Assembly: GCA_902557655.1 (NCBI GenBank)
Contig: CACEAZ010000005.1
Span: 17,859 to 81,858, forward strand
DNA from: an uncultured Bacteroidota bacterium
GTDB lineage: Bacteria; Bacteroidota; Bacteroidia; Flavobacteriales; Flavobacteriaceae
DNA: 64,000 nucleotides
Direction: 5' to 3'
Shown: positions 1 to 64,000 of the stretch, in pieces
Layout of the letters: every line of letters begins with the position of its first letter
Numbering within the stretch: the first letter of the stretch is position 1
Program-made: the position numbers and the translations under genes
The notes under the pieces: model-generated
Database searches by the model: none
The model's input: the letters and a program-made list of their open reading frames with translations, nothing else
Told to the model about the DNA's origin: nothing

Positions 1-30
1 CCTTATCTTCGTCAAGTTAAATAATTTATC

Positions 31-1563
31 ATGAATATTGAAAACTCACTAAAAAAATTAGGCTTATCCAGCCACAATATTGGAACTTCAACAGGCAGTA
101 ATTATTTCAGCAACGGAGATTCAATTAGTAGCTACTCGCCAGTAGATGGAAAAGAAATTGGAACGGTTTCAACAACAACACATGAAGACTATAATAAGGT
201 TGTAGAAAGCGCCCAATCTGCTTTTAAGTATTGGAGAACTATTCCTGCTCCACAAAGAGGTGAAATTGTAAGACAATTTGGAAATAAGCTTAGAGAATTA
301 AAAGATCCACTTGGAGTTTTAGTTTCCTATGAAATGGGTAAAAGCTTTCAAGAAGGATTAGGTGAGGTTCAAGAAATGATTGATATATGTGATTTTGCTG
401 TTGGTCTTTCTAGACAATTACATGGATTAACCATGCATAGTGAAAGACCTGGCCATAGAATGTATGAGCAATATCATCCACTAGGGATTGTTGGTATCAT
501 TTCAGCATTTAATTTCCCTGTAGCTGTATGGTCTTGGAATACGGCACTTGCTTGGATATGTGGTGATGTATGTGTTTGGAAGCCCAGTGAAAAAACACCA
601 CTTTGCTCAGTTGCATGTCAAAAGATTATTGCAGATATATTAAAAGAAAATAATTTACCTGAAGGAATTTCATGTTTAATAAATGGTGATTATAAAGTTG
701 GAGAATACATGACCAAGGACAAAAGAATCCCACTTATTTCTGCAACTGGTTCAACGAGAATGGGTAAAATTGTTGCAAGTGAAGTAGGCGCTAGATTAGG
801 AAAATCATTATTAGAGCTTGGAGGAAACAATGCGATTATTGTCACACCGGACGCAGATGTTAAGATGACAGTGATGGGTGCAGTTTTTGGTGCGGTTGGT
901 ACTGCAGGTCAAAGATGCACCTCAACAAGAAGATTAATTATACATGAAGATATTTACAATGAAGTGCGTGATGCGGTTGTAAATGCATACAAACAAATTA
1001 AAATTGGAAATCCACTTGATCAATCAAATCATGTGGGACCTGTAATCGACAAATTAGCTGTTGATATGTATTCCAAGGCTTTGGATAAGGTAGTTGAGGA
1101 AGGTGGAAATATCATTGTTGAAGGTGGTGTTTTAGAAGGTGAAGGATATGAAAGTGGCTGTTATGTGAAACCTGCTATTGCTGAGGCAAAACCAGATTTT
1201 CACATTGTTCAAGAAGAAACTTTTGCACCAATTTTATACTTACTTAAGTATTCTGGACCGGTAACCAATGCAATTGAAATTCAAAATAATGTTACACAAG
1301 GATTGTCTTCAGCAATTATGACAAACAACCTTAAGGAAGCTGAGAAATTTCTTTCAGCTGCTGGTTCAGATTGTGGAATAGCTAATGTAAATATTGGTAC
1401 TTCAGGCGCTGAAATCGGCGGTGCATTTGGTGGTGAAAAAGATACTGGTGGTGGTAGAGAATCAGGTTCAGATGCTTGGAAAATCTACATGCGAAGACAA
1501 ACAAATACAATCAATTATACAGACGATCTTCCTCTAGCTCAGGGAATTAAATTTGATCTTTAA
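31..1563 (+). CDS. aldehyde dehydrogenase, ALDH7 / aminoadipate-semialdehyde dehydrogenase-like
   Basis: 510 aa ORF; ALDH motifs LLELGGNNAIIV and GTAGQRCTSTRR; C-terminal GAFGGEKDTGGGRESGSDAWKIYMRR typical of the ALDH7 family. Confidence 0.93.
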   Translation: MNIENSLKKLGLSSHNIGTSTGSNYFSNGDSISSYSPVDGKEIGTVSTTTHEDYNKVVESAQSAFKYWRTIPAPQRGEIVRQFGNKLRELKDPLGVLVSYEMGKSFQEGLGEVQEMIDICDFAVGLSRQLHGLTMHSERPGHRMYEQYHPLGIVGIISAFNFPVAVWSWNTALAWICGDVCVWKPSEKTPLCSVACQKIIADILKENNLPEGISCLINGDYKVGEYMTKDKRIPLISATGSTRMGKIVASEVGARLGKSLLELGGNNAIIVTPDADVKMTVMGAVFGAVGTAGQRCTSTRRLIIHEDIYNEVRDAVVNAYKQIKIGNPLDQSNHVGPVIDKLAVDMYSKALDKVVEEGGNIIVEGGVLEGEGYESGCYVKPAIAEAKPDFHIVQEETFAPILYLLKYSGPVTNAIEIQNNVTQGLSSAIMTNNLKEAEKFLSAAGSDCGIANVNIGTSGAEIGGAFGGEKDTGGGRESGSDAWKIYMRRQTNTINYTDDLPLAQGIKFDL

Positions 1564-1778
1564 TCGCTAGGAAGTTTAAACAAATCTTCCACTTTACAAC
1601 CAAGTGTTTTAGCAATCTTTAATGCCAATACAGTTGATGGAACATAAATGCCATTTTCAATCGCATTTATGCTTTTCCTTGAGACATTCGCACTCTCTGA
1701 AAGATCTTGCTGAGTTAACCCCGCAGATTTTCGAATTTCTTGAAGATTATTTAAAAGATTTTTGTGATTTCTACCCAA
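1560..1778 (-). CDS. short XRE-family HTH transcriptional regulator
   Basis: 72 aa; LNNLQEIRKSAGLTQQDLSESANVSRKSINAIENGIYVPSTVLALKIAKTLGCKVEDLFKL is a classic HTH_3 domain. Confidence 0.93.
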   Translation of the reverse strand: MGRNHKNLLNNLQEIRKSAGLTQQDLSESANVSRKSINAIENGIYVPSTVLALKIAKTLGCKVEDLFKLPSD

Positions 1779-1780
1779 AA

Positions 1781-2170
1781 CTATTTCTTTTCAAATTCAT
1801 CAACGGCATTAGTTAGTTCTTCACTAGTGTTTGGATAAAGGTATCCTGCAATCAAAGTTCCTACACCTATTGCTCCTACCAAAGCTCCAACACCTTTTAA
1901 TATACTTCCAAGTGCTATATAACCTAAGAAATAGAGACCAACACCAACAAATATTGTTATAACTCCATTTCTGCGATAATCTATTGGCTCATCTTTCCTT
2001 TCATCAACAATATGCAAAAGCTCCTCTAATTTATCTGGATCATCTATGTGTTTAGCAATCTCTAGGACAGTTTGTCTCTTATGTTTTGCGTCATGATATA
2101 GCCAAAGAAATACAGCTATTGGGACAATTATCCCTGTTAGTATTCCTAATATTGGTATTATATTTTCCAT
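1781..2170 (-). CDS. DUF6249-like small membrane protein
   Basis: N-terminal TM, charged middle segment, two C-terminal TMs ending IAGYLYPNTSEELTNAVDEFEKK; paralog of the adjacent ORF. Confidence 0.75.
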   Translation of the reverse strand: MENIIPILGILTGIIVPIAVFLWLYHDAKHKRQTVLEIAKHIDDPDKLEELLHIVDERKDEPIDYRRNGVITIFVGVGLYFLGYIALGSILKGVGALVGAIGVGTLIAGYLYPNTSEELTNAVDEFEKK

Positions 2171-2179
2171 AATTAAAAT

Positions 2180-2653
2180 TTATTTTTTTTCGTAGCTTTC
2201 AACTGTGTCGGTTATTTCATCAGGTTGATTTGGATATACATACCCTGCAATCATTTGGCCAAAACCTATAAACATTACGAGTAATCCAACTCCAAATAAT
2301 ACATCTAGACTAAGACCATATTCACCCAAAGCGGCAAGACCGATACCTGTGAAAAGGGTAACTAAGCCAGTTCTTCTCAAATCTTTATTCGATTTTTGAC
2401 TCTCTTTAAAAGACTTTAAAAGATCTTTTATTTCATCAGGATCTTTTACATTTTTAGAAATTTCGATTAAAGCATCGTATTTGTATTTCTTTTGTTTTGA
2501 TTCATAAACGAAAACAATTAAAACGATAAATACAGGTAAAAGTATTCCTATAATAGGAATTAATAGTGCCATTTCCCCCACATCAAATAGGTCAATCTGA
2601 AGAGGCGATATTGAATTCATAAATTCTAAGGCTTGATATTGAATAGTAAACAT
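2180..2653 (-). CDS. DUF6249-like small membrane protein (paralog)
   Basis: Same architecture and C-terminus (IAGYVYPNQPDEITDTVESYEKK) as 1781..2170; 9-bp gap to next gene. Confidence 0.75.
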   Translation of the reverse strand: MFTIQYQALEFMNSISPLQIDLFDVGEMALLIPIIGILLPVFIVLIVFVYESKQKKYKYDALIEISKNVKDPDEIKDLLKSFKESQKSNKDLRRTGLVTLFTGIGLAALGEYGLSLDVLFGVGLLVMFIGFGQMIAGYVYPNQPDEITDTVESYEKK

Positions 2654-2663
2654 AATATTGTAA

Positions 2664-2729
2664 TTTTTTTTTAATGTAACGCAAACGTAACATTTTAATT
2701 TATGTTACGCAAAGGTTACATTAAAAAAA
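2664..2729 (-). promoter_or_regulatory. dyad-symmetric operator overlapping a Bacteroidota-type promoter of the DUF6249/XRE operon
   Basis: + strand aatgtaac-gcaaa-cgtaacat-tttaattt-atgttacg-caaag-gttacatt, flanked by T9 and A7; on the minus strand CTTTG-N20-TACGTTTG matches TTG/TAnnTTTG. Confidence 0.7.
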
Positions 2730-2733
2730 TTTG

Positions 2734-3354
2734 TTAAATTTTTTCTTTCATTAATTTATAGTAATCTGAAATGGATTTTTTTTCCTTATTTGGATAACTT
2801 GTCTGATTATAATTAACTTTGTAACCAACAGCTAAGTCAATAGCATTCATTACTAAGTCTGTTTCAAATGTTTCTTCTCGACTTTTTACTAGTTTCATAA
2901 AACCTCCATAGTTTAGAGACTGTTTAAGTTTTTTTGTAACAATAGATTTTGTTTTTTTATCATATTTTGACTTCCTAGTTTTATCTTTCATTTTAAAGCA
3001 AATCCTATCATTAAAATCAATAAAAAGGATAAAATTTGAACAAATTATTCTATCGTATTTATCTTTCTTGTGTGCTGTAACATGAGCCATATGTTTAATT
3101 TCACTCCAAGTTTTGGTTTTTTTATATATAGGTAAGAAAAAAAATGTTTTTGAAATGCCTCTTCCGTCCGCGGTATATTTTTTTAGACCTAATATTAAGC
3201 AGATTATTGATATCACAATAAATACATTTATATCGTAATCAAACCTTTCAAAAAAATTATATTTTTCACTTACTCCCATATAATATAACCCAGAAAAAAC
3301 CAGGAAAACAATTAATTCAATAGGCTCGTATAATTTTATATTTCTTTCTAACAT
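2734..3354 (-). CDS. hypothetical protein with two predicted N-terminal TM helices
   Basis: 206 aa ORF abutting the SDR stop codon; hydrophobic segments at about residues 10-28 and 42-58. Confidence 0.65.
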   Translation of the reverse strand: MLERNIKLYEPIELIVFLVFSGLYYMGVSEKYNFFERFDYDINVFIVISIICLILGLKKYTADGRGISKTFFFLPIYKKTKTWSEIKHMAHVTAHKKDKYDRIICSNFILFIDFNDRICFKMKDKTRKSKYDKKTKSIVTKKLKQSLNYGGFMKLVKSREETFETDLVMNAIDLAVGYKVNYNQTSYPNKEKKSISDYYKLMKEKI

Positions 3355-4104
3355 TTAATTTTTATTTATGATTGAACTGGTTGCTTGCGCTTGAGGCAGT
3401 ACCAAAATATCAGCAATATTAATGTGGTTTGGTCTATTTATCACAAATTCTATAATATCAGCAATATCTTTTGCCTCAAGAGCTTTGTAACCTTGATAAA
3501 CTTTTTCTGCAAGTTCATTATCCCCTTTAAAACGTACATTTGAAAAGTCTGTTTCTACAAGCCCAGGGTTGATTTCGGACACTTTAATTCCTGTTTTATT
3601 CAGATCAATCCTCATAGCCTTGGAAATAGCATTTACTGCATGTTTTGTAGCGCAGTAAATATTGCCCTTTTCATAAACCTCTCTTCCTGCAAGGGAACCA
3701 ATATTAATTATATGCCCACTTTGTTTTTCAATCATTTTTGGAATTACTACTCGAGATACATAAAGTAAACCTTTCACATTACTATCAATCATATTATCCC
3801 AATCATCGAGTGAACCCTCTTGAATTTTATCGAGTCCATGTGCATTGCCAGCATTGTTTATAAGAATGTCAATAGAGCTAAATTCCTTCGGAATATTCTC
3901 TAAAACTTTATTTACTTCCTTTTTTTCGGAAACATCAAATCGGAGAGTTAAGACATTTGTAATTTTAGAAATTTCATTTGAAATCTCATCTAATTTATGC
4001 TGTCTCCTTCCACATAAAATCAACTGATTTTTTTCATTTGCAAACTTTTTAGCAGTTGCTAATCCAATTCCGCTTGTTGCCCCTGTAATTAGTATAGTTT
4101 TCAA
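3355..4104 (-). CDS. SDR-family NAD(P)-dependent oxidoreductase (YdfG-like)
   Basis: TGATSGIG cofactor motif, NNAGNA, YCATKHA active site. Confidence 0.93.
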   Translation of the reverse strand: MKTILITGATSGIGLATAKKFANEKNQLILCGRRQHKLDEISNEISKITNVLTLRFDVSEKKEVNKVLENIPKEFSSIDILINNAGNAHGLDKIQEGSLDDWDNMIDSNVKGLLYVSRVVIPKMIEKQSGHIINIGSLAGREVYEKGNIYCATKHAVNAISKAMRIDLNKTGIKVSEINPGLVETDFSNVRFKGDNELAEKVYQGYKALEAKDIADIIEFVINRPNHINIADILVLPQAQATSSIINKN

Positions 4105-4238
4105 GTCTTTAATTTTAAGTTGTTTAAAATGTTAATATTTGGTTAAAAATGCTCTTTTTTAACCTAATGTTAACAGAGATATATGTTATGTTTTATCATT
4201 TTGCGTAACCAATTTTAAAGTTATAATAATTTTTAGTC

Positions 4239-5234
4239 ATGGAAAATAAAGTTGATATAAAGAAAATTAATGAAAAAATAGAGAAGGAAAGCGCCTTCAT
4301 AGATTTGTTGAGATCAGAGATGAATAAAGTCATCGTTGGTCAAAAAAATATGGTTGATAAACTTCTAATAGGTCTTCTAGGTAAAGGTCATATTTTACTT
4401 GAAGGGGTTCCCGGATTAGCAAAGACCCTTGCAATTAATACATTATCCAAAGCGATTAGTGGAAGTTTTAGTAGAATTCAATTTACCCCAGATCTTCTTC
4501 CTGCTGATGTAGTTGGAACTCAGCTTTACAATGTGAAACAATCAAAATTCTCTGTAAAGAAAGGACCTGTTTTTGCAAATTTTGTTCTTGCGGACGAAAT
4601 AAATAGAGCACCGGCTAAAGTTCAATCAGCATTATTAGAAGCAATGCAAGAAAAGCAGGTAACTATTGGAGAAGAAACATTTAAGTTAGAAGAACCGTTT
4701 CTTGTAATGGCAACTCAAAACCCGATTGATCAGGAAGGAACTTATCCTCTTCCGGAAGCTCAGGTTGATAGATTTATGTTAAAAACAGTGATAAATTATC
4801 CAGAGATGGATGATGAAAAGTTAATTATGAGAGCAAATCTGGAAAATACTTCTAGTAAAGTAAAGCCAGTTGTGACACTTAAAAAAATTATGACTGCGCA
4901 AAAAGTTGTAAGAGAAGTTTATATGGATGAAAAAATTGAATCATACATACTCGATATAATTTTTGCCACTAGATTTCCTGAAAAATATAATTTATCAGAA
5001 TTAAAACCATTAATATCTTTTGGTGCTTCTCCAAGAGGTAGTATCAATTTAGCTTTGGCTGCGAAATGTTACGCATTTATCAACAGAAGAGGATTTGTAA
5101 TTCCTGATGATGTAAGAGCAGTGGTATTTGATGTTTTACAACATAGAATAGGGATTTCTTATGAAGCAGAAGCAGAAAATATGTCTTCGGTTGATATTAT
5201 CACAAAAATTGTAAATGAAATAGCAGTTCCATAA
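4239..5234 (+). CDS. MoxR-type AAA ATPase
   Basis: LLEGVPGLAKT Walker A, FVLADEINRAPAKVQSALLEAMQE Walker B region, MATQNPIDQEGTYPLPEAQ. Confidence 0.95.
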   Translation: MENKVDIKKINEKIEKESAFIDLLRSEMNKVIVGQKNMVDKLLIGLLGKGHILLEGVPGLAKTLAINTLSKAISGSFSRIQFTPDLLPADVVGTQLYNVKQSKFSVKKGPVFANFVLADEINRAPAKVQSALLEAMQEKQVTIGEETFKLEEPFLVMATQNPIDQEGTYPLPEAQVDRFMLKTVINYPEMDDEKLIMRANLENTSSKVKPVVTLKKIMTAQKVVREVYMDEKIESYILDIIFATRFPEKYNLSELKPLISFGASPRGSINLALAAKCYAFINRRGFVIPDDVRAVVFDVLQHRIGISYEAEAENMSSVDIITKIVNEIAVP

Positions 5235-5244
5235 ACTTTTTACA

Positions 5245-6108
5245 ATGGAAACAAAAGACCTTCTAAAAAAAGTCAGAAAAATTGAAATCAAAACCAAAAG
5301 ATTGTCTGATCACATCTTTGGTGGTGAGTACCAATCTACATTCAAGGGTAGAGGTATGGCTTTTAGTGAGGTTAGACAATATCAATTTGGAGATGATGTT
5401 AGAGCTATTGACTGGAATGTAACAGCTAGATATAACGACACCTTTATAAAAGTATTCGAGGAGGAGAGAGAGTTAACAATGATGTTGATCATTGATATTT
5501 CTGGGTCTAATTTTTTTGGATCTAGCTCCGTTTTTAAAAACGAATATGTAACTGAGTTAGCGGCAACTTTAGCATTTTCAGCTACTAAAAACAATGACAA
5601 AGTTGGTTTAATACTATTCTCTGATATTGTTGAATTATATATTCCTCCAAAAAAAGGAAAATCTCATGTTTTGAGAATAATTAGAGAATTATTAGAATTT
5701 AAATCGAAGAGTAAAAAAACTAATATTAATGTTCCATTAAAGTTTGTATCAAATATTTTAAAAAACAGATCCATTGCATTTATAATTTCAGATTTTATTT
5801 CTATGGATTACTCTAATTCATTAAAAATATTTTCTTCTAGACATGATGTAACTGGGATTAGAATATATGATAAAAGCGAAGAAATTATACCAAACTTAGG
5901 AGTCATTGATATAAATGATAATGAGACGGGAAAACGTACGACAGTAAATACCAGCTCAAAAAATGTTAGAAAAAAGTATTCTGAATATTATAAATCTAAA
6001 AGAAGTGAATTTGTAGATTATTTTAAAAGGTCAGGTTCAGGTATTATTGAATGTAATACACAAGATGATTATCAAAAAAAATTATTAAAATATTTCAAGA
6101 GTCGATGA
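5245..6108 (+). CDS. DUF58 domain-containing protein
   Basis: F..VRQYQFGDDVRAIDWNVTAR motif; next to MoxR. Confidence 0.93.
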   Translation: METKDLLKKVRKIEIKTKRLSDHIFGGEYQSTFKGRGMAFSEVRQYQFGDDVRAIDWNVTARYNDTFIKVFEEERELTMMLIIDISGSNFFGSSSVFKNEYVTELAATLAFSATKNNDKVGLILFSDIVELYIPPKKGKSHVLRIIRELLEFKSKSKKTNINVPLKFVSNILKNRSIAFIISDFISMDYSNSLKIFSSRHDVTGIRIYDKSEEIIPNLGVIDINDNETGKRTTVNTSSKNVRKKYSEYYKSKRSEFVDYFKRSGSGIIECNTQDDYQKKLLKYFKSR

Positions 6109-7736
6109 AACTATTTCTAAATATTTTCATTTTCTGTATTGTTTTTTTACAAAGCATTACAATCAATTCACAAAGTGTAACTGCCTCTGTTGAATCAGAT
6201 TCAATATTAATTGGAAAAGAACTTAACTATACAATTGATGTCAATGCGGAAAAAGTGGAAAATATTATTTTTCCTGATTCAACTTCCTTTGTTCCTTTCG
6301 AATTAATTTCAGAAACAAAAGTTGATACATTAAAGCAAGATAACGGATTTCGATTCTCAAAGAAATATGGGATTACCTCTTTTGATGAAGGAGATTTTAT
6401 TATTCCCAAAATAAAGATTCAAATTGGAGATAAATTATTTTCAACTGACTCAAAAAAAATCACTGTTAATTTAGTTGAAGTTGATACTAGTAAGCAAGGT
6501 CTTTATGATATCAAACCAGCATTTGATAAGTTTTCTTCTATTGAAATTTTAAAACTCAGTTTAAAGAATAACTATCCTGTTATTTTATTCATGATTTTTT
6601 TAGTTCTTACACTGTTTTATTTCAGATCAAAAATTATTGAATTTTTCAACCCCTTGTTAAATATTAAACCTACACTAAGACCAATTGAATTAATTAAAAA
6701 GAGACTAAGCGATTTAGAAAAAATTAAAATTGATTCGGGTGCTGAGATAAAGTTTTTTTACTCTGAGTTAACATTTGCACTAAGGAGTTTCTTTGAAAAA
6801 GAAGTATATGATAAGGCTTTGGAAAGCACCACTTTCGAGTTGATTTTAAAACTAAATAATCTTAGTGAAATAAAATCTTTTGCTATTACTAAGGATTCTT
6901 TAAACAAAATTGAAGATATTTTTAAAAGAGCAGACTTGGTAAAATTTGCAAAATATTTACCAGAAAAAAGTGTGATTAAAAATGATTTAAAGACAATTAA
7001 TGAAGAGGTTAAACTTTTTTCAGCTATACTTCCCGACCCCACAGAGGAAGAAAAATTAAAAAACTTAAATTATCAAAAACAGGCCGAAAAGAAATTAAGA
7101 AATGAGAGATTAAAAATAGTTTCAATATCTACGGCATCCTTACTTATTATCTTATTTGTATTCTCCGGATTTCTAAACGGATTTCAATATACTATTGACA
7201 AAATAACATTTAATGAAAATTTAAAATTACTCAATAAGATTTGGATAAAATCTGAGTATGGTTCCCCTGGCATATTTACCGAAACTCCAGATGCTCTGTT
7301 AAGAATAAACAGTGAGAATGAATTTTTGTATGATGATTTTAGCCTTGACTCTCAATTTTATTTTTCTAATTCAAATCAATCTATTGAATTTTTTATTTCC
7401 AATTATTCTTCAGATTCAAAGATTAAACCGGAAAATTTTCAATCAATTTTAGATTCAATTTTAGATGATTTAGAAAGTAGAGGTCTTCAAAATATGCTTG
7501 TAATGTATAACGAATTTGAAACTAAAAATAAAGCAAAAGGCCTGCTTATTTCAGGAACTTCAGATTTCAAAATAAGTGATAAAAAGTTTAAGTCAGGAGA
7601 TTATAATGTGATTGGTTTTTTAACAGAAACTGGTTTTAAAACCATAATTCTTTTAACTCACGAAACAAGATACATGGATAAGATTAAAGAAAGAATTGTA
7701 AGCTCAATTGAAGTATTAAAAGAAAAGAAAAAATGA
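6105..7736 (+). CDS. BatD-like membrane protein of the Bat cluster
   Basis: Signal peptide, Ig-like BatD-type N-terminal region, two internal TM segments; between DUF58 and BatA. Confidence 0.7.
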   Translation: MKLFLNIFIFCIVFLQSITINSQSVTASVESDSILIGKELNYTIDVNAEKVENIIFPDSTSFVPFELISETKVDTLKQDNGFRFSKKYGITSFDEGDFIIPKIKIQIGDKLFSTDSKKITVNLVEVDTSKQGLYDIKPAFDKFSSIEILKLSLKNNYPVILFMIFLVLTLFYFRSKIIEFFNPLLNIKPTLRPIELIKKRLSDLEKIKIDSGAEIKFFYSELTFALRSFFEKEVYDKALESTTFELILKLNNLSEIKSFAITKDSLNKIEDIFKRADLVKFAKYLPEKSVIKNDLKTINEEVKLFSAILPDPTEEEKLKNLNYQKQAEKKLRNERLKIVSISTASLLIILFVFSGFLNGFQYTIDKITFNENLKLLNKIWIKSEYGSPGIFTETPDALLRINSENEFLYDDFSLDSQFYFSNSNQSIEFFISNYSSDSKIKPENFQSILDSILDDLESRGLQNMLVMYNEFETKNKAKGLLISGTSDFKISDKKFKSGDYNVIGFLTETGFKTIILLTHETRYMDKIKERIVSSIEVLKEKKK

Positions 7737-8731
7737 ATTTAGAGTTCTTAAATCCTGAGTACTTTATTTTCTTGGTAATTATACCAATAATAATCGTATG
7801 GAATTATTTTAACATTGATAAATTAACAAATTCTATCAAATTTTCTAATTCAGAAGCGTTTGGTGAATCTGGTAATTTCTATTCAAAACTAAAATCGATT
7901 TTAAAATATTTGAGATTGATTTCAATAATCCTGATCGTTACGGCCTTGGCGAGACCACAAGTCATCGATACCTCAACAAGAGTAAAAACAAACAGTGGAA
8001 TTGACATAATTATGGCAATAGATGTGTCTGCAAGTATGTTAGCCAAAGATTTAAAACCAAACAGATTAGATGCTTTAAAAAATGTTGCTGAGGAATTTAT
8101 AAAAAATAGAATTTCAGATAGGATAGGACTAGTTGAATATGCTGGGGAAAGTTATACAAAAACCCCGCTTACCACTGATAAGGGTGTAACTTTAAGATCA
8201 CTCAAAGACATTAAATATAATAATATTATTGAAGGAGGAACTGCTATTGGGATGGGTCTTGCTACGTCTGTAAATAGGATAAAAGATAGTAAGGCTAAAA
8301 GTAAGGTAATTATTCTTTTGACCGATGGAGTAAATAATGCAGGATTCATTGATCCTATGACTGCAGCTGAGTTAGCAACAGAATTTCAGATTAAAATATA
8401 TTCCATTGGATTAGGAACTAATGGTCTCGCATTATCACCTGTTGGAATTGATTCAAGAGGAAAATTTAATTATGCAAATGTTCAGGTAGAAATTGACGAA
8501 AAGTTACTTACTCAAATTTCTGAAATGACAGGCGGAAAATATTTTAGAGCGACCGATAATGACAGATTAAAAGAAATATATTCAGATATTGACGAGTTAG
8601 AAAAATCCGAAATCGAAGAGTTTAAATATTATTCTGTAGATGAAAAATATAGATATTTTCTCCTCCCTGCAATCATATTAATCGCATTTGAGATAATAAT
8701 GAAATTAACAATATTAAGAAGTTTTATATAA
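7733..8731 (+). CDS. batA: VWA domain protein BatA
   Basis: MIDAS-type DVSASM, TDG; N- and C-terminal TM; operon context. Confidence 0.92.
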   Translation: MNLEFLNPEYFIFLVIIPIIIVWNYFNIDKLTNSIKFSNSEAFGESGNFYSKLKSILKYLRLISIILIVTALARPQVIDTSTRVKTNSGIDIIMAIDVSASMLAKDLKPNRLDALKNVAEEFIKNRISDRIGLVEYAGESYTKTPLTTDKGVTLRSLKDIKYNNIIEGGTAIGMGLATSVNRIKDSKAKSKVIILLTDGVNNAGFIDPMTAAELATEFQIKIYSIGLGTNGLALSPVGIDSRGKFNYANVQVEIDEKLLTQISEMTGGKYFRATDNDRLKEIYSDIDELEKSEIEEFKYYSVDEKYRYFLLPAIILIAFEIIMKLTILRSFI

Positions 8732-9765
8732 TGTATGAATTAGAAAACATATTATGGTCTTGGTTGTTTTTGTTGATTATTATAATTAGCATATTGTTCA
8801 TGTTTGATAGAGCTTGGAAGGTTAAAACTCAGAAATTATTTTTTTCTAAGTCTAATTTGGAGAGACTAAGTCCAAATATCTCAGCTATAAAGCCGATCTT
8901 AAAAACACTTTTTATTTTGATTGGGGTTTCAATGTTTATAATAGCAATGATAAATCCCAAAATTGGAACCAAGATTGAAACTTTTCAAAGGCTCGGAGTT
9001 GATATAGTTTTTGCTGTGGATGTTTCCAAGAGTATGCTTGCCGAAGACATAGCTCCAAGTAGAATGGATAAGTCCAAACAGCTTGTTGGCCAAGTCATTA
9101 ATAATTTAGGAGGGGATAGAATAGGAATTGTCGCTTATGCTGGTAAGGCTTTTCCTCAATTGCCTTTAACTACAGATTACTCATCTGCTAAAATGTTTTT
9201 ACAAAATATGAGTACTGATATGCTTTCATCTCAAGGTACTGCAATTGATGAAGCAATTAGGTTATCTTCGACTTATTTTGATCAAGACCAATCTACGGAG
9301 AGATTATTATTTATTGTTTCTGATGGAGAGGATCATAATGATGTTTCATATGAAATGGCAGATTTAGCTGCAAAAAATAATATTACGATTTATTCGATTG
9401 GTGTTGGAACTGAAAAAGGATCTCCAATTCCGATTAAGAAAAATGGAATTGTAATGAGTTATAAAAAAGATATAAACGGAGAGGTAGTTATCACAAAACT
9501 TAATAAAACTTATTTGGAAAATATTTCTGACAAAACTGGAGGAAAGTTTATTGATGGAACTGTAACCGATGATGTTATAAAAGAGGTGGTTAAAATTTTA
9601 GAAAATACAGAAAAGAAAGAGTTTGATACTCAAAAATTTTCAGAATTTGAAGACCAATTTCAATGGTTTATTTTAATGGGGCTTTTCTTAATCGTCATAG
9701 ATATTTTTATGAGAGATGGTAAAACAATATGGATAAAAAACTTAAATTTATTTAATGAAAAATAA
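8731..9765 (+). CDS. batB: VWA domain protein BatB
   Basis: DVSKSMLAEDIAPSR, SDGEDH, flanking TM helices; operon context. Confidence 0.92.
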   Translation: MYELENILWSWLFLLIIIISILFMFDRAWKVKTQKLFFSKSNLERLSPNISAIKPILKTLFILIGVSMFIIAMINPKIGTKIETFQRLGVDIVFAVDVSKSMLAEDIAPSRMDKSKQLVGQVINNLGGDRIGIVAYAGKAFPQLPLTTDYSSAKMFLQNMSTDMLSSQGTAIDEAIRLSSTYFDQDQSTERLLFIVSDGEDHNDVSYEMADLAAKNNITIYSIGVGTEKGSPIPIKKNGIVMSYKKDINGEVVITKLNKTYLENISDKTGGKFIDGTVTDDVIKEVVKILENTEKKEFDTQKFSEFEDQFQWFILMGLFLIVIDIFMRDGKTIWIKNLNLFNEK

Positions 9766-10774
9766 TATACTTTTTTGCTTTTTTATTTCTGTTTTTCTTT
9801 CGGTAAATATGTATGCTCAGTCTGAAAAGTATGCAAAATATTATAACAAAGGAAATAAGCTATATGAAAATAATTTTGAGGAAGCTGAAAAGAATTTTAG
9901 GGTTGCTATTGATGATACACTGAGTGACCTTAGAGCAACTTTTAACTTGTCAAATAAATATTACAACGAAGGTTTATTTGATGAAGCAATTTCTCGACAA
10001 ATTCAAGCTGCAGAATTAGCAAAAAATAAATCAGAAAAACACAAGGCATTTCACAATTTAGGAAACTCTCTTATGAGTAAAGAAATGTGTTCTGAGGCAG
10101 TACAGGCTTATAAAAATGCATTGAGAAATAACCCAGAAGATGATGAAACTCGCTACAACTTAGCTCTAGCAAAGAAGTGCGAAGAAGAACAGCAAAATAA
10201 GGATGATCAGAATAAAGACGATCAGAACAAAGATGATCAGAATAAAGACGATCAGAACAAAGATGATCAGAATAAAGACGATCAGAACAAAGATGATCAG
10301 AATAAAGACGATCAGAACAAAGATGATCAGAATAAAGACGATCAGAACAAAGATGATCAAAATAAAGACGATCAGAACAAAGATGATCAGAATAAAGACG
10401 ATCAGAACAAAGATGATCAGAATAAAGACGATCAGAACAAAGATGATCAGAATAAAGACGATCAGAACAAAGATGATCAGAATAAAGACGATCAGAACAA
10501 AGATGATCAGAATAAAGACGATCAGAACAAAGATGATCAAAATAAAGACGATCAGAACAAAGATGATCAGAATAAAGATGATCAGAACAAGAACGATCAG
10601 AACAAGGACAATCAAAAGAAACCAAAAGAAAATAAGAATCAACAATCTAAACTTTCTCCTCAGCAGGTAAAAAATTTATTGAAAGCTATGGAAAATGCAG
10701 AGAAGAAAGTTCAAGCAAAAGTAAATGACAAGAAACAAAAAGGCACAAAAGTTGTTTCTGAAAAAGACTGGTAA
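9755..10774 (+). CDS. batC: TPR protein BatC with NKDDQ repeat region
   Basis: Signal peptide plus TPR units (AFHNLGNSLMSKEMCSEAVQAYKNALRNNPEDDETRYNLALA), low-complexity C-terminal half. Confidence 0.9.
   Translation: MKNNILFCFFISVFLSVNMYAQSEKYAKYYNKGNKLYENNFEEAEKNFRVAIDDTLSDLRATFNLSNKYYNEGLFDEAISRQIQAAELAKNKSEKHKAFHNLGNSLMSKEMCSEAVQAYKNALRNNPEDDETRYNLALAKKCEEEQQNKDDQNKDDQNKDDQNKDDQNKDDQNKDDQNKDDQNKDDQNKDDQNKDDQNKDDQNKDDQNKDDQNKDDQNKDDQNKDDQNKDDQNKDDQNKDDQNKDDQNKDDQNKDDQNKDDQNKDDQNKDDQNKDDQNKNDQNKDNQKKPKENKNQQSKLSPQQVKNLLKAMENAEKKVQAKVNDKKQKGTKVVSEKDW
10196..10615 (+). repeat. in-frame 15/30-bp tandem repeat encoding (NKDDQ)26-NKNDQ-NKDNQ
   Basis: Alternating units aataaagacgatcag / aacaaagatgatcag repeated without indels; 26 perfect NKDDQ units over 10196-10585. 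Confidence 0.97.
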
Positions 10775-12531
10775 TGTATAAAATAAAAATTCTAAATATA
10801 ATTATTTTCTTGATTGGTTTTTCAGCCTTTTCACAGGTAAATTTTACCACAAAATTGAGTAAGGATCGTTTAGGACTTAATGAAAGAGTAAAAATTGAAT
10901 TCATGGTTGATAAGGACGGAGACAATTTTATTCCTCCTAAATTTGATAATTTTAGAGTTGTTGGAGGGCCTAGTCAATCGATACGAAATTCTTGGATAAA
11001 CGGTAAAAAATCATATTCTAAGACCTATTCATATTTTTTATCTCCAATTGAAAAAGGTTCTTTTGAAATTGGGCAGGCTTCAATAGAAGTAGACGATGAA
11101 ATTTATAAAACTCTTCCTGTTCGTATAACGGTTACTTCTGCAGTAGATATTCCTACCGACCCTAATGATCCAAATTATTTAGCCGATAAAAACATTCATT
11201 TGGTTGCGGAAGTGTCAAATAAAAATCCGTTTTTAAATGAAGCTATTTCGGTAAGTTATAAGTTATATGTTTCACCTGACACAGGGGTTAATAATTGGAG
11301 GGAACTTGAAGCTCCAAGATATGCAGATTTTTGGAGTAATAATATAGATATTAAGTCATTAAATGTTCAAAATGGAACATTTAAAGGAAAGCCTTACAGG
11401 TATGTAGTATTACGGAGAACATTATTGTATCCACAGAAAACAGGTGAATTAAAAATTGAGCCATTAACATTAGATATTTCTGTTCAGGTTCCATCCAATA
11501 GAAGAGATTTTTTTGGAAATTTAATTTCTTCAAGTGTAAATAAAACAGTTTCATCGGGTAGCTCTATCATAGATGTTAAGTCACTTCCAATTGATAATAA
11601 ACCAAAGGACTTTTCTGGTGCAGTAGGTTCCTTCAGTTTTGAAATAAAATCTGATAAAAAAGAGCTTTTGACTGATGAAGCTTTTCAATTAAGCTTGATA
11701 GTTTCGGGAGATGGCAATTTTAATTTATTTGAGGATCCAAAAATATCTCTACCAAATTCGTTAGAGGTTTATGAGCCTGAAAAAATATCAAATGTTTCTG
11801 TTAAAGCAAGTGGAATAAAAGGTAATATAAATAATAAATACACGGTAGTTCCAAATAATCCTGGTAAGTATACAATTCCTGAGACTAAATTTTCATTTTT
11901 TAATCCAGTGTCAGCAGAATACAAAACTATTTACTCTGACCCTATATTTATTGATGTTGACGGAGCATACAATAGTTCATTAGGTTCTAGTGATATTACC
12001 GAAAAAAATAGAACGAATAAAATTCAATTATTGGAAAATCAATTTTCTTCTTTTAAAACAAAAACAAGATTTTCAAATGTAAATGATAGTATATTTTTTA
12101 ATTCTAATTATTATTGGATTCTATTTATAACCCCCTTTATAATTTGTTTTATAATTATAGTCTTTTCCAAAATTTTAAGAAATTATAAATCAAAAAAGGT
12201 AGATGAATTAAAACTTGCTAGAATTTTAACAAACAAACTTTTAGCTGATTCAAAGGCTTTAATAGGTAATAAAGAAAAATTTTATGAATCTATAGATAAA
12301 GCATTAACAACATATTTAAAAACCAAATTAAATCTCAAGAATTCTGAGTTTAAAAATGAGATTATTAATATTAAGTTACAGGAAATGAATCTTGACAAAG
12401 AATCGATTGGTTTATTATTTGAGATATTTGAAAACTGTCAGCTTGCAAGATACACCCCGTTAAATATTGATGCTATGAGTGACGATTATAGAAAGGCTAA
12501 TCAATTTATAGAGCAATTTGAAAAACATTAA
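10774..12531 (+). CDS. batD: BatD family protein
   Basis: Signal peptide; repeated BatD Ig-like domains (GDGNFNLFEDPKISLPNSLEVYEP); TM; operon context. Confidence 0.9.
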   Translation: MYKIKILNIIIFLIGFSAFSQVNFTTKLSKDRLGLNERVKIEFMVDKDGDNFIPPKFDNFRVVGGPSQSIRNSWINGKKSYSKTYSYFLSPIEKGSFEIGQASIEVDDEIYKTLPVRITVTSAVDIPTDPNDPNYLADKNIHLVAEVSNKNPFLNEAISVSYKLYVSPDTGVNNWRELEAPRYADFWSNNIDIKSLNVQNGTFKGKPYRYVVLRRTLLYPQKTGELKIEPLTLDISVQVPSNRRDFFGNLISSSVNKTVSSGSSIIDVKSLPIDNKPKDFSGAVGSFSFEIKSDKKELLTDEAFQLSLIVSGDGNFNLFEDPKISLPNSLEVYEPEKISNVSVKASGIKGNINNKYTVVPNNPGKYTIPETKFSFFNPVSAEYKTIYSDPIFIDVDGAYNSSLGSSDITEKNRTNKIQLLENQFSSFKTKTRFSNVNDSIFFNSNYYWILFITPFIICFIIIVFSKILRNYKSKKVDELKLARILTNKLLADSKALIGNKEKFYESIDKALTTYLKTKLNLKNSEFKNEIINIKLQEMNLDKESIGLLFEIFENCQLARYTPLNIDAMSDDYRKANQFIEQFEKH

Positions 12532-12534
12532 ATA

Positions 12535-13326
12535 ATGGAAAAAAGATATTTATTTAATACGGCAGTGATTCTCATTATGATGATATTTTCAAACAATCTT
12601 CATAGTCAAGACAATAAAGATTTTTCTGTTTTTGAGGATAAATTCAGTGAAGCTAATAATCTATATAATAATTCAAAATATGAAAAATCAATTGAGATAT
12701 ATTTTCAGATCTTAGATTCAGGAGTCCATTCTGCTGAGCTCTATTATAATCTAGGAAACTCTTTTTATAAATTAAATGATATAGCAAATAGTATATTATT
12801 TTATGAAAAATCTTTGAAGCTTGATCCGACTGATAAGGATGTAATTAATAATTTAAAAATGGTTAATAATGCCATCATTGACGATATTGCAAAAATACCT
12901 GAATCCTTTATTAATAACCAGTTGAGCAAATTATCAAATAATTTTAGTTACTCAACCTGGGGATTGATATCGATAATATTTTCTTTCTCATTCCTTTTAA
13001 TATTTGTTCTTTATTTCTTTTCAAAGGAACCGATTGTTAAAAGAACTTCGTTTGCATTATTATTTATTTTATCTCTTTTAATTGGGTCTACATTAAAGAT
13101 AAGTTTAGATTCATATGAAAAAAACCATCTTGAAAAATATGCGATTATTTTTTCATCAAAAATCGAAATCAAAGCTGAACCAAATATGAGAAGTGAGAAT
13201 TTACTTACCTTGCATATGGGAACAAAAGTTAAGATAATCAACAATTTTAATGATGAATGGTTAAAAATAAAATTAGTAAATGGACAAGAAGGTTGGATTA
13301 GTAAAAACGAAATTAAAATAATATGA
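12535..13326 (+). CDS. batE: TPR and SH3-domain protein BatE
   Basis: TPR (LYYNLGNSFYKLNDIANSILFYEKSLKLDP), two TMs, C-terminal SH3 (IEIKAEPNMRSENLLTLHMGTKVKII...GWI). Confidence 0.9.
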   Translation: MEKRYLFNTAVILIMMIFSNNLHSQDNKDFSVFEDKFSEANNLYNNSKYEKSIEIYFQILDSGVHSAELYYNLGNSFYKLNDIANSILFYEKSLKLDPTDKDVINNLKMVNNAIIDDIAKIPESFINNQLSKLSNNFSYSTWGLISIIFSFSFLLIFVLYFFSKEPIVKRTSFALLFILSLLIGSTLKISLDSYEKNHLEKYAIIFSSKIEIKAEPNMRSENLLTLHMGTKVKIINNFNDEWLKIKLVNGQEGWISKNEIKII

Positions 13327-13784
13327 TAACAAAAGATTTAATTCATGAAGCTCAAAATAAATGGGGAGAAGGAATTGTAAAAATTGGAAGTCTGAAAAAT
13401 AATCAATCGGAGTGTATTGATTTTACAACCTCTTTTTTAAATGATATGTATAATTTTAAAAATGGTGAGGTTTTATTTAAACCAACCAAAGCTGCTAATG
13501 AGCAATTTAGACCAAATTTTTCAATGGCATTATCATATTTTTTAGGTGGAGATAATTCTTTTTGTTCTGAAGATGATGGTTTTGCCATGAAGCCCTGGGT
13601 TGAGGTAAAATTTGAAAATTCAGGTTTTATCATTGAAAATGACAGAGCAATTGCAATGGGTAATTACTTTTTCACTTCTCAAGATAATCTTACGGTGAAA
13701 GTTGAATATACTTTTGGCTATAAATTGAGAAATGGAAAGTTAGTAATAGACCTTCATCACTCTTCACTTCCTTTTTCTGTATAG
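13323..13784 (+). CDS. SnoaL/NTF2-like (CaMKII-association-type) domain protein
   Basis: 153 aa; FKPTKAANEQFRPNFSMALSYFLGG and GNYFFTSQDNLTVKVEYTFGYKLRNGKLVIDLHHSSLPF pattern. Confidence 0.7.
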   Translation: MITKDLIHEAQNKWGEGIVKIGSLKNNQSECIDFTTSFLNDMYNFKNGEVLFKPTKAANEQFRPNFSMALSYFLGGDNSFCSEDDGFAMKPWVEVKFENSGFIIENDRAIAMGNYFFTSQDNLTVKVEYTFGYKLRNGKLVIDLHHSSLPFSV

Positions 13785-14254
13785 TTTTTTTCGATAGTCA
13801 ATTTATTAATTCTTTCAATCTCTGTGTAGATGAAAGATTCTTGTAGTTTATCTTTCTCAATAATATTTACGACATTATTTATTTTAGAAAAAACAAAAAT
13901 TATTACACACAGTATTAGTAATGATTTTAAAACACCGAATATTGCTCCAATTATTTTATTTAAAAGCCCTAGTGCAATCAGTTTCAAAAATTTGGTTAAA
14001 AAAGATGCAACTATTTTAAATATCATAATAGTCAACAAGAAAATAATGACGGCTGAAATTAATGATAAATAATTAGCTTCAGATTCAAAAAGTAAATAAA
14101 GCTTTTGATCCAAAAAAGAATAATAATTTTTTGCTAAATAGATTCCAAAAATAATTCCTAAAATTGAAGCAAGCTCCTTGACAAGTCCCTTTAAAAAACC
14201 ATTATAGGCACCCCATCCAATTATTATGATTAAAAATATGTCGAGGTAGCTCAT
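13757..14254 (-). CDS. CvpA family protein
   Basis: Four TM segments, start MSYLDIFLIIIIGWGAYNGFLKGLVKELASILGIIFGIYLA. Confidence 0.9.
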   Translation of the reverse strand: MSYLDIFLIIIIGWGAYNGFLKGLVKELASILGIIFGIYLAKNYYSFLDQKLYLLFESEANYLSLISAVIIFLLTIMIFKIVASFLTKFLKLIALGLLNKIIGAIFGVLKSLLILCVIIFVFSKINNVVNIIEKDKLQESFIYTEIERINKLTIEKNYTEKGSEE

Positions 14255-14335
14255 AATAAATTCTTTCCGTATCTCAATTTAATAAATATTAACTTCTTTA
14301 TATTAGTAGAATTAATATTCGTATAAAGTTAATCA

Positions 14336-14686
14336 TTGAATTCCGAGTTAAAAATAAAGTGGGCCAATTTAAAAGCAAAATTATCTAAGGATTTTTCGGA
14401 TGATCAATTAATTGATTTGGATGCAATTATTTTTTTAATTGGTCTTCAAGAACTGGGTCAATTCCAAAAGAAATTTAACAAACAAAAAAAACTTGAAATT
14501 TTACATATAGCTGTATGTAAGTTGTTAAGTGATTATGGATACTATCAATTAGAATTTATCGATCAAGAGGGTTGGCCACATTACAAGTTAAACGAAAATT
14601 TACCTAACTTAAAACCTGGAGAACAAACCATACTAATTAAAAAGGCAATAATTAACTATTTCGAGAAATCAAATTATATTGATTAA
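14336..14686 (+). CDS. conserved hypothetical protein (TTG start)
   Basis: 116 aa ORF filling the gap between cvpA and pheS. Confidence 0.65.
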   Translation: MNSELKIKWANLKAKLSKDFSDDQLIDLDAIIFLIGLQELGQFQKKFNKQKKLEILHIAVCKLLSDYGYYQLEFIDQEGWPHYKLNENLPNLKPGEQTILIKKAIINYFEKSNYID

Positions 14687-14715
14687 GTTTTTATAAATTT
14701 GACGAATAGATAAGC

Positions 14716-15732
14716 ATGAAGGAAAAAATAAAAAAAAATATAAAAGAGATTGAAAGTTTTTCAGCCCTTTCAAATGAAGAAATAGAAACTTTTAGAATTA
14801 AATATCTTGGTAAAAAAGGTCTTATAAATTCTTATTTTATTGATTTTAAGTCATTAGATAATGATAAAAAGAAGGATGTTGGCCAACTTCTTAATCAATT
14901 AAAGAATAGTGCTCACTCAAAAGTTGAAGAACTTAAAACACAACTTTCATCTGACAATTCTCAACCAAAATTAAATGATTTAAGTAGGCCAGGTGATCCC
15001 ATTCAAATCGGTTCCAGACATCCCATTTCAATTGTTAAAAATAGGATAGTGGAAATATTTTCTAATATTGGATTTACTATTAGTGAGGGGCCTGAGATTG
15101 AGGATGATTGGCATAACTTTAGTGCTCTAAATTTACCTGAGCATCATCCTGCAAGAGATATGCAAGACACTTTTTTTGTTAACAAGGATCCTGACTTTTT
15201 ATTAAGAACTCACACTAGTTCTGTACAGGTTAGATTTATGGAAAATAATAAACCGCCCATTAGAACAATATCTCCTGGTAGAGTTTATAGGAATGAGGCT
15301 ATTTCTGCCAGATCCCATTGTTTTTTTCATCAAATTGAGGGGTTATGTATTGATAAGAATGTAAGCTTTGCAGATCTGAAACAAACATTAGAATATTTTA
15401 CTACTCAGTTGTTTGGAAAATCAAAAATTCGATTAAGACCTTCATATTTTCCTTTCACCGAACCAAGTGCTGAGGTTGATGTTTACTGGGGGCTTAATAA
15501 TGAGACTGATTATAAAATGACAAAGGGAACGGGTTGGTTAGAAATTATGGGGTGTGGTATGGTTGATCCTAATGTTTTAGAAAATTGCAATATAGACCCA
15601 AACGAATACTCTGGTTTTGCATTTGGATTAGGAATCGACAGAATTGCACTTTTGTTACATCAAATTGATGATATAAGATTATTAAGTGAGAATGATGTGA
15701 GGTTTTTGGATCAGTTTAAATCTTCATTTTAA
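14716..15732 (+). CDS. pheS: phenylalanine--tRNA ligase alpha subunit
   Basis: [37 protein letters not shown] class II synthetase motifs. Confidence 0.97.
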
Positions 15733-16730
15733 GAAATTACGTCGCTTAATTCTTTAAAAATTTTTCTTGCACTTCTTTTCTTATATAGTATTTTATAAAC
15801 GGCATCAATTATAGGAGTCTTTGTTTTATTTATTGAATCTTGATTTAATAAAAATGCCTTTTTAGTTGCGATATATCCCTCAGCTACCATTTTCATTTCT
15901 AATTGAGCTGCTTTTACTGTATAACCTTTACCTATCATGTTACCAAACATTCTATTCCTTGAAAATGTTGAGTAACCGGTCACCAACAAATCACCGAGGT
16001 ATGCTGAATTATTAATGTTTCTTTTAATCTTATGTCTTTTTGAAATAAACCTTTTCATTTCTTTTATTGAATTACTCATCAATACACTTTGGTAATTGTC
16101 TCCGTAACCCAAACCGTTTGAAATTCCTACTGCAAGGGCATATATGTTTTTGAGCATACTAGCATATTCGATACCTACAACATCATCAGAAGCTTTCACA
16201 TTTATATATTTACAACTAAAGTCATTGGAAATTTTTTCACATAACTTTATGTTGGATGATCCGATAGTCAAATAAGATAGTTTTTCTAAAGCAACCTCCT
16301 CAGCATGACAAGGACCACCGATTACCAGAAAATTATTTTTGGCGACATTAAAAAATTTGTTCATATGCTTGCCAAAAAGAAGATTGGTTTCCTGTACAAG
16401 ACCTTTAAGGGCACAAATAATAATTTTCTCTGAAATATCAATATTTATTTTTTTCATTTCAGAATTTACGTATTCTGAAGGAATAGCTATAATAATCACA
16501 TCAGAGTTTTGAGCAACTTTGGAAATATCTTCAGAGATTTTTAATTTACTCAGATCAAGATTAACTGAACTTAAATAATTTGGATTGTGGGAATTAGTTT
16601 TTATAAAATCAATATTTTCTGAATTTCTAACATACCAGTTGATTTCTTTAACATTTTCAGAAAGTATTTTTATTAATGCAGTTGCCCAACTACCACTTCC
16701 AATAACTCCATATTTATAGTTTTTTTTCAT
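15729..16730 (-). CDS. gpsA: NAD(P)H-dependent glycerol-3-phosphate dehydrogenase
   Basis: [33 protein letters not shown]. Confidence 0.93.
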
Positions 16731-17311
16731 TGATATAGTTTATTGTTATTTATGTATTTCATAACTTCCAATGAAATCAAATCTTTAGGATCACTTTTTT
16801 TTGATACTATATTTCGAATGTTTGTTGAACTCAAATCAATTCTAGGACCACCAATATACATTGCATTATCATTTATAATATGAGGACTTTCCTTCAGAGT
16901 TCCTTTTCTAGGATAAATATATATTTTATAATCACTCAATATTTTTTTGTAATCTTTCCAGGTATCAAATATTTTATAATTGTCTTCCCCTATTATCAGA
17001 CTAAATTCGACATTTGTCATTTTATTTGAAACATATTCTAATGTGTCGATTGTATAATTTGGTTTTTTTAAATTTAACTCTAAATCGCTGGGGATTATAT
17101 TAGCATATTTTTTTGTAGCAATATCCACCATATTGTATCTATGATGAAAATTAGAGATATTATTTTTTAGTTTGATTGGATTTTCAGGGGTAACAACCAG
17201 CCATACTTCTTGAGCAAAATTTTCTTCAATTATGTATTTAGCAATATTTAAATGCCCATTATGGATCGGATCAAATGTGCCAAAGAATAAACCTACCTTT
17301 TTCTTATTCAT
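16727..17311 (-). CDS. nadD: nicotinate-nucleotide adenylyltransferase (start trimmed from the ORF-track start at 17368)
   Basis: GLFFGTFDPIHNGHLNIA; DLSSTNIR; Met at 17311 gives the expected N-terminus and only 8-nt overlap with gmk. Confidence 0.92.
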   Translation of the reverse strand: MNKKKVGLFFGTFDPIHNGHLNIAKYIIEENFAQEVWLVVTPENPIKLKNNISNFHHRYNMVDIATKKYANIIPSDLELNLKKPNYTIDTLEYVSNKMTNVEFSLIIGEDNYKIFDTWKDYKKILSDYKIYIYPRKGTLKESPHIINDNAMYIGGPRIDLSSTNIRNIVSKKSDPKDLISLEVMKYINNNKLYQ

Positions 17312-17870
17312 TAATAAAATTATTAACCAATCTAAATACTTCTGTATAACTCTTTTCAAGTATATCATTTTCTACAATACAATCAAATTCTGTTGCTAAC
17401 ATCATCTCGTCTTTTGCTTTTTCAATTCTAATTTTAATACTTGAATCTGTTTCAGATTTTCTTTTTTTAAGCCTTAATTCAAGTTCACTAATACTAGGTG
17501 GTTTGATAAAAATAGTAAGGGTTTGATTAGGATACTTTTTCTTAATATTTAAACCTCCAACTACATCTATATCAAAAATTATGTTCTTGCTATTTGACAC
17601 CTCTAACTCTGAAATAAGAGTTCCATAAAAAGTGTCTTTATAAACCTCTTCCCATTCTAGAAATTCATTATTTTCTATTTTTTTCAAAAAATCATCCTTT
17701 GATAAAAAGAAATAATTTTTACCATTTACTTCATCCTTTCTTGGTTTTCTTGAAGTTGCTGATATTGAAAATTCTAAATTAAGTTTTACTTCCGTTAATA
17801 GTTTATTAACAAGCGTTGTTTTTCCAGATCCTGAAGGAGCAGCTAAAACGATAAACTTTGATTTTTTCAT
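17304..17870 (-). CDS. gmk: guanylate kinase
   Basis: LAAPSGSGKTTLV P-loop; SATSRKPRKDEVNGKNYFF. Confidence 0.96.
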   Translation of the reverse strand: MKKSKFIVLAAPSGSGKTTLVNKLLTEVKLNLEFSISATSRKPRKDEVNGKNYFFLSKDDFLKKIENNEFLEWEEVYKDTFYGTLISELEVSNSKNIIFDIDVVGGLNIKKKYPNQTLTIFIKPPSISELELRLKKRKSETDSSIKIRIEKAKDEMMLATEFDCIVENDILEKSYTEVFRLVNNFINE

Positions 17871-18727
17871 TAAAGAATATTTAAGATATTTTCTTTGATT
17901 TTTTCTAGATTATCTTTCATTTCTATTACATATTTCTGGAGGCTTGAATCGTTAGATTTTGATCCGATAGTATTTATTTCCCTTCCGATTTCTTGACATA
18001 TAAAACCCAATTTTTTTCCAACAGGAGATTTAGATTCAAGGGTTTCAATAAAAAGTTTAATATGGCTTTTTAATCTGATTAGCTCTTCATTGATATCAAA
18101 TTTCTCAATATAATATATCATTTCCTGTTCTAATCTATTTTGATCAATCTCGATATTTAATTTTTTAAATTCATTAAGAAGTTTAGCTTTCTTATTATCT
18201 AATCTGGTTTTTTCAACATTTTCAATGTCTACTAAAAGTGAATTAATTATCGATATTTTTTGTACAAAGTCCTTTTCAGTTTCTTTCCCTTCTTTTAATC
18301 TATAATTATCAAGCTTTTCAATTGTTTTTTCGATTGTTTTTTCAATTTCTTCAATTTGATTTTTTTCCAGACTAGATATTGCAGAATCATAAGCATATGG
18401 TAATTGCATTGCAATGCTTAAATAATTGTCTTCTAAATTTTTATTAATATCTTTTAACTCTTTAATGTATTCATTTACGACTACAGAGTTAATATTTATT
18501 TTTTGCGATTCTTGATTATTTTCAAGATTTATATTTACTTCAATTTTACCTCTTAGTAGTTTAGAGCTTATAAATTTCCTAATATCAAATTCTTTGGCTT
18601 TAAGAAACTGAGGCAAACGAATTTTTAAATCAAGAATTTTGCTGTTTACTGATTTTGCTTCAACAATATATTTTGTTGCTTCAACGAAGAAAGATTCACT
18701 GGCATAGCCAGTCATTGACTTTATCAT
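17870..18727 (-). CDS. YicC family protein (putative endoribonuclease)
   Basis: MIKSMTGYA start and C-terminal GKKLGFICQEIGREINTIGSKSND. Confidence 0.94.
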   Translation of the reverse strand: MIKSMTGYASESFFVEATKYIVEAKSVNSKILDLKIRLPQFLKAKEFDIRKFISSKLLRGKIEVNINLENNQESQKININSVVVNEYIKELKDINKNLEDNYLSIAMQLPYAYDSAISSLEKNQIEEIEKTIEKTIEKLDNYRLKEGKETEKDFVQKISIINSLLVDIENVEKTRLDNKKAKLLNEFKKLNIEIDQNRLEQEMIYYIEKFDINEELIRLKSHIKLFIETLESKSPVGKKLGFICQEIGREINTIGSKSNDSSLQKYVIEMKDNLEKIKENILNIL

Positions 18728-18765
18728 TTTTTAATTAGATATGAAGCAAATATATGAATAGATTT

Positions 18766-19659
18766 TTAAGTTGCTTTAGTTGTTTTTTTAGAAACTAAAT
18801 AAACACCTGCAAAAACCAGTAAAACTGAGCTAATGTCTGGAATAGTTAACTTATCAGCACCACGGTAAATTGCAAAAAGAATTCCTATAACAGGTTGAAG
18901 ATAAATAAACATCCCAACCGTGGTAGCTTTTAAATTTTTTAACGCATATAAATTCAACAAATACACTAGGAATGTGGTGCAAAAAACTACATAGAAGATT
19001 TTTATAAAAGAAGTATTATTGATTTCTACCCATTCCACCTGCATAAATTCTACTAACCCAAAAGGCATATTTATAAATATAGAAAATAGGAATAACCACT
19101 TCATTATGGTAATCATATTATATTTTTCCGTTAGCGGTTTAACCAAGACAAAGTATAATGCATAGGAAATACTATTTATAAAAAGATAAAAATTGCCAAG
19201 GTTAATATTTGGAGCATTTTCTAATGATTTTTCATTCAATAGTATTAATGTGAGAGTTCCGATGAAACCTATGAAGACCCCAGTGTATTTTCTTTTAGAG
19301 ATTTTTTCTTTTAATAATATTACAGAAATCAGAAAAATAAATATTGGAGCAAGCGTTGTAATAATTGAACTATTTATTGGAGTTGAGTTATAGAGTCCGT
19401 TAAGCGCTGTAATCATGTTTAGCCCCATTCCAAAAATTGCACAAATAATAATTAGTTTAAAATCTTTAAGTTCAACCTTCTGCCTTTTTGTAAATAAAGA
19501 AACAAACCAAAAACATATTGCCGCACCCAATACCCTAGAATACAATAATGCATTAGGAGACAATACGTTAGGCATAAGTTCTTTTGCAATTGTGTGGTTG
19601 AATCCAAAAATTGAAGTGGCTACTATTGCTGCAATAAGAGCGAGGATTCTTTTGTCCAT
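18766..19659 (-). CDS. EamA/DMT-family transporter
   Basis: About 10 TM helices, two EamA-like repeats. Confidence 0.92.
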   Translation of the reverse strand: MDKRILALIAAIVATSIFGFNHTIAKELMPNVLSPNALLYSRVLGAAICFWFVSLFTKRQKVELKDFKLIIICAIFGMGLNMITALNGLYNSTPINSSIITTLAPIFIFLISVILLKEKISKRKYTGVFIGFIGTLTLILLNEKSLENAPNINLGNFYLFINSISYALYFVLVKPLTEKYNMITIMKWLFLFSIFINMPFGLVEFMQVEWVEINNTSFIKIFYVVFCTTFLVYLLNLYALKNLKATTVGMFIYLQPVIGILFAIYRGADKLTIPDISSVLLVFAGVYLVSKKTTKAT

Positions 19660-19667
19660 AAAATTTA

Positions 19668-19696
19668 TTGAATTTTAAAGATAATCGATACTTTTG
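19668..19696 (+). promoter_or_regulatory. putative metB promoter TTG-N18-TACTTTTG
   Basis: TTG at 19668-19670, TACTTTTG at 19689-19696, 38 bp before the start codon. Confidence 0.5.
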
Positions 19697-19733
19697 TTTG
19701 CAACTAATAAGTAACACTTTTATTTAAATAATT

Positions 19734-20873
19734 ATGAAGTTTAATACAAAAGCCATTCACGGAGGTCAAACAATAGATCCTGCATACAATTCTGTTATGC
19801 AACCCATATATCAAACATCAACATACGCACAAGAAAGTCCTGGTGTGAATAAGGGTTTTGAGTATTCTCGAACACATAATCCGACAAGAACTGCTTTGCA
19901 AAATGCTTTTGCAAGTCTTGAGAATGCAAAATACGGAGTTGCATTTTCATCAGGCTTGGCAGCAATAGATGCAATTATAAAATTGCTTAGTCCTGGAGAT
20001 GAAGTAATAAGTACAAACGATTTATATGGGGGTACATTCCGTTTATTTACGAAGATCTTTGAGAAATATGGAGTGAAATTTCATTTCACATCACTACACA
20101 ATATAGCTGATGTTGAATCACTAATAAATGAAAACACAAAAGTTATTTGGGCTGAAACGCCGACAAATCCAATGATAAATGTTTTTGATATTGAAGCACT
20201 TTCAAATATTAGTAAGTCTAACGATTTACTTTTAGTTGTTGACAACACATTTGCTTCTCCTTATTTACAAAATCCTTTAGAATTAGGTGCTAATATCGTT
20301 ATGCATTCCGCTACAAAATATTTAGCCGGTCATAGTGATGTCGTATTGGGTGCTCTGATGTTAAATGATGATGAAATTGCTGAAAAATTATACTTTATTC
20401 AAAATTCAAGTGGCGCGGTACCTGGACCTCAGGACTGCTTTTTAACTCTTAGAGGAATCAAAACATTACATGTTAGAATTCAGAGACATTGCGAAAATGC
20501 TCATAAAGTTGCACATTTTTTAAACGATCATGAAATGGTGGAGAAAGTATACTGGCCTGGTTTAGAAACTCATAAAAATCATGAAGTTGCAAAAAAACAA
20601 ATGTCTGACTTTGGAGGAATGCTTTCGTTTAGAATTAAAAACTACACCAAGGATCAAACAGTCAAATTTTTAGAAAGGCTTCATTTATTTACTCTTGCAG
20701 AATCACTTGGAGGAGTTGAATCATTATGCGGTCATCCTGCTACAATGACACATGCTAGCATCCCCAAAGAGGAAAGAGAAAAGTCAGGAGTTACAGACTC
20801 TTTAATAAGATTAAGTGTTGGTATTGAAGATTCAGATGATTTAATCGATGACTTAAAAAATGCATTTTTATAA
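19734..20873 (+). CDS. metB: cystathionine gamma-synthase / PLP-dependent trans-sulfuration enzyme
   Basis: MHSATKYLAGHSDVVLGAL PLP lysine motif; SLGGVESLCGHPATMTHASIPKEER. Confidence 0.92.
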   Translation: MKFNTKAIHGGQTIDPAYNSVMQPIYQTSTYAQESPGVNKGFEYSRTHNPTRTALQNAFASLENAKYGVAFSSGLAAIDAIIKLLSPGDEVISTNDLYGGTFRLFTKIFEKYGVKFHFTSLHNIADVESLINENTKVIWAETPTNPMINVFDIEALSNISKSNDLLLVVDNTFASPYLQNPLELGANIVMHSATKYLAGHSDVVLGALMLNDDEIAEKLYFIQNSSGAVPGPQDCFLTLRGIKTLHVRIQRHCENAHKVAHFLNDHEMVEKVYWPGLETHKNHEVAKKQMSDFGGMLSFRIKNYTKDQTVKFLERLHLFTLAESLGGVESLCGHPATMTHASIPKEEREKSGVTDSLIRLSVGIEDSDDLIDDLKNAFL

Positions 20874-20978
20874 GATTGTTAATTAATTCCATTTTTTTTG
20901 TTAAAACAACAATTTTAAATTCATAATTTTATTTAGTATTTAATTTCATCCGTAAATAGGATTATAAAATTATTAATT

Positions 20979-22322
20979 ATGAAAAGAAAGATAGATGCAT
21001 TTTTAAAGATTGTTCGTAAAAGAGACGGTCATGAGCCAGAATTCATGCAAGCTGTTGAGGAAGTAGCGGAAACAGTTATTCCTTATATACTAGAAAATGA
21101 TATTTATCATGGGAAAAATATTCTTATGAGAATGTGTGAGCCTGAGAGAGCCATAACATTTAGGGTTTCTTGGATGGATGATAAGGGTGAGATTTGGGTT
21201 AATAGAGGATATAGAATTCAAATGAATTCTGCAATTGGACCATACAAGGGTGGATTAAGATTTCATCCCAGTGTAAATATGAGTATTCTAAAATTTTTAG
21301 CTTTTGAGCAAGTCTTTAAAAACAGCCTAACAACTTTACCAATGGGTGGAGGAAAAGGAGGTAGTGACTTTGATCCTAAGGGTAGAAGTGAAAGTGAAAT
21401 TATGAGATTTTGCCAGGCATTTATGACTGAATTATACAGACATATTGGACCAGATACTGATGTTCCTGCTGGGGATATTGGTGTTGGTGGAAGAGAGATT
21501 GGATATATGTATGGTCAATACAGGAAATTAGCTAATGAGTTTACTGGGGTTTTAACTGGAAAGGGGATTACATGGGGTGGATCGTTAATAAGACCTGAAG
21601 CCACGGGATATGGTACTGTCTATTTTGCACAGGACATGCTTGCTTCTGTTAACGATGGTATAAAAGGAAAAAAAGTTGTTATTTCTGGATCTGGAAATGT
21701 CGCACAATATGCTGCTGAAAAGATTTTACATTTTGGCGGAAAGGTACTTACTATGTCAGACTCTTCCGGCTACATATATGATTCATCTGGAATAACTGAG
21801 GAAAAATTAAAATTCATTATGTATTTAAAAAATGTCCAAAGAGGAAGAATTAGTGAATATGTAAAGAAATATCCAAAGGCTGTATTTAAAAAAGGAAAAA
21901 CACCATGGACAGTTCCTTGTGACATGGCTCTTCCTTGTGCTACACAAAATGAATTAAACGAAGAGGATGCAAAAAAGCTTGTTGCTAACGGATGTAAATG
22001 TGTGAGTGAAGGTGCTAACATGCCTTCTACAAAGGGAGCCGTAGACTTTTTTATAAAATCAAAAATATTATATGCACCAGGAAAAGCCTCAAACGCAGGA
22101 GGAGTTGCCACATCTGGGTTAGAGATGACTCAAAACTCATTGCGATATAATTGGTCTAGAGAAGAGGTTGATGAAAAACTTAGAGAAATCATGTTAAGTA
22201 TTCATAATTCATGTATTGAACATGGAAAGCAAAAAAATGGATATGTTAATTATGTTAAAGGTGCCAACATTGCTGGATTTGTAAAAGTTGCAGATGCGAT
22301 GATTGCTCAAGGAGTAATTTAA
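20979..22322 (+). CDS. gdhA: NADP-specific glutamate dehydrogenase
   Basis: GPYKGGLRFHPSVN, LPMGGGKGGSDFDPKG, GSGNVAQYA, SEGANMP. Confidence 0.97.
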   Translation: MKRKIDAFLKIVRKRDGHEPEFMQAVEEVAETVIPYILENDIYHGKNILMRMCEPERAITFRVSWMDDKGEIWVNRGYRIQMNSAIGPYKGGLRFHPSVNMSILKFLAFEQVFKNSLTTLPMGGGKGGSDFDPKGRSESEIMRFCQAFMTELYRHIGPDTDVPAGDIGVGGREIGYMYGQYRKLANEFTGVLTGKGITWGGSLIRPEATGYGTVYFAQDMLASVNDGIKGKKVVISGSGNVAQYAAEKILHFGGKVLTMSDSSGYIYDSSGITEEKLKFIMYLKNVQRGRISEYVKKYPKAVFKKGKTPWTVPCDMALPCATQNELNEEDAKKLVANGCKCVSEGANMPSTKGAVDFFIKSKILYAPGKASNAGGVATSGLEMTQNSLRYNWSREEVDEKLREIMLSIHNSCIEHGKQKNGYVNYVKGANIAGFVKVADAMIAQGVI

Positions 22323-22386
22323 TTATATATAATATATATTATACTGGTATATTTGTCGTTTATTACTTATAAGTACTGGTAATTTC

Positions 22387-24771
22387 ATGTTAAAAATTAG
22401 ATTATTTTTTTCTTTATTATTTTTTACTGTTTCATTTTTTGCTCAAGAATCTAGTAAATTATCAATTGAGTCTTCAACTAATGGTAACCCTAACTGGGAT
22501 ACATATTATTCTTATAATTATATTTCTGGAATTGCTAAAGGTGATGGAAATATTTACTTTTCTTCCACAAATTCAATTTTCTCCCTTTATTCAATTTTAT
22601 TTCAAGAAGAAAAATATGATACTTTAAGTGGATTGTCAGGTGATGAAATTTCTGTATTTCACTACAGTCTGAGTAAAAATTTAATTGCTATTGGATACAA
22701 AAATGGACTAATTCAGATTATTGATCTTAATTCAAGTGAAATACTTAATGTTTATGATATATTAAATAAACCAACGATCCCGCCAACAAATAAGCAAATT
22801 AATAATTTTACCGAAAGAAACAACCAATTATTTATATCTACCGATTACGGTATTTCTGTTTACAATTTAGATGCATTTGAATTCGGAGACACTTTTTATA
22901 TAGGTGATTTTGCAAGCCTCTTAAACATATCCAATACCCTTATTGATGATAATTATATTTATGCATCTAGTAGTGATGGGGGTGGAATTAGAAGAGCTAG
23001 TTTAGATTCAAATTTGATCGATTATAATAATTGGGAAGAGATCTATTCAGGAAATTTTAGAGGTATACTTTCGCTTAATGGGGAAGTCTTTTTTTATGAC
23101 GATCAAAATATCTACAGCATAAACAATACCCAGATTAATAATGTTTTAACCATAGATTCTAATATATTAGATTTAACTGTAAGTGATTCCAAAATAATTA
23201 TTACATCTGAAAATCAATGCCTAATATATAACGATCAGCTTAATGAGCTTTTACTGTCAATTGACGCAGAGGATTACTTGACTAGTTTTAATAACGCAAT
23301 CATACAAGGAAATGATATTTTTATAGGAACATCAAGCATGGGTGTTTTAAAAGTAGAAAATTTTAACCCAAGTCTATTTTCTCATCTTCTTCCCAATGGT
23401 CCTTTAGATAATAATATTTTTTCTGTAGAATCTTTAAGTAATCAAACCTGGGTTTCCTATGGTGATTACACAGAGTATTTTAATCCCTATCCGTTAAAAT
23501 TTAACGGTATAAGTAGCTATAGCGAATCTTCAAATAATTGGATAAATATCAGTAAAGATAGCATATCAAATCAAGCGGTAAATCTCAATAATATTGCAAT
23601 AAGTCCTTTTAATAATAAAGTTTTTGCAAGTTCTTTCCACGGTGGTTTATTGGAGCTTGAAAACTATTCTCAAAGCAATTTTTATAATGAGGTGAATAGT
23701 GGATTAGAATCTCTAACTACATCCGATCCCCAATATCGAAGTATAAGAATCTCAGACATAGAATTTGACGATAATGGACTATTATGGATTCTAAATTCAA
23801 GAATTGATAGCCCTTTAAAATCGTTTAATTTAGAGTCAAATAATTGGAACAGTTATGATTTTACTCAGATTATTAATGATGGATTTCAAGACGAACTTGG
23901 GTTTAATGATATAGAGATTGATGATTATGGAAATAAGTGGATTGCCAGTTTGAGATCAGGCCTAATTGGGTTTAACGAAAATTCAGGCTCATCAATTCAA
24001 ATTAGAAAAGTTTATAGTCAGGATCAGTCCAATATGCCGTCTTCAAATGTAAAGACCATAGCTGTTGATAATAATAATCATTTATGGATAGGGACGATAC
24101 AAGGGTTAAGAGTTTTATATAATACTTCAAACTTTTTTGACTCCTCTGTAGTCTCTACTCAGCAGATTGTAATACTTGAAGATGGAATTCCAAGAGAGCT
24201 ATTAGAACAACAGTATATTTCGGATATCGAAGTGGATGGTGCCAACAACAAATGGGTTGGTACTATAGGATCAGGGGTGTTTTATTTTTCTCCTAACGGA
24301 CAACAAACTATTTATCATTTTACTAAAGAAAACTCACCTTTACCCTCAAATAATATTAATGATATAAGTGTAAATTTATTAAGTGGTAAAGTATTTTTTG
24401 CAACTGATAAAGGACTTGTGAGTTATAATACAGGAAGCTCATCAGCGCTAGATAATTTTTCAAATTCTTATGTATATCCAAATCCTGTACGGCCTTCATT
24501 TAATATGGCATTTGATAAAATAAAAATTGACGGATTAACCGATAGTGTAAATATAAAAATCACTGATATTGAAGGAAATTTAGTTGCAGAGGCTCAATCT
24601 AACGTAAATAAGAGATATAATGGTTTTAATCTTGAAATTGATGGCGGAAGTGCCTTTTGGAATGGAAAAAATTTAAGAAATGTTAATGTTTCATCAGGGG
24701 TTTATATAATTATGTTGTCTGACTTAGACACATATGAAACCAAGATTTTAAAACTTATGGTAGTTAGGTAA
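22387..24771 (+). CDS. porZ: T9SS beta-propeller protein PorZ-like
   Basis: Signal peptide, repeated propeller motifs (DNNNHLWIGTIQGLRVLYN; NNKWVGTIGSGVFYF), C-terminal domain YVYPNPVRP...GVYIIMLSD; directly upstream of recO. Confidence 0.85.
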   Translation: MLKIRLFFSLLFFTVSFFAQESSKLSIESSTNGNPNWDTYYSYNYISGIAKGDGNIYFSSTNSIFSLYSILFQEEKYDTLSGLSGDEISVFHYSLSKNLIAIGYKNGLIQIIDLNSSEILNVYDILNKPTIPPTNKQINNFTERNNQLFISTDYGISVYNLDAFEFGDTFYIGDFASLLNISNTLIDDNYIYASSSDGGGIRRASLDSNLIDYNNWEEIYSGNFRGILSLNGEVFFYDDQNIYSINNTQINNVLTIDSNILDLTVSDSKIIITSENQCLIYNDQLNELLLSIDAEDYLTSFNNAIIQGNDIFIGTSSMGVLKVENFNPSLFSHLLPNGPLDNNIFSVESLSNQTWVSYGDYTEYFNPYPLKFNGISSYSESSNNWINISKDSISNQAVNLNNIAISPFNNKVFASSFHGGLLELENYSQSNFYNEVNSGLESLTTSDPQYRSIRISDIEFDDNGLLWILNSRIDSPLKSFNLESNNWNSYDFTQIINDGFQDELGFNDIEIDDYGNKWIASLRSGLIGFNENSGSSIQIRKVYSQDQSNMPSSNVKTIAVDNNNHLWIGTIQGLRVLYNTSNFFDSSVVSTQQIVILEDGIPRELLEQQYISDIEVDGANNKWVGTIGSGVFYFSPNGQQTIYHFTKENSPLPSNNINDISVNLLSGKVFFATDKGLVSYNTGSSSALDNFSNSYVYPNPVRPSFNMAFDKIKIDGLTDSVNIKITDIEGNLVAEAQSNVNKRYNGFNLEIDGGSAFWNGKNLRNVNVSSGVYIIMLSDLDTYETKILKLMVVR

Positions 24772-25487
24772 TGATTATTTCAACAACTGGAATTGTATTA
24801 AATAAATTTAGATATAAAGACGCCAGTCTTATTGTGAGAGTAATAACCAGAGAGACGGGATTATGTTCTTTTATTGTAAGAGTTGGAAAAGAAAAAAAGA
24901 AAAAAAATATTTTTAATTATTTCCAACCGTTATCAATAATTGAAATTGAGTATAAAACGAATAACAAAAGAGATTTACACTTTTTCAAAGAGGTTGATTT
25001 AAAAATTAATTTCAAATCAATTCACAGCAATCATAAAAAATCTGTGGTAATCATGTTTTTATCTGAAATTTTATCAAAAACATTAAAATTTCAAGGAAAA
25101 GATTTACAATTATATGATTTCATCGAAGCTTCCTTAATATATTTTGATGAAAGTGAATTTACCCCATATTTTCATTTAATTTTTTTGATCAAGTTAACAA
25201 GGTATTTAGGATTTTATCCGGACACTAATAATAAACAGTATACTTATTTTGATCTAGAACAAGGTATTTATTATGATTCAGAAATAGGCAGTTATTCATT
25301 AAAAGAAAAAGAGTTGGAATCTTTTAATGATATTTTAGGCACAAATTTTGATGCTAGTAATGAACTAACCTTATCGTCTATGCAACGAACCAAACTACTG
25401 GATAATATCTTATTATATTATAAACTTCATATTGAAAATTTTGGCTCCATTAAATCCTTAGATGTTCTCAGAAAAATTTTTGAATAG
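24771..25487 (+). CDS. recO: DNA repair protein RecO
   Basis: IISTTGIVLNKFRYKDASLIVRVITRETG N-terminal OB fold; DLEQGIYY. Confidence 0.93.
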   Translation: MIISTTGIVLNKFRYKDASLIVRVITRETGLCSFIVRVGKEKKKKNIFNYFQPLSIIEIEYKTNNKRDLHFFKEVDLKINFKSIHSNHKKSVVIMFLSEILSKTLKFQGKDLQLYDFIEASLIYFDESEFTPYFHLIFLIKLTRYLGFYPDTNNKQYTYFDLEQGIYYDSEIGSYSLKEKELESFNDILGTNFDASNELTLSSMQRTKLLDNILLYYKLHIENFGSIKSLDVLRKIFE

Positions 25488-27892
25488 TGTTAAGAATTAT
25501 CATTCTTTCAATTTTATTTTTACCCTCATCTTTTGCTCAAATTGTAAATATTGTAGACGAAAGTAATAGTCCAATCGCTGGAGTGTCCCTTTACACGACT
25601 GATAATGTGTTTCTTTCTTCTGATGATCAAGGAAATGTAAATCTTGATAAATTTTTTGATACGGATACCATTGTTATACAACAATTTGGTTTTGTCAAAA
25701 AAAAAATTATTAAATCCCTTATTCCAAATAAAGTAATACTAAATTATAATAACGAAATATTAAATGAAGTCGTAATCTCCGCTTCAAAATTTTCTCAAAA
25801 ATTCAGAGAAGTCCCAAAAAAAGTTGTACAAATTAATAAGTCAACTATCGAGTTGACAAACCCGATGACTAGTGCTGATTTATTAGAAAGGGGTGGTAAT
25901 GTTTTTATTCAAAAAAGTCAGTTAGGAGGAGGAAGTCCAATGATTAGAGGTCTTTCAACAAATAGATTGGTTTTGTCTGTTGACGGGGTAAGATTAAATA
26001 ATGCTATATATAGAGGGGGAAACATACACAATGTAATCTCAATTTCTCCAATGAATATAGAAAATACAGAAATAATAATGGGCTCTGCATCAGTATTATA
26101 TGGAAGTGATGCTATTGGTGGGGTAATGAATTTCTATACAAAAAAACCGGTTATTTCAGAAGTAGAATCACCAAGATTAAAGATAAATATTCATTCAAGA
26201 TATTCCTCAGCTGCAAGCGAAAACATGTATCACTTTGATATTAATTATGGTTTAAAAAAAATAGCTTTCTTTTCAAGTATTTCAAAATCTGATTATGGAA
26301 ATTTATTGATGGGTAGTAATGGCCCCTCAGAATATCTTAGGCCAAATTATGTTATTCAAAATTCTAATGGAGAAGATATAATTGTAGATAACTCTAATCC
26401 CAAGCTTCAAAGAAACACGTCTTATGATCAGTTAAATTTTTTACAAAAGGTTTTATATAAGCCAAATAAAAATTTTCAATATGACCTGGGTATTCACTTT
26501 TCTAAAACAGGAGATATTCCAAGATATGACAGATTGATTAGGCAAGACCAAAATCTAGATTTGGTTTATGGCAATTGGTTTTATGGCCCCCAAGAATGGC
26601 TATTGATTAATAATCAATTTGCTATTAATTCAAAATCAAACAATGTTTTTGATAAATTAAAAATAACATTTGCTAAACAAAAATTTTCAGAGTCCAGAAA
26701 TAGTAGAAAGCTTAATGCTTCAAATTTAAATTCTAGAGAAGAGAAGCTAGATATTTTATCTCTAAATATTGATATGATAAAAAAACTAAATTCAAATTCT
26801 GATTTAACATATGGATTAGAATACATAAACAATAAAGTTGAGTCACTTGGGTCAAGTACCAATATTTTTGATTTATCAGTTAATTCTATTTCTTCAAGAT
26901 ATCCTAATAATTCATCCTTACAGTCATTTGGCACCTACATGAACTATAAGAGTAAAATTGTTGATGATGTATTTTTTCAAAGTGGAGTAAGATATAGCTT
27001 AACAAGACTTCAAGCAGATTTATCTCAGAATAATATATTTTATGATTTTCCATATGCAAATATAAATTTAGAAAATGGTGCATTTGTTGGAGGTATTGGC
27101 TTGAGCTGGGTTAGAAATATTTATAATAATTGGAAATTCAATATAAATACTGCCTTTAGGTCACCTAATATTGACGATGTTGCAAAAGTATTTGATTCTG
27201 AGCCAGGAAATGTTGTTGTTCCCAATCCCAGTTTAAAACCTGAAAGATCTTTTGGAATTGAGTTTGGAGGATATTTTAGAACAAAAAATAATATTGAATT
27301 AGACTTCTCAACATACATAACCTATTTATACGATGCATTAATAAGAGATGACTTTACTTTAGAAAATGGCACTTCTCAAATTATTTATGACGGAGAGCTA
27401 TCTCAGATTCAAGCATTACAAAATGGCTCTAAATCTCTAATATATGGATTTGAGTTTGGTGCAAATATGATTATAAACAAAAACTTAAGTTTAAAGTCTC
27501 AGTTAAATTTAATTGCAGGACATGAATTAAATGAATTGCCTTTTGCATTGCCTGTAAGACACATTCCTCCAAATTTTGGAAATCTTCATTTAATATTTGA
27601 AAAAGGCAAATTGAGTTTCGACGCATTTGTTAATTTCAATTCTGAAATATCATATAACAATTTAGCAGAATCTGAAAGAGCTAAGCCCTATCTATATGCT
27701 CTTGATGAAGACGGTAATCCATATTCTCCTTCCTGGATAACATATAATTTCAGATCAAAATATTTATTGTCAGACAAATTAAACTTTACTCTTTCATTCG
27801 AAAATATTTCGGATAAATTATATCGACCTTACTCATCTGGAATTTCTGCTCCTGGATTAAATTTTATTTTTTCTGTAAATTATGCATACTAG
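25487..27892 (+). CDS. TonB-dependent receptor (GTG start)
   Basis: Carboxypeptidase-like N-terminal region, plug (GGGSPMIRGLSTNRLVLSVDGVRLNNA; GSDAIGGVMNFYT), beta-barrel C-terminus. Confidence 0.94.
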   Translation: MLRIIILSILFLPSSFAQIVNIVDESNSPIAGVSLYTTDNVFLSSDDQGNVNLDKFFDTDTIVIQQFGFVKKKIIKSLIPNKVILNYNNEILNEVVISASKFSQKFREVPKKVVQINKSTIELTNPMTSADLLERGGNVFIQKSQLGGGSPMIRGLSTNRLVLSVDGVRLNNAIYRGGNIHNVISISPMNIENTEIIMGSASVLYGSDAIGGVMNFYTKKPVISEVESPRLKINIHSRYSSAASENMYHFDINYGLKKIAFFSSISKSDYGNLLMGSNGPSEYLRPNYVIQNSNGEDIIVDNSNPKLQRNTSYDQLNFLQKVLYKPNKNFQYDLGIHFSKTGDIPRYDRLIRQDQNLDLVYGNWFYGPQEWLLINNQFAINSKSNNVFDKLKITFAKQKFSESRNSRKLNASNLNSREEKLDILSLNIDMIKKLNSNSDLTYGLEYINNKVESLGSSTNIFDLSVNSISSRYPNNSSLQSFGTYMNYKSKIVDDVFFQSGVRYSLTRLQADLSQNNIFYDFPYANINLENGAFVGGIGLSWVRNIYNNWKFNINTAFRSPNIDDVAKVFDSEPGNVVVPNPSLKPERSFGIEFGGYFRTKNNIELDFSTYITYLYDALIRDDFTLENGTSQIIYDGELSQIQALQNGSKSLIYGFEFGANMIINKNLSLKSQLNLIAGHELNELPFALPVRHIPPNFGNLHLIFEKGKLSFDAFVNFNSEISYNNLAESERAKPYLYALDEDGNPYSPSWITYNFRSKYLLSDKLNFTLSFENISDKLYRPYSSGISAPGLNFIFSVNYAY

Positions 27893-28349
27893 TTTTAGCA
27901 AAGAAGAAAAATTAATTCTTGAAAAAATAAAATCCTATTGTCAATATCAGGAAAGGTGTACAAAAGAGGTTAGAAAAAAATTGTATACTCTTAAAACAAG
28001 TACAGAATCCACAGAAAAAATTATTTCTTTTTTAACAAATAACGATTTATTGAATGATGAAAGGTTTGTAAAATTTTTTATTCAAGGAAAATTAAGAATT
28101 AAAAAGTGGGGTAAAATAAAACTAAAATATGAACTTAAAAGTAGAGGTATAAATTATCAAATAATTGAGACTTCTATAAAGAATATTTCGGACGAAGAAT
28201 ACATTTCATATTTTGAGGAATTCTCGTCTAATAAAATTAAATTTTTAAAGGGAACTTTGGAGCAAAAGAAAAGATCCTTCATTAATTACTTTAACTACAG
28301 AGGCTGGGAAAATGACCTTATCTATCAAAAATTAAGAGATATTAATTAA
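27882..28349 (+). CDS. recX: regulatory protein RecX
   Basis: YCQYQERCTKEVRKKL; LNDERFVKFFIQGKLRIKKWGKIKLKYELKSRGI. Confidence 0.93.
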   Translation: MHTSFSKEEKLILEKIKSYCQYQERCTKEVRKKLYTLKTSTESTEKIISFLTNNDLLNDERFVKFFIQGKLRIKKWGKIKLKYELKSRGINYQIIETSIKNISDEEYISYFEEFSSNKIKFLKGTLEQKKRSFINYFNYRGWENDLIYQKLRDIN

Positions 28350-30204
28350 TAGAGTATTTAATTCCAACTAAAGAATTGAATCCAGGCATTGGTACTAAAT
28401 TTGTCTCTGTATAATCTTCATCTAAAATATTATTTAATATAATTGACAAAGTGAATTTCTCATATATGTAAGAGGTTCTGAAATCTATAACTGTATAACT
28501 ATCGTCGTTTACCCTTTCAGAATTTTTAAAAGTTAAAGTTGAAGAAATAAAATCTCTAATTTGAAACATGTATGTGGCTGTTATTTGATTTTTTAATGAA
28601 TTTAAAGCATACCTTGAGAAAGTAAAATCAGTTTCTAAAAGATCATCATTAATATTACTGTATCCAATATTTATACTTTGAGGTCTAAATGCACCTAAAT
28701 AGAATTTGTAACTCATATTTAATTCAAACCCATTGGTGGTTATTTCTCTTATATTGTTTGCTTGCCAAGGCTCAGCTTCATTATTCCTAACATAATCAAT
28801 TATATCTGACGCATCCCTTTGATATAAAGACATACTAAGATTGAAATTACTTTTTAAATATTTTAATCCAATTTCTTTGGTAAGTGCCTTTTCAAGTTTT
28901 AAGTTTTCATTTCCTAGTGTTGTAGGACTTGAATAAAATAAATCTGTATAGGTTGGTATTCTATATGTGTATCCAACATTGCTGTATAGTTTTAGGTTTT
29001 TCTTAAATCTATACCCTAAATCCATGCCTGGGTAGAAAAACAAATTATTGAAAAAATTACTTTGATAATTCAGCCTTGAGGAAACATCTGAAAAATATGT
29101 AATAGCAATTCCAGGTGTTAAATCAATTTTTTCATTTTGAAATTTAATTTGTTGTTCAATAAACATATTTAACATAGTTCTATTTCTATTACCAAGATTA
29201 TTACTGGTTAAGGAAACTTTTGATAAATCAATTCCTAACCCTAAATTACCTATGGAGTTTGAAGTAGAAGCATTGACTTCAATCCCAACTTTATTAGAAA
29301 TATGCAGGTTTCTATAGACGGAAGGATCTTGTCTTAAATATACATACATATCTTGATTTCTTTTCCAATAAAGTTTTGGCTTGATAATTAGATCATCTTT
29401 TTTGAAGGCGGTTGTTAGTCCGATTATACTTGCCTGAGTTTCTTCATATTGGTCGATAGCCTCAGGACTTGCATAGAATCCATTTGCACCAAATTTTCTT
29501 TCATTAAATGCTCCGATAGCTGACACCTTTTGATCCTTTATTTTAAAATTACTTTTAATGAATAATTCATCATTCTTAAAGTCTGTATTATATCTATAGC
29601 CCTCAGATTCTTTTCTATTATAATTAAATAATATCTCTGAGTTTTCAAGTTTTCTTTGAACTGTTAAGCTTCCTCTTTTTTGATCAAAAGAACCACCTGT
29701 AAGATCTACACTTAAATTATTTTTAATATTCTTTTTTGTAATAATATTTACAGCTCCTGTAAATGCATTTTGTCCATATATTCTTCCTGCCGATCCCTTC
29801 GTAATTTCTATTCTTTCTATCACCTCTAACGGCAGTGTCATATTCATTGTGTGGTGACCGGTTTGAGGGTCTTCTACTTTTATTCCATCAATTAATAATA
29901 ATGTCTGGTCAAATGAGCCTCCTCTTATATAAAGATCTGCTTGCATCCCTTCAACCCCTCTTCTTCTGATGTCTATTCCTGCTATTTGTTGTAATAATTC
30001 ACTAACATTAGTAGCTGTACTATTATTAATTTCTTCTTTAGAGATGCTTATAACGCTAATGGAGTTTTGTAAGCTTTCAATTTCAATTCTAGGGCTAGAA
30101 AGTATCTCAACTTCGTCTAATTCTATTTCATCTTCGCTTTCTTGCGCATTTAAGTGTGTTACAAATGTGTTAAAAATAAGAATTGATAAAAGTAATTTTT
30201 TCAT
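28342..30204 (-). CDS. TonB-dependent receptor (BtuB-like)
   Basis: Plug with RRRGVEGMQADLYIRGGSFDQTLLLIDGIKVEDPQTGHH; GRIYGQNAFTGAVNIIT. Confidence 0.94.
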   Translation of the reverse strand: MKKLLLSILIFNTFVTHLNAQESEDEIELDEVEILSSPRIEIESLQNSISVISISKEEINNSTATNVSELLQQIAGIDIRRRGVEGMQADLYIRGGSFDQTLLLIDGIKVEDPQTGHHTMNMTLPLEVIERIEITKGSAGRIYGQNAFTGAVNIITKKNIKNNLSVDLTGGSFDQKRGSLTVQRKLENSEILFNYNRKESEGYRYNTDFKNDELFIKSNFKIKDQKVSAIGAFNERKFGANGFYASPEAIDQYEETQASIIGLTTAFKKDDLIIKPKLYWKRNQDMYVYLRQDPSVYRNLHISNKVGIEVNASTSNSIGNLGLGIDLSKVSLTSNNLGNRNRTMLNMFIEQQIKFQNEKIDLTPGIAITYFSDVSSRLNYQSNFFNNLFFYPGMDLGYRFKKNLKLYSNVGYTYRIPTYTDLFYSSPTTLGNENLKLEKALTKEIGLKYLKSNFNLSMSLYQRDASDIIDYVRNNEAEPWQANNIREITTNGFELNMSYKFYLGAFRPQSINIGYSNINDDLLETDFTFSRYALNSLKNQITATYMFQIRDFISSTLTFKNSERVNDDSYTVIDFRTSYIYEKFTLSIILNNILDEDYTETNLVPMPGFNSLVGIKYSIN

Positions 30205-30230
30205 TATTTATTTCATATGATTATATTTTT

Positions 30231-30261
30231 CAAAAGTACTTATTTTAGATCGTGTAATCAA
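30231..30261 (-). promoter_or_regulatory. putative promoter of BtuB-like receptor, TTG-N20-TACTTTTG (minus strand)
   Basis: + strand CAAAAGTA 30231-30238 and CAA 30259-30261, spacing 20. Confidence 0.6.
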
Positions 30262-30328
30262 ACTATTTTTTGTTAAATAAGTTCTTGATTTTTTACAATT
30301 TTTAAATTGATAAAAACTTATATTTATA

Positions 30329-31585
30329 ATGATGTTTGCCCTAATAGATTGTAATAATTTTTATGTCTCCTGTGAGAGAGTTTTTAACCCTAGTTTAAAT
30401 GGTAGGCCTGTCATTGTTTTGTCAAACAACGATGGTTGTGCTATTTCCAGGAGTGATGAGGCTAAGAAATTAGGTATCCCAATGGGTGCGCCTATTTTTA
30501 AATATAAATCACTTATAAAAAAACACAACATTGTTGTCCTATCTTCTAATTACCCTTTATATGCTGACATGAGTCATCGTGTTATGAATATTATTTCTGA
30601 CTTTACACCTGATATTGAAATATACAGTATAGATGAAGCTTTTTTAAAGTTTAGTGGTTTTGATAATATTGATCTTTTCACTCATGCTTCTCTAATGAGG
30701 AAAAGGATTTTAAAATGGACGGGTATACCCACATCAGTTGGTATAGCCCCAACAAAGTCTCTTGCTAAACTCTCAAATAAGATTGCGCGAAAGTATCCCA
30801 TTCAAACAAAAGATGTTTACTTACTTGATACTGAATATAAAAGACTAAAATCCTTGAGGTATTTTAAGTTGAATAATATTTGGGGTATTGGAAAAAGATT
30901 AACTCGGCGCCTTGAGCTTGTAGGCTGTAAAAATGCTTTAGATTTTGTTAATTTACCAGAAAAATGGGTTAAGTCTAACTTGTCGATTGTTGAACTAAAA
31001 ATACAACAAGAACTAAAAGGAATTGCTAATCTGAATTTAGAATCTTTTGCCTCAAAAAAATCCATAGCAACTACTCGGTCGTTTGACAATCCTGTTTCTG
31101 ACTTATATAAGTTAAAAGAAAGGGTGTCAACCTTTGCGCTGTCTTGTGCTGAAAAGCTAAGAAGACAAAACTCGATTTCAAATATTATGATTGTATTTAT
31201 AAGGAGTAATTTTTTTAGAAAAGATTTAAAACAACACTCCTGTTCCAGGGTCGTTACACTTCCTTATCCAACGAACTCTTCTTTTGTTTTAAATAACTAT
31301 GCTTTAAAAGCAATTGAAGAAATGTTTGAGCCCAACATAAGTTATAAGAAAGCCGGTGTAATTGTAACGAGTCTTTTGCCTAGTGATAATTATCAATTAG
31401 GTATTTTTGAAAATGAAGATTATAGGCACAAGCCACTTATGAAAACAATAGATCGTATAAATTTAATGTATGGTGATAAAATAAAATTAGCGAATCAGGA
31501 TTTAACAAAAAAATGGAAAATGAAGCAAGAGTTCTTATCTCCAAGTTATACCACTAAGATTAGCGACATAATTAAGATCAAATGA
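30329..31585 (+). CDS. umuC: Y-family DNA polymerase V subunit UmuC
   Basis: FALIDCNNFYVSCERVFNPSLNGRPVIVLSNNDGCAISRSDEAK; YSIDEAFL. Confidence 0.96.
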   Translation: MMFALIDCNNFYVSCERVFNPSLNGRPVIVLSNNDGCAISRSDEAKKLGIPMGAPIFKYKSLIKKHNIVVLSSNYPLYADMSHRVMNIISDFTPDIEIYSIDEAFLKFSGFDNIDLFTHASLMRKRILKWTGIPTSVGIAPTKSLAKLSNKIARKYPIQTKDVYLLDTEYKRLKSLRYFKLNNIWGIGKRLTRRLELVGCKNALDFVNLPEKWVKSNLSIVELKIQQELKGIANLNLESFASKKSIATTRSFDNPVSDLYKLKERVSTFALSCAEKLRRQNSISNIMIVFIRSNFFRKDLKQHSCSRVVTLPYPTNSSFVLNNYALKAIEEMFEPNISYKKAGVIVTSLLPSDNYQLGIFENEDYRHKPLMKTIDRINLMYGDKIKLANQDLTKKWKMKQEFLSPSYTTKISDIIKIK

Positions 31586-32016
31586 AAAAAAATAATGGCT
31601 TAAGTTTTTTTATTCCCAAAAAAGAAATGGGTTTAGACGCAATTTTGATAAACACAGGAATCTCAGCAGGCTTTCCTTCTCCTGCAGGAGATTACAAACA
31701 AGAGAGGATTAGTTTAGATAAAGAATTGATAAAGAATCAGGAAGCTACTTTTTTTGCTAGAGTTTCTGGTGAATCAATGGTTAATGCTGGTTTAGAGGAT
31801 GGTGATTTAATCATTATTGACAGAAGTATAGAACCATCGAATAATAAGATAGCTGTCTGTTATATCGATGGGGAATTTACAGTAAAAAGGCTAAGAGTTA
31901 AAAAGGGCAAAATTTGGTTACAGCCGGAAAATTCAAAATATCAACCCATAGAAATAAAAGAGGATAACGAGTTAATTATTTGGGGGATAGTAACGAATGT
32001 TGTAAAAAAGTTATAG
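31582..32016 (+). CDS. umuD: UmuD-like autoproteolytic S24 peptidase
   Basis: Cleavage-site region SAGFPSPAGDY; catalytic SGESM and VKRL (Ser-Lys dyad). Confidence 0.95.
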   Translation: MKKNNGLSFFIPKKEMGLDAILINTGISAGFPSPAGDYKQERISLDKELIKNQEATFFARVSGESMVNAGLEDGDLIIIDRSIEPSNNKIAVCYIDGEFTVKRLRVKKGKIWLQPENSKYQPIEIKEDNELIIWGIVTNVVKKL

Positions 32017-32022
32017 TCTTAT

Positions 32023-32298
32023 TTATTCAACCAGAGCCGTAACTTTGTTGTTTTTCATTTCAACAGTACCAGAATTAATACTATAAAAATAACCCCTTCC
32101 TTCTTTTTTAAAAACTTCTTTTTGTGACTTGTCTAAAGAGATATCTCCGTAAACTTTAATAGATCCCTTTTTGAGGTTTGAAACAATCGCTGCGTGATTA
32201 TTTAGCATTTCAAATTCTCCGTCAACTCCAGGAACAGCAACCGACGACACCTCACCAGTAAAGACTATTTTTTCAGGAGAAATTATTTCTAAAATCAT
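32023..32298 (-). CDS. atpC: F1Fo ATP synthase epsilon subunit
   Basis: LEIISPEKIVFTGEVSSVAVPGVDGEFEMLNNHAAIVSNL. Confidence 0.94.
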   Translation of the reverse strand: MILEIISPEKIVFTGEVSSVAVPGVDGEFEMLNNHAAIVSNLKKGSIKVYGDISLDKSQKEVFKKEGRGYFYSINSGTVEMKNNKVTALVE

Positions 32299-32308
32299 TG
32301 ATTCTTTT

Positions 32309-33838
<1,530 letters not shown>

Positions 33839-33854
33839 TTATTATAATAAGTCG

Positions 33855-33885
33855 CAAATATAGATTTTTTATGAAATATATTCAA
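33855..33885 (-). promoter_or_regulatory. atpD promoter, TTG-N20-TATATTTG (minus strand)
   Basis: + strand CAAATATA 33855-33862 and CAA 33883-33885; exact TAnnTTTG match, 20-nt spacer. Confidence 0.7.
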
Positions 33886-33921
33886 TAGATTTTTTAACAA
33901 ATAATCAACTATTATAAACAA

Positions 33922-33953
33922 AAAAAAAGTCTGGAATTAATCCAGACTTTTTT
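33922..33953 (-). terminator. intrinsic terminator downstream of the SGNH lipoprotein gene
   Basis: aaaaaaagtctgga-attaa-tccagactttttt hairpin; T-run on either strand. Confidence 0.9.
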
Positions 33954-33978
33954 ATGTTTTAGTTTGTTTTTTTAAGGG

Positions 33979-35436
33979 TTATAAACCATTAGGATAATTC
34001 GTTGGATATTGACCAATGTCTAATCCTGCATCAGAAAGATTTGATCCCCATGTTGCATCAATTGCTTCCATCATTCTTTTAGCAATTAAAGCACTACCTC
34101 TAGAAGTTGGAGTATACCCATCTAAACTAAAGAATCCACCAAACACTAAATCTCCTGTCATGTTGAAACTATCTTCACTAACTCCTGTTGTAACAACATC
34201 ATTATAAAGAGCCGCCAAATCAAATAATGCCCATCCACTTGGAATAGAAGCAGCAATTGCAGCATTTCCTGCAGCTACTTTTGTTTGGACTTCAGTGATT
34301 TCATTCGCAGTTAATACCGCCCAGTCTGGTGCTGGTATTGTAACACCCCAAATTCCCAATGGATTACTTGGATCTGGAACAGTTCCTAAATTGGGTAACG
34401 CAAATAGGTTTATTTTATCATTTGCATTTGCCAGCCTTACACTAGGTAAGCCTAAAGCAGATAAATCTGTAAGATCTTCATCTTCGATTAGTATAGGATT
34501 ATTTCCAACAACAGCATTTAAAGTTCTTAGCGCAACCTCATCAGCACTAATTAAACCAAATGCCTGAGCAGCTGCTAATCCTCCATTGTAAGGAGCTGCT
34601 AAAGCAGCATTAAGTTGAGCTGCAAGCCCATCTGTAAGAGGAATTGAATTGTATGGTACAGTATTATATGTTGCTGTGTTTGTAGGATCTGGAAGAGTTG
34701 TAATAACTCCATTAGGAACAGCACTACTTAATGTTTGAATTGTTCCTACCACCCCAGCTAACATGCCTGTTGGACCATTTAATTCAAGAGGTCCAAAAGG
34801 TAATCCACTTGCTCCAAATAAACCATAATTTGCAAAATCATTTCCAGGTACAAGAGTAACAAATGTTGGTTGTTGCATCATTGCATCGCCCACCATAGTT
34901 GCACCATTACTTGAAGCAGTTCTTACATACCAAGGGTTAGCTTGACCAGCCATCAATCCTTCCATACTACCAACACCAGGCGCTACATAAGTTATCGCAG
35001 CAGCAAGTGGCATAGCCATGTTAGAGTATGGCCCAGCTTCTACACTTGTAGCTTCCGTAGTAATACTACCTGAAACAAGTGCAGGTCCAGCACCATCAAA
35101 GTATGCTCTTGGTCCCCAAAATTGTGTACCACCTACATTAATTCCACCCACATTATCACTAACATATGGTTGAGTAAACTCTCCTCCACCTGCCATTGAC
35201 ATAACTCCAGCCATGATGTTTGGGTATGAATTCATTTGTGCAGCAGCAAACAATGAATTGTCTGAAAAACCAGCAGTAATACTTTCACCCATAGCAACAT
35301 AAGTGCTAAAATCAGCATCACCAGAATCTATATCTAGATAGGCGTCTGGATAAGTTGCACCAGGGTTTTCTACATCTGTTTCACAAGCCATAAGGCCTAA
35401 AAATAAAACAGATAAAAATATATATTTAAATTTCAT
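33979..35436 (-). CDS. SGNH/GDSL-hydrolase-like outer-membrane lipoprotein
   Basis: Lipobox LGLMAC; block-I-like YVAMGESITAGFSDNSL; partner of upstream TonB receptor. Confidence 0.75.
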   Translation of the reverse strand: MKFKYIFLSVLFLGLMACETDVENPGATYPDAYLDIDSGDADFSTYVAMGESITAGFSDNSLFAAAQMNSYPNIMAGVMSMAGGGEFTQPYVSDNVGGINVGGTQFWGPRAYFDGAGPALVSGSITTEATSVEAGPYSNMAMPLAAAITYVAPGVGSMEGLMAGQANPWYVRTASSNGATMVGDAMMQQPTFVTLVPGNDFANYGLFGASGLPFGPLELNGPTGMLAGVVGTIQTLSSAVPNGVITTLPDPTNTATYNTVPYNSIPLTDGLAAQLNAALAAPYNGGLAAAQAFGLISADEVALRTLNAVVGNNPILIEDEDLTDLSALGLPSVRLANANDKINLFALPNLGTVPDPSNPLGIWGVTIPAPDWAVLTANEITEVQTKVAAGNAAIAASIPSGWALFDLAALYNDVVTTGVSEDSFNMTGDLVFGGFFSLDGYTPTSRGSALIAKRMMEAIDATWGSNLSDAGLDIGQYPTNYPNGL

Positions 35437-35457
35437 AATTATTAATATTTAATATTA

Positions 35458-38250
35458 TTAAAAGTTGTTAGCAGTCCATGAAACATAATACTGAGTTCCG
35501 ATAAATCCAGAACCGAATGCTGTAAAGTATTCGTTATTTCCAATATTAGTTGCTCCAATTTTAACTGTTGACTTCCACTTAGGAAGTGTAAAATTAATTT
35601 GTGCATCAACTACGTGAGTTTCAGGAACCATACCATCTCCGAAAGATGCTTGCCATAAGTACTCACTCCAGTATCTCCAAGCTACGTTAAATCCAACTGT
35701 TCTATCACTGATTTTGAAAAGGTTTGTATTTCCAAATTGAGCTTTAATCTTGTGCTCAGGTGTATTCCAGTTTGTTCTAAAGTCTGGATAAAGTGATTGT
35801 TCAAACTCTAGTTTAGATTTTGTATAGTTAGCAGATAGGTCAAAGTTTCCAAAGATCTTAGTAGCCATTCCTATTGCCATTCCCCAAGAAGAAATTTCTG
35901 CAGGAGAATTAGTGTATGAGCTCCAAGTTTCAAAGTCTCCATTAGCCATTGCTAATACAGATAATCCACCGTCACCTACTTCTCCATATAGTGGAGAAAG
36001 TACTACTTGAGTATTAATGAAATCTTGGAAATCATTTCTGTAGACTGCAGCATCAATGGTAAAGGTTCTAGATAATTTTCCTCTATAACCAAACTCCATT
36101 GATTGCATTTGCTCCGGCTTAACATAGTCAACATCAGCTACGTTAAGAAGTGCAGGATTACCCGCAGCAGCAAAAGCTTGAACAGAACTAGCCTCATATG
36201 CATTATTGTAAGCAGCAGCACCACTAATAGTAACACTTGCTGGAATTCCTAATGCTTGTCCAGCAGCACTAATATTGTAATCTCTGATATATCTTTCAGG
36301 GTTACCTTCAGCAGATCCAACTAATCTAGCTTGACCCGCATCTAGACCGATAAATAAGTCTTGTGTAGTTGGAGTTCTAAATCCTGTTTGATAAGAAACT
36401 CTGAAGTTGTGATTCTTATATTCACCTGCAGTATAACTTAATACACCCCTTGGTGAGAACTGTCCATCAAAGTATTCTGACTTATCAAATCTGATTGCAC
36501 CTGTAAGAACAAGTCTGTCATCAAACATTTTCTTAACAGCTTGTGAATAGAATCCCATTTCTTGGTATTCAATTGGTCCGTCAACATCCGTAAAGATTGT
36601 TCCACCAGAATTAAGCGAATACATTCTTGCAGATCCACCAACTTGAACTTCTGCCCAATCCCACAAGTGTCCAAAGTTATAGTTGTAGTCTAAGTGATAG
36701 AATTTAGAATTATCAGTAAATCTAGCACCCGTTGTTAAATCTGGGTCTTGAATTACTTCGGCTAAATTTGTATTAAATTCTTCAGATCCTGGCAACCATC
36801 TTCCAGTGTCTGCAGTTTGTCTTGCCAACGCGTGAGCTTGATCAATATTTAGACCAGCTAATTGTCCGTTAACAATACCACCTACATATTCAGCAAACCA
36901 GTTAAGATCTGGCTTCCATCTTCTGTTTACATTAATTGCAGCGAATGTCATATCATAAGAATCTCCCGCATCATCTTCAACAACATATCCTCTTACAAAC
37001 CAGTTGTCATTAGTAACTTCAAGTTTGTGTTGATTCATTGTAAAGTTTTTGATAGCGTATCTATTAATACCTTGGTATAAAGTTTTACCAGTACCCCATT
37101 TACCAACGTAAGATAATTCAAGATTACTTCCTTCTACAGGTCTGTAGTATATACCCCAGTCAGCTTTTTTACTTGTAGCCTCTGGCTCTGCCATATCCAT
37201 TTCATTGTAACCTGTTCTGCTTACAACTTCATTAGGAACTAGTGCTTCAGCACCAGCAGGTAATAGACCTAATTGAACCATAGTCTGAGCAACACTATAA
37301 ATACTTGTTGCTACCTCATCACCATAGATGTTAATACCATCGTGGTTATAATCTCCTGGGAATACAGTTCTATTTAATTTGTCTGCCTCACTATTTGCAA
37401 TCCAGTCAGTTCCGATTAAATAACCAAAATTAACTTTCATCGCAAGTTTGTCGCTGAATTTATGTCCCCATCTGATTTGAACATCTTGGAATTGATTATC
37501 TCCAGCAGCATCTTGTGAAGTGATCCCTCTTTTGTATTGACCACTAACTCCTTGGTGATCAAAAGGATTTTTACTATTCATTAATAGAATTCCGTTAAAG
37601 GCATTTGCACCGTAAAGTGCAGAAGAAGTACCAGGTACTAATTCTACATTAAGAACATCTGTTTCTACCATACCAAGTAAGTTTCCTAGTGGGAAATTAA
37701 GTGCAGGAGCAGAGTTGTCCATACCATCTACTAACTGTACGAATCTCGTATTAGCAAATGTTGCAAAACCTCTGGTGTTAATAGATTTAAAAGTAAAACT
37801 GTTTACATTTATATCTACACCCTTTAAGTTTTCTAAACCATCATAAAAATCTGCAGAAGCAGTTGTTCTGATGTCTTTTGTACCGAATCTTTCAATTGTA
37901 ACTGGTGATTCAAAAACTCTTTGAGGAGTTCTAGAAGCAGAAACAACAACTTCATCTAAAGCTGTATTGTCTTCTAAAACAATATTTACTGTTGATGTGC
38001 CTGTTACTTCAACTGTAGCAGCTTTAAATCCAACACTACTTGCTTCGATACTAAAAGGAGCATCCATATCAACAGTAATTGAATAATTACCGTCAAAATC
38101 AGCTGCAACACCATTTGATGTTCCAACAACAATAATTGTTGCTCCAGATAATGGCTGGTCATTTTTGTCCGTTACACTACCAGAAACCGTAGTTTGAGCA
38201 TAACTAAAAACACCAACTAACATTATTAAAATCTTAAGAATTGTTCTCAT
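35458..38250 (-). CDS. TonB-dependent receptor with carboxypeptidase-like regulatory domain
   Basis: TTVSGSVTDKNDQPLSGATIIVVGTSNG; plug INTRGFATFANTRFVQLVDGMDNSAP; barrel C-terminus. Confidence 0.95.
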   Translation of the reverse strand: MRTILKILIMLVGVFSYAQTTVSGSVTDKNDQPLSGATIIVVGTSNGVAADFDGNYSITVDMDAPFSIEASSVGFKAATVEVTGTSTVNIVLEDNTALDEVVVSASRTPQRVFESPVTIERFGTKDIRTTASADFYDGLENLKGVDINVNSFTFKSINTRGFATFANTRFVQLVDGMDNSAPALNFPLGNLLGMVETDVLNVELVPGTSSALYGANAFNGILLMNSKNPFDHQGVSGQYKRGITSQDAAGDNQFQDVQIRWGHKFSDKLAMKVNFGYLIGTDWIANSEADKLNRTVFPGDYNHDGINIYGDEVATSIYSVAQTMVQLGLLPAGAEALVPNEVVSRTGYNEMDMAEPEATSKKADWGIYYRPVEGSNLELSYVGKWGTGKTLYQGINRYAIKNFTMNQHKLEVTNDNWFVRGYVVEDDAGDSYDMTFAAINVNRRWKPDLNWFAEYVGGIVNGQLAGLNIDQAHALARQTADTGRWLPGSEEFNTNLAEVIQDPDLTTGARFTDNSKFYHLDYNYNFGHLWDWAEVQVGGSARMYSLNSGGTIFTDVDGPIEYQEMGFYSQAVKKMFDDRLVLTGAIRFDKSEYFDGQFSPRGVLSYTAGEYKNHNFRVSYQTGFRTPTTQDLFIGLDAGQARLVGSAEGNPERYIRDYNISAAGQALGIPASVTISGAAAYNNAYEASSVQAFAAAGNPALLNVADVDYVKPEQMQSMEFGYRGKLSRTFTIDAAVYRNDFQDFINTQVVLSPLYGEVGDGGLSVLAMANGDFETWSSYTNSPAEISSWGMAIGMATKIFGNFDLSANYTKSKLEFEQSLYPDFRTNWNTPEHKIKAQFGNTNLFKISDRTVGFNVAWRYWSEYLWQASFGDGMVPETHVVDAQINFTLPKWKSTVKIGATNIGNNEYFTAFGSGFIGTQYYVSWTANNF

Positions 38251-38471
38251 AATTTGTTTATGTTTAATTTTTATGGGTTAAATATATGTTAATAATCTGT
38301 TAACGCCATGAATATTGACAAAAAAATGGGGTAAAAAATAAATTTTTATTAAAAATATTCTTAGTATTTTGTTAAATTATCAATTAATTGTGTATTAATT
38401 ATTAAAAAATGACGCAATAAATCTAATAATTTAACATTTTTATTAAATAATGTTTATCTGGGCTAAAATCA

Positions 38472-40829
38472 CTAAAAATCAATAGAAAAACCAAAAGAAG
38501 GGATCATAGACTCCCTATTTACATCAATTTCCACTAGGTTATAAGGAGTGATAATATTTCCACTACCATCCCTTTCCAACCCAAATTCTGACGGCGATGG
38601 TATTTTTTGAGCAAGAAGATTTAAAATTTCAATAAAGAAGTTTACAGAAATATTCTCTTTATTCCATTTTTTGTCAAACCTTATATCTACTTGTGAAAAG
38701 TTTCCAAGTTTAACATTCCCAAGCTCTGAATAATCTAGGATCATATTAGGATAATTTGCTAAGCTTGCATCCAAATTATAGGGCACATAAGGAGTTTTAC
38801 CTGAAAAACGCCATCTTGAACTTATTTCCCAATTCTTTTTGAGCTTATAACCTCCACTAAAAGAGGATAGATGTTTACTGTCCCATACGGAGGGTAAATA
38901 ATTTCCGTTTAAATCTGTAAACTCACTCTTAAAGAACGTGTAAGAAAATATTCCGTAAAAATTATTAGTCAACTTTTGTTGAAAAAGAAATTCTAGTCCT
39001 CTTGTTTTTCCTTTTCCGTCTGTTACAATATTTTCATTACCTAAGACTTCAAAATCAGCTCCTTTATTTGCAAGAGATACTCCGTCAACTACAGAAATTG
39101 GAAATTGATCATATTTTTTTAAAAATCCCTCAACAGATATTTTTGATGCATTTCCTAAAGCATAGTCAAAGCCCGTTACAAAGTGATTGCTTTTTGTATA
39201 TTGAGCATCTTGATTAGCAAACTCTCCTAAATTGTTTTTAAATCCAAGAACTGTATAAACAGGAATCTTATAATAGGTACCTAAACTTGAATTCCATTTT
39301 AACCTTCTATCTTTTGAAATTGACAGAGAGGTCGATAATCTAGGAGATAAATTGTTTGTTAGTTTAGATCCACTGCTAAAAGTGTCTTCGTCGGAGCGAA
39401 TTCCGATTGATACATCAAGTTTATTTTCAAAAAAGCTCTTAGAAATATTCCCAAATAACCCATATTTATAAAAATTAAATTTGGCTATATATTCTGCTTG
39501 ATTATATAGATCAGATGTATTATTGAAGTAATCTGAGTATTGAATATTTCCACCCCATGATATTTTCCAATTATTTACATAATTCACCGTTTTTAATCTT
39601 AATTTAGTTTCCCATTCATGAGAATCATTTCTAAAATAAAGTCCATTTAAGTTTTCATTATCAACGTATCTAGAAAAGATGTTTTTTAATTTATTTGTAC
39701 TAAGAGCTAGGATAAATTGACCCTTTTTTTCCTTAAAGTTTCTGATCCACGAAATACCAGTTGTTGTTGAATTTTGCTGAATTATAGGAACTTGTTCTAA
39801 AAATGATTGCTGGGTAAAATCAAAATCATCTGGAGCTTCAACCGAAAAATCATCGATTGCTCCAAGCCCTATAAAATTTATCGAGCTATAATCATCTATT
39901 TTGTGGTTTACTTTCCACTGAAAGTCCCAATAATCAGGTCTAATTGGTAGTCCAATTAGTTCAAAAAGAAACTGTAGGTAACTTTTTCTTGCAGAAAAAA
40001 TAAAAGTGGTCTTATTGTCTTCGCTTTTTGAAAAAGGGCCTTCAATAGTTATTGCGGAATCACTTGCTCCAAATCTAAAATTACCGCTTATTTCCTTTGG
40101 ATTTCCATTTTTCTGATTGAACTGTAATACACCACTAAGTGGATTGTCATATTCGACTCCAAATGCAGAAGTACTTAAAGTTACCTCATCAATAAATGAA
40201 ATATTTATCATTCCTTGTGGCCCTCCTGCACTACCTTGTGTGCTAAAGTGATTAATATTAGGAATTTCGATCTCATCCAAATAATATACAGTTTCGTTTG
40301 GTGCACCACCCCTAATTATAATATCATTTCTAAATCCTCCAACAGATGGAGAAAGACCTGGCATACTTTGAACTACCTTTGTTACATCATTATCAGCACC
40401 AGGATAACTTTCAATCTCAACTCTTGAAAAAGTATTAATTGAAAGAGGAGTTTCTATAGACTTTTTAAAAGGGCTTTCATATAAAATAATCTCTTCAAGC
40501 TCTTCAGAAGATTCAACAAGAAGAATTTCAAGAGTTTGATTTCCTTTACTTTTAATTATGATATTAAAAATCTTCTTAGATTGGTAACCTACATAGCTTA
40601 CAGAAAGGTTATAAGATTTTGGAGAAATGTTTGTGATTTCAAAAAATCCGTTTTCGTCCGAAATTGCACCTTTTTCTGTTCCTTCAATAATTACATTGGC
40701 GCCTAATAGAGGTAGTTGGCTTTTCGAATCATATATATAACCATTTATTGAACCATCAATTTGAGAAAATAATAGTGTGGGCAAAACTAATAATAATGAT
40801 AAAATGTTCTTCACTTTTAAAGATATCAC
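38472..40829 (-). CDS. TonB-dependent receptor with carboxypeptidase-like regulatory domain
   Basis: GSINGYIYDSKSQLPLLGANVIIEGTEKGAISDENGFFEI; plug GGFRNDIIIRGGAPNETVYYLDEIEIPN. Confidence 0.94.
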   Translation of the reverse strand: MISLKVKNILSLLLVLPTLLFSQIDGSINGYIYDSKSQLPLLGANVIIEGTEKGAISDENGFFEITNISPKSYNLSVSYVGYQSKKIFNIIIKSKGNQTLEILLVESSEELEEIILYESPFKKSIETPLSINTFSRVEIESYPGADNDVTKVVQSMPGLSPSVGGFRNDIIIRGGAPNETVYYLDEIEIPNINHFSTQGSAGGPQGMINISFIDEVTLSTSAFGVEYDNPLSGVLQFNQKNGNPKEISGNFRFGASDSAITIEGPFSKSEDNKTTFIFSARKSYLQFLFELIGLPIRPDYWDFQWKVNHKIDDYSSINFIGLGAIDDFSVEAPDDFDFTQQSFLEQVPIIQQNSTTTGISWIRNFKEKKGQFILALSTNKLKNIFSRYVDNENLNGLYFRNDSHEWETKLRLKTVNYVNNWKISWGGNIQYSDYFNNTSDLYNQAEYIAKFNFYKYGLFGNISKSFFENKLDVSIGIRSDEDTFSSGSKLTNNLSPRLSTSLSISKDRRLKWNSSLGTYYKIPVYTVLGFKNNLGEFANQDAQYTKSNHFVTGFDYALGNASKISVEGFLKKYDQFPISVVDGVSLANKGADFEVLGNENIVTDGKGKTRGLEFLFQQKLTNNFYGIFSYTFFKSEFTDLNGNYLPSVWDSKHLSSFSGGYKLKKNWEISSRWRFSGKTPYVPYNLDASLANYPNMILDYSELGNVKLGNFSQVDIRFDKKWNKENISVNFFIEILNLLAQKIPSPSEFGLERDGSGNIITPYNLVEIDVNRESMIPSFGFSIDF

Positions 40830-40846
40830 AAATTTTATTCCATGAT

Positions 40847-41026
40847 TTAATCAATTTTGTGTGAACCATCACAAAAGGGAAGTTTTTTGGATTTAGCACA
40901 ACCACACAATGTAAATCTTTCTCCATGAGGAATTTCATTGCCATTAACGTCAGTTAAATTAACCTTACCATAAACAACTATTTGACCCTTTTCTTTTCTA
41001 AATATATGAGTAGTTTTCTTTTCCAT
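40847..41026 (-). CDS. CDGSH iron-sulfur domain protein (59 aa, absent from the ORF track)
   Basis: Hand translation: MEKKTTHIFRKEKGQIVVYGKVNLTDVNGNEIPHGERFTLCGCAKSKKLPFCDGSHKID; C-x-C-x8-C-D-G-S-H [2Fe-2S] signature. Confidence 0.93.
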   Translation of the reverse strand: MEKKTTHIFRKEKGQIVVYGKVNLTDVNGNEIPHGERFTLCGCAKSKKLPFCDGSHKID

Positions 41027-41029
41027 TAA

Positions 41030-42283
41030 TTATAAGTTTGAAGTATACTCCATTAGCCATGTACATATCATTGCACCATAAGTACCTACCACATATCCAA
41101 ATACAGCTAATAACACACCAACAGTTGCCAAAGAAGGATGGAACGCTGCAGCAACAACGGGAGCAGATGCAGCACCACCAACGTTTGCTTGACTTCCAAC
41201 AGCTAAAAAGAAGTACGGGGCTCTGATTAATTTTGCTACAGCGATAAGCAAAATTGCATGAATTGACATCCATATTAAACCTATAAGAATCAGCTTGGGT
41301 TCATCTAGAATTGATCCCAAATCCATTTTCATCCCAATTGTAGCTACCAATATATATATAAAGATACTTCCAATTTTACTTGCACCAACCCCTTCAAAAT
41401 TTCTCGCTTTAGTGAATGATAGACCAATTCCTATAAATGTTGCAATTGAAATCATCCAAAAAAACTTTGAAGCAAAAGATGATAATCCTGAGCTTTTATC
41501 AGCAACGGCTTCAAAATTAGAGGTTAAAAATTCAGATATATATTCAGCACCTAAATGTGAAAAACCAACTGTTCCAAAAGCAATAGCCAGAAGAATCATA
41601 TAATCTGTTAAGCTTGGAATTCTTTTACTACTATTTGAAAATGAAGTTACTTTTTCTTTTAATTCCTCGATGGCAGAAGTATCAGCTTTTAACCATTTAT
41701 TAATAGACTTTTTCTTTCCAATTCCAAATAAAATCATAGCCATCCAAATGTTAGCTACCACTATATCAACCAATACCATACCGCCGTACTTTTGAGGATT
41801 ATACTCAAAAATTTCTAACATAGCAGCTTGATTAGCACCGCCACCAATCCAACTTCCAGCTAGAGTTGACAGCCCTCTCCAAATTGCGTCTGGACCAGCT
41901 CCGTTAAATAATTCGGGGAAAAACATTGATAAAATTAAAATTGATATGGGCCCTCCAATTATGATTCCGATAGTCCCTGTAAAAAACATGACTAATGCTT
42001 TATATCCAAGATTATAAATTGCTTTCAAGTCTATACTTAGTGTCATCAATAATAAGGATGCCGGAAGTAAGTATCGACTTGCAATATAATAGGTCTGAGA
42101 TTCTTCAGATGAAATTATTCCCAAAGAATTGAAAATGGCTGGAATAAAATAACACATCAGAAGTCCTGGAATGACTTTGTAAAATTTAAACCAGAATCCT
42201 TTATTTTTAGATTCTGTGTAGAAAACAAAACCTAATGAAATCATTAAAATTCCAAATACTATAGCATCATTTGTAAAAGGCAT
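41030..42283 (-). CDS. DUF819 family membrane protein
   Basis: Multi-TM; AGSWIGGGANQAAMLEIF and GSQANVGGAASAPVVAAAFHPSLATVGVLLAVFGYVVGTYGA. Confidence 0.9.
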   Translation of the reverse strand: MPFTNDAIVFGILMISLGFVFYTESKNKGFWFKFYKVIPGLLMCYFIPAIFNSLGIISSEESQTYYIASRYLLPASLLLMTLSIDLKAIYNLGYKALVMFFTGTIGIIIGGPISILILSMFFPELFNGAGPDAIWRGLSTLAGSWIGGGANQAAMLEIFEYNPQKYGGMVLVDIVVANIWMAMILFGIGKKKSINKWLKADTSAIEELKEKVTSFSNSSKRIPSLTDYMILLAIAFGTVGFSHLGAEYISEFLTSNFEAVADKSSGLSSFASKFFWMISIATFIGIGLSFTKARNFEGVGASKIGSIFIYILVATIGMKMDLGSILDEPKLILIGLIWMSIHAILLIAVAKLIRAPYFFLAVGSQANVGGAASAPVVAAAFHPSLATVGVLLAVFGYVVGTYGAMICTWLMEYTSNL

Positions 42284-42305
42284 AATATGTTATTTATAAT
42301 CTTAA

Positions 42306-42334
42306 CAAAAATAGTATCATTTTTTAACTAGCAA
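42306..42334 (-). promoter_or_regulatory. putative DUF819/CDGSH promoter, TTG-N18-TATTTTTG (minus strand)
   Basis: + strand CAAAAATA 42306-42313 and CAA 42332-42334. Confidence 0.45.
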
Positions 42335-42376
42335 TTAATTCTTATATTTAATTGTTAATTAAAAGATTTCTAAATT

Positions 42377-42800
42377 ATGAGTGAAAAAGTAATATGGGAG
42401 GGAACTCCTTCACAAAAATTAAATTTCTTTTCTTATTTGTTTTGGTTATTACCCATCCTTTGGATGGGATTAGGGTTACTTGTTTCTTTGTGGAAATACT
42501 TACAAATTAAAACTTGGAAAATAAAAATCACTAACCAAAGAATTATCGAAGAAAAGGGTATATTTTCAAAAAACGATAAATGAATTAGAATTATTTAGAG
42601 TCAAAGATATTATACTTAAAAAATCTTTTTGGGACCGGATACTAGGAATATCACAAATTTATTTGAGAACTTCTGATAAATCAAATCCCCATTATATATT
42701 ATACGGAATAATTGACGGAGATCAATTGAGAGAAAATCTCAGGAATATTGTAGAGAAAAGAAGAGAAGAAAAAGGAGTTGTTGAAAGAGATTTTGAATAA
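42377..42800 (+). pseudogene. bPH_2/YdbS-like PH-domain membrane protein disrupted by a single frameshift
   Basis: First frame MSEKVIWEGTPSQKLN...QRIIEEKGIFSK; removing one A from A6 (42568-42573) continues TINELELFRVKDIILKKSFWDRILGISQIYLRTSDKSNPHYILYGIIDGDQLRENLRNIVEKRREEKGVVERDFE*. Confidence 0.85.
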
Positions 42801-42803
42801 AAT

Positions 42804-44651
42804 CTATTCAACCGTAACCGACTTTGCTAGATTTCTTGGTTGATCAACGTCTTTACCCAGCAACACTGCAATATGGTAAGAAAGTAGTTGAAGAGGAATA
42901 ACGGTGATAAAAGGAGTTATAGATTCAACACTATCAGGAACTTCTATAACGTGATCAGCAATTTTTTTAACTTCTTTGTCCCCCTCAGAAACAATAGCTA
43001 CTATTTTTCCTTTTCTAGATTTAATTTCCTGAATATTGCTTACAATTTTATCATAGTTTATTTTATTGGTAGCAATAACTATTGTTGGCATATCCTTGTC
43101 AATCAAAGCAATTGGACCGTGTTTCATTTCAGCTGCAGGATACCCTTCAGCATGGATATAAGAAATTTCTTTAAGCTTTAAAGCTCCTTCTAAAGCAATC
43201 GGAAAGTTATAGCCCCTTCCTAGATATAAACAGTTTTTAGATTTTTTGAACTCTTTTGCTATTTTTTTTATTTTATTATTCTTTGCAAGAGTTTTGTGTA
43301 CATAATCTCCAATTTTTGAAATTTCATAAATATATTTTTGAAATATTTTTTCTGAAATAATGCCCTTTGACTTGCTTAATTTAACTGCAATTAAATAAAG
43401 AACAGTCATTTGAGTGGTAAATGCTTTTGTAGAAGCTACTCCAATTTCAGGCCCGGCATGTGTATATGAACCAGTGTCAGATTCCCTGGCTATTGAGGAA
43501 CCAACAACATTACAGATTCCATAAACAAATGCTCCTTTTGACTTAGCTAGTTTAATAGCTGCTAAAGTATCAGCGGTTTCGCCAGACTGAGAAATAGCAA
43601 TGATAATGTCATTTTTATCAACTACAGGATCTCTGTATCTAAACTCGGAAGCATATTCAACTTCTACAGGAATTCTTGCTATTTTTTCAAACATGTATTC
43701 GGCAACCAAAGCTGAATGCCATGATGTGCCACATGCTATAATTGTTATTTTATTAGCAGATAAAAATTTATTAATGTAATCATCTACACCCGACAATTTG
43801 ATTATACCTTTTGAAATATTCAATCTTCCTCTTAATGTATCTTCAATGGCTTTTGGTTGTTCATAAATCTCTTTTAACATGTAATGATCAAAGCCCTTTT
43901 TTTCTATTTTATCTAAACTTAGCTCTAACCTACTTACAGTTGGAGAAATAATTTTATCATCAACTATCTTTCTGTAAAAGGTTTCTTTATGATTTCTTAT
44001 AATGGCTAGTTCACCGTCCTCCAAATAAACTACATTTTTAGTGTATTCGATAAATGGAGTTACATCACTTCCAATAAAATATTCGTCATCACCAACTCCA
44101 ATACAAAGAGGACTACCCAATTTAGCGACCACAATTTCATCAGGTTTGTCATTATCAATAACTGCAATTGCATATGCTCCTATGGCTTGATTTAACGCAA
44201 TTTGAACTGCTTCACCTAACTTTACATCTTCTTTAGTTTTTACGTATTCAATTAAATTAACCAAAACTTCTGTGTCAGTTTCAGATTTAAATGTGAACCC
44301 TTCTTTGACAAGTTTTTGTTTTATTGTTGAGTAATTTTCAATGATTCCGTTATGTACTAGACAAAGTTTATTGGAATTAGAAAATTGAGGATGTGCATTA
44401 ACATTATTAGGTTCTCCGTGAGTGGCCCATCTGGTGTGTCCAATACCTAAGCCACCTTTTAAATTTTTTCTTTTGGATAAGCTTTTCTCAAGTTTACTTA
44501 TTTTTCCTTTGGATTTACAGCTAGCAATTGTATCTCCGTTGTAAATAGCTATCCCTGCGCTATCATATCCGCGATACTCAAGCCTTTTTAATCCATTTAA
44601 AATTATATCCAATGAATTTCTTCCACCTAAGTAACCTACAATTCCACACAT
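42804..44651 (-). CDS. glmS: glutamine--fructose-6-phosphate aminotransferase (isomerizing)
   Basis: MCGIVGYLG N-terminal Cys; RWATHGEPN; two SIS domains; C-terminal DQPRNLAKSVTVE. Confidence 0.99.
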   Translation of the reverse strand: MCGIVGYLGGRNSLDIILNGLKRLEYRGYDSAGIAIYNGDTIASCKSKGKISKLEKSLSKRKNLKGGLGIGHTRWATHGEPNNVNAHPQFSNSNKLCLVHNGIIENYSTIKQKLVKEGFTFKSETDTEVLVNLIEYVKTKEDVKLGEAVQIALNQAIGAYAIAVIDNDKPDEIVVAKLGSPLCIGVGDDEYFIGSDVTPFIEYTKNVVYLEDGELAIIRNHKETFYRKIVDDKIISPTVSRLELSLDKIEKKGFDHYMLKEIYEQPKAIEDTLRGRLNISKGIIKLSGVDDYINKFLSANKITIIACGTSWHSALVAEYMFEKIARIPVEVEYASEFRYRDPVVDKNDIIIAISQSGETADTLAAIKLAKSKGAFVYGICNVVGSSIARESDTGSYTHAGPEIGVASTKAFTTQMTVLYLIAVKLSKSKGIISEKIFQKYIYEISKIGDYVHKTLAKNNKIKKIAKEFKKSKNCLYLGRGYNFPIALEGALKLKEISYIHAEGYPAAEMKHGPIALIDKDMPTIVIATNKINYDKIVSNIQEIKSRKGKIVAIVSEGDKEVKKIADHVIEVPDSVESITPFITVIPLQLLSYHIAVLLGKDVDQPRNLAKSVTVE

Positions 44652-44717
44652 AATATCAAATTAACGGATTTAGTTTTTAACGAATCAATTTTTTAATATG
44701 AATTATAATATCCAGCA

Positions 44718-46361
44718 CTAATCTTCAGGCTCAGTATAATATATTTTAATCATTGGTCTTTTTTCAGGATCAACACTTAAATTTCCGTGAATAATAGTGC
44801 CTTTTGGGCTTAAAATTATTCCAGACGCTAAGCTTTTATTATCAGACGTATCCTCATCTAAGATTCCGTAATTTTGAACTGAAGCAATGTCTGAGATTAC
44901 CGCAAGCCCTAGCTTAGCATTGGTGGAGTCTCTAAGAATTAAATTATTGAGGTGTTCTGTAATTCTTACTTTGTATTTTACTCCTCGATTATCTGACAAA
45001 CTATCTCTTGTTAACGGGACTAAATGATTGATTTTTGCATTTATAGTTGTCGAGCTTACAGATTGGTCGAGAAAATAATCTATTAATGCAGAGTTCTGAT
45101 CATGGTTGTATATATAAATTCTATCAGGCTCATCATCATTAAGATAATTTTGATTTACAAAGAATTCAATAAAAGCTTCATTTATAATTCTTTTAGGCTG
45201 ATCTGAAATTTCATCATAGAAATAGTTTTTAAAATGTTCAAATTCACCAACTTCCTCACCAATCTCGTTTATTGCTGTTCCAGAAAATAAATCAAGTTTT
45301 GTTATGACTCCTTCCCCTCCATCAAGATAAATATTTTCATTGCCACTAGTCTGATCAATCAAAGATACATCGATAAGATTTTCATTGTCAAATACGTTAA
45401 ATAAATTACCGGAAAAGTTCATTATATATTCGTGCTGATTTGTTTCAACTTCATCAACAGGTCCGGTATCACTATCTCCGATTGTGGTATTGTCTGAAGT
45501 GTAATGTATTGTAAGTTTTGAATTAGAAGAAGCTAAATTTAATAACATCATTGTACCATCTTGACCTACATTTTCAATTTTTATGTATAGTCCCCTAAAA
45601 AAATCTTTGAAGTTTGACTCATTTGTTAAAACTGGATTATTTTGATTCTCAAAGAAATTGTTTTCCCAAAAACTATCATTTGGATTATCGAGTTTAAATC
45701 TTAATGCTGGAGCAAGCCTTTGTGAAACAAACGTATTTCCAGCTGTATCAATTTCTGTCAAATTAATTTGCTCTTCACTTGGTGTAAAATCTTCAATTTC
45801 AAAAAGGAGCTCTCCTTCCAATTGATATGAATCAATTGCTTCTTCTAAAGATAAAGAAGCGTTAGAAAAATAACTTTGACTTGAGTCAAAATCTGCATAT
45901 GGATCAAAAGTTCTTAGGAAAAAATTATTTCTGAAAACTGAAATTTTGATCGGAGAATCTCCATATACCGAATCAATTTCATATGTAATATCACCTTCCT
46001 CACTAGTTTCAACTCCCCTAGAGTAGTAAGGCATTGTAAGCACAACAGAGTCTAGAACAACATTATCCCCAAAATCGTGATTGTATTCATTGGGTACGAT
46101 TTGGCCAACAAAACTACTTATCGAATTTCCATATTGGGGGTGATTATAACTACCTAATAAGAATGAAGGGAGACTATTCGTTTGAACAGGATTTACTTTT
46201 TCAGAAAAATTTTTCAGGCTATATTCAATACTATTGGTGGAGAAATTTATGGCATTTTCAGAATTAATTACTTCAGAATCAAAGCTTACAAAGTCTTTTT
46301 CACAAGATGTAATAAGCAATAGAAAAACTAATATTTTAATTTTATTTAGATTCATTATCAC
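44718..46361 (-). CDS. DUF4270 family lipoprotein (likely start ATG at 46355; ORF track uses GTG at 46361)
   Basis: Lipobox FLLLITSCEKDF; DUF4270-like architecture; downstream of starch-synthase-like gene. Confidence 0.8.
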   Translation of the reverse strand: MIMNLNKIKILVFLLLITSCEKDFVSFDSEVINSENAINFSTNSIEYSLKNFSEKVNPVQTNSLPSFLLGSYNHPQYGNSISSFVGQIVPNEYNHDFGDNVVLDSVVLTMPYYSRGVETSEEGDITYEIDSVYGDSPIKISVFRNNFFLRTFDPYADFDSSQSYFSNASLSLEEAIDSYQLEGELLFEIEDFTPSEEQINLTEIDTAGNTFVSQRLAPALRFKLDNPNDSFWENNFFENQNNPVLTNESNFKDFFRGLYIKIENVGQDGTMMLLNLASSNSKLTIHYTSDNTTIGDSDTGPVDEVETNQHEYIMNFSGNLFNVFDNENLIDVSLIDQTSGNENIYLDGGEGVITKLDLFSGTAINEIGEEVGEFEHFKNYFYDEISDQPKRIINEAFIEFFVNQNYLNDDEPDRIYIYNHDQNSALIDYFLDQSVSSTTINAKINHLVPLTRDSLSDNRGVKYKVRITEHLNNLILRDSTNAKLGLAVISDIASVQNYGILDEDTSDNKSLASGIILSPKGTIIHGNLSVDPEKRPMIKIYYTEPED

Positions 46362-47167
46362 TAATCGAACAAATTATTATAGAATTCTAAATATGATTCG
46401 GAAAAAGAATCTTTAGGTTGAAAGTTAAGAATAGGATTTTTATAAGATTTTAAATATTCTATAGTTTTTGACGACACATTTTCAGAACCTAAAATAATTC
46501 CATCTGAATAATCAATGGCAATTCTCATAAGATTTTCATAAGTGGGCTCTATTAAATCAGAAATATTTTTTTTATCAATTTCGTCAAACAATACTTTATT
46601 GATCATATCATTATTCAAGCTTTTTTCAAATTCATTAGCGTATAGTGAAGTGACAATTTTGCTTTTTTGAAAGATCGGCTCATTTTTAAAATTTTCTTTT
46701 AGGTAAATTGGTAATAACGCTGACATCCACCCATGAATATGTATAATATCGGGAGACCAGTTTAGCCTTTTAATAGTTTCCAAAACCCCTTTTGCAAAAA
46801 ATATACACCTTTCATCATTGTCTTTGAACAATTTATCACCAGAATCTTTAAAAGTAGCTTTCCTGTTAAAGTATTCTTCATTATCGATAAAATACACCTG
46901 AATTCTTTCTTTTGGAATTGATGCAACCTTTATTATCAAAGGCATATCAAGGTCATTAACCACAAGATTAAGTCCAGATAACCTTATTACCTCGTGCAGC
47001 TGATGTCTTCTTTCATTAATATTTCCGTATTTAGGCATAAAAATTCTAATTTGCCCACCCTGTTTGTTAACCATTTTAGGTATTTCAAAAGACATTGAAG
47101 AAATTTCATTTTCTGGCAAATATGGAACTACTTCTGAGGATACATATAAAATCTTTCTGTTTTTCAT
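46361..47167 (-). CDS. glycogen/starch synthase N-terminal (GT5-like) domain protein, about 268 aa
   Basis: Met at 47167: MKNRKILYVSSEVVPYLPENEISSMSFEIPKMVNKQGGQIRIFMPKYGNI...PDIIHIHGWMSALLPIYLKE; trimmed start removes the overlap with panC. Confidence 0.82.
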   Translation of the reverse strand: MKNRKILYVSSEVVPYLPENEISSMSFEIPKMVNKQGGQIRIFMPKYGNINERRHQLHEVIRLSGLNLVVNDLDMPLIIKVASIPKERIQVYFIDNEEYFNRKATFKDSGDKLFKDNDERCIFFAKGVLETIKRLNWSPDIIHIHGWMSALLPIYLKENFKNEPIFQKSKIVTSLYANEFEKSLNNDMINKVLFDEIDKKNISDLIEPTYENLMRIAIDYSDGIILGSENVSSKTIEYLKSYKNPILNFQPKDSFSESYLEFYNNLFD

Positions 47168-47269
47168 CAATTCTTTTTTTGAAGTGTCCCTTAGAGCAAG
47201 CAAAATTACAAAAATTATGTAGATTAATTGCAAAGTATTAAGTTTACATGCTGTTAATTTTTTATTAAA

Positions 47270-48118
47270 ATGATAATTTTTAAGAATATACCAGATTTTA
47301 AAAATCATTTAAGAAAATTAAAAAATGATAATTTCAGAATTGGATTTGTACCCACGATGGGGGCATTACATGATGGACATATATCCCTTATAAAAAAATC
47401 TCTTTTAGAAAATGATTATTCTGTGGTTTCTATTTTTATAAATCCAACGCAGTTTAATAACATTAACGATTTTGAATCATATCCTAATGATATTTCAAAA
47501 GATATTGAGCTCTTAGATTCAATTTCCGAAAATATAATTTTATTTAATCCAGATGCTGACGAAATATATTCAGGAAAGGTGTTTTCAGACTCATATGATT
47601 TCGGTGATTTAGATAAATACATGGAAGGGGAACATAGAAAGGGTCATTTTCAAGGAGTTGCAACAGTCGTACATAAGTTGTTTGAAATAGTAACGGCTGA
47701 TAATGTTTATTTTGGGGAAAAAGACTTTCAGCAGTTAAGAATAATTGAAGATCTCGTCTTGAAAATTGGATTTAAATTAAAAATCACAAGATGCGAAACC
47801 ATAAGGCAAAATGACGGATTAGCACTTAGTTCTAGAAATAAAAAATTAGATATTTCTTCACAAAATATTGCAACAAATTTGTTTAAAGCCCTTAGTTTTG
47901 CAAAAAAGAATTTCGAGACTTTAGATTTAGAAAAAATATATACTAATGTCGAAGACCTTTTTGAAAATTTCCCTCAGATTAGTATTGAGTATTTTGCAAT
48001 TGCTAATGAAAAGGATTTAAAACCGATTAAGAAAAAGAAAAAAAATCAAAAATATCGAGCGTTTATAGCAGCCGATATTTCTGGTGTAAGATTAATTGAT
48101 AATATAAAACTATATTGA
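47270..48118 (+). CDS. panC: pantoate--beta-alanine ligase
   Basis: GFVPTMGALHDGHISLIKKS; FINPTQFN; FGEKDFQQ. Confidence 0.97.
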   Translation: MIIFKNIPDFKNHLRKLKNDNFRIGFVPTMGALHDGHISLIKKSLLENDYSVVSIFINPTQFNNINDFESYPNDISKDIELLDSISENIILFNPDADEIYSGKVFSDSYDFGDLDKYMEGEHRKGHFQGVATVVHKLFEIVTADNVYFGEKDFQQLRIIEDLVLKIGFKLKITRCETIRQNDGLALSSRNKKLDISSQNIATNLFKALSFAKKNFETLDLEKIYTNVEDLFENFPQISIEYFAIANEKDLKPIKKKKKNQKYRAFIAADISGVRLIDNIKLY

Positions 48119-48124
48119 TTTTTA

Positions 48125-48475
48125 ATGAACATTGAAATTTTAAAATCTAAGATTCACAGAGTAAAAGTTACGGGTGCTGATTTAAATTATATCGGAAGCA
48201 TTACAATTGACAAAGACCTAATGGATGCTGCAAATATTATTGAGGGTGAAAAAATTCAAATTGTAAATAATAATAATGGAGAAAGATTAGAGACCTATGT
48301 AATCCCAGGTTCAAGAGGTTCGGGTGAAATTACTGTTAATGGTGCCGCAGCAAGAAAGGTTAGTATCGGAGACATTTTAATTTTAATCACATACGCATCA
48401 ATGAGTTTTGATGAAGCTAAAAATTTTAAACCAAGTATAATTTTTCCTAACGAAGAAAATAATTTATTAAAATAA
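48125..48475 (+). CDS. panD: aspartate 1-decarboxylase
   Basis: [23 protein letters not shown] with self-processing Gly-Ser; [22 protein letters not shown]. Confidence 0.97.
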
Positions 48476-48476
48476 A

Positions 48477-49436
48477 TTGAGTAACAATAAAATAAACTTA
48501 AAAAATCTCCTTCCAGTTTTTATCGGAGTATTTTGTATTTATTATTCCTTTAAAGACATAAGTTTTTCTGAATTTAAAGAATACTTTACTAAAATAAATT
48601 ACTTATGGGTTTTTGTAGGGATTTTTTTAGGGGCATTAAGTCATATTTCCAGGTCATATAGGTGGAAATTTTTAATCGAACCTTTAGGTTATAAATTGGG
48701 TTTTATTAATAGTGTTTTAACAGTTTTTTCAGCATACCTAATAAATTATACAATTCCTAGGGCAGGCGATATTGCAAGAGCTACAATGATTTCCAAATAT
48801 GAAAATATTCCTTTTGAAAAAGCAATTGGGACTATTGTAGCTGAAAGAGCAGTTGATGTAATATCAATTCTTGTTATAATAATGATTGGTTTAATCATTG
48901 AATTTGATAAAATTTCTAATAAACTTACAGATTTTCTTGAACAATCAGACTTTTCGACATTACTATGGTCATCATTAATCGTATTATTTATAGTTACATC
49001 TTTGTATGTAATAATTAAGAGGTTTAAATTTTATAAAAAAATTAAACTATTTCTTACCGGATTAACTGATGGGATTACCATAATCTTTAGAATGAAAAAA
49101 AGAAATCAATTTATATTCCACTCCGTTTTTATATGGGTAATGTATGTTTTAATGTTTTATTTTACTTCAAAAGCATTTGTTGGGTTAAACCAAGTTTCTT
49201 TTTTTGAGTTGATGATTTCTTTTACTTTGGCTGCATTATCAATTATGTTTTCAAACGGAGGTATAGGAATTTACCCTTTAGCTGTTGAGGAATCTTTAGG
49301 ATGGTACGGAGTACAGTCAACAATTGGCCTTGCTTTTGGCTGGGTCATGTGGCTATCTCAAACATTGATGGTTGTAATTTTTGGAGGATTATCATTATTT
49401 ATCTTACCTTTCATTAACAGAAGTAACAGCAAATGA
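48477..49436 (+). CDS. UPF0104 / lysylphosphatidylglycerol synthase-type TM protein (TTG start)
   Basis: Multi-TM; SRSYRWKFLIEPLGY; PRAGDIARATMISKYENIPFEKAIGTIVAERAVDVI. Confidence 0.9.
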   Translation: MSNNKINLKNLLPVFIGVFCIYYSFKDISFSEFKEYFTKINYLWVFVGIFLGALSHISRSYRWKFLIEPLGYKLGFINSVLTVFSAYLINYTIPRAGDIARATMISKYENIPFEKAIGTIVAERAVDVISILVIIMIGLIIEFDKISNKLTDFLEQSDFSTLLWSSLIVLFIVTSLYVIIKRFKFYKKIKLFLTGLTDGITIIFRMKKRNQFIFHSVFIWVMYVLMFYFTSKAFVGLNQVSFFELMISFTLAALSIMFSNGGIGIYPLAVEESLGWYGVQSTIGLAFGWVMWLSQTLMVVIFGGLSLFILPFINRSNSK

Positions 49437-50608
49437 AACAATTGACAATTTTATTTACATTCATAATTTGCTCTAACTTTTGTTTTAGTCAAAATTTAGA
49501 TTCCTTGTATGTTTCAAAAATTAACGACACAATAGTTTCCAAAATATTATCTGACAAAAGAGCCTTTGAAATTCAACTTCCCAGATCATTTAAAAAAGAC
49601 GATGAAACCACATATCCTTTGATGATTACAATGGATGGAGATCATCTATTTAATTTAGTTTCTGGCTCAGTTGACTACTTATCATACTGGGGTGATATTC
49701 CAGAAAACTTGGTTGTTGGTATAAAACAAAGAGATTCCAGATTTAAAGATTCAAGTATTTTTGATAACATAAATAATACACCCATTACCTCTACTGCAAA
49801 CTTTTATGATTTTATTGTTCAGGAATTAATACCCTATATGTCAAAAAACTATAGAGCTTCTGAATTTATTATTGTTTTAGGACAGGAAAGAACTGCTAAT
49901 TTTATTAATTTTTTTCTGTTAAAGAATGATCCACTAATTAGGGGATATATTTCTATAAGTCCAAAATTCTCTAAAGACATGAAAGAATATTTAGTTCAGA
50001 ATTTAAGTAAGACAAAAGCTAATATTCTTTACACCATTTCTTCGTCAAAACAAGATTTTGAAACAATTTATGAAGATGTCCTGAATTTTTCTAACTCCTT
50101 GAATTTGATAAAAAATAAAAGATTAAAATTTAAGTCATTGATTTATGACGAAGAGAATCATTATACTTTACCGACGTTAAGCGTTCCTAAATCTATTCGA
50201 GAGACATATTCTCTGTACAAGGATATAGATAAGATTGAGTATGATTCAATTATCTCAAAGCTAGAGTCATCACCTGTTGATTATTTAATAGAAAAATATA
50301 AAAATATAAAGAGATATTATGGAATAGATAAAAAAGTCTCAATGAATGATTTTATGGCAATTGAAGAATATATTGAGTCAAAAGAAAAATTTAAATATTA
50401 CGAGGATCTTTCTGAATATGCATTTGAATATTACCCTGAAACAATATTACCGAGTTACTACAAAGGCAGATTTTTTGAAGAAACAGGAGATCCAGAAAGA
50501 GCTATGCAGATTTATAGATCCGCATATAATATGAATGAAGTTCAGGGTTTAACAAAAGATTATTTACTAGAATTAGCAGACAGAATACAAGATGACTTTA
50601 ATTTATAA
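49433..50608 (+). CDS. alpha/beta-hydrolase-fold (esterase-like) secreted protein
   Basis: Signal peptide; RAFEIQLPRSFKKDDETTYPLMITMDGDHLF N-terminal esterase-type strand; C-terminal TPR-like helices. Confidence 0.75.
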   Translation: MKQLTILFTFIICSNFCFSQNLDSLYVSKINDTIVSKILSDKRAFEIQLPRSFKKDDETTYPLMITMDGDHLFNLVSGSVDYLSYWGDIPENLVVGIKQRDSRFKDSSIFDNINNTPITSTANFYDFIVQELIPYMSKNYRASEFIIVLGQERTANFINFFLLKNDPLIRGYISISPKFSKDMKEYLVQNLSKTKANILYTISSSKQDFETIYEDVLNFSNSLNLIKNKRLKFKSLIYDEENHYTLPTLSVPKSIRETYSLYKDIDKIEYDSIISKLESSPVDYLIEKYKNIKRYYGIDKKVSMNDFMAIEEYIESKEKFKYYEDLSEYAFEYYPETILPSYYKGRFFEETGDPERAMQIYRSAYNMNEVQGLTKDYLLELADRIQDDFNL

Positions 50609-50610
50609 TT

Positions 50611-51969
50611 ATGTCAAAATTGAAAAGCACCTTTTATTGTCAAAACTGCGGAGCTCAATATGCAAAATGGCAAGGCCAGTGTAACAAATGTAATAGCTGG
50701 AATACTATTACAGAAGAGTTTGTACAAGCTTCAAAAAAATCATTGTGGGATCATACAAAATCAGACCTAAATAGCACAAAAAATACTCCAAAATCCATTG
50801 ACGAAATTAAAATTAAAAATGAATTCAGGATTAAAACAAATGATAATGAGTTTAATAGAGTACTTGGTGGAGGTATAGTACCCGGTTCAATCACACTTTT
50901 GGGAGGAGAGCCAGGTATCGGAAAAAGTACATTATTTTTACAACTCTCTTTAAAAATTAAACAAAGAGTCTTATACGTTTCTGGTGAAGAGAGTGAGAGT
51001 CAAATTAAAATTAGAGCCAATAGAATAAGTCACTCTAACAAAGATTGTTTAATCTATGCAGAAAATAAATTGGAAAATATTTTTTCTCAAGCTGAAAAAA
51101 CTAAACCAAACTTATTAATAATTGATTCAATACAAACTTTAACCACAAGTTCAATTGATTCAATGCAGGGAAGCATAACTCAATTAAAAACATGTACTGC
51201 TGAATTGATAAATTTTGGGAAAAGAACCTCAATCCCAATAATGTTAATTGGTCACATCAATAAAGATGGTAATATTGCTGGCCCAAAAGTTTTAGAACAC
51301 ATGGTAGACACCGTATTACAATTTGAAGGTGATAGAAATCATTTGTATAGAATTTTAAGAGTTAAAAAGAATAGGTTTGGGTCAACAAATGAAATAGGAA
51401 TATACGAAATGATCAATGAAGGGCTTAAAGAAATAATTAATCCGTCAGAAATTTTAATCGGCAAATCAGATCAAAAATTAAGTGGTACCGCTATATGTGC
51501 ATCTGTTGAAGGCACAAGACCATTCCTTGTTGAGGTGCAAGCGCTAGTTAGTTCTGCAGTATACGGCACTCCTCAAAGAAGTTCAACAGGCATAAATTCT
51601 AAAAGACTCAATATGTTGTTGGCAGTATTAGAAAAAAGAGCAGGCTTTAATCTAGGGTCAAAAGACATATTTATAAATATTACAGGTGGGCTGAAAGTTG
51701 AGGATACAGGAAATGATTTAGCTATAATTTCTGCAATTATGTCTTCAAATAATGACATTAGTATTCCTGAGGAATATTGTTTTGCTGCAGAAGTTGGTCT
51801 TTCCGGTGAAATTAGACCAGTTAGTAGAATTGATCAAAGAATTAAAGAAGCCGAAAAACTCGGATTTTCCAAAATATTTGTTTCAAAATATTGTGACGTA
51901 ATTTCTTCTAAAAAAATCGAAGTTGTTTATTTGACAAGAATTGAGGATTTGATAGATAACATTTCATAA
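50611..51969 (+). CDS. radA: DNA repair protein RadA
   Basis: CQNCGAQYAKWQGQCNKCNSW zinc finger; GGEPGIGKST; KKNRFGSTNEIG; Lon-like C-terminus. Confidence 0.97.
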   Translation: MSKLKSTFYCQNCGAQYAKWQGQCNKCNSWNTITEEFVQASKKSLWDHTKSDLNSTKNTPKSIDEIKIKNEFRIKTNDNEFNRVLGGGIVPGSITLLGGEPGIGKSTLFLQLSLKIKQRVLYVSGEESESQIKIRANRISHSNKDCLIYAENKLENIFSQAEKTKPNLLIIDSIQTLTTSSIDSMQGSITQLKTCTAELINFGKRTSIPIMLIGHINKDGNIAGPKVLEHMVDTVLQFEGDRNHLYRILRVKKNRFGSTNEIGIYEMINEGLKEIINPSEILIGKSDQKLSGTAICASVEGTRPFLVEVQALVSSAVYGTPQRSSTGINSKRLNMLLAVLEKRAGFNLGSKDIFINITGGLKVEDTGNDLAIISAIMSSNNDISIPEEYCFAAEVGLSGEIRPVSRIDQRIKEAEKLGFSKIFVSKYCDVISSKKIEVVYLTRIEDLIDNIS

Positions 51970-52023
51970 TTGTTAAACTAAATTTAGTATTTTCGTTGAC
52001 TCGGTAAATTTTTCAAATAACCA

Positions 52024-55000
52024 ATGAATTTTAACGAATATAAATATTTAGACCTTCCAAAAATTTCTGAAGAAATACTTTCCTATTGGGAAAAAAATGA
52101 AATTTTCAAAAAATCTGTAAGTAAGACCTCAGGTAAAAATCCATATATATTTTTTGAAGGACCTCCTTCGGCAAATGGGCTTCCTGGAATTCACCATGTT
52201 TTAGCTAGATCAATTAAGGATATTTTTTTAAGATTTAAAACTATGAAAGGTTTTTATGTGCAGAGAAAAGCTGGATGGGATACACATGGTTTGCCCGTTG
52301 AACTTGGAGTTGAAAATAGTTTAGGAATCACAAAGGAGGATATAGGTAAAAAGATTAGTGTTGAGGATTATAATGAGGAGTGCAAAAAAGCAGTCATGAA
52401 ATACACAGATATTTGGAATGATTTGACTTTAAAAATGGGATACTGGGTAGATGTTAATAACCCATACGTAACATATACTCCTAAGTACATGGAATCTGTT
52501 TGGTGGTTGTTAAAACAAATTTATGACAAAGAACTTATGTATAAAGGATATACGATTCAACCATATTCTCCAAAAGCAGGAACAGCAATTAGTTCTCATG
52601 AGTTGAATCAGCCGGGTACATATCAAGACGTCTCTGACACAACTGTAACAGCTCAGTTTAAACTTTTAACCAAAAATTTACCTGATTTTTTAAATAGTGA
52701 TACAGATATTTTTGTAATTGCATGGACAACTACTCCGTGGACTCTGCCAAGTAATACTGCTTTGACCGTAGGTCCAAAAATCAAGTATTCTTTAATAAGA
52801 TCATTTAATCAATATACAGGAATGAAGGCTGACTATATTGTTGCAGAAGATTTAATTTCAAAACAGTTTTCAACTGTGTATTATGAATCTGATAATTTAC
52901 AAGATTTAGCAGAATATGAATTCAATGCAAAAAAAATTCCTTTTGTAAAAATAAATTCCTTTTTGGGTAAAGAATTAGAAAATATCAAATATGAACAATT
53001 GATTGATTATGCAGTCCCCTATGAAAACCCAAAAGACGCTTTTAGGATAATTTTAGGTGATTTTGTAACAACTACTGATGGTACCGGAATCGTTCATACT
53101 GCCCCTACATTTGGTGCAGATGATGCATTAGTAGCTAAATCTGCAAAACCTCCGGTCCCCCCAATGTTAGTAAAAGACTCGAATGGTGATTTGGTTCCCT
53201 TAGTCGATTTACAAGGAAAATTTAGACCTGAAATGCGCGAGTTAGCTGGTAAGTTTGTGAAAAACGAGTATTATGAAAAGGATAATACCCCAGAAAAGTC
53301 AGTTGATGTTGAAATTGCAATTAAACTAAAAACAGAAAACAAAGCTTTTAAAGTAGAAAAATACAAACACAGTTACCCAAATTGTTGGAGAACAGACAAG
53401 CCCATTTTGTATTATCCGATTGATTCTTGGTTTATTAAAGCTTCGTCCTTTAGAGACAAAATGGTATCATTAAACAAGAAAATTAATTGGAAACCAAAAT
53501 CAACTGGTGAAGGTAGGTTTGAGAAATGGCTTGAAAATGTTAACGACTGGAATCTTTCAAGATCAAGATTTTGGGGCATACCCCTTCCAATTTGGAGAAC
53601 TGAGGATGGAAAAGAAGAGATATGTATTGGCTCTATTGAAGAGTTGATTAACGAGATTGAAAAGTCTGTTGATAAAGGTTTTATGAAGGGAAATATATTT
53701 TCTGAATTCAAATTAAATGACTTGTCAGATGAAAATTACTCAAAAATAGATCTTCATAAAAATGTTGTTGATAGTATAATCTTAGTTTCAAATTCTGGAA
53801 AGAAAATGAAAAGAGAAGAAGATTTAATAGATGTTTGGTTTGACTCTGGAAGTATGCCTTATGCTCAATGGCACTATCCATTTGAAAATAAAGAAAATAT
53901 AGATAGCAATAAATTTTATCCTGCTGATTTTATCGCTGAAGGGGTTGACCAAACAAGAGGCTGGTTTTATACTTTACACGCAATCAGTACAATGGTTTTT
54001 GATTCTGTGTCATATAAAAATGTTATTTCAAATGGATTGGTACTTGACAAAAATGGTCAAAAGATGTCAAAAAGGTTAGGAAATGCTATAGATCCGTTTA
54101 AAACCCTTTCTGATTATGGACCTGATGCTACAAGATGGTATATGATTTCAAATTCAAATCCTTGGGATAATTTAAAGTTTGACATTAACGGAGTTGATGA
54201 GGTTAAAAGAAAATTTTTTGGAACACTTTATAATACCTATTCGTTTTTCGCCTTATATGCCAATATTGACAACTTTAATTATAAAGAAAAAGAAATCAAA
54301 TTTGAAGAAAAACCTGAATTAGACAGATGGATTATTTCAGAATTAAACACACTTATTTCTAAAGTTGAAAAATCTTACGAGGATTATGAGCCAACAAAAG
54401 CAGTCAGAGCGATAACTAATTTCGTTATTGACAATTTGAGTAATTGGTATGTTAGATTAAGTAGAAGAAGATTTTGGAAAGGAGAATATGAGCTTGATAA
54501 AATTTCTGCATACCAAACATTATTCACTGTTTTAGTTGATATATGTAAAATTTCCGCACCAATCTCCCCTTTTTTTATGGACAAAATGTTTCAGGATTTA
54601 ACCAGAAATATTGACGAAAAATTTTCAGAAAGTGTCCACCTTGAAAACTTTCCAGTTTCTGATGCCTGTAAGATTGACAAAGACTTACAAGAAAAGATAA
54701 ACTATGCACAAATAATTTCTTCTCTGACCTTGTCATTAAGGGCAAAAGAAAAAATTAAGGTAAGACAGCCTTTAAATAGGATTTTAATCCCAGTTGAAAG
54801 CTTAAGTAAAAAAAATATAATTAACTCAGTTTCAGAAGAAATTAAGAGAGAGGTTAATGTTAAAAATATAGAATTTATTGAGGGAAAATCTGATTTATTA
54901 GTTAAATCTATCAAGCCTAATTTTAAAAAATTAGGTCCTAAATACGGAAAGTTCATGAAAGAAATTTCCTCTCAAACTAATTTACTTGAAAATACCAGAA

Positions 55001-55422
55001 TTCTAAAGTTGGAAAAAACAGGAAAAATTGATTTAATTATTGATAAAAAATCTATAACTTTCACCGTAGATGATTTTGACATTTCCTCTAAAGATATTGA
55101 TGGTTGGTTGGTAGCTAACGAAGGCAATATAACTGTTGCATTAGATATCAAGATAGATCAAGAATTAATGGAAGAAGGAATTGCAAGAGAAATTGTTAGT
55201 AAGATTCAAAATATGAGAAAATCAAACGGTTTTGAGGTTACTGACAGAATCAGTTTAAATTTCTCAGGTGATTTTGAAATTGAAAAAGCTATTAATAACA
55301 ATATAGAGTATGTAAAATCAGAGACGCTTGCAAATGCTATACAGTTTAATGTCCAGCACGAGGGGGGTCATGAAATATTTTTTGAAAAATTAAAAACTAA
55401 AATATTTATAACTAAAGTTTAA
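52024..55422 (+). CDS. ileS: isoleucine--tRNA ligase
   Basis: GPPSANGLPGIHHVLAR (HIGH-like), KNGQKMSKRLGNAIDP (KMSKS). Confidence 0.98.
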   Translation: MNFNEYKYLDLPKISEEILSYWEKNEIFKKSVSKTSGKNPYIFFEGPPSANGLPGIHHVLARSIKDIFLRFKTMKGFYVQRKAGWDTHGLPVELGVENSLGITKEDIGKKISVEDYNEECKKAVMKYTDIWNDLTLKMGYWVDVNNPYVTYTPKYMESVWWLLKQIYDKELMYKGYTIQPYSPKAGTAISSHELNQPGTYQDVSDTTVTAQFKLLTKNLPDFLNSDTDIFVIAWTTTPWTLPSNTALTVGPKIKYSLIRSFNQYTGMKADYIVAEDLISKQFSTVYYESDNLQDLAEYEFNAKKIPFVKINSFLGKELENIKYEQLIDYAVPYENPKDAFRIILGDFVTTTDGTGIVHTAPTFGADDALVAKSAKPPVPPMLVKDSNGDLVPLVDLQGKFRPEMRELAGKFVKNEYYEKDNTPEKSVDVEIAIKLKTENKAFKVEKYKHSYPNCWRTDKPILYYPIDSWFIKASSFRDKMVSLNKKINWKPKSTGEGRFEKWLENVNDWNLSRSRFWGIPLPIWRTEDGKEEICIGSIEELINEIEKSVDKGFMKGNIFSEFKLNDLSDENYSKIDLHKNVVDSIILVSNSGKKMKREEDLIDVWFDSGSMPYAQWHYPFENKENIDSNKFYPADFIAEGVDQTRGWFYTLHAISTMVFDSVSYKNVISNGLVLDKNGQKMSKRLGNAIDPFKTLSDYGPDATRWYMISNSNPWDNLKFDINGVDEVKRKFFGTLYNTYSFFALYANIDNFNYKEKEIKFEEKPELDRWIISELNTLISKVEKSYEDYEPTKAVRAITNFVIDNLSNWYVRLSRRRFWKGEYELDKISAYQTLFTVLVDICKISAPISPFFMDKMFQDLTRNIDEKFSESVHLENFPVSDACKIDKDLQEKINYAQIISSLTLSLRAKEKIKVRQPLNRILIPVESLSKKNIINSVSEEIKREVNVKNIEFIEGKSDLLVKSIKPNFKKLGPKYGKFMKEISSQTNLLENTRILKLEKTGKIDLIIDKKSITFTVDDFDISSKDIDGWLVANEGNITVALDIKIDQELMEEGIAREIVSKIQNMRKSNGFEVTDRISLNFSGDFEIEKAINNNIEYVKSETLANAIQFNVQHEGGHEIFFEKLKTKIFITKV

Positions 55423-55426
55423 AACT

Positions 55427-55810
55427 ATGAGTAAAGATGTAAATATTAGATATTCAGATTCAGATTTAGCCGAATTCAAAAAGCTCATAAATGAAAAAAT
55501 TGATAAGGCAAAGCATGATCTAGAGTTAATCAAAAGTGCTTATATGAATGACCATAACAATGGTACTGAAGATACCTCCCCAACATTTAAAGCTTTTGAT
55601 GAGGGCAGTACTGTTATGAGTAAAGAATCAAATTCACAATTAGCCTTAAGACAAGAAAAGTTTATAAGGGACTTAAAAACTGCATTGATTAGAATTGAGA
55701 ATAAAACTTACGGGATATGTAGAGTTACCGGAAAGCTTATTTCTAGTGAAAGACTAAAACTTGTGCCTCATGCTACTTTGAGTATTGAAGCCAAGAACAT
55801 GCAGAAATAG
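55427..55810 (+). CDS. TraR/DksA family protein with degenerate zinc finger
   Basis: Coiled-coil N-terminus; YGICRVTGKLISSERLKLVPHATLSIEAK. Confidence 0.88.
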   Translation: MSKDVNIRYSDSDLAEFKKLINEKIDKAKHDLELIKSAYMNDHNNGTEDTSPTFKAFDEGSTVMSKESNSQLALRQEKFIRDLKTALIRIENKTYGICRVTGKLISSERLKLVPHATLSIEAKNMQK

Positions 55811-55845
55811 CTAAAACCTTTTTACATAGTAGAAACATTTCGTGG

Positions 55846-55853
55846 TATATTTG
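55846..55853 (+). promoter_or_regulatory. -7 element TATATTTG immediately upstream of uvrC
   Basis: Exact TAnnTTTG, ends 4 nt before the ATG at 55858; no clear -33 TTG. Confidence 0.4.
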
Positions 55854-55857
55854 AGTC

Positions 55858-57678
55858 ATGGAAAAGAGTCCTATTTCTGAATATTTAAAAAACATTACAA
55901 CTTCTCCAGGTGTTTATAAATTTTTGAACAAGTCGGACAGAGTAATTTATGTTGGAAAGGCTAAAAATTTAAAAAAAAGAGTCAGATCATATTTCACTGG
56001 AAAAAAAAGTGATGAAAAAACAAGATCCTTAGTTTCTAACATTTCACGCATCTCAGTTGTTTTGGTAGATACTGAATCAGACGCACTTCTTCTAGAAAAT
56101 AATTTAATAAAGAAATTTAAACCCAAGTATAATATTTTATTGAAAGATGGCAAATCTTATCCTTGGATTTGTATAAAAAATGAAAGATTCCCAAGGATAT
56201 TTCTAACTCGAAAAATAATTAATGATGGTTCAGAATATTTTGGTCCGTATACAAATATTAAAACGATAAATACTCTTTTGGATTTGATCAATAATATATA
56301 TCCGATTAGAAAAGGAAACTATAATTTAAATCAAAAATTCATTGACGACTTAAACAATAAAATTTCACTTAGGGTTTTAGAGAAAAAAAGCCACTTTATC
56401 ATTTTGGGATTTGAAACCGAAAATCATAATTCTAAAAATTTAATTTCAGAAAAAAAATACAATCTCATAATAAACTCTGTAAAAAATATTTTAAAAGGCA
56501 GGTTTTCAAAATCAAAAACTCAGTTGAAGCAGCAGATGATAAGCTTTTCAAATAAAGAGGAATTTGAAAAGGCATTAGAATGCAAGAACAAACTAAAAGC
56601 ATTAGAAAACTATCAATCTAAATCAATGATTGTTAGTTCAAGAATAAAGAATTTAGATATTTATTCTATCATTTCAGACAATAATTATGCTTATATAAAT
56701 TTTACTCAGGTTTCTAATGGGTTTATTATAAGTTCCTTCAATACGCATTTAAAAAAAACAAATGTAACAAATGACCAACTTATTCTGGAACAGTTGATTT
56801 CTCAGATTAAAGTTAAATTTAGGTCAAAATCAAACGAATTGTGTTCAAATATTTTTGTTGATTCGATGGATTATAAAAAATGTATTACACCAAAGTTGGG
56901 TGACAAAAATCATTTGCTGCAAATGTCAATTAGAAATATTAAAAATTATAAGATTAATATTTTTAAATCAAACAATAATCTCGAAAATTTAAACTCGTTT
57001 CAAAAGATATTGAAAACATTAAAAAATGACCTGAATATGGGCGCTGTTCCAAACCACATAGAATGTTTTGATAATTCAAATTTTCAGGGAAGTTTTCCTT
57101 CTTCAGCGTGTGTTGTTTTTAAAAATGGAAGGCCATCAAAGAAAGATTATAGGCATTTTAATATCAAATCGGTTTCTTCTCCAGACGATTTTGCCTCTAT
57201 GGAAGAGGTTGTTTTTAGAAGGTACTCTAGAATGATAGATGAAAATAAAAGTTTACCGAACTTAATAATTATTGACGGGGGTAAGGGGCAATTATCCTCG
57301 TCGGTCAAATCTTTGAAAAAGTTAGGTCTTGAAAAAAAAATCAGCATAATAGGTATTGCCAAAAGACTAGAAGAAATATATTTCTATGGTGAAAGCACAC
57401 CAGTTTATATTGATAAAAGATCTCCTTCTTTAAAATTAATTCAAAAATTAAGAGATGAAGCACACCGATTTAGTCTGAGACAATATAGAAATAGGAGAGA
57501 TAATTCTTTTTTAGACAGTGAATTACAACGGATTCCAGGAATAGGAGAAAAAACATTTTTGAATCTAATGAAAAAATTCAAGTCTTTGAAAAACATAAAA
57601 ACACAAAAAATTGAAGAACTTAAACAAATAGTGGGAAGCAAGAAAGCCAAAATAATTTATGATCATTTTAATTCTTAA
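55858..57678 (+). CDS. uvrC: excinuclease ABC subunit C
   Basis: SPGVYKFLNKSDRVIYVGKAKNLKKRVRSYF GIY-YIG; IECFDNSNFQGS; C-terminal HhH. Confidence 0.97.
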   Translation: MEKSPISEYLKNITTSPGVYKFLNKSDRVIYVGKAKNLKKRVRSYFTGKKSDEKTRSLVSNISRISVVLVDTESDALLLENNLIKKFKPKYNILLKDGKSYPWICIKNERFPRIFLTRKIINDGSEYFGPYTNIKTINTLLDLINNIYPIRKGNYNLNQKFIDDLNNKISLRVLEKKSHFIILGFETENHNSKNLISEKKYNLIINSVKNILKGRFSKSKTQLKQQMISFSNKEEFEKALECKNKLKALENYQSKSMIVSSRIKNLDIYSIISDNNYAYINFTQVSNGFIISSFNTHLKKTNVTNDQLILEQLISQIKVKFRSKSNELCSNIFVDSMDYKKCITPKLGDKNHLLQMSIRNIKNYKINIFKSNNNLENLNSFQKILKTLKNDLNMGAVPNHIECFDNSNFQGSFPSSACVVFKNGRPSKKDYRHFNIKSVSSPDDFASMEEVVFRRYSRMIDENKSLPNLIIIDGGKGQLSSSVKSLKKLGLEKKISIIGIAKRLEEIYFYGESTPVYIDKRSPSLKLIQKLRDEAHRFSLRQYRNRRDNSFLDSELQRIPGIGEKTFLNLMKKFKSLKNIKTQKIEELKQIVGSKKAKIIYDHFNS

Positions 57679-58453
57679 AAATACAATAAGATATTTTCTT
57701 TTTTTGATAGCATTTTTGGTTTTTGACAATTCCAATTCTCAAAATAAATATGCATTTAAATCAGGAGAATGGTTAAACTATAAAATTTCATATAGTGGTT
57801 GGTTTAAAGCTGGCGAGGCAACTGTTAATCTAACTCAAAACAATAAAGACCAATTTCATGCAAAAATGATTGGCAAAAGTACTGGTCCCATAAACCTGTT
57901 TTTTAAGGTTTATGACAGATATGAAAGTTACTTCGATAAGAAAAATATTATTCCGATTAAATTTATAAGGAATATAAACGAAGGTGGTTACACCAAGAAT
58001 TTAGAGATATTATTTAATCATAATTTAAATGAGGCAAGAGTTAACGATTTTAAAAGAAATTCGTCAAACGCCTTTTCTTTGATTGAGAATTCACAGGATA
58101 TGGTTTCCGTTTTCTATTTTTTAAGAAATTTTTATAGTCCTGAAGATTTAGACCAAAATAATGAGCTAACAATTAATATGTTTTTTGATTCAGAGAATTA
58201 TAAATTAAAAATCAAGCATTTGTCCACTGAATATATAAATACTAATTTTGGAAAAATTTTATGTTTCAAAATTCAACCTTATGTTCAGTCTGGAAGAGTG
58301 TTTAAAAAAGATGAGAGTTTAACCATGTGGATTACTGCTGACAAGAATAGGATTCCAATTAGGATAAAGGCAGATTTAATCGTCGGTTCGTTAAGAGTTG
58401 ATCTAGAATCTTTTAGCAATCTTAACAACCCTTTTGAAATTAAATTTAATTAA
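57659..58453 (+). CDS. DUF3108 domain-containing secreted protein
   Basis: FKSGEWLNYKISYSGWFKAGEATVNL; TMWITADKNRIPIRIKADLIVGSLRVDLESF. Confidence 0.9.
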   Translation: MIILILKNTIRYFLFLIAFLVFDNSNSQNKYAFKSGEWLNYKISYSGWFKAGEATVNLTQNNKDQFHAKMIGKSTGPINLFFKVYDRYESYFDKKNIIPIKFIRNINEGGYTKNLEILFNHNLNEARVNDFKRNSSNAFSLIENSQDMVSVFYFLRNFYSPEDLDQNNELTINMFFDSENYKLKIKHLSTEYINTNFGKILCFKIQPYVQSGRVFKKDESLTMWITADKNRIPIRIKADLIVGSLRVDLESFSNLNNPFEIKFN

Positions 58454-59701
58454 ATGAAAAGTGTTTTAAAAGTCATAACAGCTTCAATTTTAATCACACT
58501 TTTTTTATACCTGATCTTTTTTCTATTTGGTAAGGCTTCTTCATTAATTTCATCTGAAATAAAGGTAGAAAAAAAGGAAAATATTGAGTTTGGATTAAAT
58601 TTAGACAATTTTTATGTTTCTAGGGATACAATTAGATTTGGAGATAGTTTTGGCGAGATTTTAATTCAAAAAAAAATGACTTACCCTCAAATCTATAAAA
58701 TCGTTGAAAAAATAAAAGACTCGTTTGATGTAAGGTGGCTAACAGCAGGAAAGCCATACACAATTCTTTCTTCAAAGGATAGTTTAAGTACACCTCAATA
58801 CTTTATTTATCAACCTAATCTGTTAAATTATGTGTTAATAGATTTTTCAAATTTTGATTCAATCAATGCCGCTAATAAGAAAAAACCATTCAAAATAATT
58901 AAAAAATCTACTTCTGGTGTTATAAATAATAGTTTATCTGAAACAATGGACCAAAATGGTTTGCCATGGGAATTGATCAATCAATTATCAGATATTTATG
59001 CTTGGACAATTGATTTTGCAAGAATTCAAAAAGGAGATAAATTTAAAATTATTTACAATGAAAGATATATTGAGGATACAATATTAGTTGGGATTAAAAG
59101 TATAGATGCAGCTTTTTTTGAGCATAATAACGAAGAATTATACGCTTTTAATTTTGTTACAGATTCAGTTAAAAAATTAGCAGAGTTTTATGACGAATCT
59201 GGAAATAGTTTACAAAGAACATTTTTAAAATCCCCTTTGAGATTCAGCAATATTTCTTCACGATACAACTTAAAAAGAAGAATTGCTTATTATGGAAATA
59301 AAGTTAGGCCTCACAGGGGAACTGACTTTGCAGCACCAACTGGAACACCAATCATGGCCACTGCTGATGGTAGAGTGGTTAAGTCTTCATATACTAGAGG
59401 AAACGGTTATTATGTTAAAATTCAGCACAATGATACATATTCAACCCAATATTTACACATGCAAAAAAAGGGTAGGATAAAACAGGGGAAATATGTTAAG
59501 CAAGGGGATGTTATTGGTAGAATTGGAATGACGGGAAACACGTCTGGCCCTCATGTATGTTATAGATTTTGGAAAAATGGTAAGCAAGTTGATCCATTTA
59601 AGCAAAAATTACCGCCGGGCAAGCCTGTTCCTAAAAAATTAAAGTCTAATTTTGATGAAGCTATAATTCCGTTTAAAAAATTATTGGACGAAATAAATTA
59701 A
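58454..59701 (+). CDS. M23 family (LytM) metallopeptidase
   Basis: RPHRGTDFAAPTGTPIMATADGRV; YLHM; GMTGNTSGPHVCYRFW. Confidence 0.95.
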   Translation: MKSVLKVITASILITLFLYLIFFLFGKASSLISSEIKVEKKENIEFGLNLDNFYVSRDTIRFGDSFGEILIQKKMTYPQIYKIVEKIKDSFDVRWLTAGKPYTILSSKDSLSTPQYFIYQPNLLNYVLIDFSNFDSINAANKKKPFKIIKKSTSGVINNSLSETMDQNGLPWELINQLSDIYAWTIDFARIQKGDKFKIIYNERYIEDTILVGIKSIDAAFFEHNNEELYAFNFVTDSVKKLAEFYDESGNSLQRTFLKSPLRFSNISSRYNLKRRIAYYGNKVRPHRGTDFAAPTGTPIMATADGRVVKSSYTRGNGYYVKIQHNDTYSTQYLHMQKKGRIKQGKYVKQGDVIGRIGMTGNTSGPHVCYRFWKNGKQVDPFKQKLPPGKPVPKKLKSNFDEAIIPFKKLLDEIN

Positions 59702-59706
59702 ATTTT

Positions 59707-61302
59707 ATGCCGCTATCTTCTATAAATCCCAAATTAACCAAAACTTGGCCAAGATTACAAGCTCACTTCAGTGAGCTAAAGGAAGATCATTTTTATGATT
59801 ATTTCAAAAAGGACAATGAAAGAGCTAACAAATTTAGTATTTCCTGGAACAAATTTTATTTTGACTTCTCAAAAAATAAAATTAATGTAAAAACAATGTC
59901 ACTTTTTGAAGAGCTTTTAAATGAAATAAACTTTAAGAGCTCCATTGAAAAATATTTCGCAGGAGAAAAGATTAATACTACCGAATCTAGATCAGTATTA
60001 CATACTGCTTTGCGAGCTGATAAAGATGAAAAGATTTTTATTGATGATTGCAACATAGTTTCTAAAATTTCAGAAGCTAAAAATAAAATGAGGTTGTTCA
60101 CCGAAAATATATTATCTGGGTCATACAAAGGATTTAAAGGAGATCGAATAGACACCGTTGTTAACATTGGTATTGGAGGATCTGATCTCGGCCCTTCTAT
60201 GGTAATTGAATCTCTTAGACATTATAAAAATCATATAAATACTCATTTTATAAGTAACGTTGATGGAGATCATGTGGTTAATATCCTTGAAAAAATTAAT
60301 CCCGAAACAACATTATTTATAATTGTTTCAAAAACATTTACAACAATTGAAACATTGATTAATGCAAATACTGTTAGAGATTGGTTTTTGAAAAATGCTA
60401 ATCAGGAAGACATACCAAAACATTTTGTTGCTGTTAGCAGTAATATTGAAAAAGCTGTAGATTTTGGAATCGTGCCAGAAAATATATTTCCAATGTGGGA
60501 TTGGGTAGGAGGAAGATTTTCTCTTTGGAGTACCGTTGGGCTGTCCATTTCTCTTTCATTAGGATATGATAATTTCTCAAAATTATTAGAAGGTGCAAGT
60601 AAAATGGATTCTCATTTTAGAAATTCTAAATTCAGTGAAAATATCCCTGTTATTTTAGCATGTCTTAGTATGTGGTATAATAATTTCTTTAATTATTCTA
60701 CTCACGCGGTAATTCCTTACTCTGAAGATTTAAAAAGTTTTAGTAAATATTTACAACAATCTTCTATGGAAAGTAACGGAAAACAAACAGACAGGTCTGG
60801 AAATTTTGTTGATTATCAGACAGGCCAAGTAATATGGGGTCAGACAGGTACAAATGCTCAGCATTCCTTCTTTCAGTTACTACACCAGGGAACAAAAATT
60901 ATTCCTTCTGATTTTATAGGTTTCAGAAAATCTCAGAAGGGAAATGATTTACACCACGACATATTGATGGCTAATTTCTTTGCTCAAACAAAAGCCTTAA
61001 TGGAAGGAACAGTGGCAGAGTCACAGAATGACAACCATAAAGAGTTTTTAGGCAATCGCCCAACAAATACGCTATTAATAGATAAGTTAAGTCCTGAAAA
61101 CTTAGGTTCATTGATTGCTATGTACGAGCATAAGATATTTTCCTTAGGAGTTATATGGAACATATTAAGCTATGATCAGGCTGGTGTTGAGCTTGGTAAA
61201 AAACTTGCAAGTAATATCTTAAGTGACCTAAAATCTGGTGATTTTAGCAACCATGATTCTTCAACACAGAGTTTGTTAAAAGAATTCAAATCCAAAGATT
61301 AA
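59707..61302 (+). CDS. pgi: glucose-6-phosphate isomerase
   Basis: NIGIGGSDLGPSMV; FPMWDWVGGRFSLWSTVGLSI; GQTGTNAQHSFFQLLHQGT. Confidence 0.98.
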   Translation: MPLSSINPKLTKTWPRLQAHFSELKEDHFYDYFKKDNERANKFSISWNKFYFDFSKNKINVKTMSLFEELLNEINFKSSIEKYFAGEKINTTESRSVLHTALRADKDEKIFIDDCNIVSKISEAKNKMRLFTENILSGSYKGFKGDRIDTVVNIGIGGSDLGPSMVIESLRHYKNHINTHFISNVDGDHVVNILEKINPETTLFIIVSKTFTTIETLINANTVRDWFLKNANQEDIPKHFVAVSSNIEKAVDFGIVPENIFPMWDWVGGRFSLWSTVGLSISLSLGYDNFSKLLEGASKMDSHFRNSKFSENIPVILACLSMWYNNFFNYSTHAVIPYSEDLKSFSKYLQQSSMESNGKQTDRSGNFVDYQTGQVIWGQTGTNAQHSFFQLLHQGTKIIPSDFIGFRKSQKGNDLHHDILMANFFAQTKALMEGTVAESQNDNHKEFLGNRPTNTLLIDKLSPENLGSLIAMYEHKIFSLGVIWNILSYDQAGVELGKKLASNILSDLKSGDFSNHDSSTQSLLKEFKSKD

Positions 61303-61387
61303 TCACATCGATTTCTTAATATTTTGTTAACAATTCCGGTATAATTTATTCACCAACAGATGGGGATAAGTGATAAATATTATCTAT

Positions 61388-61395
61388 TTTTGCAA
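61388..61395 (+). promoter_or_regulatory. -7 element TATTTTTG of the downstream TonB receptor
   Basis: Exact TAnnTTTG 32 nt before the start codon; -33 element not obvious. Confidence 0.4.
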
Positions 61396-61426
61396 GGTAA
61401 TAATATAATTAAACTTTAAACAAATT

Positions 61427-63910
61427 ATGAAAAACATTACTCACAAATTATTTTTTGTAGCTCTATTGCTTTTTGGAACTACAATTTATGCTCAAGAATC
61501 TACCGATGAAGATTGGGACGATCTTGAGGAATTAGAGGAAGTTGTTTTAGTTGGAGGCGGGGTAGTTGACCTTGCTGAAGACAGAGTAACTCCCTTGGCT
61601 GTTTCCACAATAACTGGAGAAGAAATTCAAAAGAAAATTGGAACGCAAGACATCACAATGACTCTTGCAAATACACCATCTGTTTACGTGGCAGGTCAAT
61701 CTGGTGCATTTGGAGATACAAGAATTTCTGTGCGTGGTTTTGATCAAACAAATACAGCTTTCATGTTAAACGGTCAGCCGATTAACGGTATGGAAGATGG
61801 TAAAATGTATTGGTCAAACTGGTCTGGTATGAACGACATTGCAAATGTTGTTCAGATCCAAAGGGGTCTTGGAGCTTCAAAGCTAGCTATATCATCTGTT
61901 GGTGGTACAGTTAACTTTGTAATGAGATCTACAACTAAAAGTGAAGGCGGATTTGCTTATGCAGGTTTTGCTAACGACAACTACTTAAAAACTACTTTTT
62001 CTTATGATACAGGAGAAAAAGATAACGGGTGGTCTACAAGCATGTTATTAACTCACTGGCAAGGTGATGGATATGCTGAAGGAACTTTTGGTCAAGGTCA
62101 AACTTATTTCCTTTCATTAGGATATAAAATGAATGACAAGCACAATTTTAATTTCTTAATGACAGGTGCTCCTCAGTGGCATGATCAAAACTTTACTAAG
62201 TCTATTGCAACTTACTTAGAGCATGGTAGAAAATATAATAACAACTACGGTTATTATGGAGATAGATACCTTACTGAGAGAAGAAACTTTTACCACAAGC
62301 CAGTATTTAATTTAAACTGGGATTATACAATCGATGAAAAGTCTAGTTTATCAACTGTTTTATATGCTTCTACTGGTAACGGTGGAGGTACTGGAGGTAG
62401 AGGTAATAGAATTAGAACTGACGAAGGATATATAGATTATGATGCTATTTATGCTTATAATAACTCAACTTCAGGGGCAGGTGGAAACTATGCTGCAGAA
62501 GGAGGGTATATTACAAGAGCATCGATGAACATGCATAACTGGTTTGGTTTGGTTTCAAATTACGAAACTGAATTATCAGATAACTTATCTTTTAATGTCG
62601 GTGCTGATTTAAGAACTTATTATGGTGAGCACTTTAGAATTGTTGAAAATTTCCACGGTTTAACTTCTTGGCAAGAGAATATTAGATTAAGAGATCCAAA
62701 TAATAACCACGACACTTATGGTACGTATGGTACTTATAAATATGTAGTTGCTACTGAAAGCATGGGTGCTAATCCTTGGGATGCTACCTTTACAAATTTT
62801 GATGAAGATCAAAAAATTGCTTATAGTAATGACGAGAGAATTTCTTATGGTGGATTATTTACTCAATTAGAGTATACTAAAGATGATTTCTCTGCATTCT
62901 TCCAAGGTTCGGTTTCTCAGACAATGTACCAAAGATGGGATCACTATCAATACGCTGATCAATCATTAATTGACGGTACATCAACTCAATGGACTGGAGA
63001 GGCATTGCCAGAAGGTACAGTTGACGGAGTTGAGTCAGAGCAAGTTGACAACTTTGGTTATAATGCTAAAGCAGGTGTTGGATTTGGTTTAGGTGCAAAT
63101 GGTAAGGCGTACGTTAATGCTGGATATTATTCAAGAGCTCCTTACTTTGATAACATTTATCTAAATTATACAAACAGAATCAATCCTAATACTTCTAACG
63201 AAACAATCATTGGTTTAGAGGCTGGATATATTTACGAAGTAGAAAACTTTTCTGCTAGATTAGATGTATACAGAACATCATGGGCTGACAGGGTAACTTC
63301 ATCTTCATACATAAGTGATGATCAATTATTCTATGAAGTTTCAGAAGGTGTCAGTCAACTTCACCAAGGGGTTGAGCTTACATTTATGGCTAATCCTCAA
63401 CCAGATGTTCCTTATACTTTAAAAGGATTCTTATCTATTGGTGACTGGATTTATGAAGGTGATGCAATCACTAGAGTACAAGATGAAGATCAAAATGTAC
63501 TTGAAACTGAAACACAAGATGTTGACGGTGGAAAAGTCGGTGATGCTGCACAGTTCACTGCTGGTCTTGGTTTAGATGTTGATTTAGCTGACAGACTTTC
63601 TTTTGACTCAGACATTAGATTTTACGATGAGTTATATGCTAATGTTGGAGCTGTAAAGGAAAACCTAAAATTACCAAACTACCATGTAGTTGATATGGGA
63701 CTTTCTTACAAGATGTTTGTAAGTGAAGGTACCTTAGATCTTAGAGTTAATGTAAATAATGTTTTTGACAACGTTTACATTAGTGAATTAAGATCTGCTA
63801 TTGCTGCTGGTGATGGAACGGGAGTATTATACAATGGAATTGACACCGCTAACCAAGGTTACTTCGGATTAGGAAGAACCTGGAATGTTGGATTAAGATA
63901 TAATTTCTAA
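61427..63910 (+). CDS. TonB-dependent receptor
   Basis: Signal peptide; plug QSGAFGDTRISVRGFDQTNTAFMLNGQPINGMEDGKMYWSNW; barrel ending in RTWNVGLRYNF. Confidence 0.95.
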   Translation: MKNITHKLFFVALLLFGTTIYAQESTDEDWDDLEELEEVVLVGGGVVDLAEDRVTPLAVSTITGEEIQKKIGTQDITMTLANTPSVYVAGQSGAFGDTRISVRGFDQTNTAFMLNGQPINGMEDGKMYWSNWSGMNDIANVVQIQRGLGASKLAISSVGGTVNFVMRSTTKSEGGFAYAGFANDNYLKTTFSYDTGEKDNGWSTSMLLTHWQGDGYAEGTFGQGQTYFLSLGYKMNDKHNFNFLMTGAPQWHDQNFTKSIATYLEHGRKYNNNYGYYGDRYLTERRNFYHKPVFNLNWDYTIDEKSSLSTVLYASTGNGGGTGGRGNRIRTDEGYIDYDAIYAYNNSTSGAGGNYAAEGGYITRASMNMHNWFGLVSNYETELSDNLSFNVGADLRTYYGEHFRIVENFHGLTSWQENIRLRDPNNNHDTYGTYGTYKYVVATESMGANPWDATFTNFDEDQKIAYSNDERISYGGLFTQLEYTKDDFSAFFQGSVSQTMYQRWDHYQYADQSLIDGTSTQWTGEALPEGTVDGVESEQVDNFGYNAKAGVGFGLGANGKAYVNAGYYSRAPYFDNIYLNYTNRINPNTSNETIIGLEAGYIYEVENFSARLDVYRTSWADRVTSSSYISDDQLFYEVSEGVSQLHQGVELTFMANPQPDVPYTLKGFLSIGDWIYEGDAITRVQDEDQNVLETETQDVDGGKVGDAAQFTAGLGLDVDLADRLSFDSDIRFYDELYANVGAVKENLKLPNYHVVDMGLSYKMFVSEGTLDLRVNVNNVFDNVYISELRSAIAAGDGTGVLYNGIDTANQGYFGLGRTWNVGLRYNF

Positions 63911-63928
63911 AAGATACTTTTTACAATG

Positions 63929-63960
63929 AAAAAAAGGCCTGCTTAATGCAGGCCTTTTTT
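63929..63960 (+). terminator. intrinsic terminator after the TonB receptor
   Basis: aaaaaaaggcctgc-ttaat-gcaggcctttttt hairpin with T-tract. Confidence 0.93.
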
Positions 63961-64000
63961 ATTTATTTAATTTCTTTGAGTAGATATATGTATGGAGGCA

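Follow-up and report, generated by a model that had tools for sequence, protein, structure and literature searches.

In Enterococcus faecalis, the CylR1/CylR2 system consists of a small XRE-type regulator, CylR2 (66 aa), and a small membrane protein encoded with it. CylR2 sits on a promoter, and induction requires CylR1, which has three predicted transmembrane helices; the path of the signal has yet to be understood (PMC3709268). The C-proteins, represented by C.Csp231I and its relatives, are small XRE-fold dimers that use two separated operators with a long spacer at their own promoter (PMC4321490). In the LytTR systems HdrRM and BrsRM, a DNA-binding regulator is encoded in one operon with an inhibiting membrane protein, and repeats are found at the operon's own promoter (PMC6193735).

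The window analysed here, the whole stretch of 64,000 nucleotides from an uncultured Flavobacteriaceae bacterium, carried an operon of three genes on the minus strand. These encoded a DUF6249 membrane protein of 157 aa (paralogue A, 2180..2653), a second DUF6249 membrane protein of 129 aa (paralogue B, 1781..2170), and an XRE/HTH_3 regulator of 72 aa with a TTG start and the helix VSRKSINAIENG (1560..1778). As in CylR1/CylR2, a small XRE was encoded with a small membrane protein; unlike that system, the regulator operon would be controlled at its own promoter, the operator was a promoter-embedded pair, the membrane partner was DUF6249, and no toxin operon adjoined. The C-proteins shared the XRE fold and the two separated operators at the own promoter (binding being predicted here), whereas they belong to restriction-modification systems and lack a membrane partner; next to the window operon, restriction genes were not seen. 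The LytTR systems shared the operon of regulator and membrane protein and the repeats at its own promoter, but their regulator has a LytTR domain rather than XRE, their repeats are direct and lie upstream of the -35 element, and their feedback is positive.

Pfam analysis assigned the 157-aa and 129-aa proteins to PF19762 with E=1.6e-14 and E=7.2e-11, respectively (54.1 and 42.4 bits against a gathering cut-off of 33), and the 72-aa protein to HTH_3 with E=1.7e-15 (57.2 bits against a cut-off of 23). The preliminary description had given each DUF6249 protein three transmembrane segments; this was left unconfirmed, the AlphaFold model of the 129-aa protein being helical and of low confidence (mean pLDDT 56.9). 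The XRE model was helical and fairly confident (mean pLDDT 83), and its nearest folds were CylR2-like. The nearest PDB entry by sequence was CylR2, and the nearest by fold were DR_2454 and CylR2, with the C-proteins next; CylR2 (2xiu) was matched with E=2.8e-14 by profile and E=3.6e-05 by fold. The regulator was thus CylR2-like, as in the CylR1/CylR2 system, and by analogy the module may work like that system in outline; it was not filed as a member, the comparison covering the XRE side.

In the window operon, the XRE start codon lay two bases past the DUF6249 stop, and in homologues the distance was 2-3 nt (10 nt in L021). This short gap suggests translational coupling of the two genes. The start codon was TTG in 15 of 18 loci, ATG in two and GTG in one. 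Both DUF6249 types shared one operon here (1781-2653), while relatives had one gene; the two-paralogue operon was peculiar to this genome among those examined.

Re-reading of the sequence gave the same dyad, at the same coordinates, as the preliminary description. Its two 28-nt arms, at 2666-2693 and 2702-2729, were 82% complementary with 8 nt between them; GTAAC cores lay at 2676/2687 in the first arm and, inverted, at 2704/2715 in the second. The expected count of two exact TGTWACN6GTWACA sites 20-31 bp apart was 2e-8 per window and 5e-7 per genome under a Markov-1 model of the window. Chance cannot plausibly account for the dyad, which is genuine. Only two exact single TGTWACN6GTWACA sites were present in the 1.39-Mb genome, both in the dyad. 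A regulon elsewhere was not apparent in the genome scan, which found no further exact site and one-mismatch sites that were mostly intragenic (the assembly was 81.7% complete and the scan not exhaustive).

The dyad had been read as four half-sites with 11-bp spacing. That count and that spacing hold, although an arm is more fittingly taken as a single dimer operator. Because GTWAC nearly equals its own reverse complement, each arm forms an 18-bp near-palindrome, and the dyad is better read as two such putative operators (TGTWAC-N6-GTWACA, 2675-2692 and 2703-2720) than as four same-sense half-sites. The homologues favoured this: their inner halves kept TGWNAM, not GTAAC, and the 18-locus consensus of both operators reduced to TGWNAM in the inner half when taken outside-in.

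On the minus strand, operator O1 (TGTAACCTTTGCGTAACA, 2703..2720) was centred on the -33 element, with the consensus TGTAAC-STTTRC-KTNWCA in 18 loci, and operator O2 (TGTTACGTTTGCGTTACA, 2675..2692) was centred on the -7 element, with the consensus TGWTAM-GTTTGC-GTTACA in the same number. The -33 TTTG element (2710..2713, minus strand) lay in the spacer of O1, 20 nt upstream of the -7 box TACGTTTG in the spacer of O2 (2682..2689, minus strand), so that N20 separated the two. The -33 element was TTTG in 15 of the 18 loci and TTTA in 3. The -7 box followed the TAnnTTTG consensus, which occupies positions -12 to -5 (PMC9723704); this placed the predicted transcription start at an A at 2677 (minus strand), with a 24-nt leader. 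Comparative evidence supported the earlier proposal of a double operator that encloses the promoter elements. The core (TTTG, TA) owes part of its conservation to promoter constraint. Measured start to start, the operators were 28 bp apart in 12 loci; in the six remaining loci the spacing was 26-31 bp, and this range speaks against dimers held in a fixed contact on the same face.

An inverted repeat of this kind could instead act as an RNA or DNA hairpin, as the terminator of the upstream 206-aa gene, an attenuator or a cruciform, and folding of the window did predict a strong RNA hairpin (-25 kcal/mol, z -5.95). This explanation is very improbable. On either strand a T-run preceded the dyad and an A-run followed it, the opposite of an intrinsic terminator, and the predicted start at 2677 would leave most of the hairpin untranscribed from the own promoter. 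In homologues, pairing of the inner arms was broken at single pairs in up to 5 of 12, pairs with double changes were not above shuffles (281 of 500 as high; 92.3 vs 89.8% of cells paired), and the dyad was kept while the upstream genes differed. As an intrinsic terminator the site was rejected, since an A-run rather than a U-run followed the hairpin on both strands.

The 206-aa protein (2734-3354, minus strand) matched nothing in Pfam, PADLOC or PHROG at the thresholds used. L013 had a similar gene in the same place; it was absent in L014-L016, where the SDR gene adjoined the operon.

Homologues were collected from family genomes, genome contigs and order genomes. Conservation of the site upstream of homologous operons was the check that the preliminary description had set for itself, and it was run: every one of the 18 intact DUF6249-XRE operons examined had a conserved pair of dyads across its own promoter. 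The outer TGTAAC was invariant, and the outer GTTACA was altered in one locus only. In L008, the pair preceded an added 76-aa gene at the front of the operon, which indicates that the pair follows the promoter and not DUF6249. The neighbouring genes differed between genomes while the dyad persisted.

Of the 151 family genomes, the paired-site pattern matched 8, and these were precisely the ones with an intact operon; the pattern was built from these family loci, and the family scan shows absence elsewhere more than presence. Genomes of the family sample with an intact operon were 1.3-2.0 Mb in size, and the named relatives were single-cell or metagenome assemblies. A second genome of the same genus in this sample (86% complete) gave no match. 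Among 298 order genomes the pattern matched three, the same three that had an XRE more than 80% identical together with DUF6249; one of them, G353, had not been used in building the pattern. The reversed-pattern control gave 0 matches in the order genomes. Two decayed operons were without the paired site. In L011 (G124), a deletion had collapsed the operon, so that the N-terminus of DUF6249 ran straight into the C-terminus of XRE (...DDPAKLEDLFKLP), and one operator was gone; in L054 (G422), an XRE remnant without an intact reading frame remained at 1501-1635, and the paired pattern was absent from G422.

The sequence itself shows the site, how well it is conserved, how strictly it goes with this XRE and that related XRE operons have a matching architecture; from this we infer that XRE would bind the operators, with repression rather than activation as the outcome. 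We thus propose, with a probability of roughly 0.8, that the 72-aa XRE is CylR2-like and, as a dimer, represses its own operon through both operators. One XRE dimer would sit at the 18-bp O1, on the -33 box, and a second at O2, on the -7 box; the two would jointly block RNA polymerase and hold the membrane proteins and the repressor at a low level. The membrane partner may in turn feed back on XRE, by sequestration or by release on a membrane signal; such feedback, modelled on what has been proposed for CylR1/CylR2, is put forward tentatively.

XRE might alternatively activate its own promoter by DNA bending or polymerase recruitment, as C-proteins or LytTR systems do. Some C-proteins, with two operators at their own promoter, are activators (PMC4321490), and LytTR regulatory systems autoactivate (PMC6193735). 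Both operators here, however, lay on the -33 and -7 boxes, while the LytTR repeats lie upstream of the promoter, and activation is considered unlikely.

XRE antitoxins autoregulate through paired operators, and the module might by the same token be a toxin-antitoxin or defence module, with XRE as the antitoxin and the membrane protein as the toxin. The XRE also matched HTH models of toxin-antitoxin and defence systems, below the cut-offs where these were given. Against this, neither DUF6249 protein had a match in PADLOC or PHROG that would point to a known effector or toxin partner, and no defence neighbours were seen, which makes such a module quite unlikely. Viral carriage was also considered; pattern candidates were present among viral contigs, and none was confirmed by tblastn. 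The suggestion of a role in envelope stress or defence was accordingly left unsupported, given the lack of DUF6249 matches, the neighbours that differed between genomes and the unconfirmed viral contigs.

The next XRE relatives (about 45-58% identical) were mostly encoded directly behind a small membrane protein that Pfam does not relate to DUF6249. Most of them carried tandem 18-bp dyads, usually TGTAAA-N6-TTTACA at 21 bp. Each locus was scored for two TGTAANNNNNNNNTTACA sites spaced 21 bp apart, with 100 shuffles for comparison. In the discovery set, 21 of 24 loci scored at least 16/20, with 0 of 100 shuffles as good; L065 scored 15/20 with one shuffle as good, the pair scores of L066 and L079 were not significant against shuffles, and the pair in L068 scored slightly higher at 27 bp. 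In the later-fetched set, 7 of 16 loci scored at least 16/20 with no shuffle as good (L084, L085, L090, L091, L095, L096, and L098), L089 had one clear site, L083 and L097 were SRK types with other sites, and no convincing pair was found in L086, L092, L093, and L094. In L087 and L088 the XRE gene came first and had TGTCAA-N6-TTGACA dyads upstream, at a distance of 28 bp from each other; membrane-like genes followed in L087. The same arrangement, with related predicted sites, recurs across Bacteroidota.

The XRE recognition helix was invariant within the clade, and across clades the SRK helix paired with TGTAAC-type sites and the SRQ helix with TGTAAA-type sites. Among 31 SRQ loci, 17 had a half-site merged with a possible -7 box (TACATTTG). 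SRK relatives in another order had TGTAACCTTTGGGTATCA sites (L109-L111), TGAAACC-type sites (L112 and L113), and TGATACCTTAAGGTATCA sites (L097), and TGYAAC-like sites with inner TTCTCA/TGAGTA-like halves were present in L083, L100, L101, and L114, less cleanly in the last two. A scan blind to base 6 of the half-site assigned A to 32 of the 34 SRQ loci that it scored and C to 18 of the 20 SRK loci; a further 14 loci were below threshold, and the wrong pair was picked in a few known loci (L009, L110, and L111). In the XRE tree, which had few resolved branches and included the helix columns, SRQ and SRK were separated by a single change, and the independent-pairs comparison of residue and base had one pair available. 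The split is one evolutionary event, and the link between residue and base is therefore without independent replication; the association cannot by itself show that the residue after SR reads base 6.

The comparison nevertheless ties the predicted operator type to the XRE clade across differing membrane partners. Together with the pair kept in the intact operons, this lent comparative support to the earlier view of the 72-aa XRE as the likely autoregulator. It also bears on whether another regulator binds the dyad while XRE acts elsewhere. Binding of XRE to the dyad is a prediction, which leaves room for such a regulator; yet the site co-occurred with XRE and its type followed the XRE clade, and the scarcity of exact sites in the genome, with one-mismatch sites mostly intragenic, makes a global regulator unlikely. 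A different binding protein is therefore regarded as highly improbable.

With repression by XRE as the preferred reading, the locus offers a concrete, testable operator candidate for a family of very small XRE regulators whose partners are membrane proteins of unassigned function, and the paired-dyad signature would make such modules recognisable from sequence. If the membrane partner controls XRE, these would be minimal membrane-to-promoter switches without a phosphorelay. Bacteroidota could hold a widespread, undescribed class of two-gene sensors, in which a small membrane protein is combined with a CylR2-like XRE that represses its own promoter via paired 18-bp operators, and in which the residue after SR (Q/K) sets the sixth half-site base (A/C); this generalisation is speculative, and we rate it at somewhat under even odds. 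A search of open-access text, outside which most subscription papers lie, found no paper on DUF6249 in such a role or on such operators.

Distant DUF6249 matches in the phylum were weak and stood in ECF sigma-factor or other contexts, none of them in XRE operons. In the ECF sigma-factor operons of L043, L044, and L047, a DUF6249-like membrane protein adjoined a transcription regulator, as in the window; in contrast to the window, the regulator was an ECF sigma factor and the DUF6249 matches were weak and mostly partial. In L040, a DUF6249-like protein lay by an ECF sigma-factor gene as a broken fragment.
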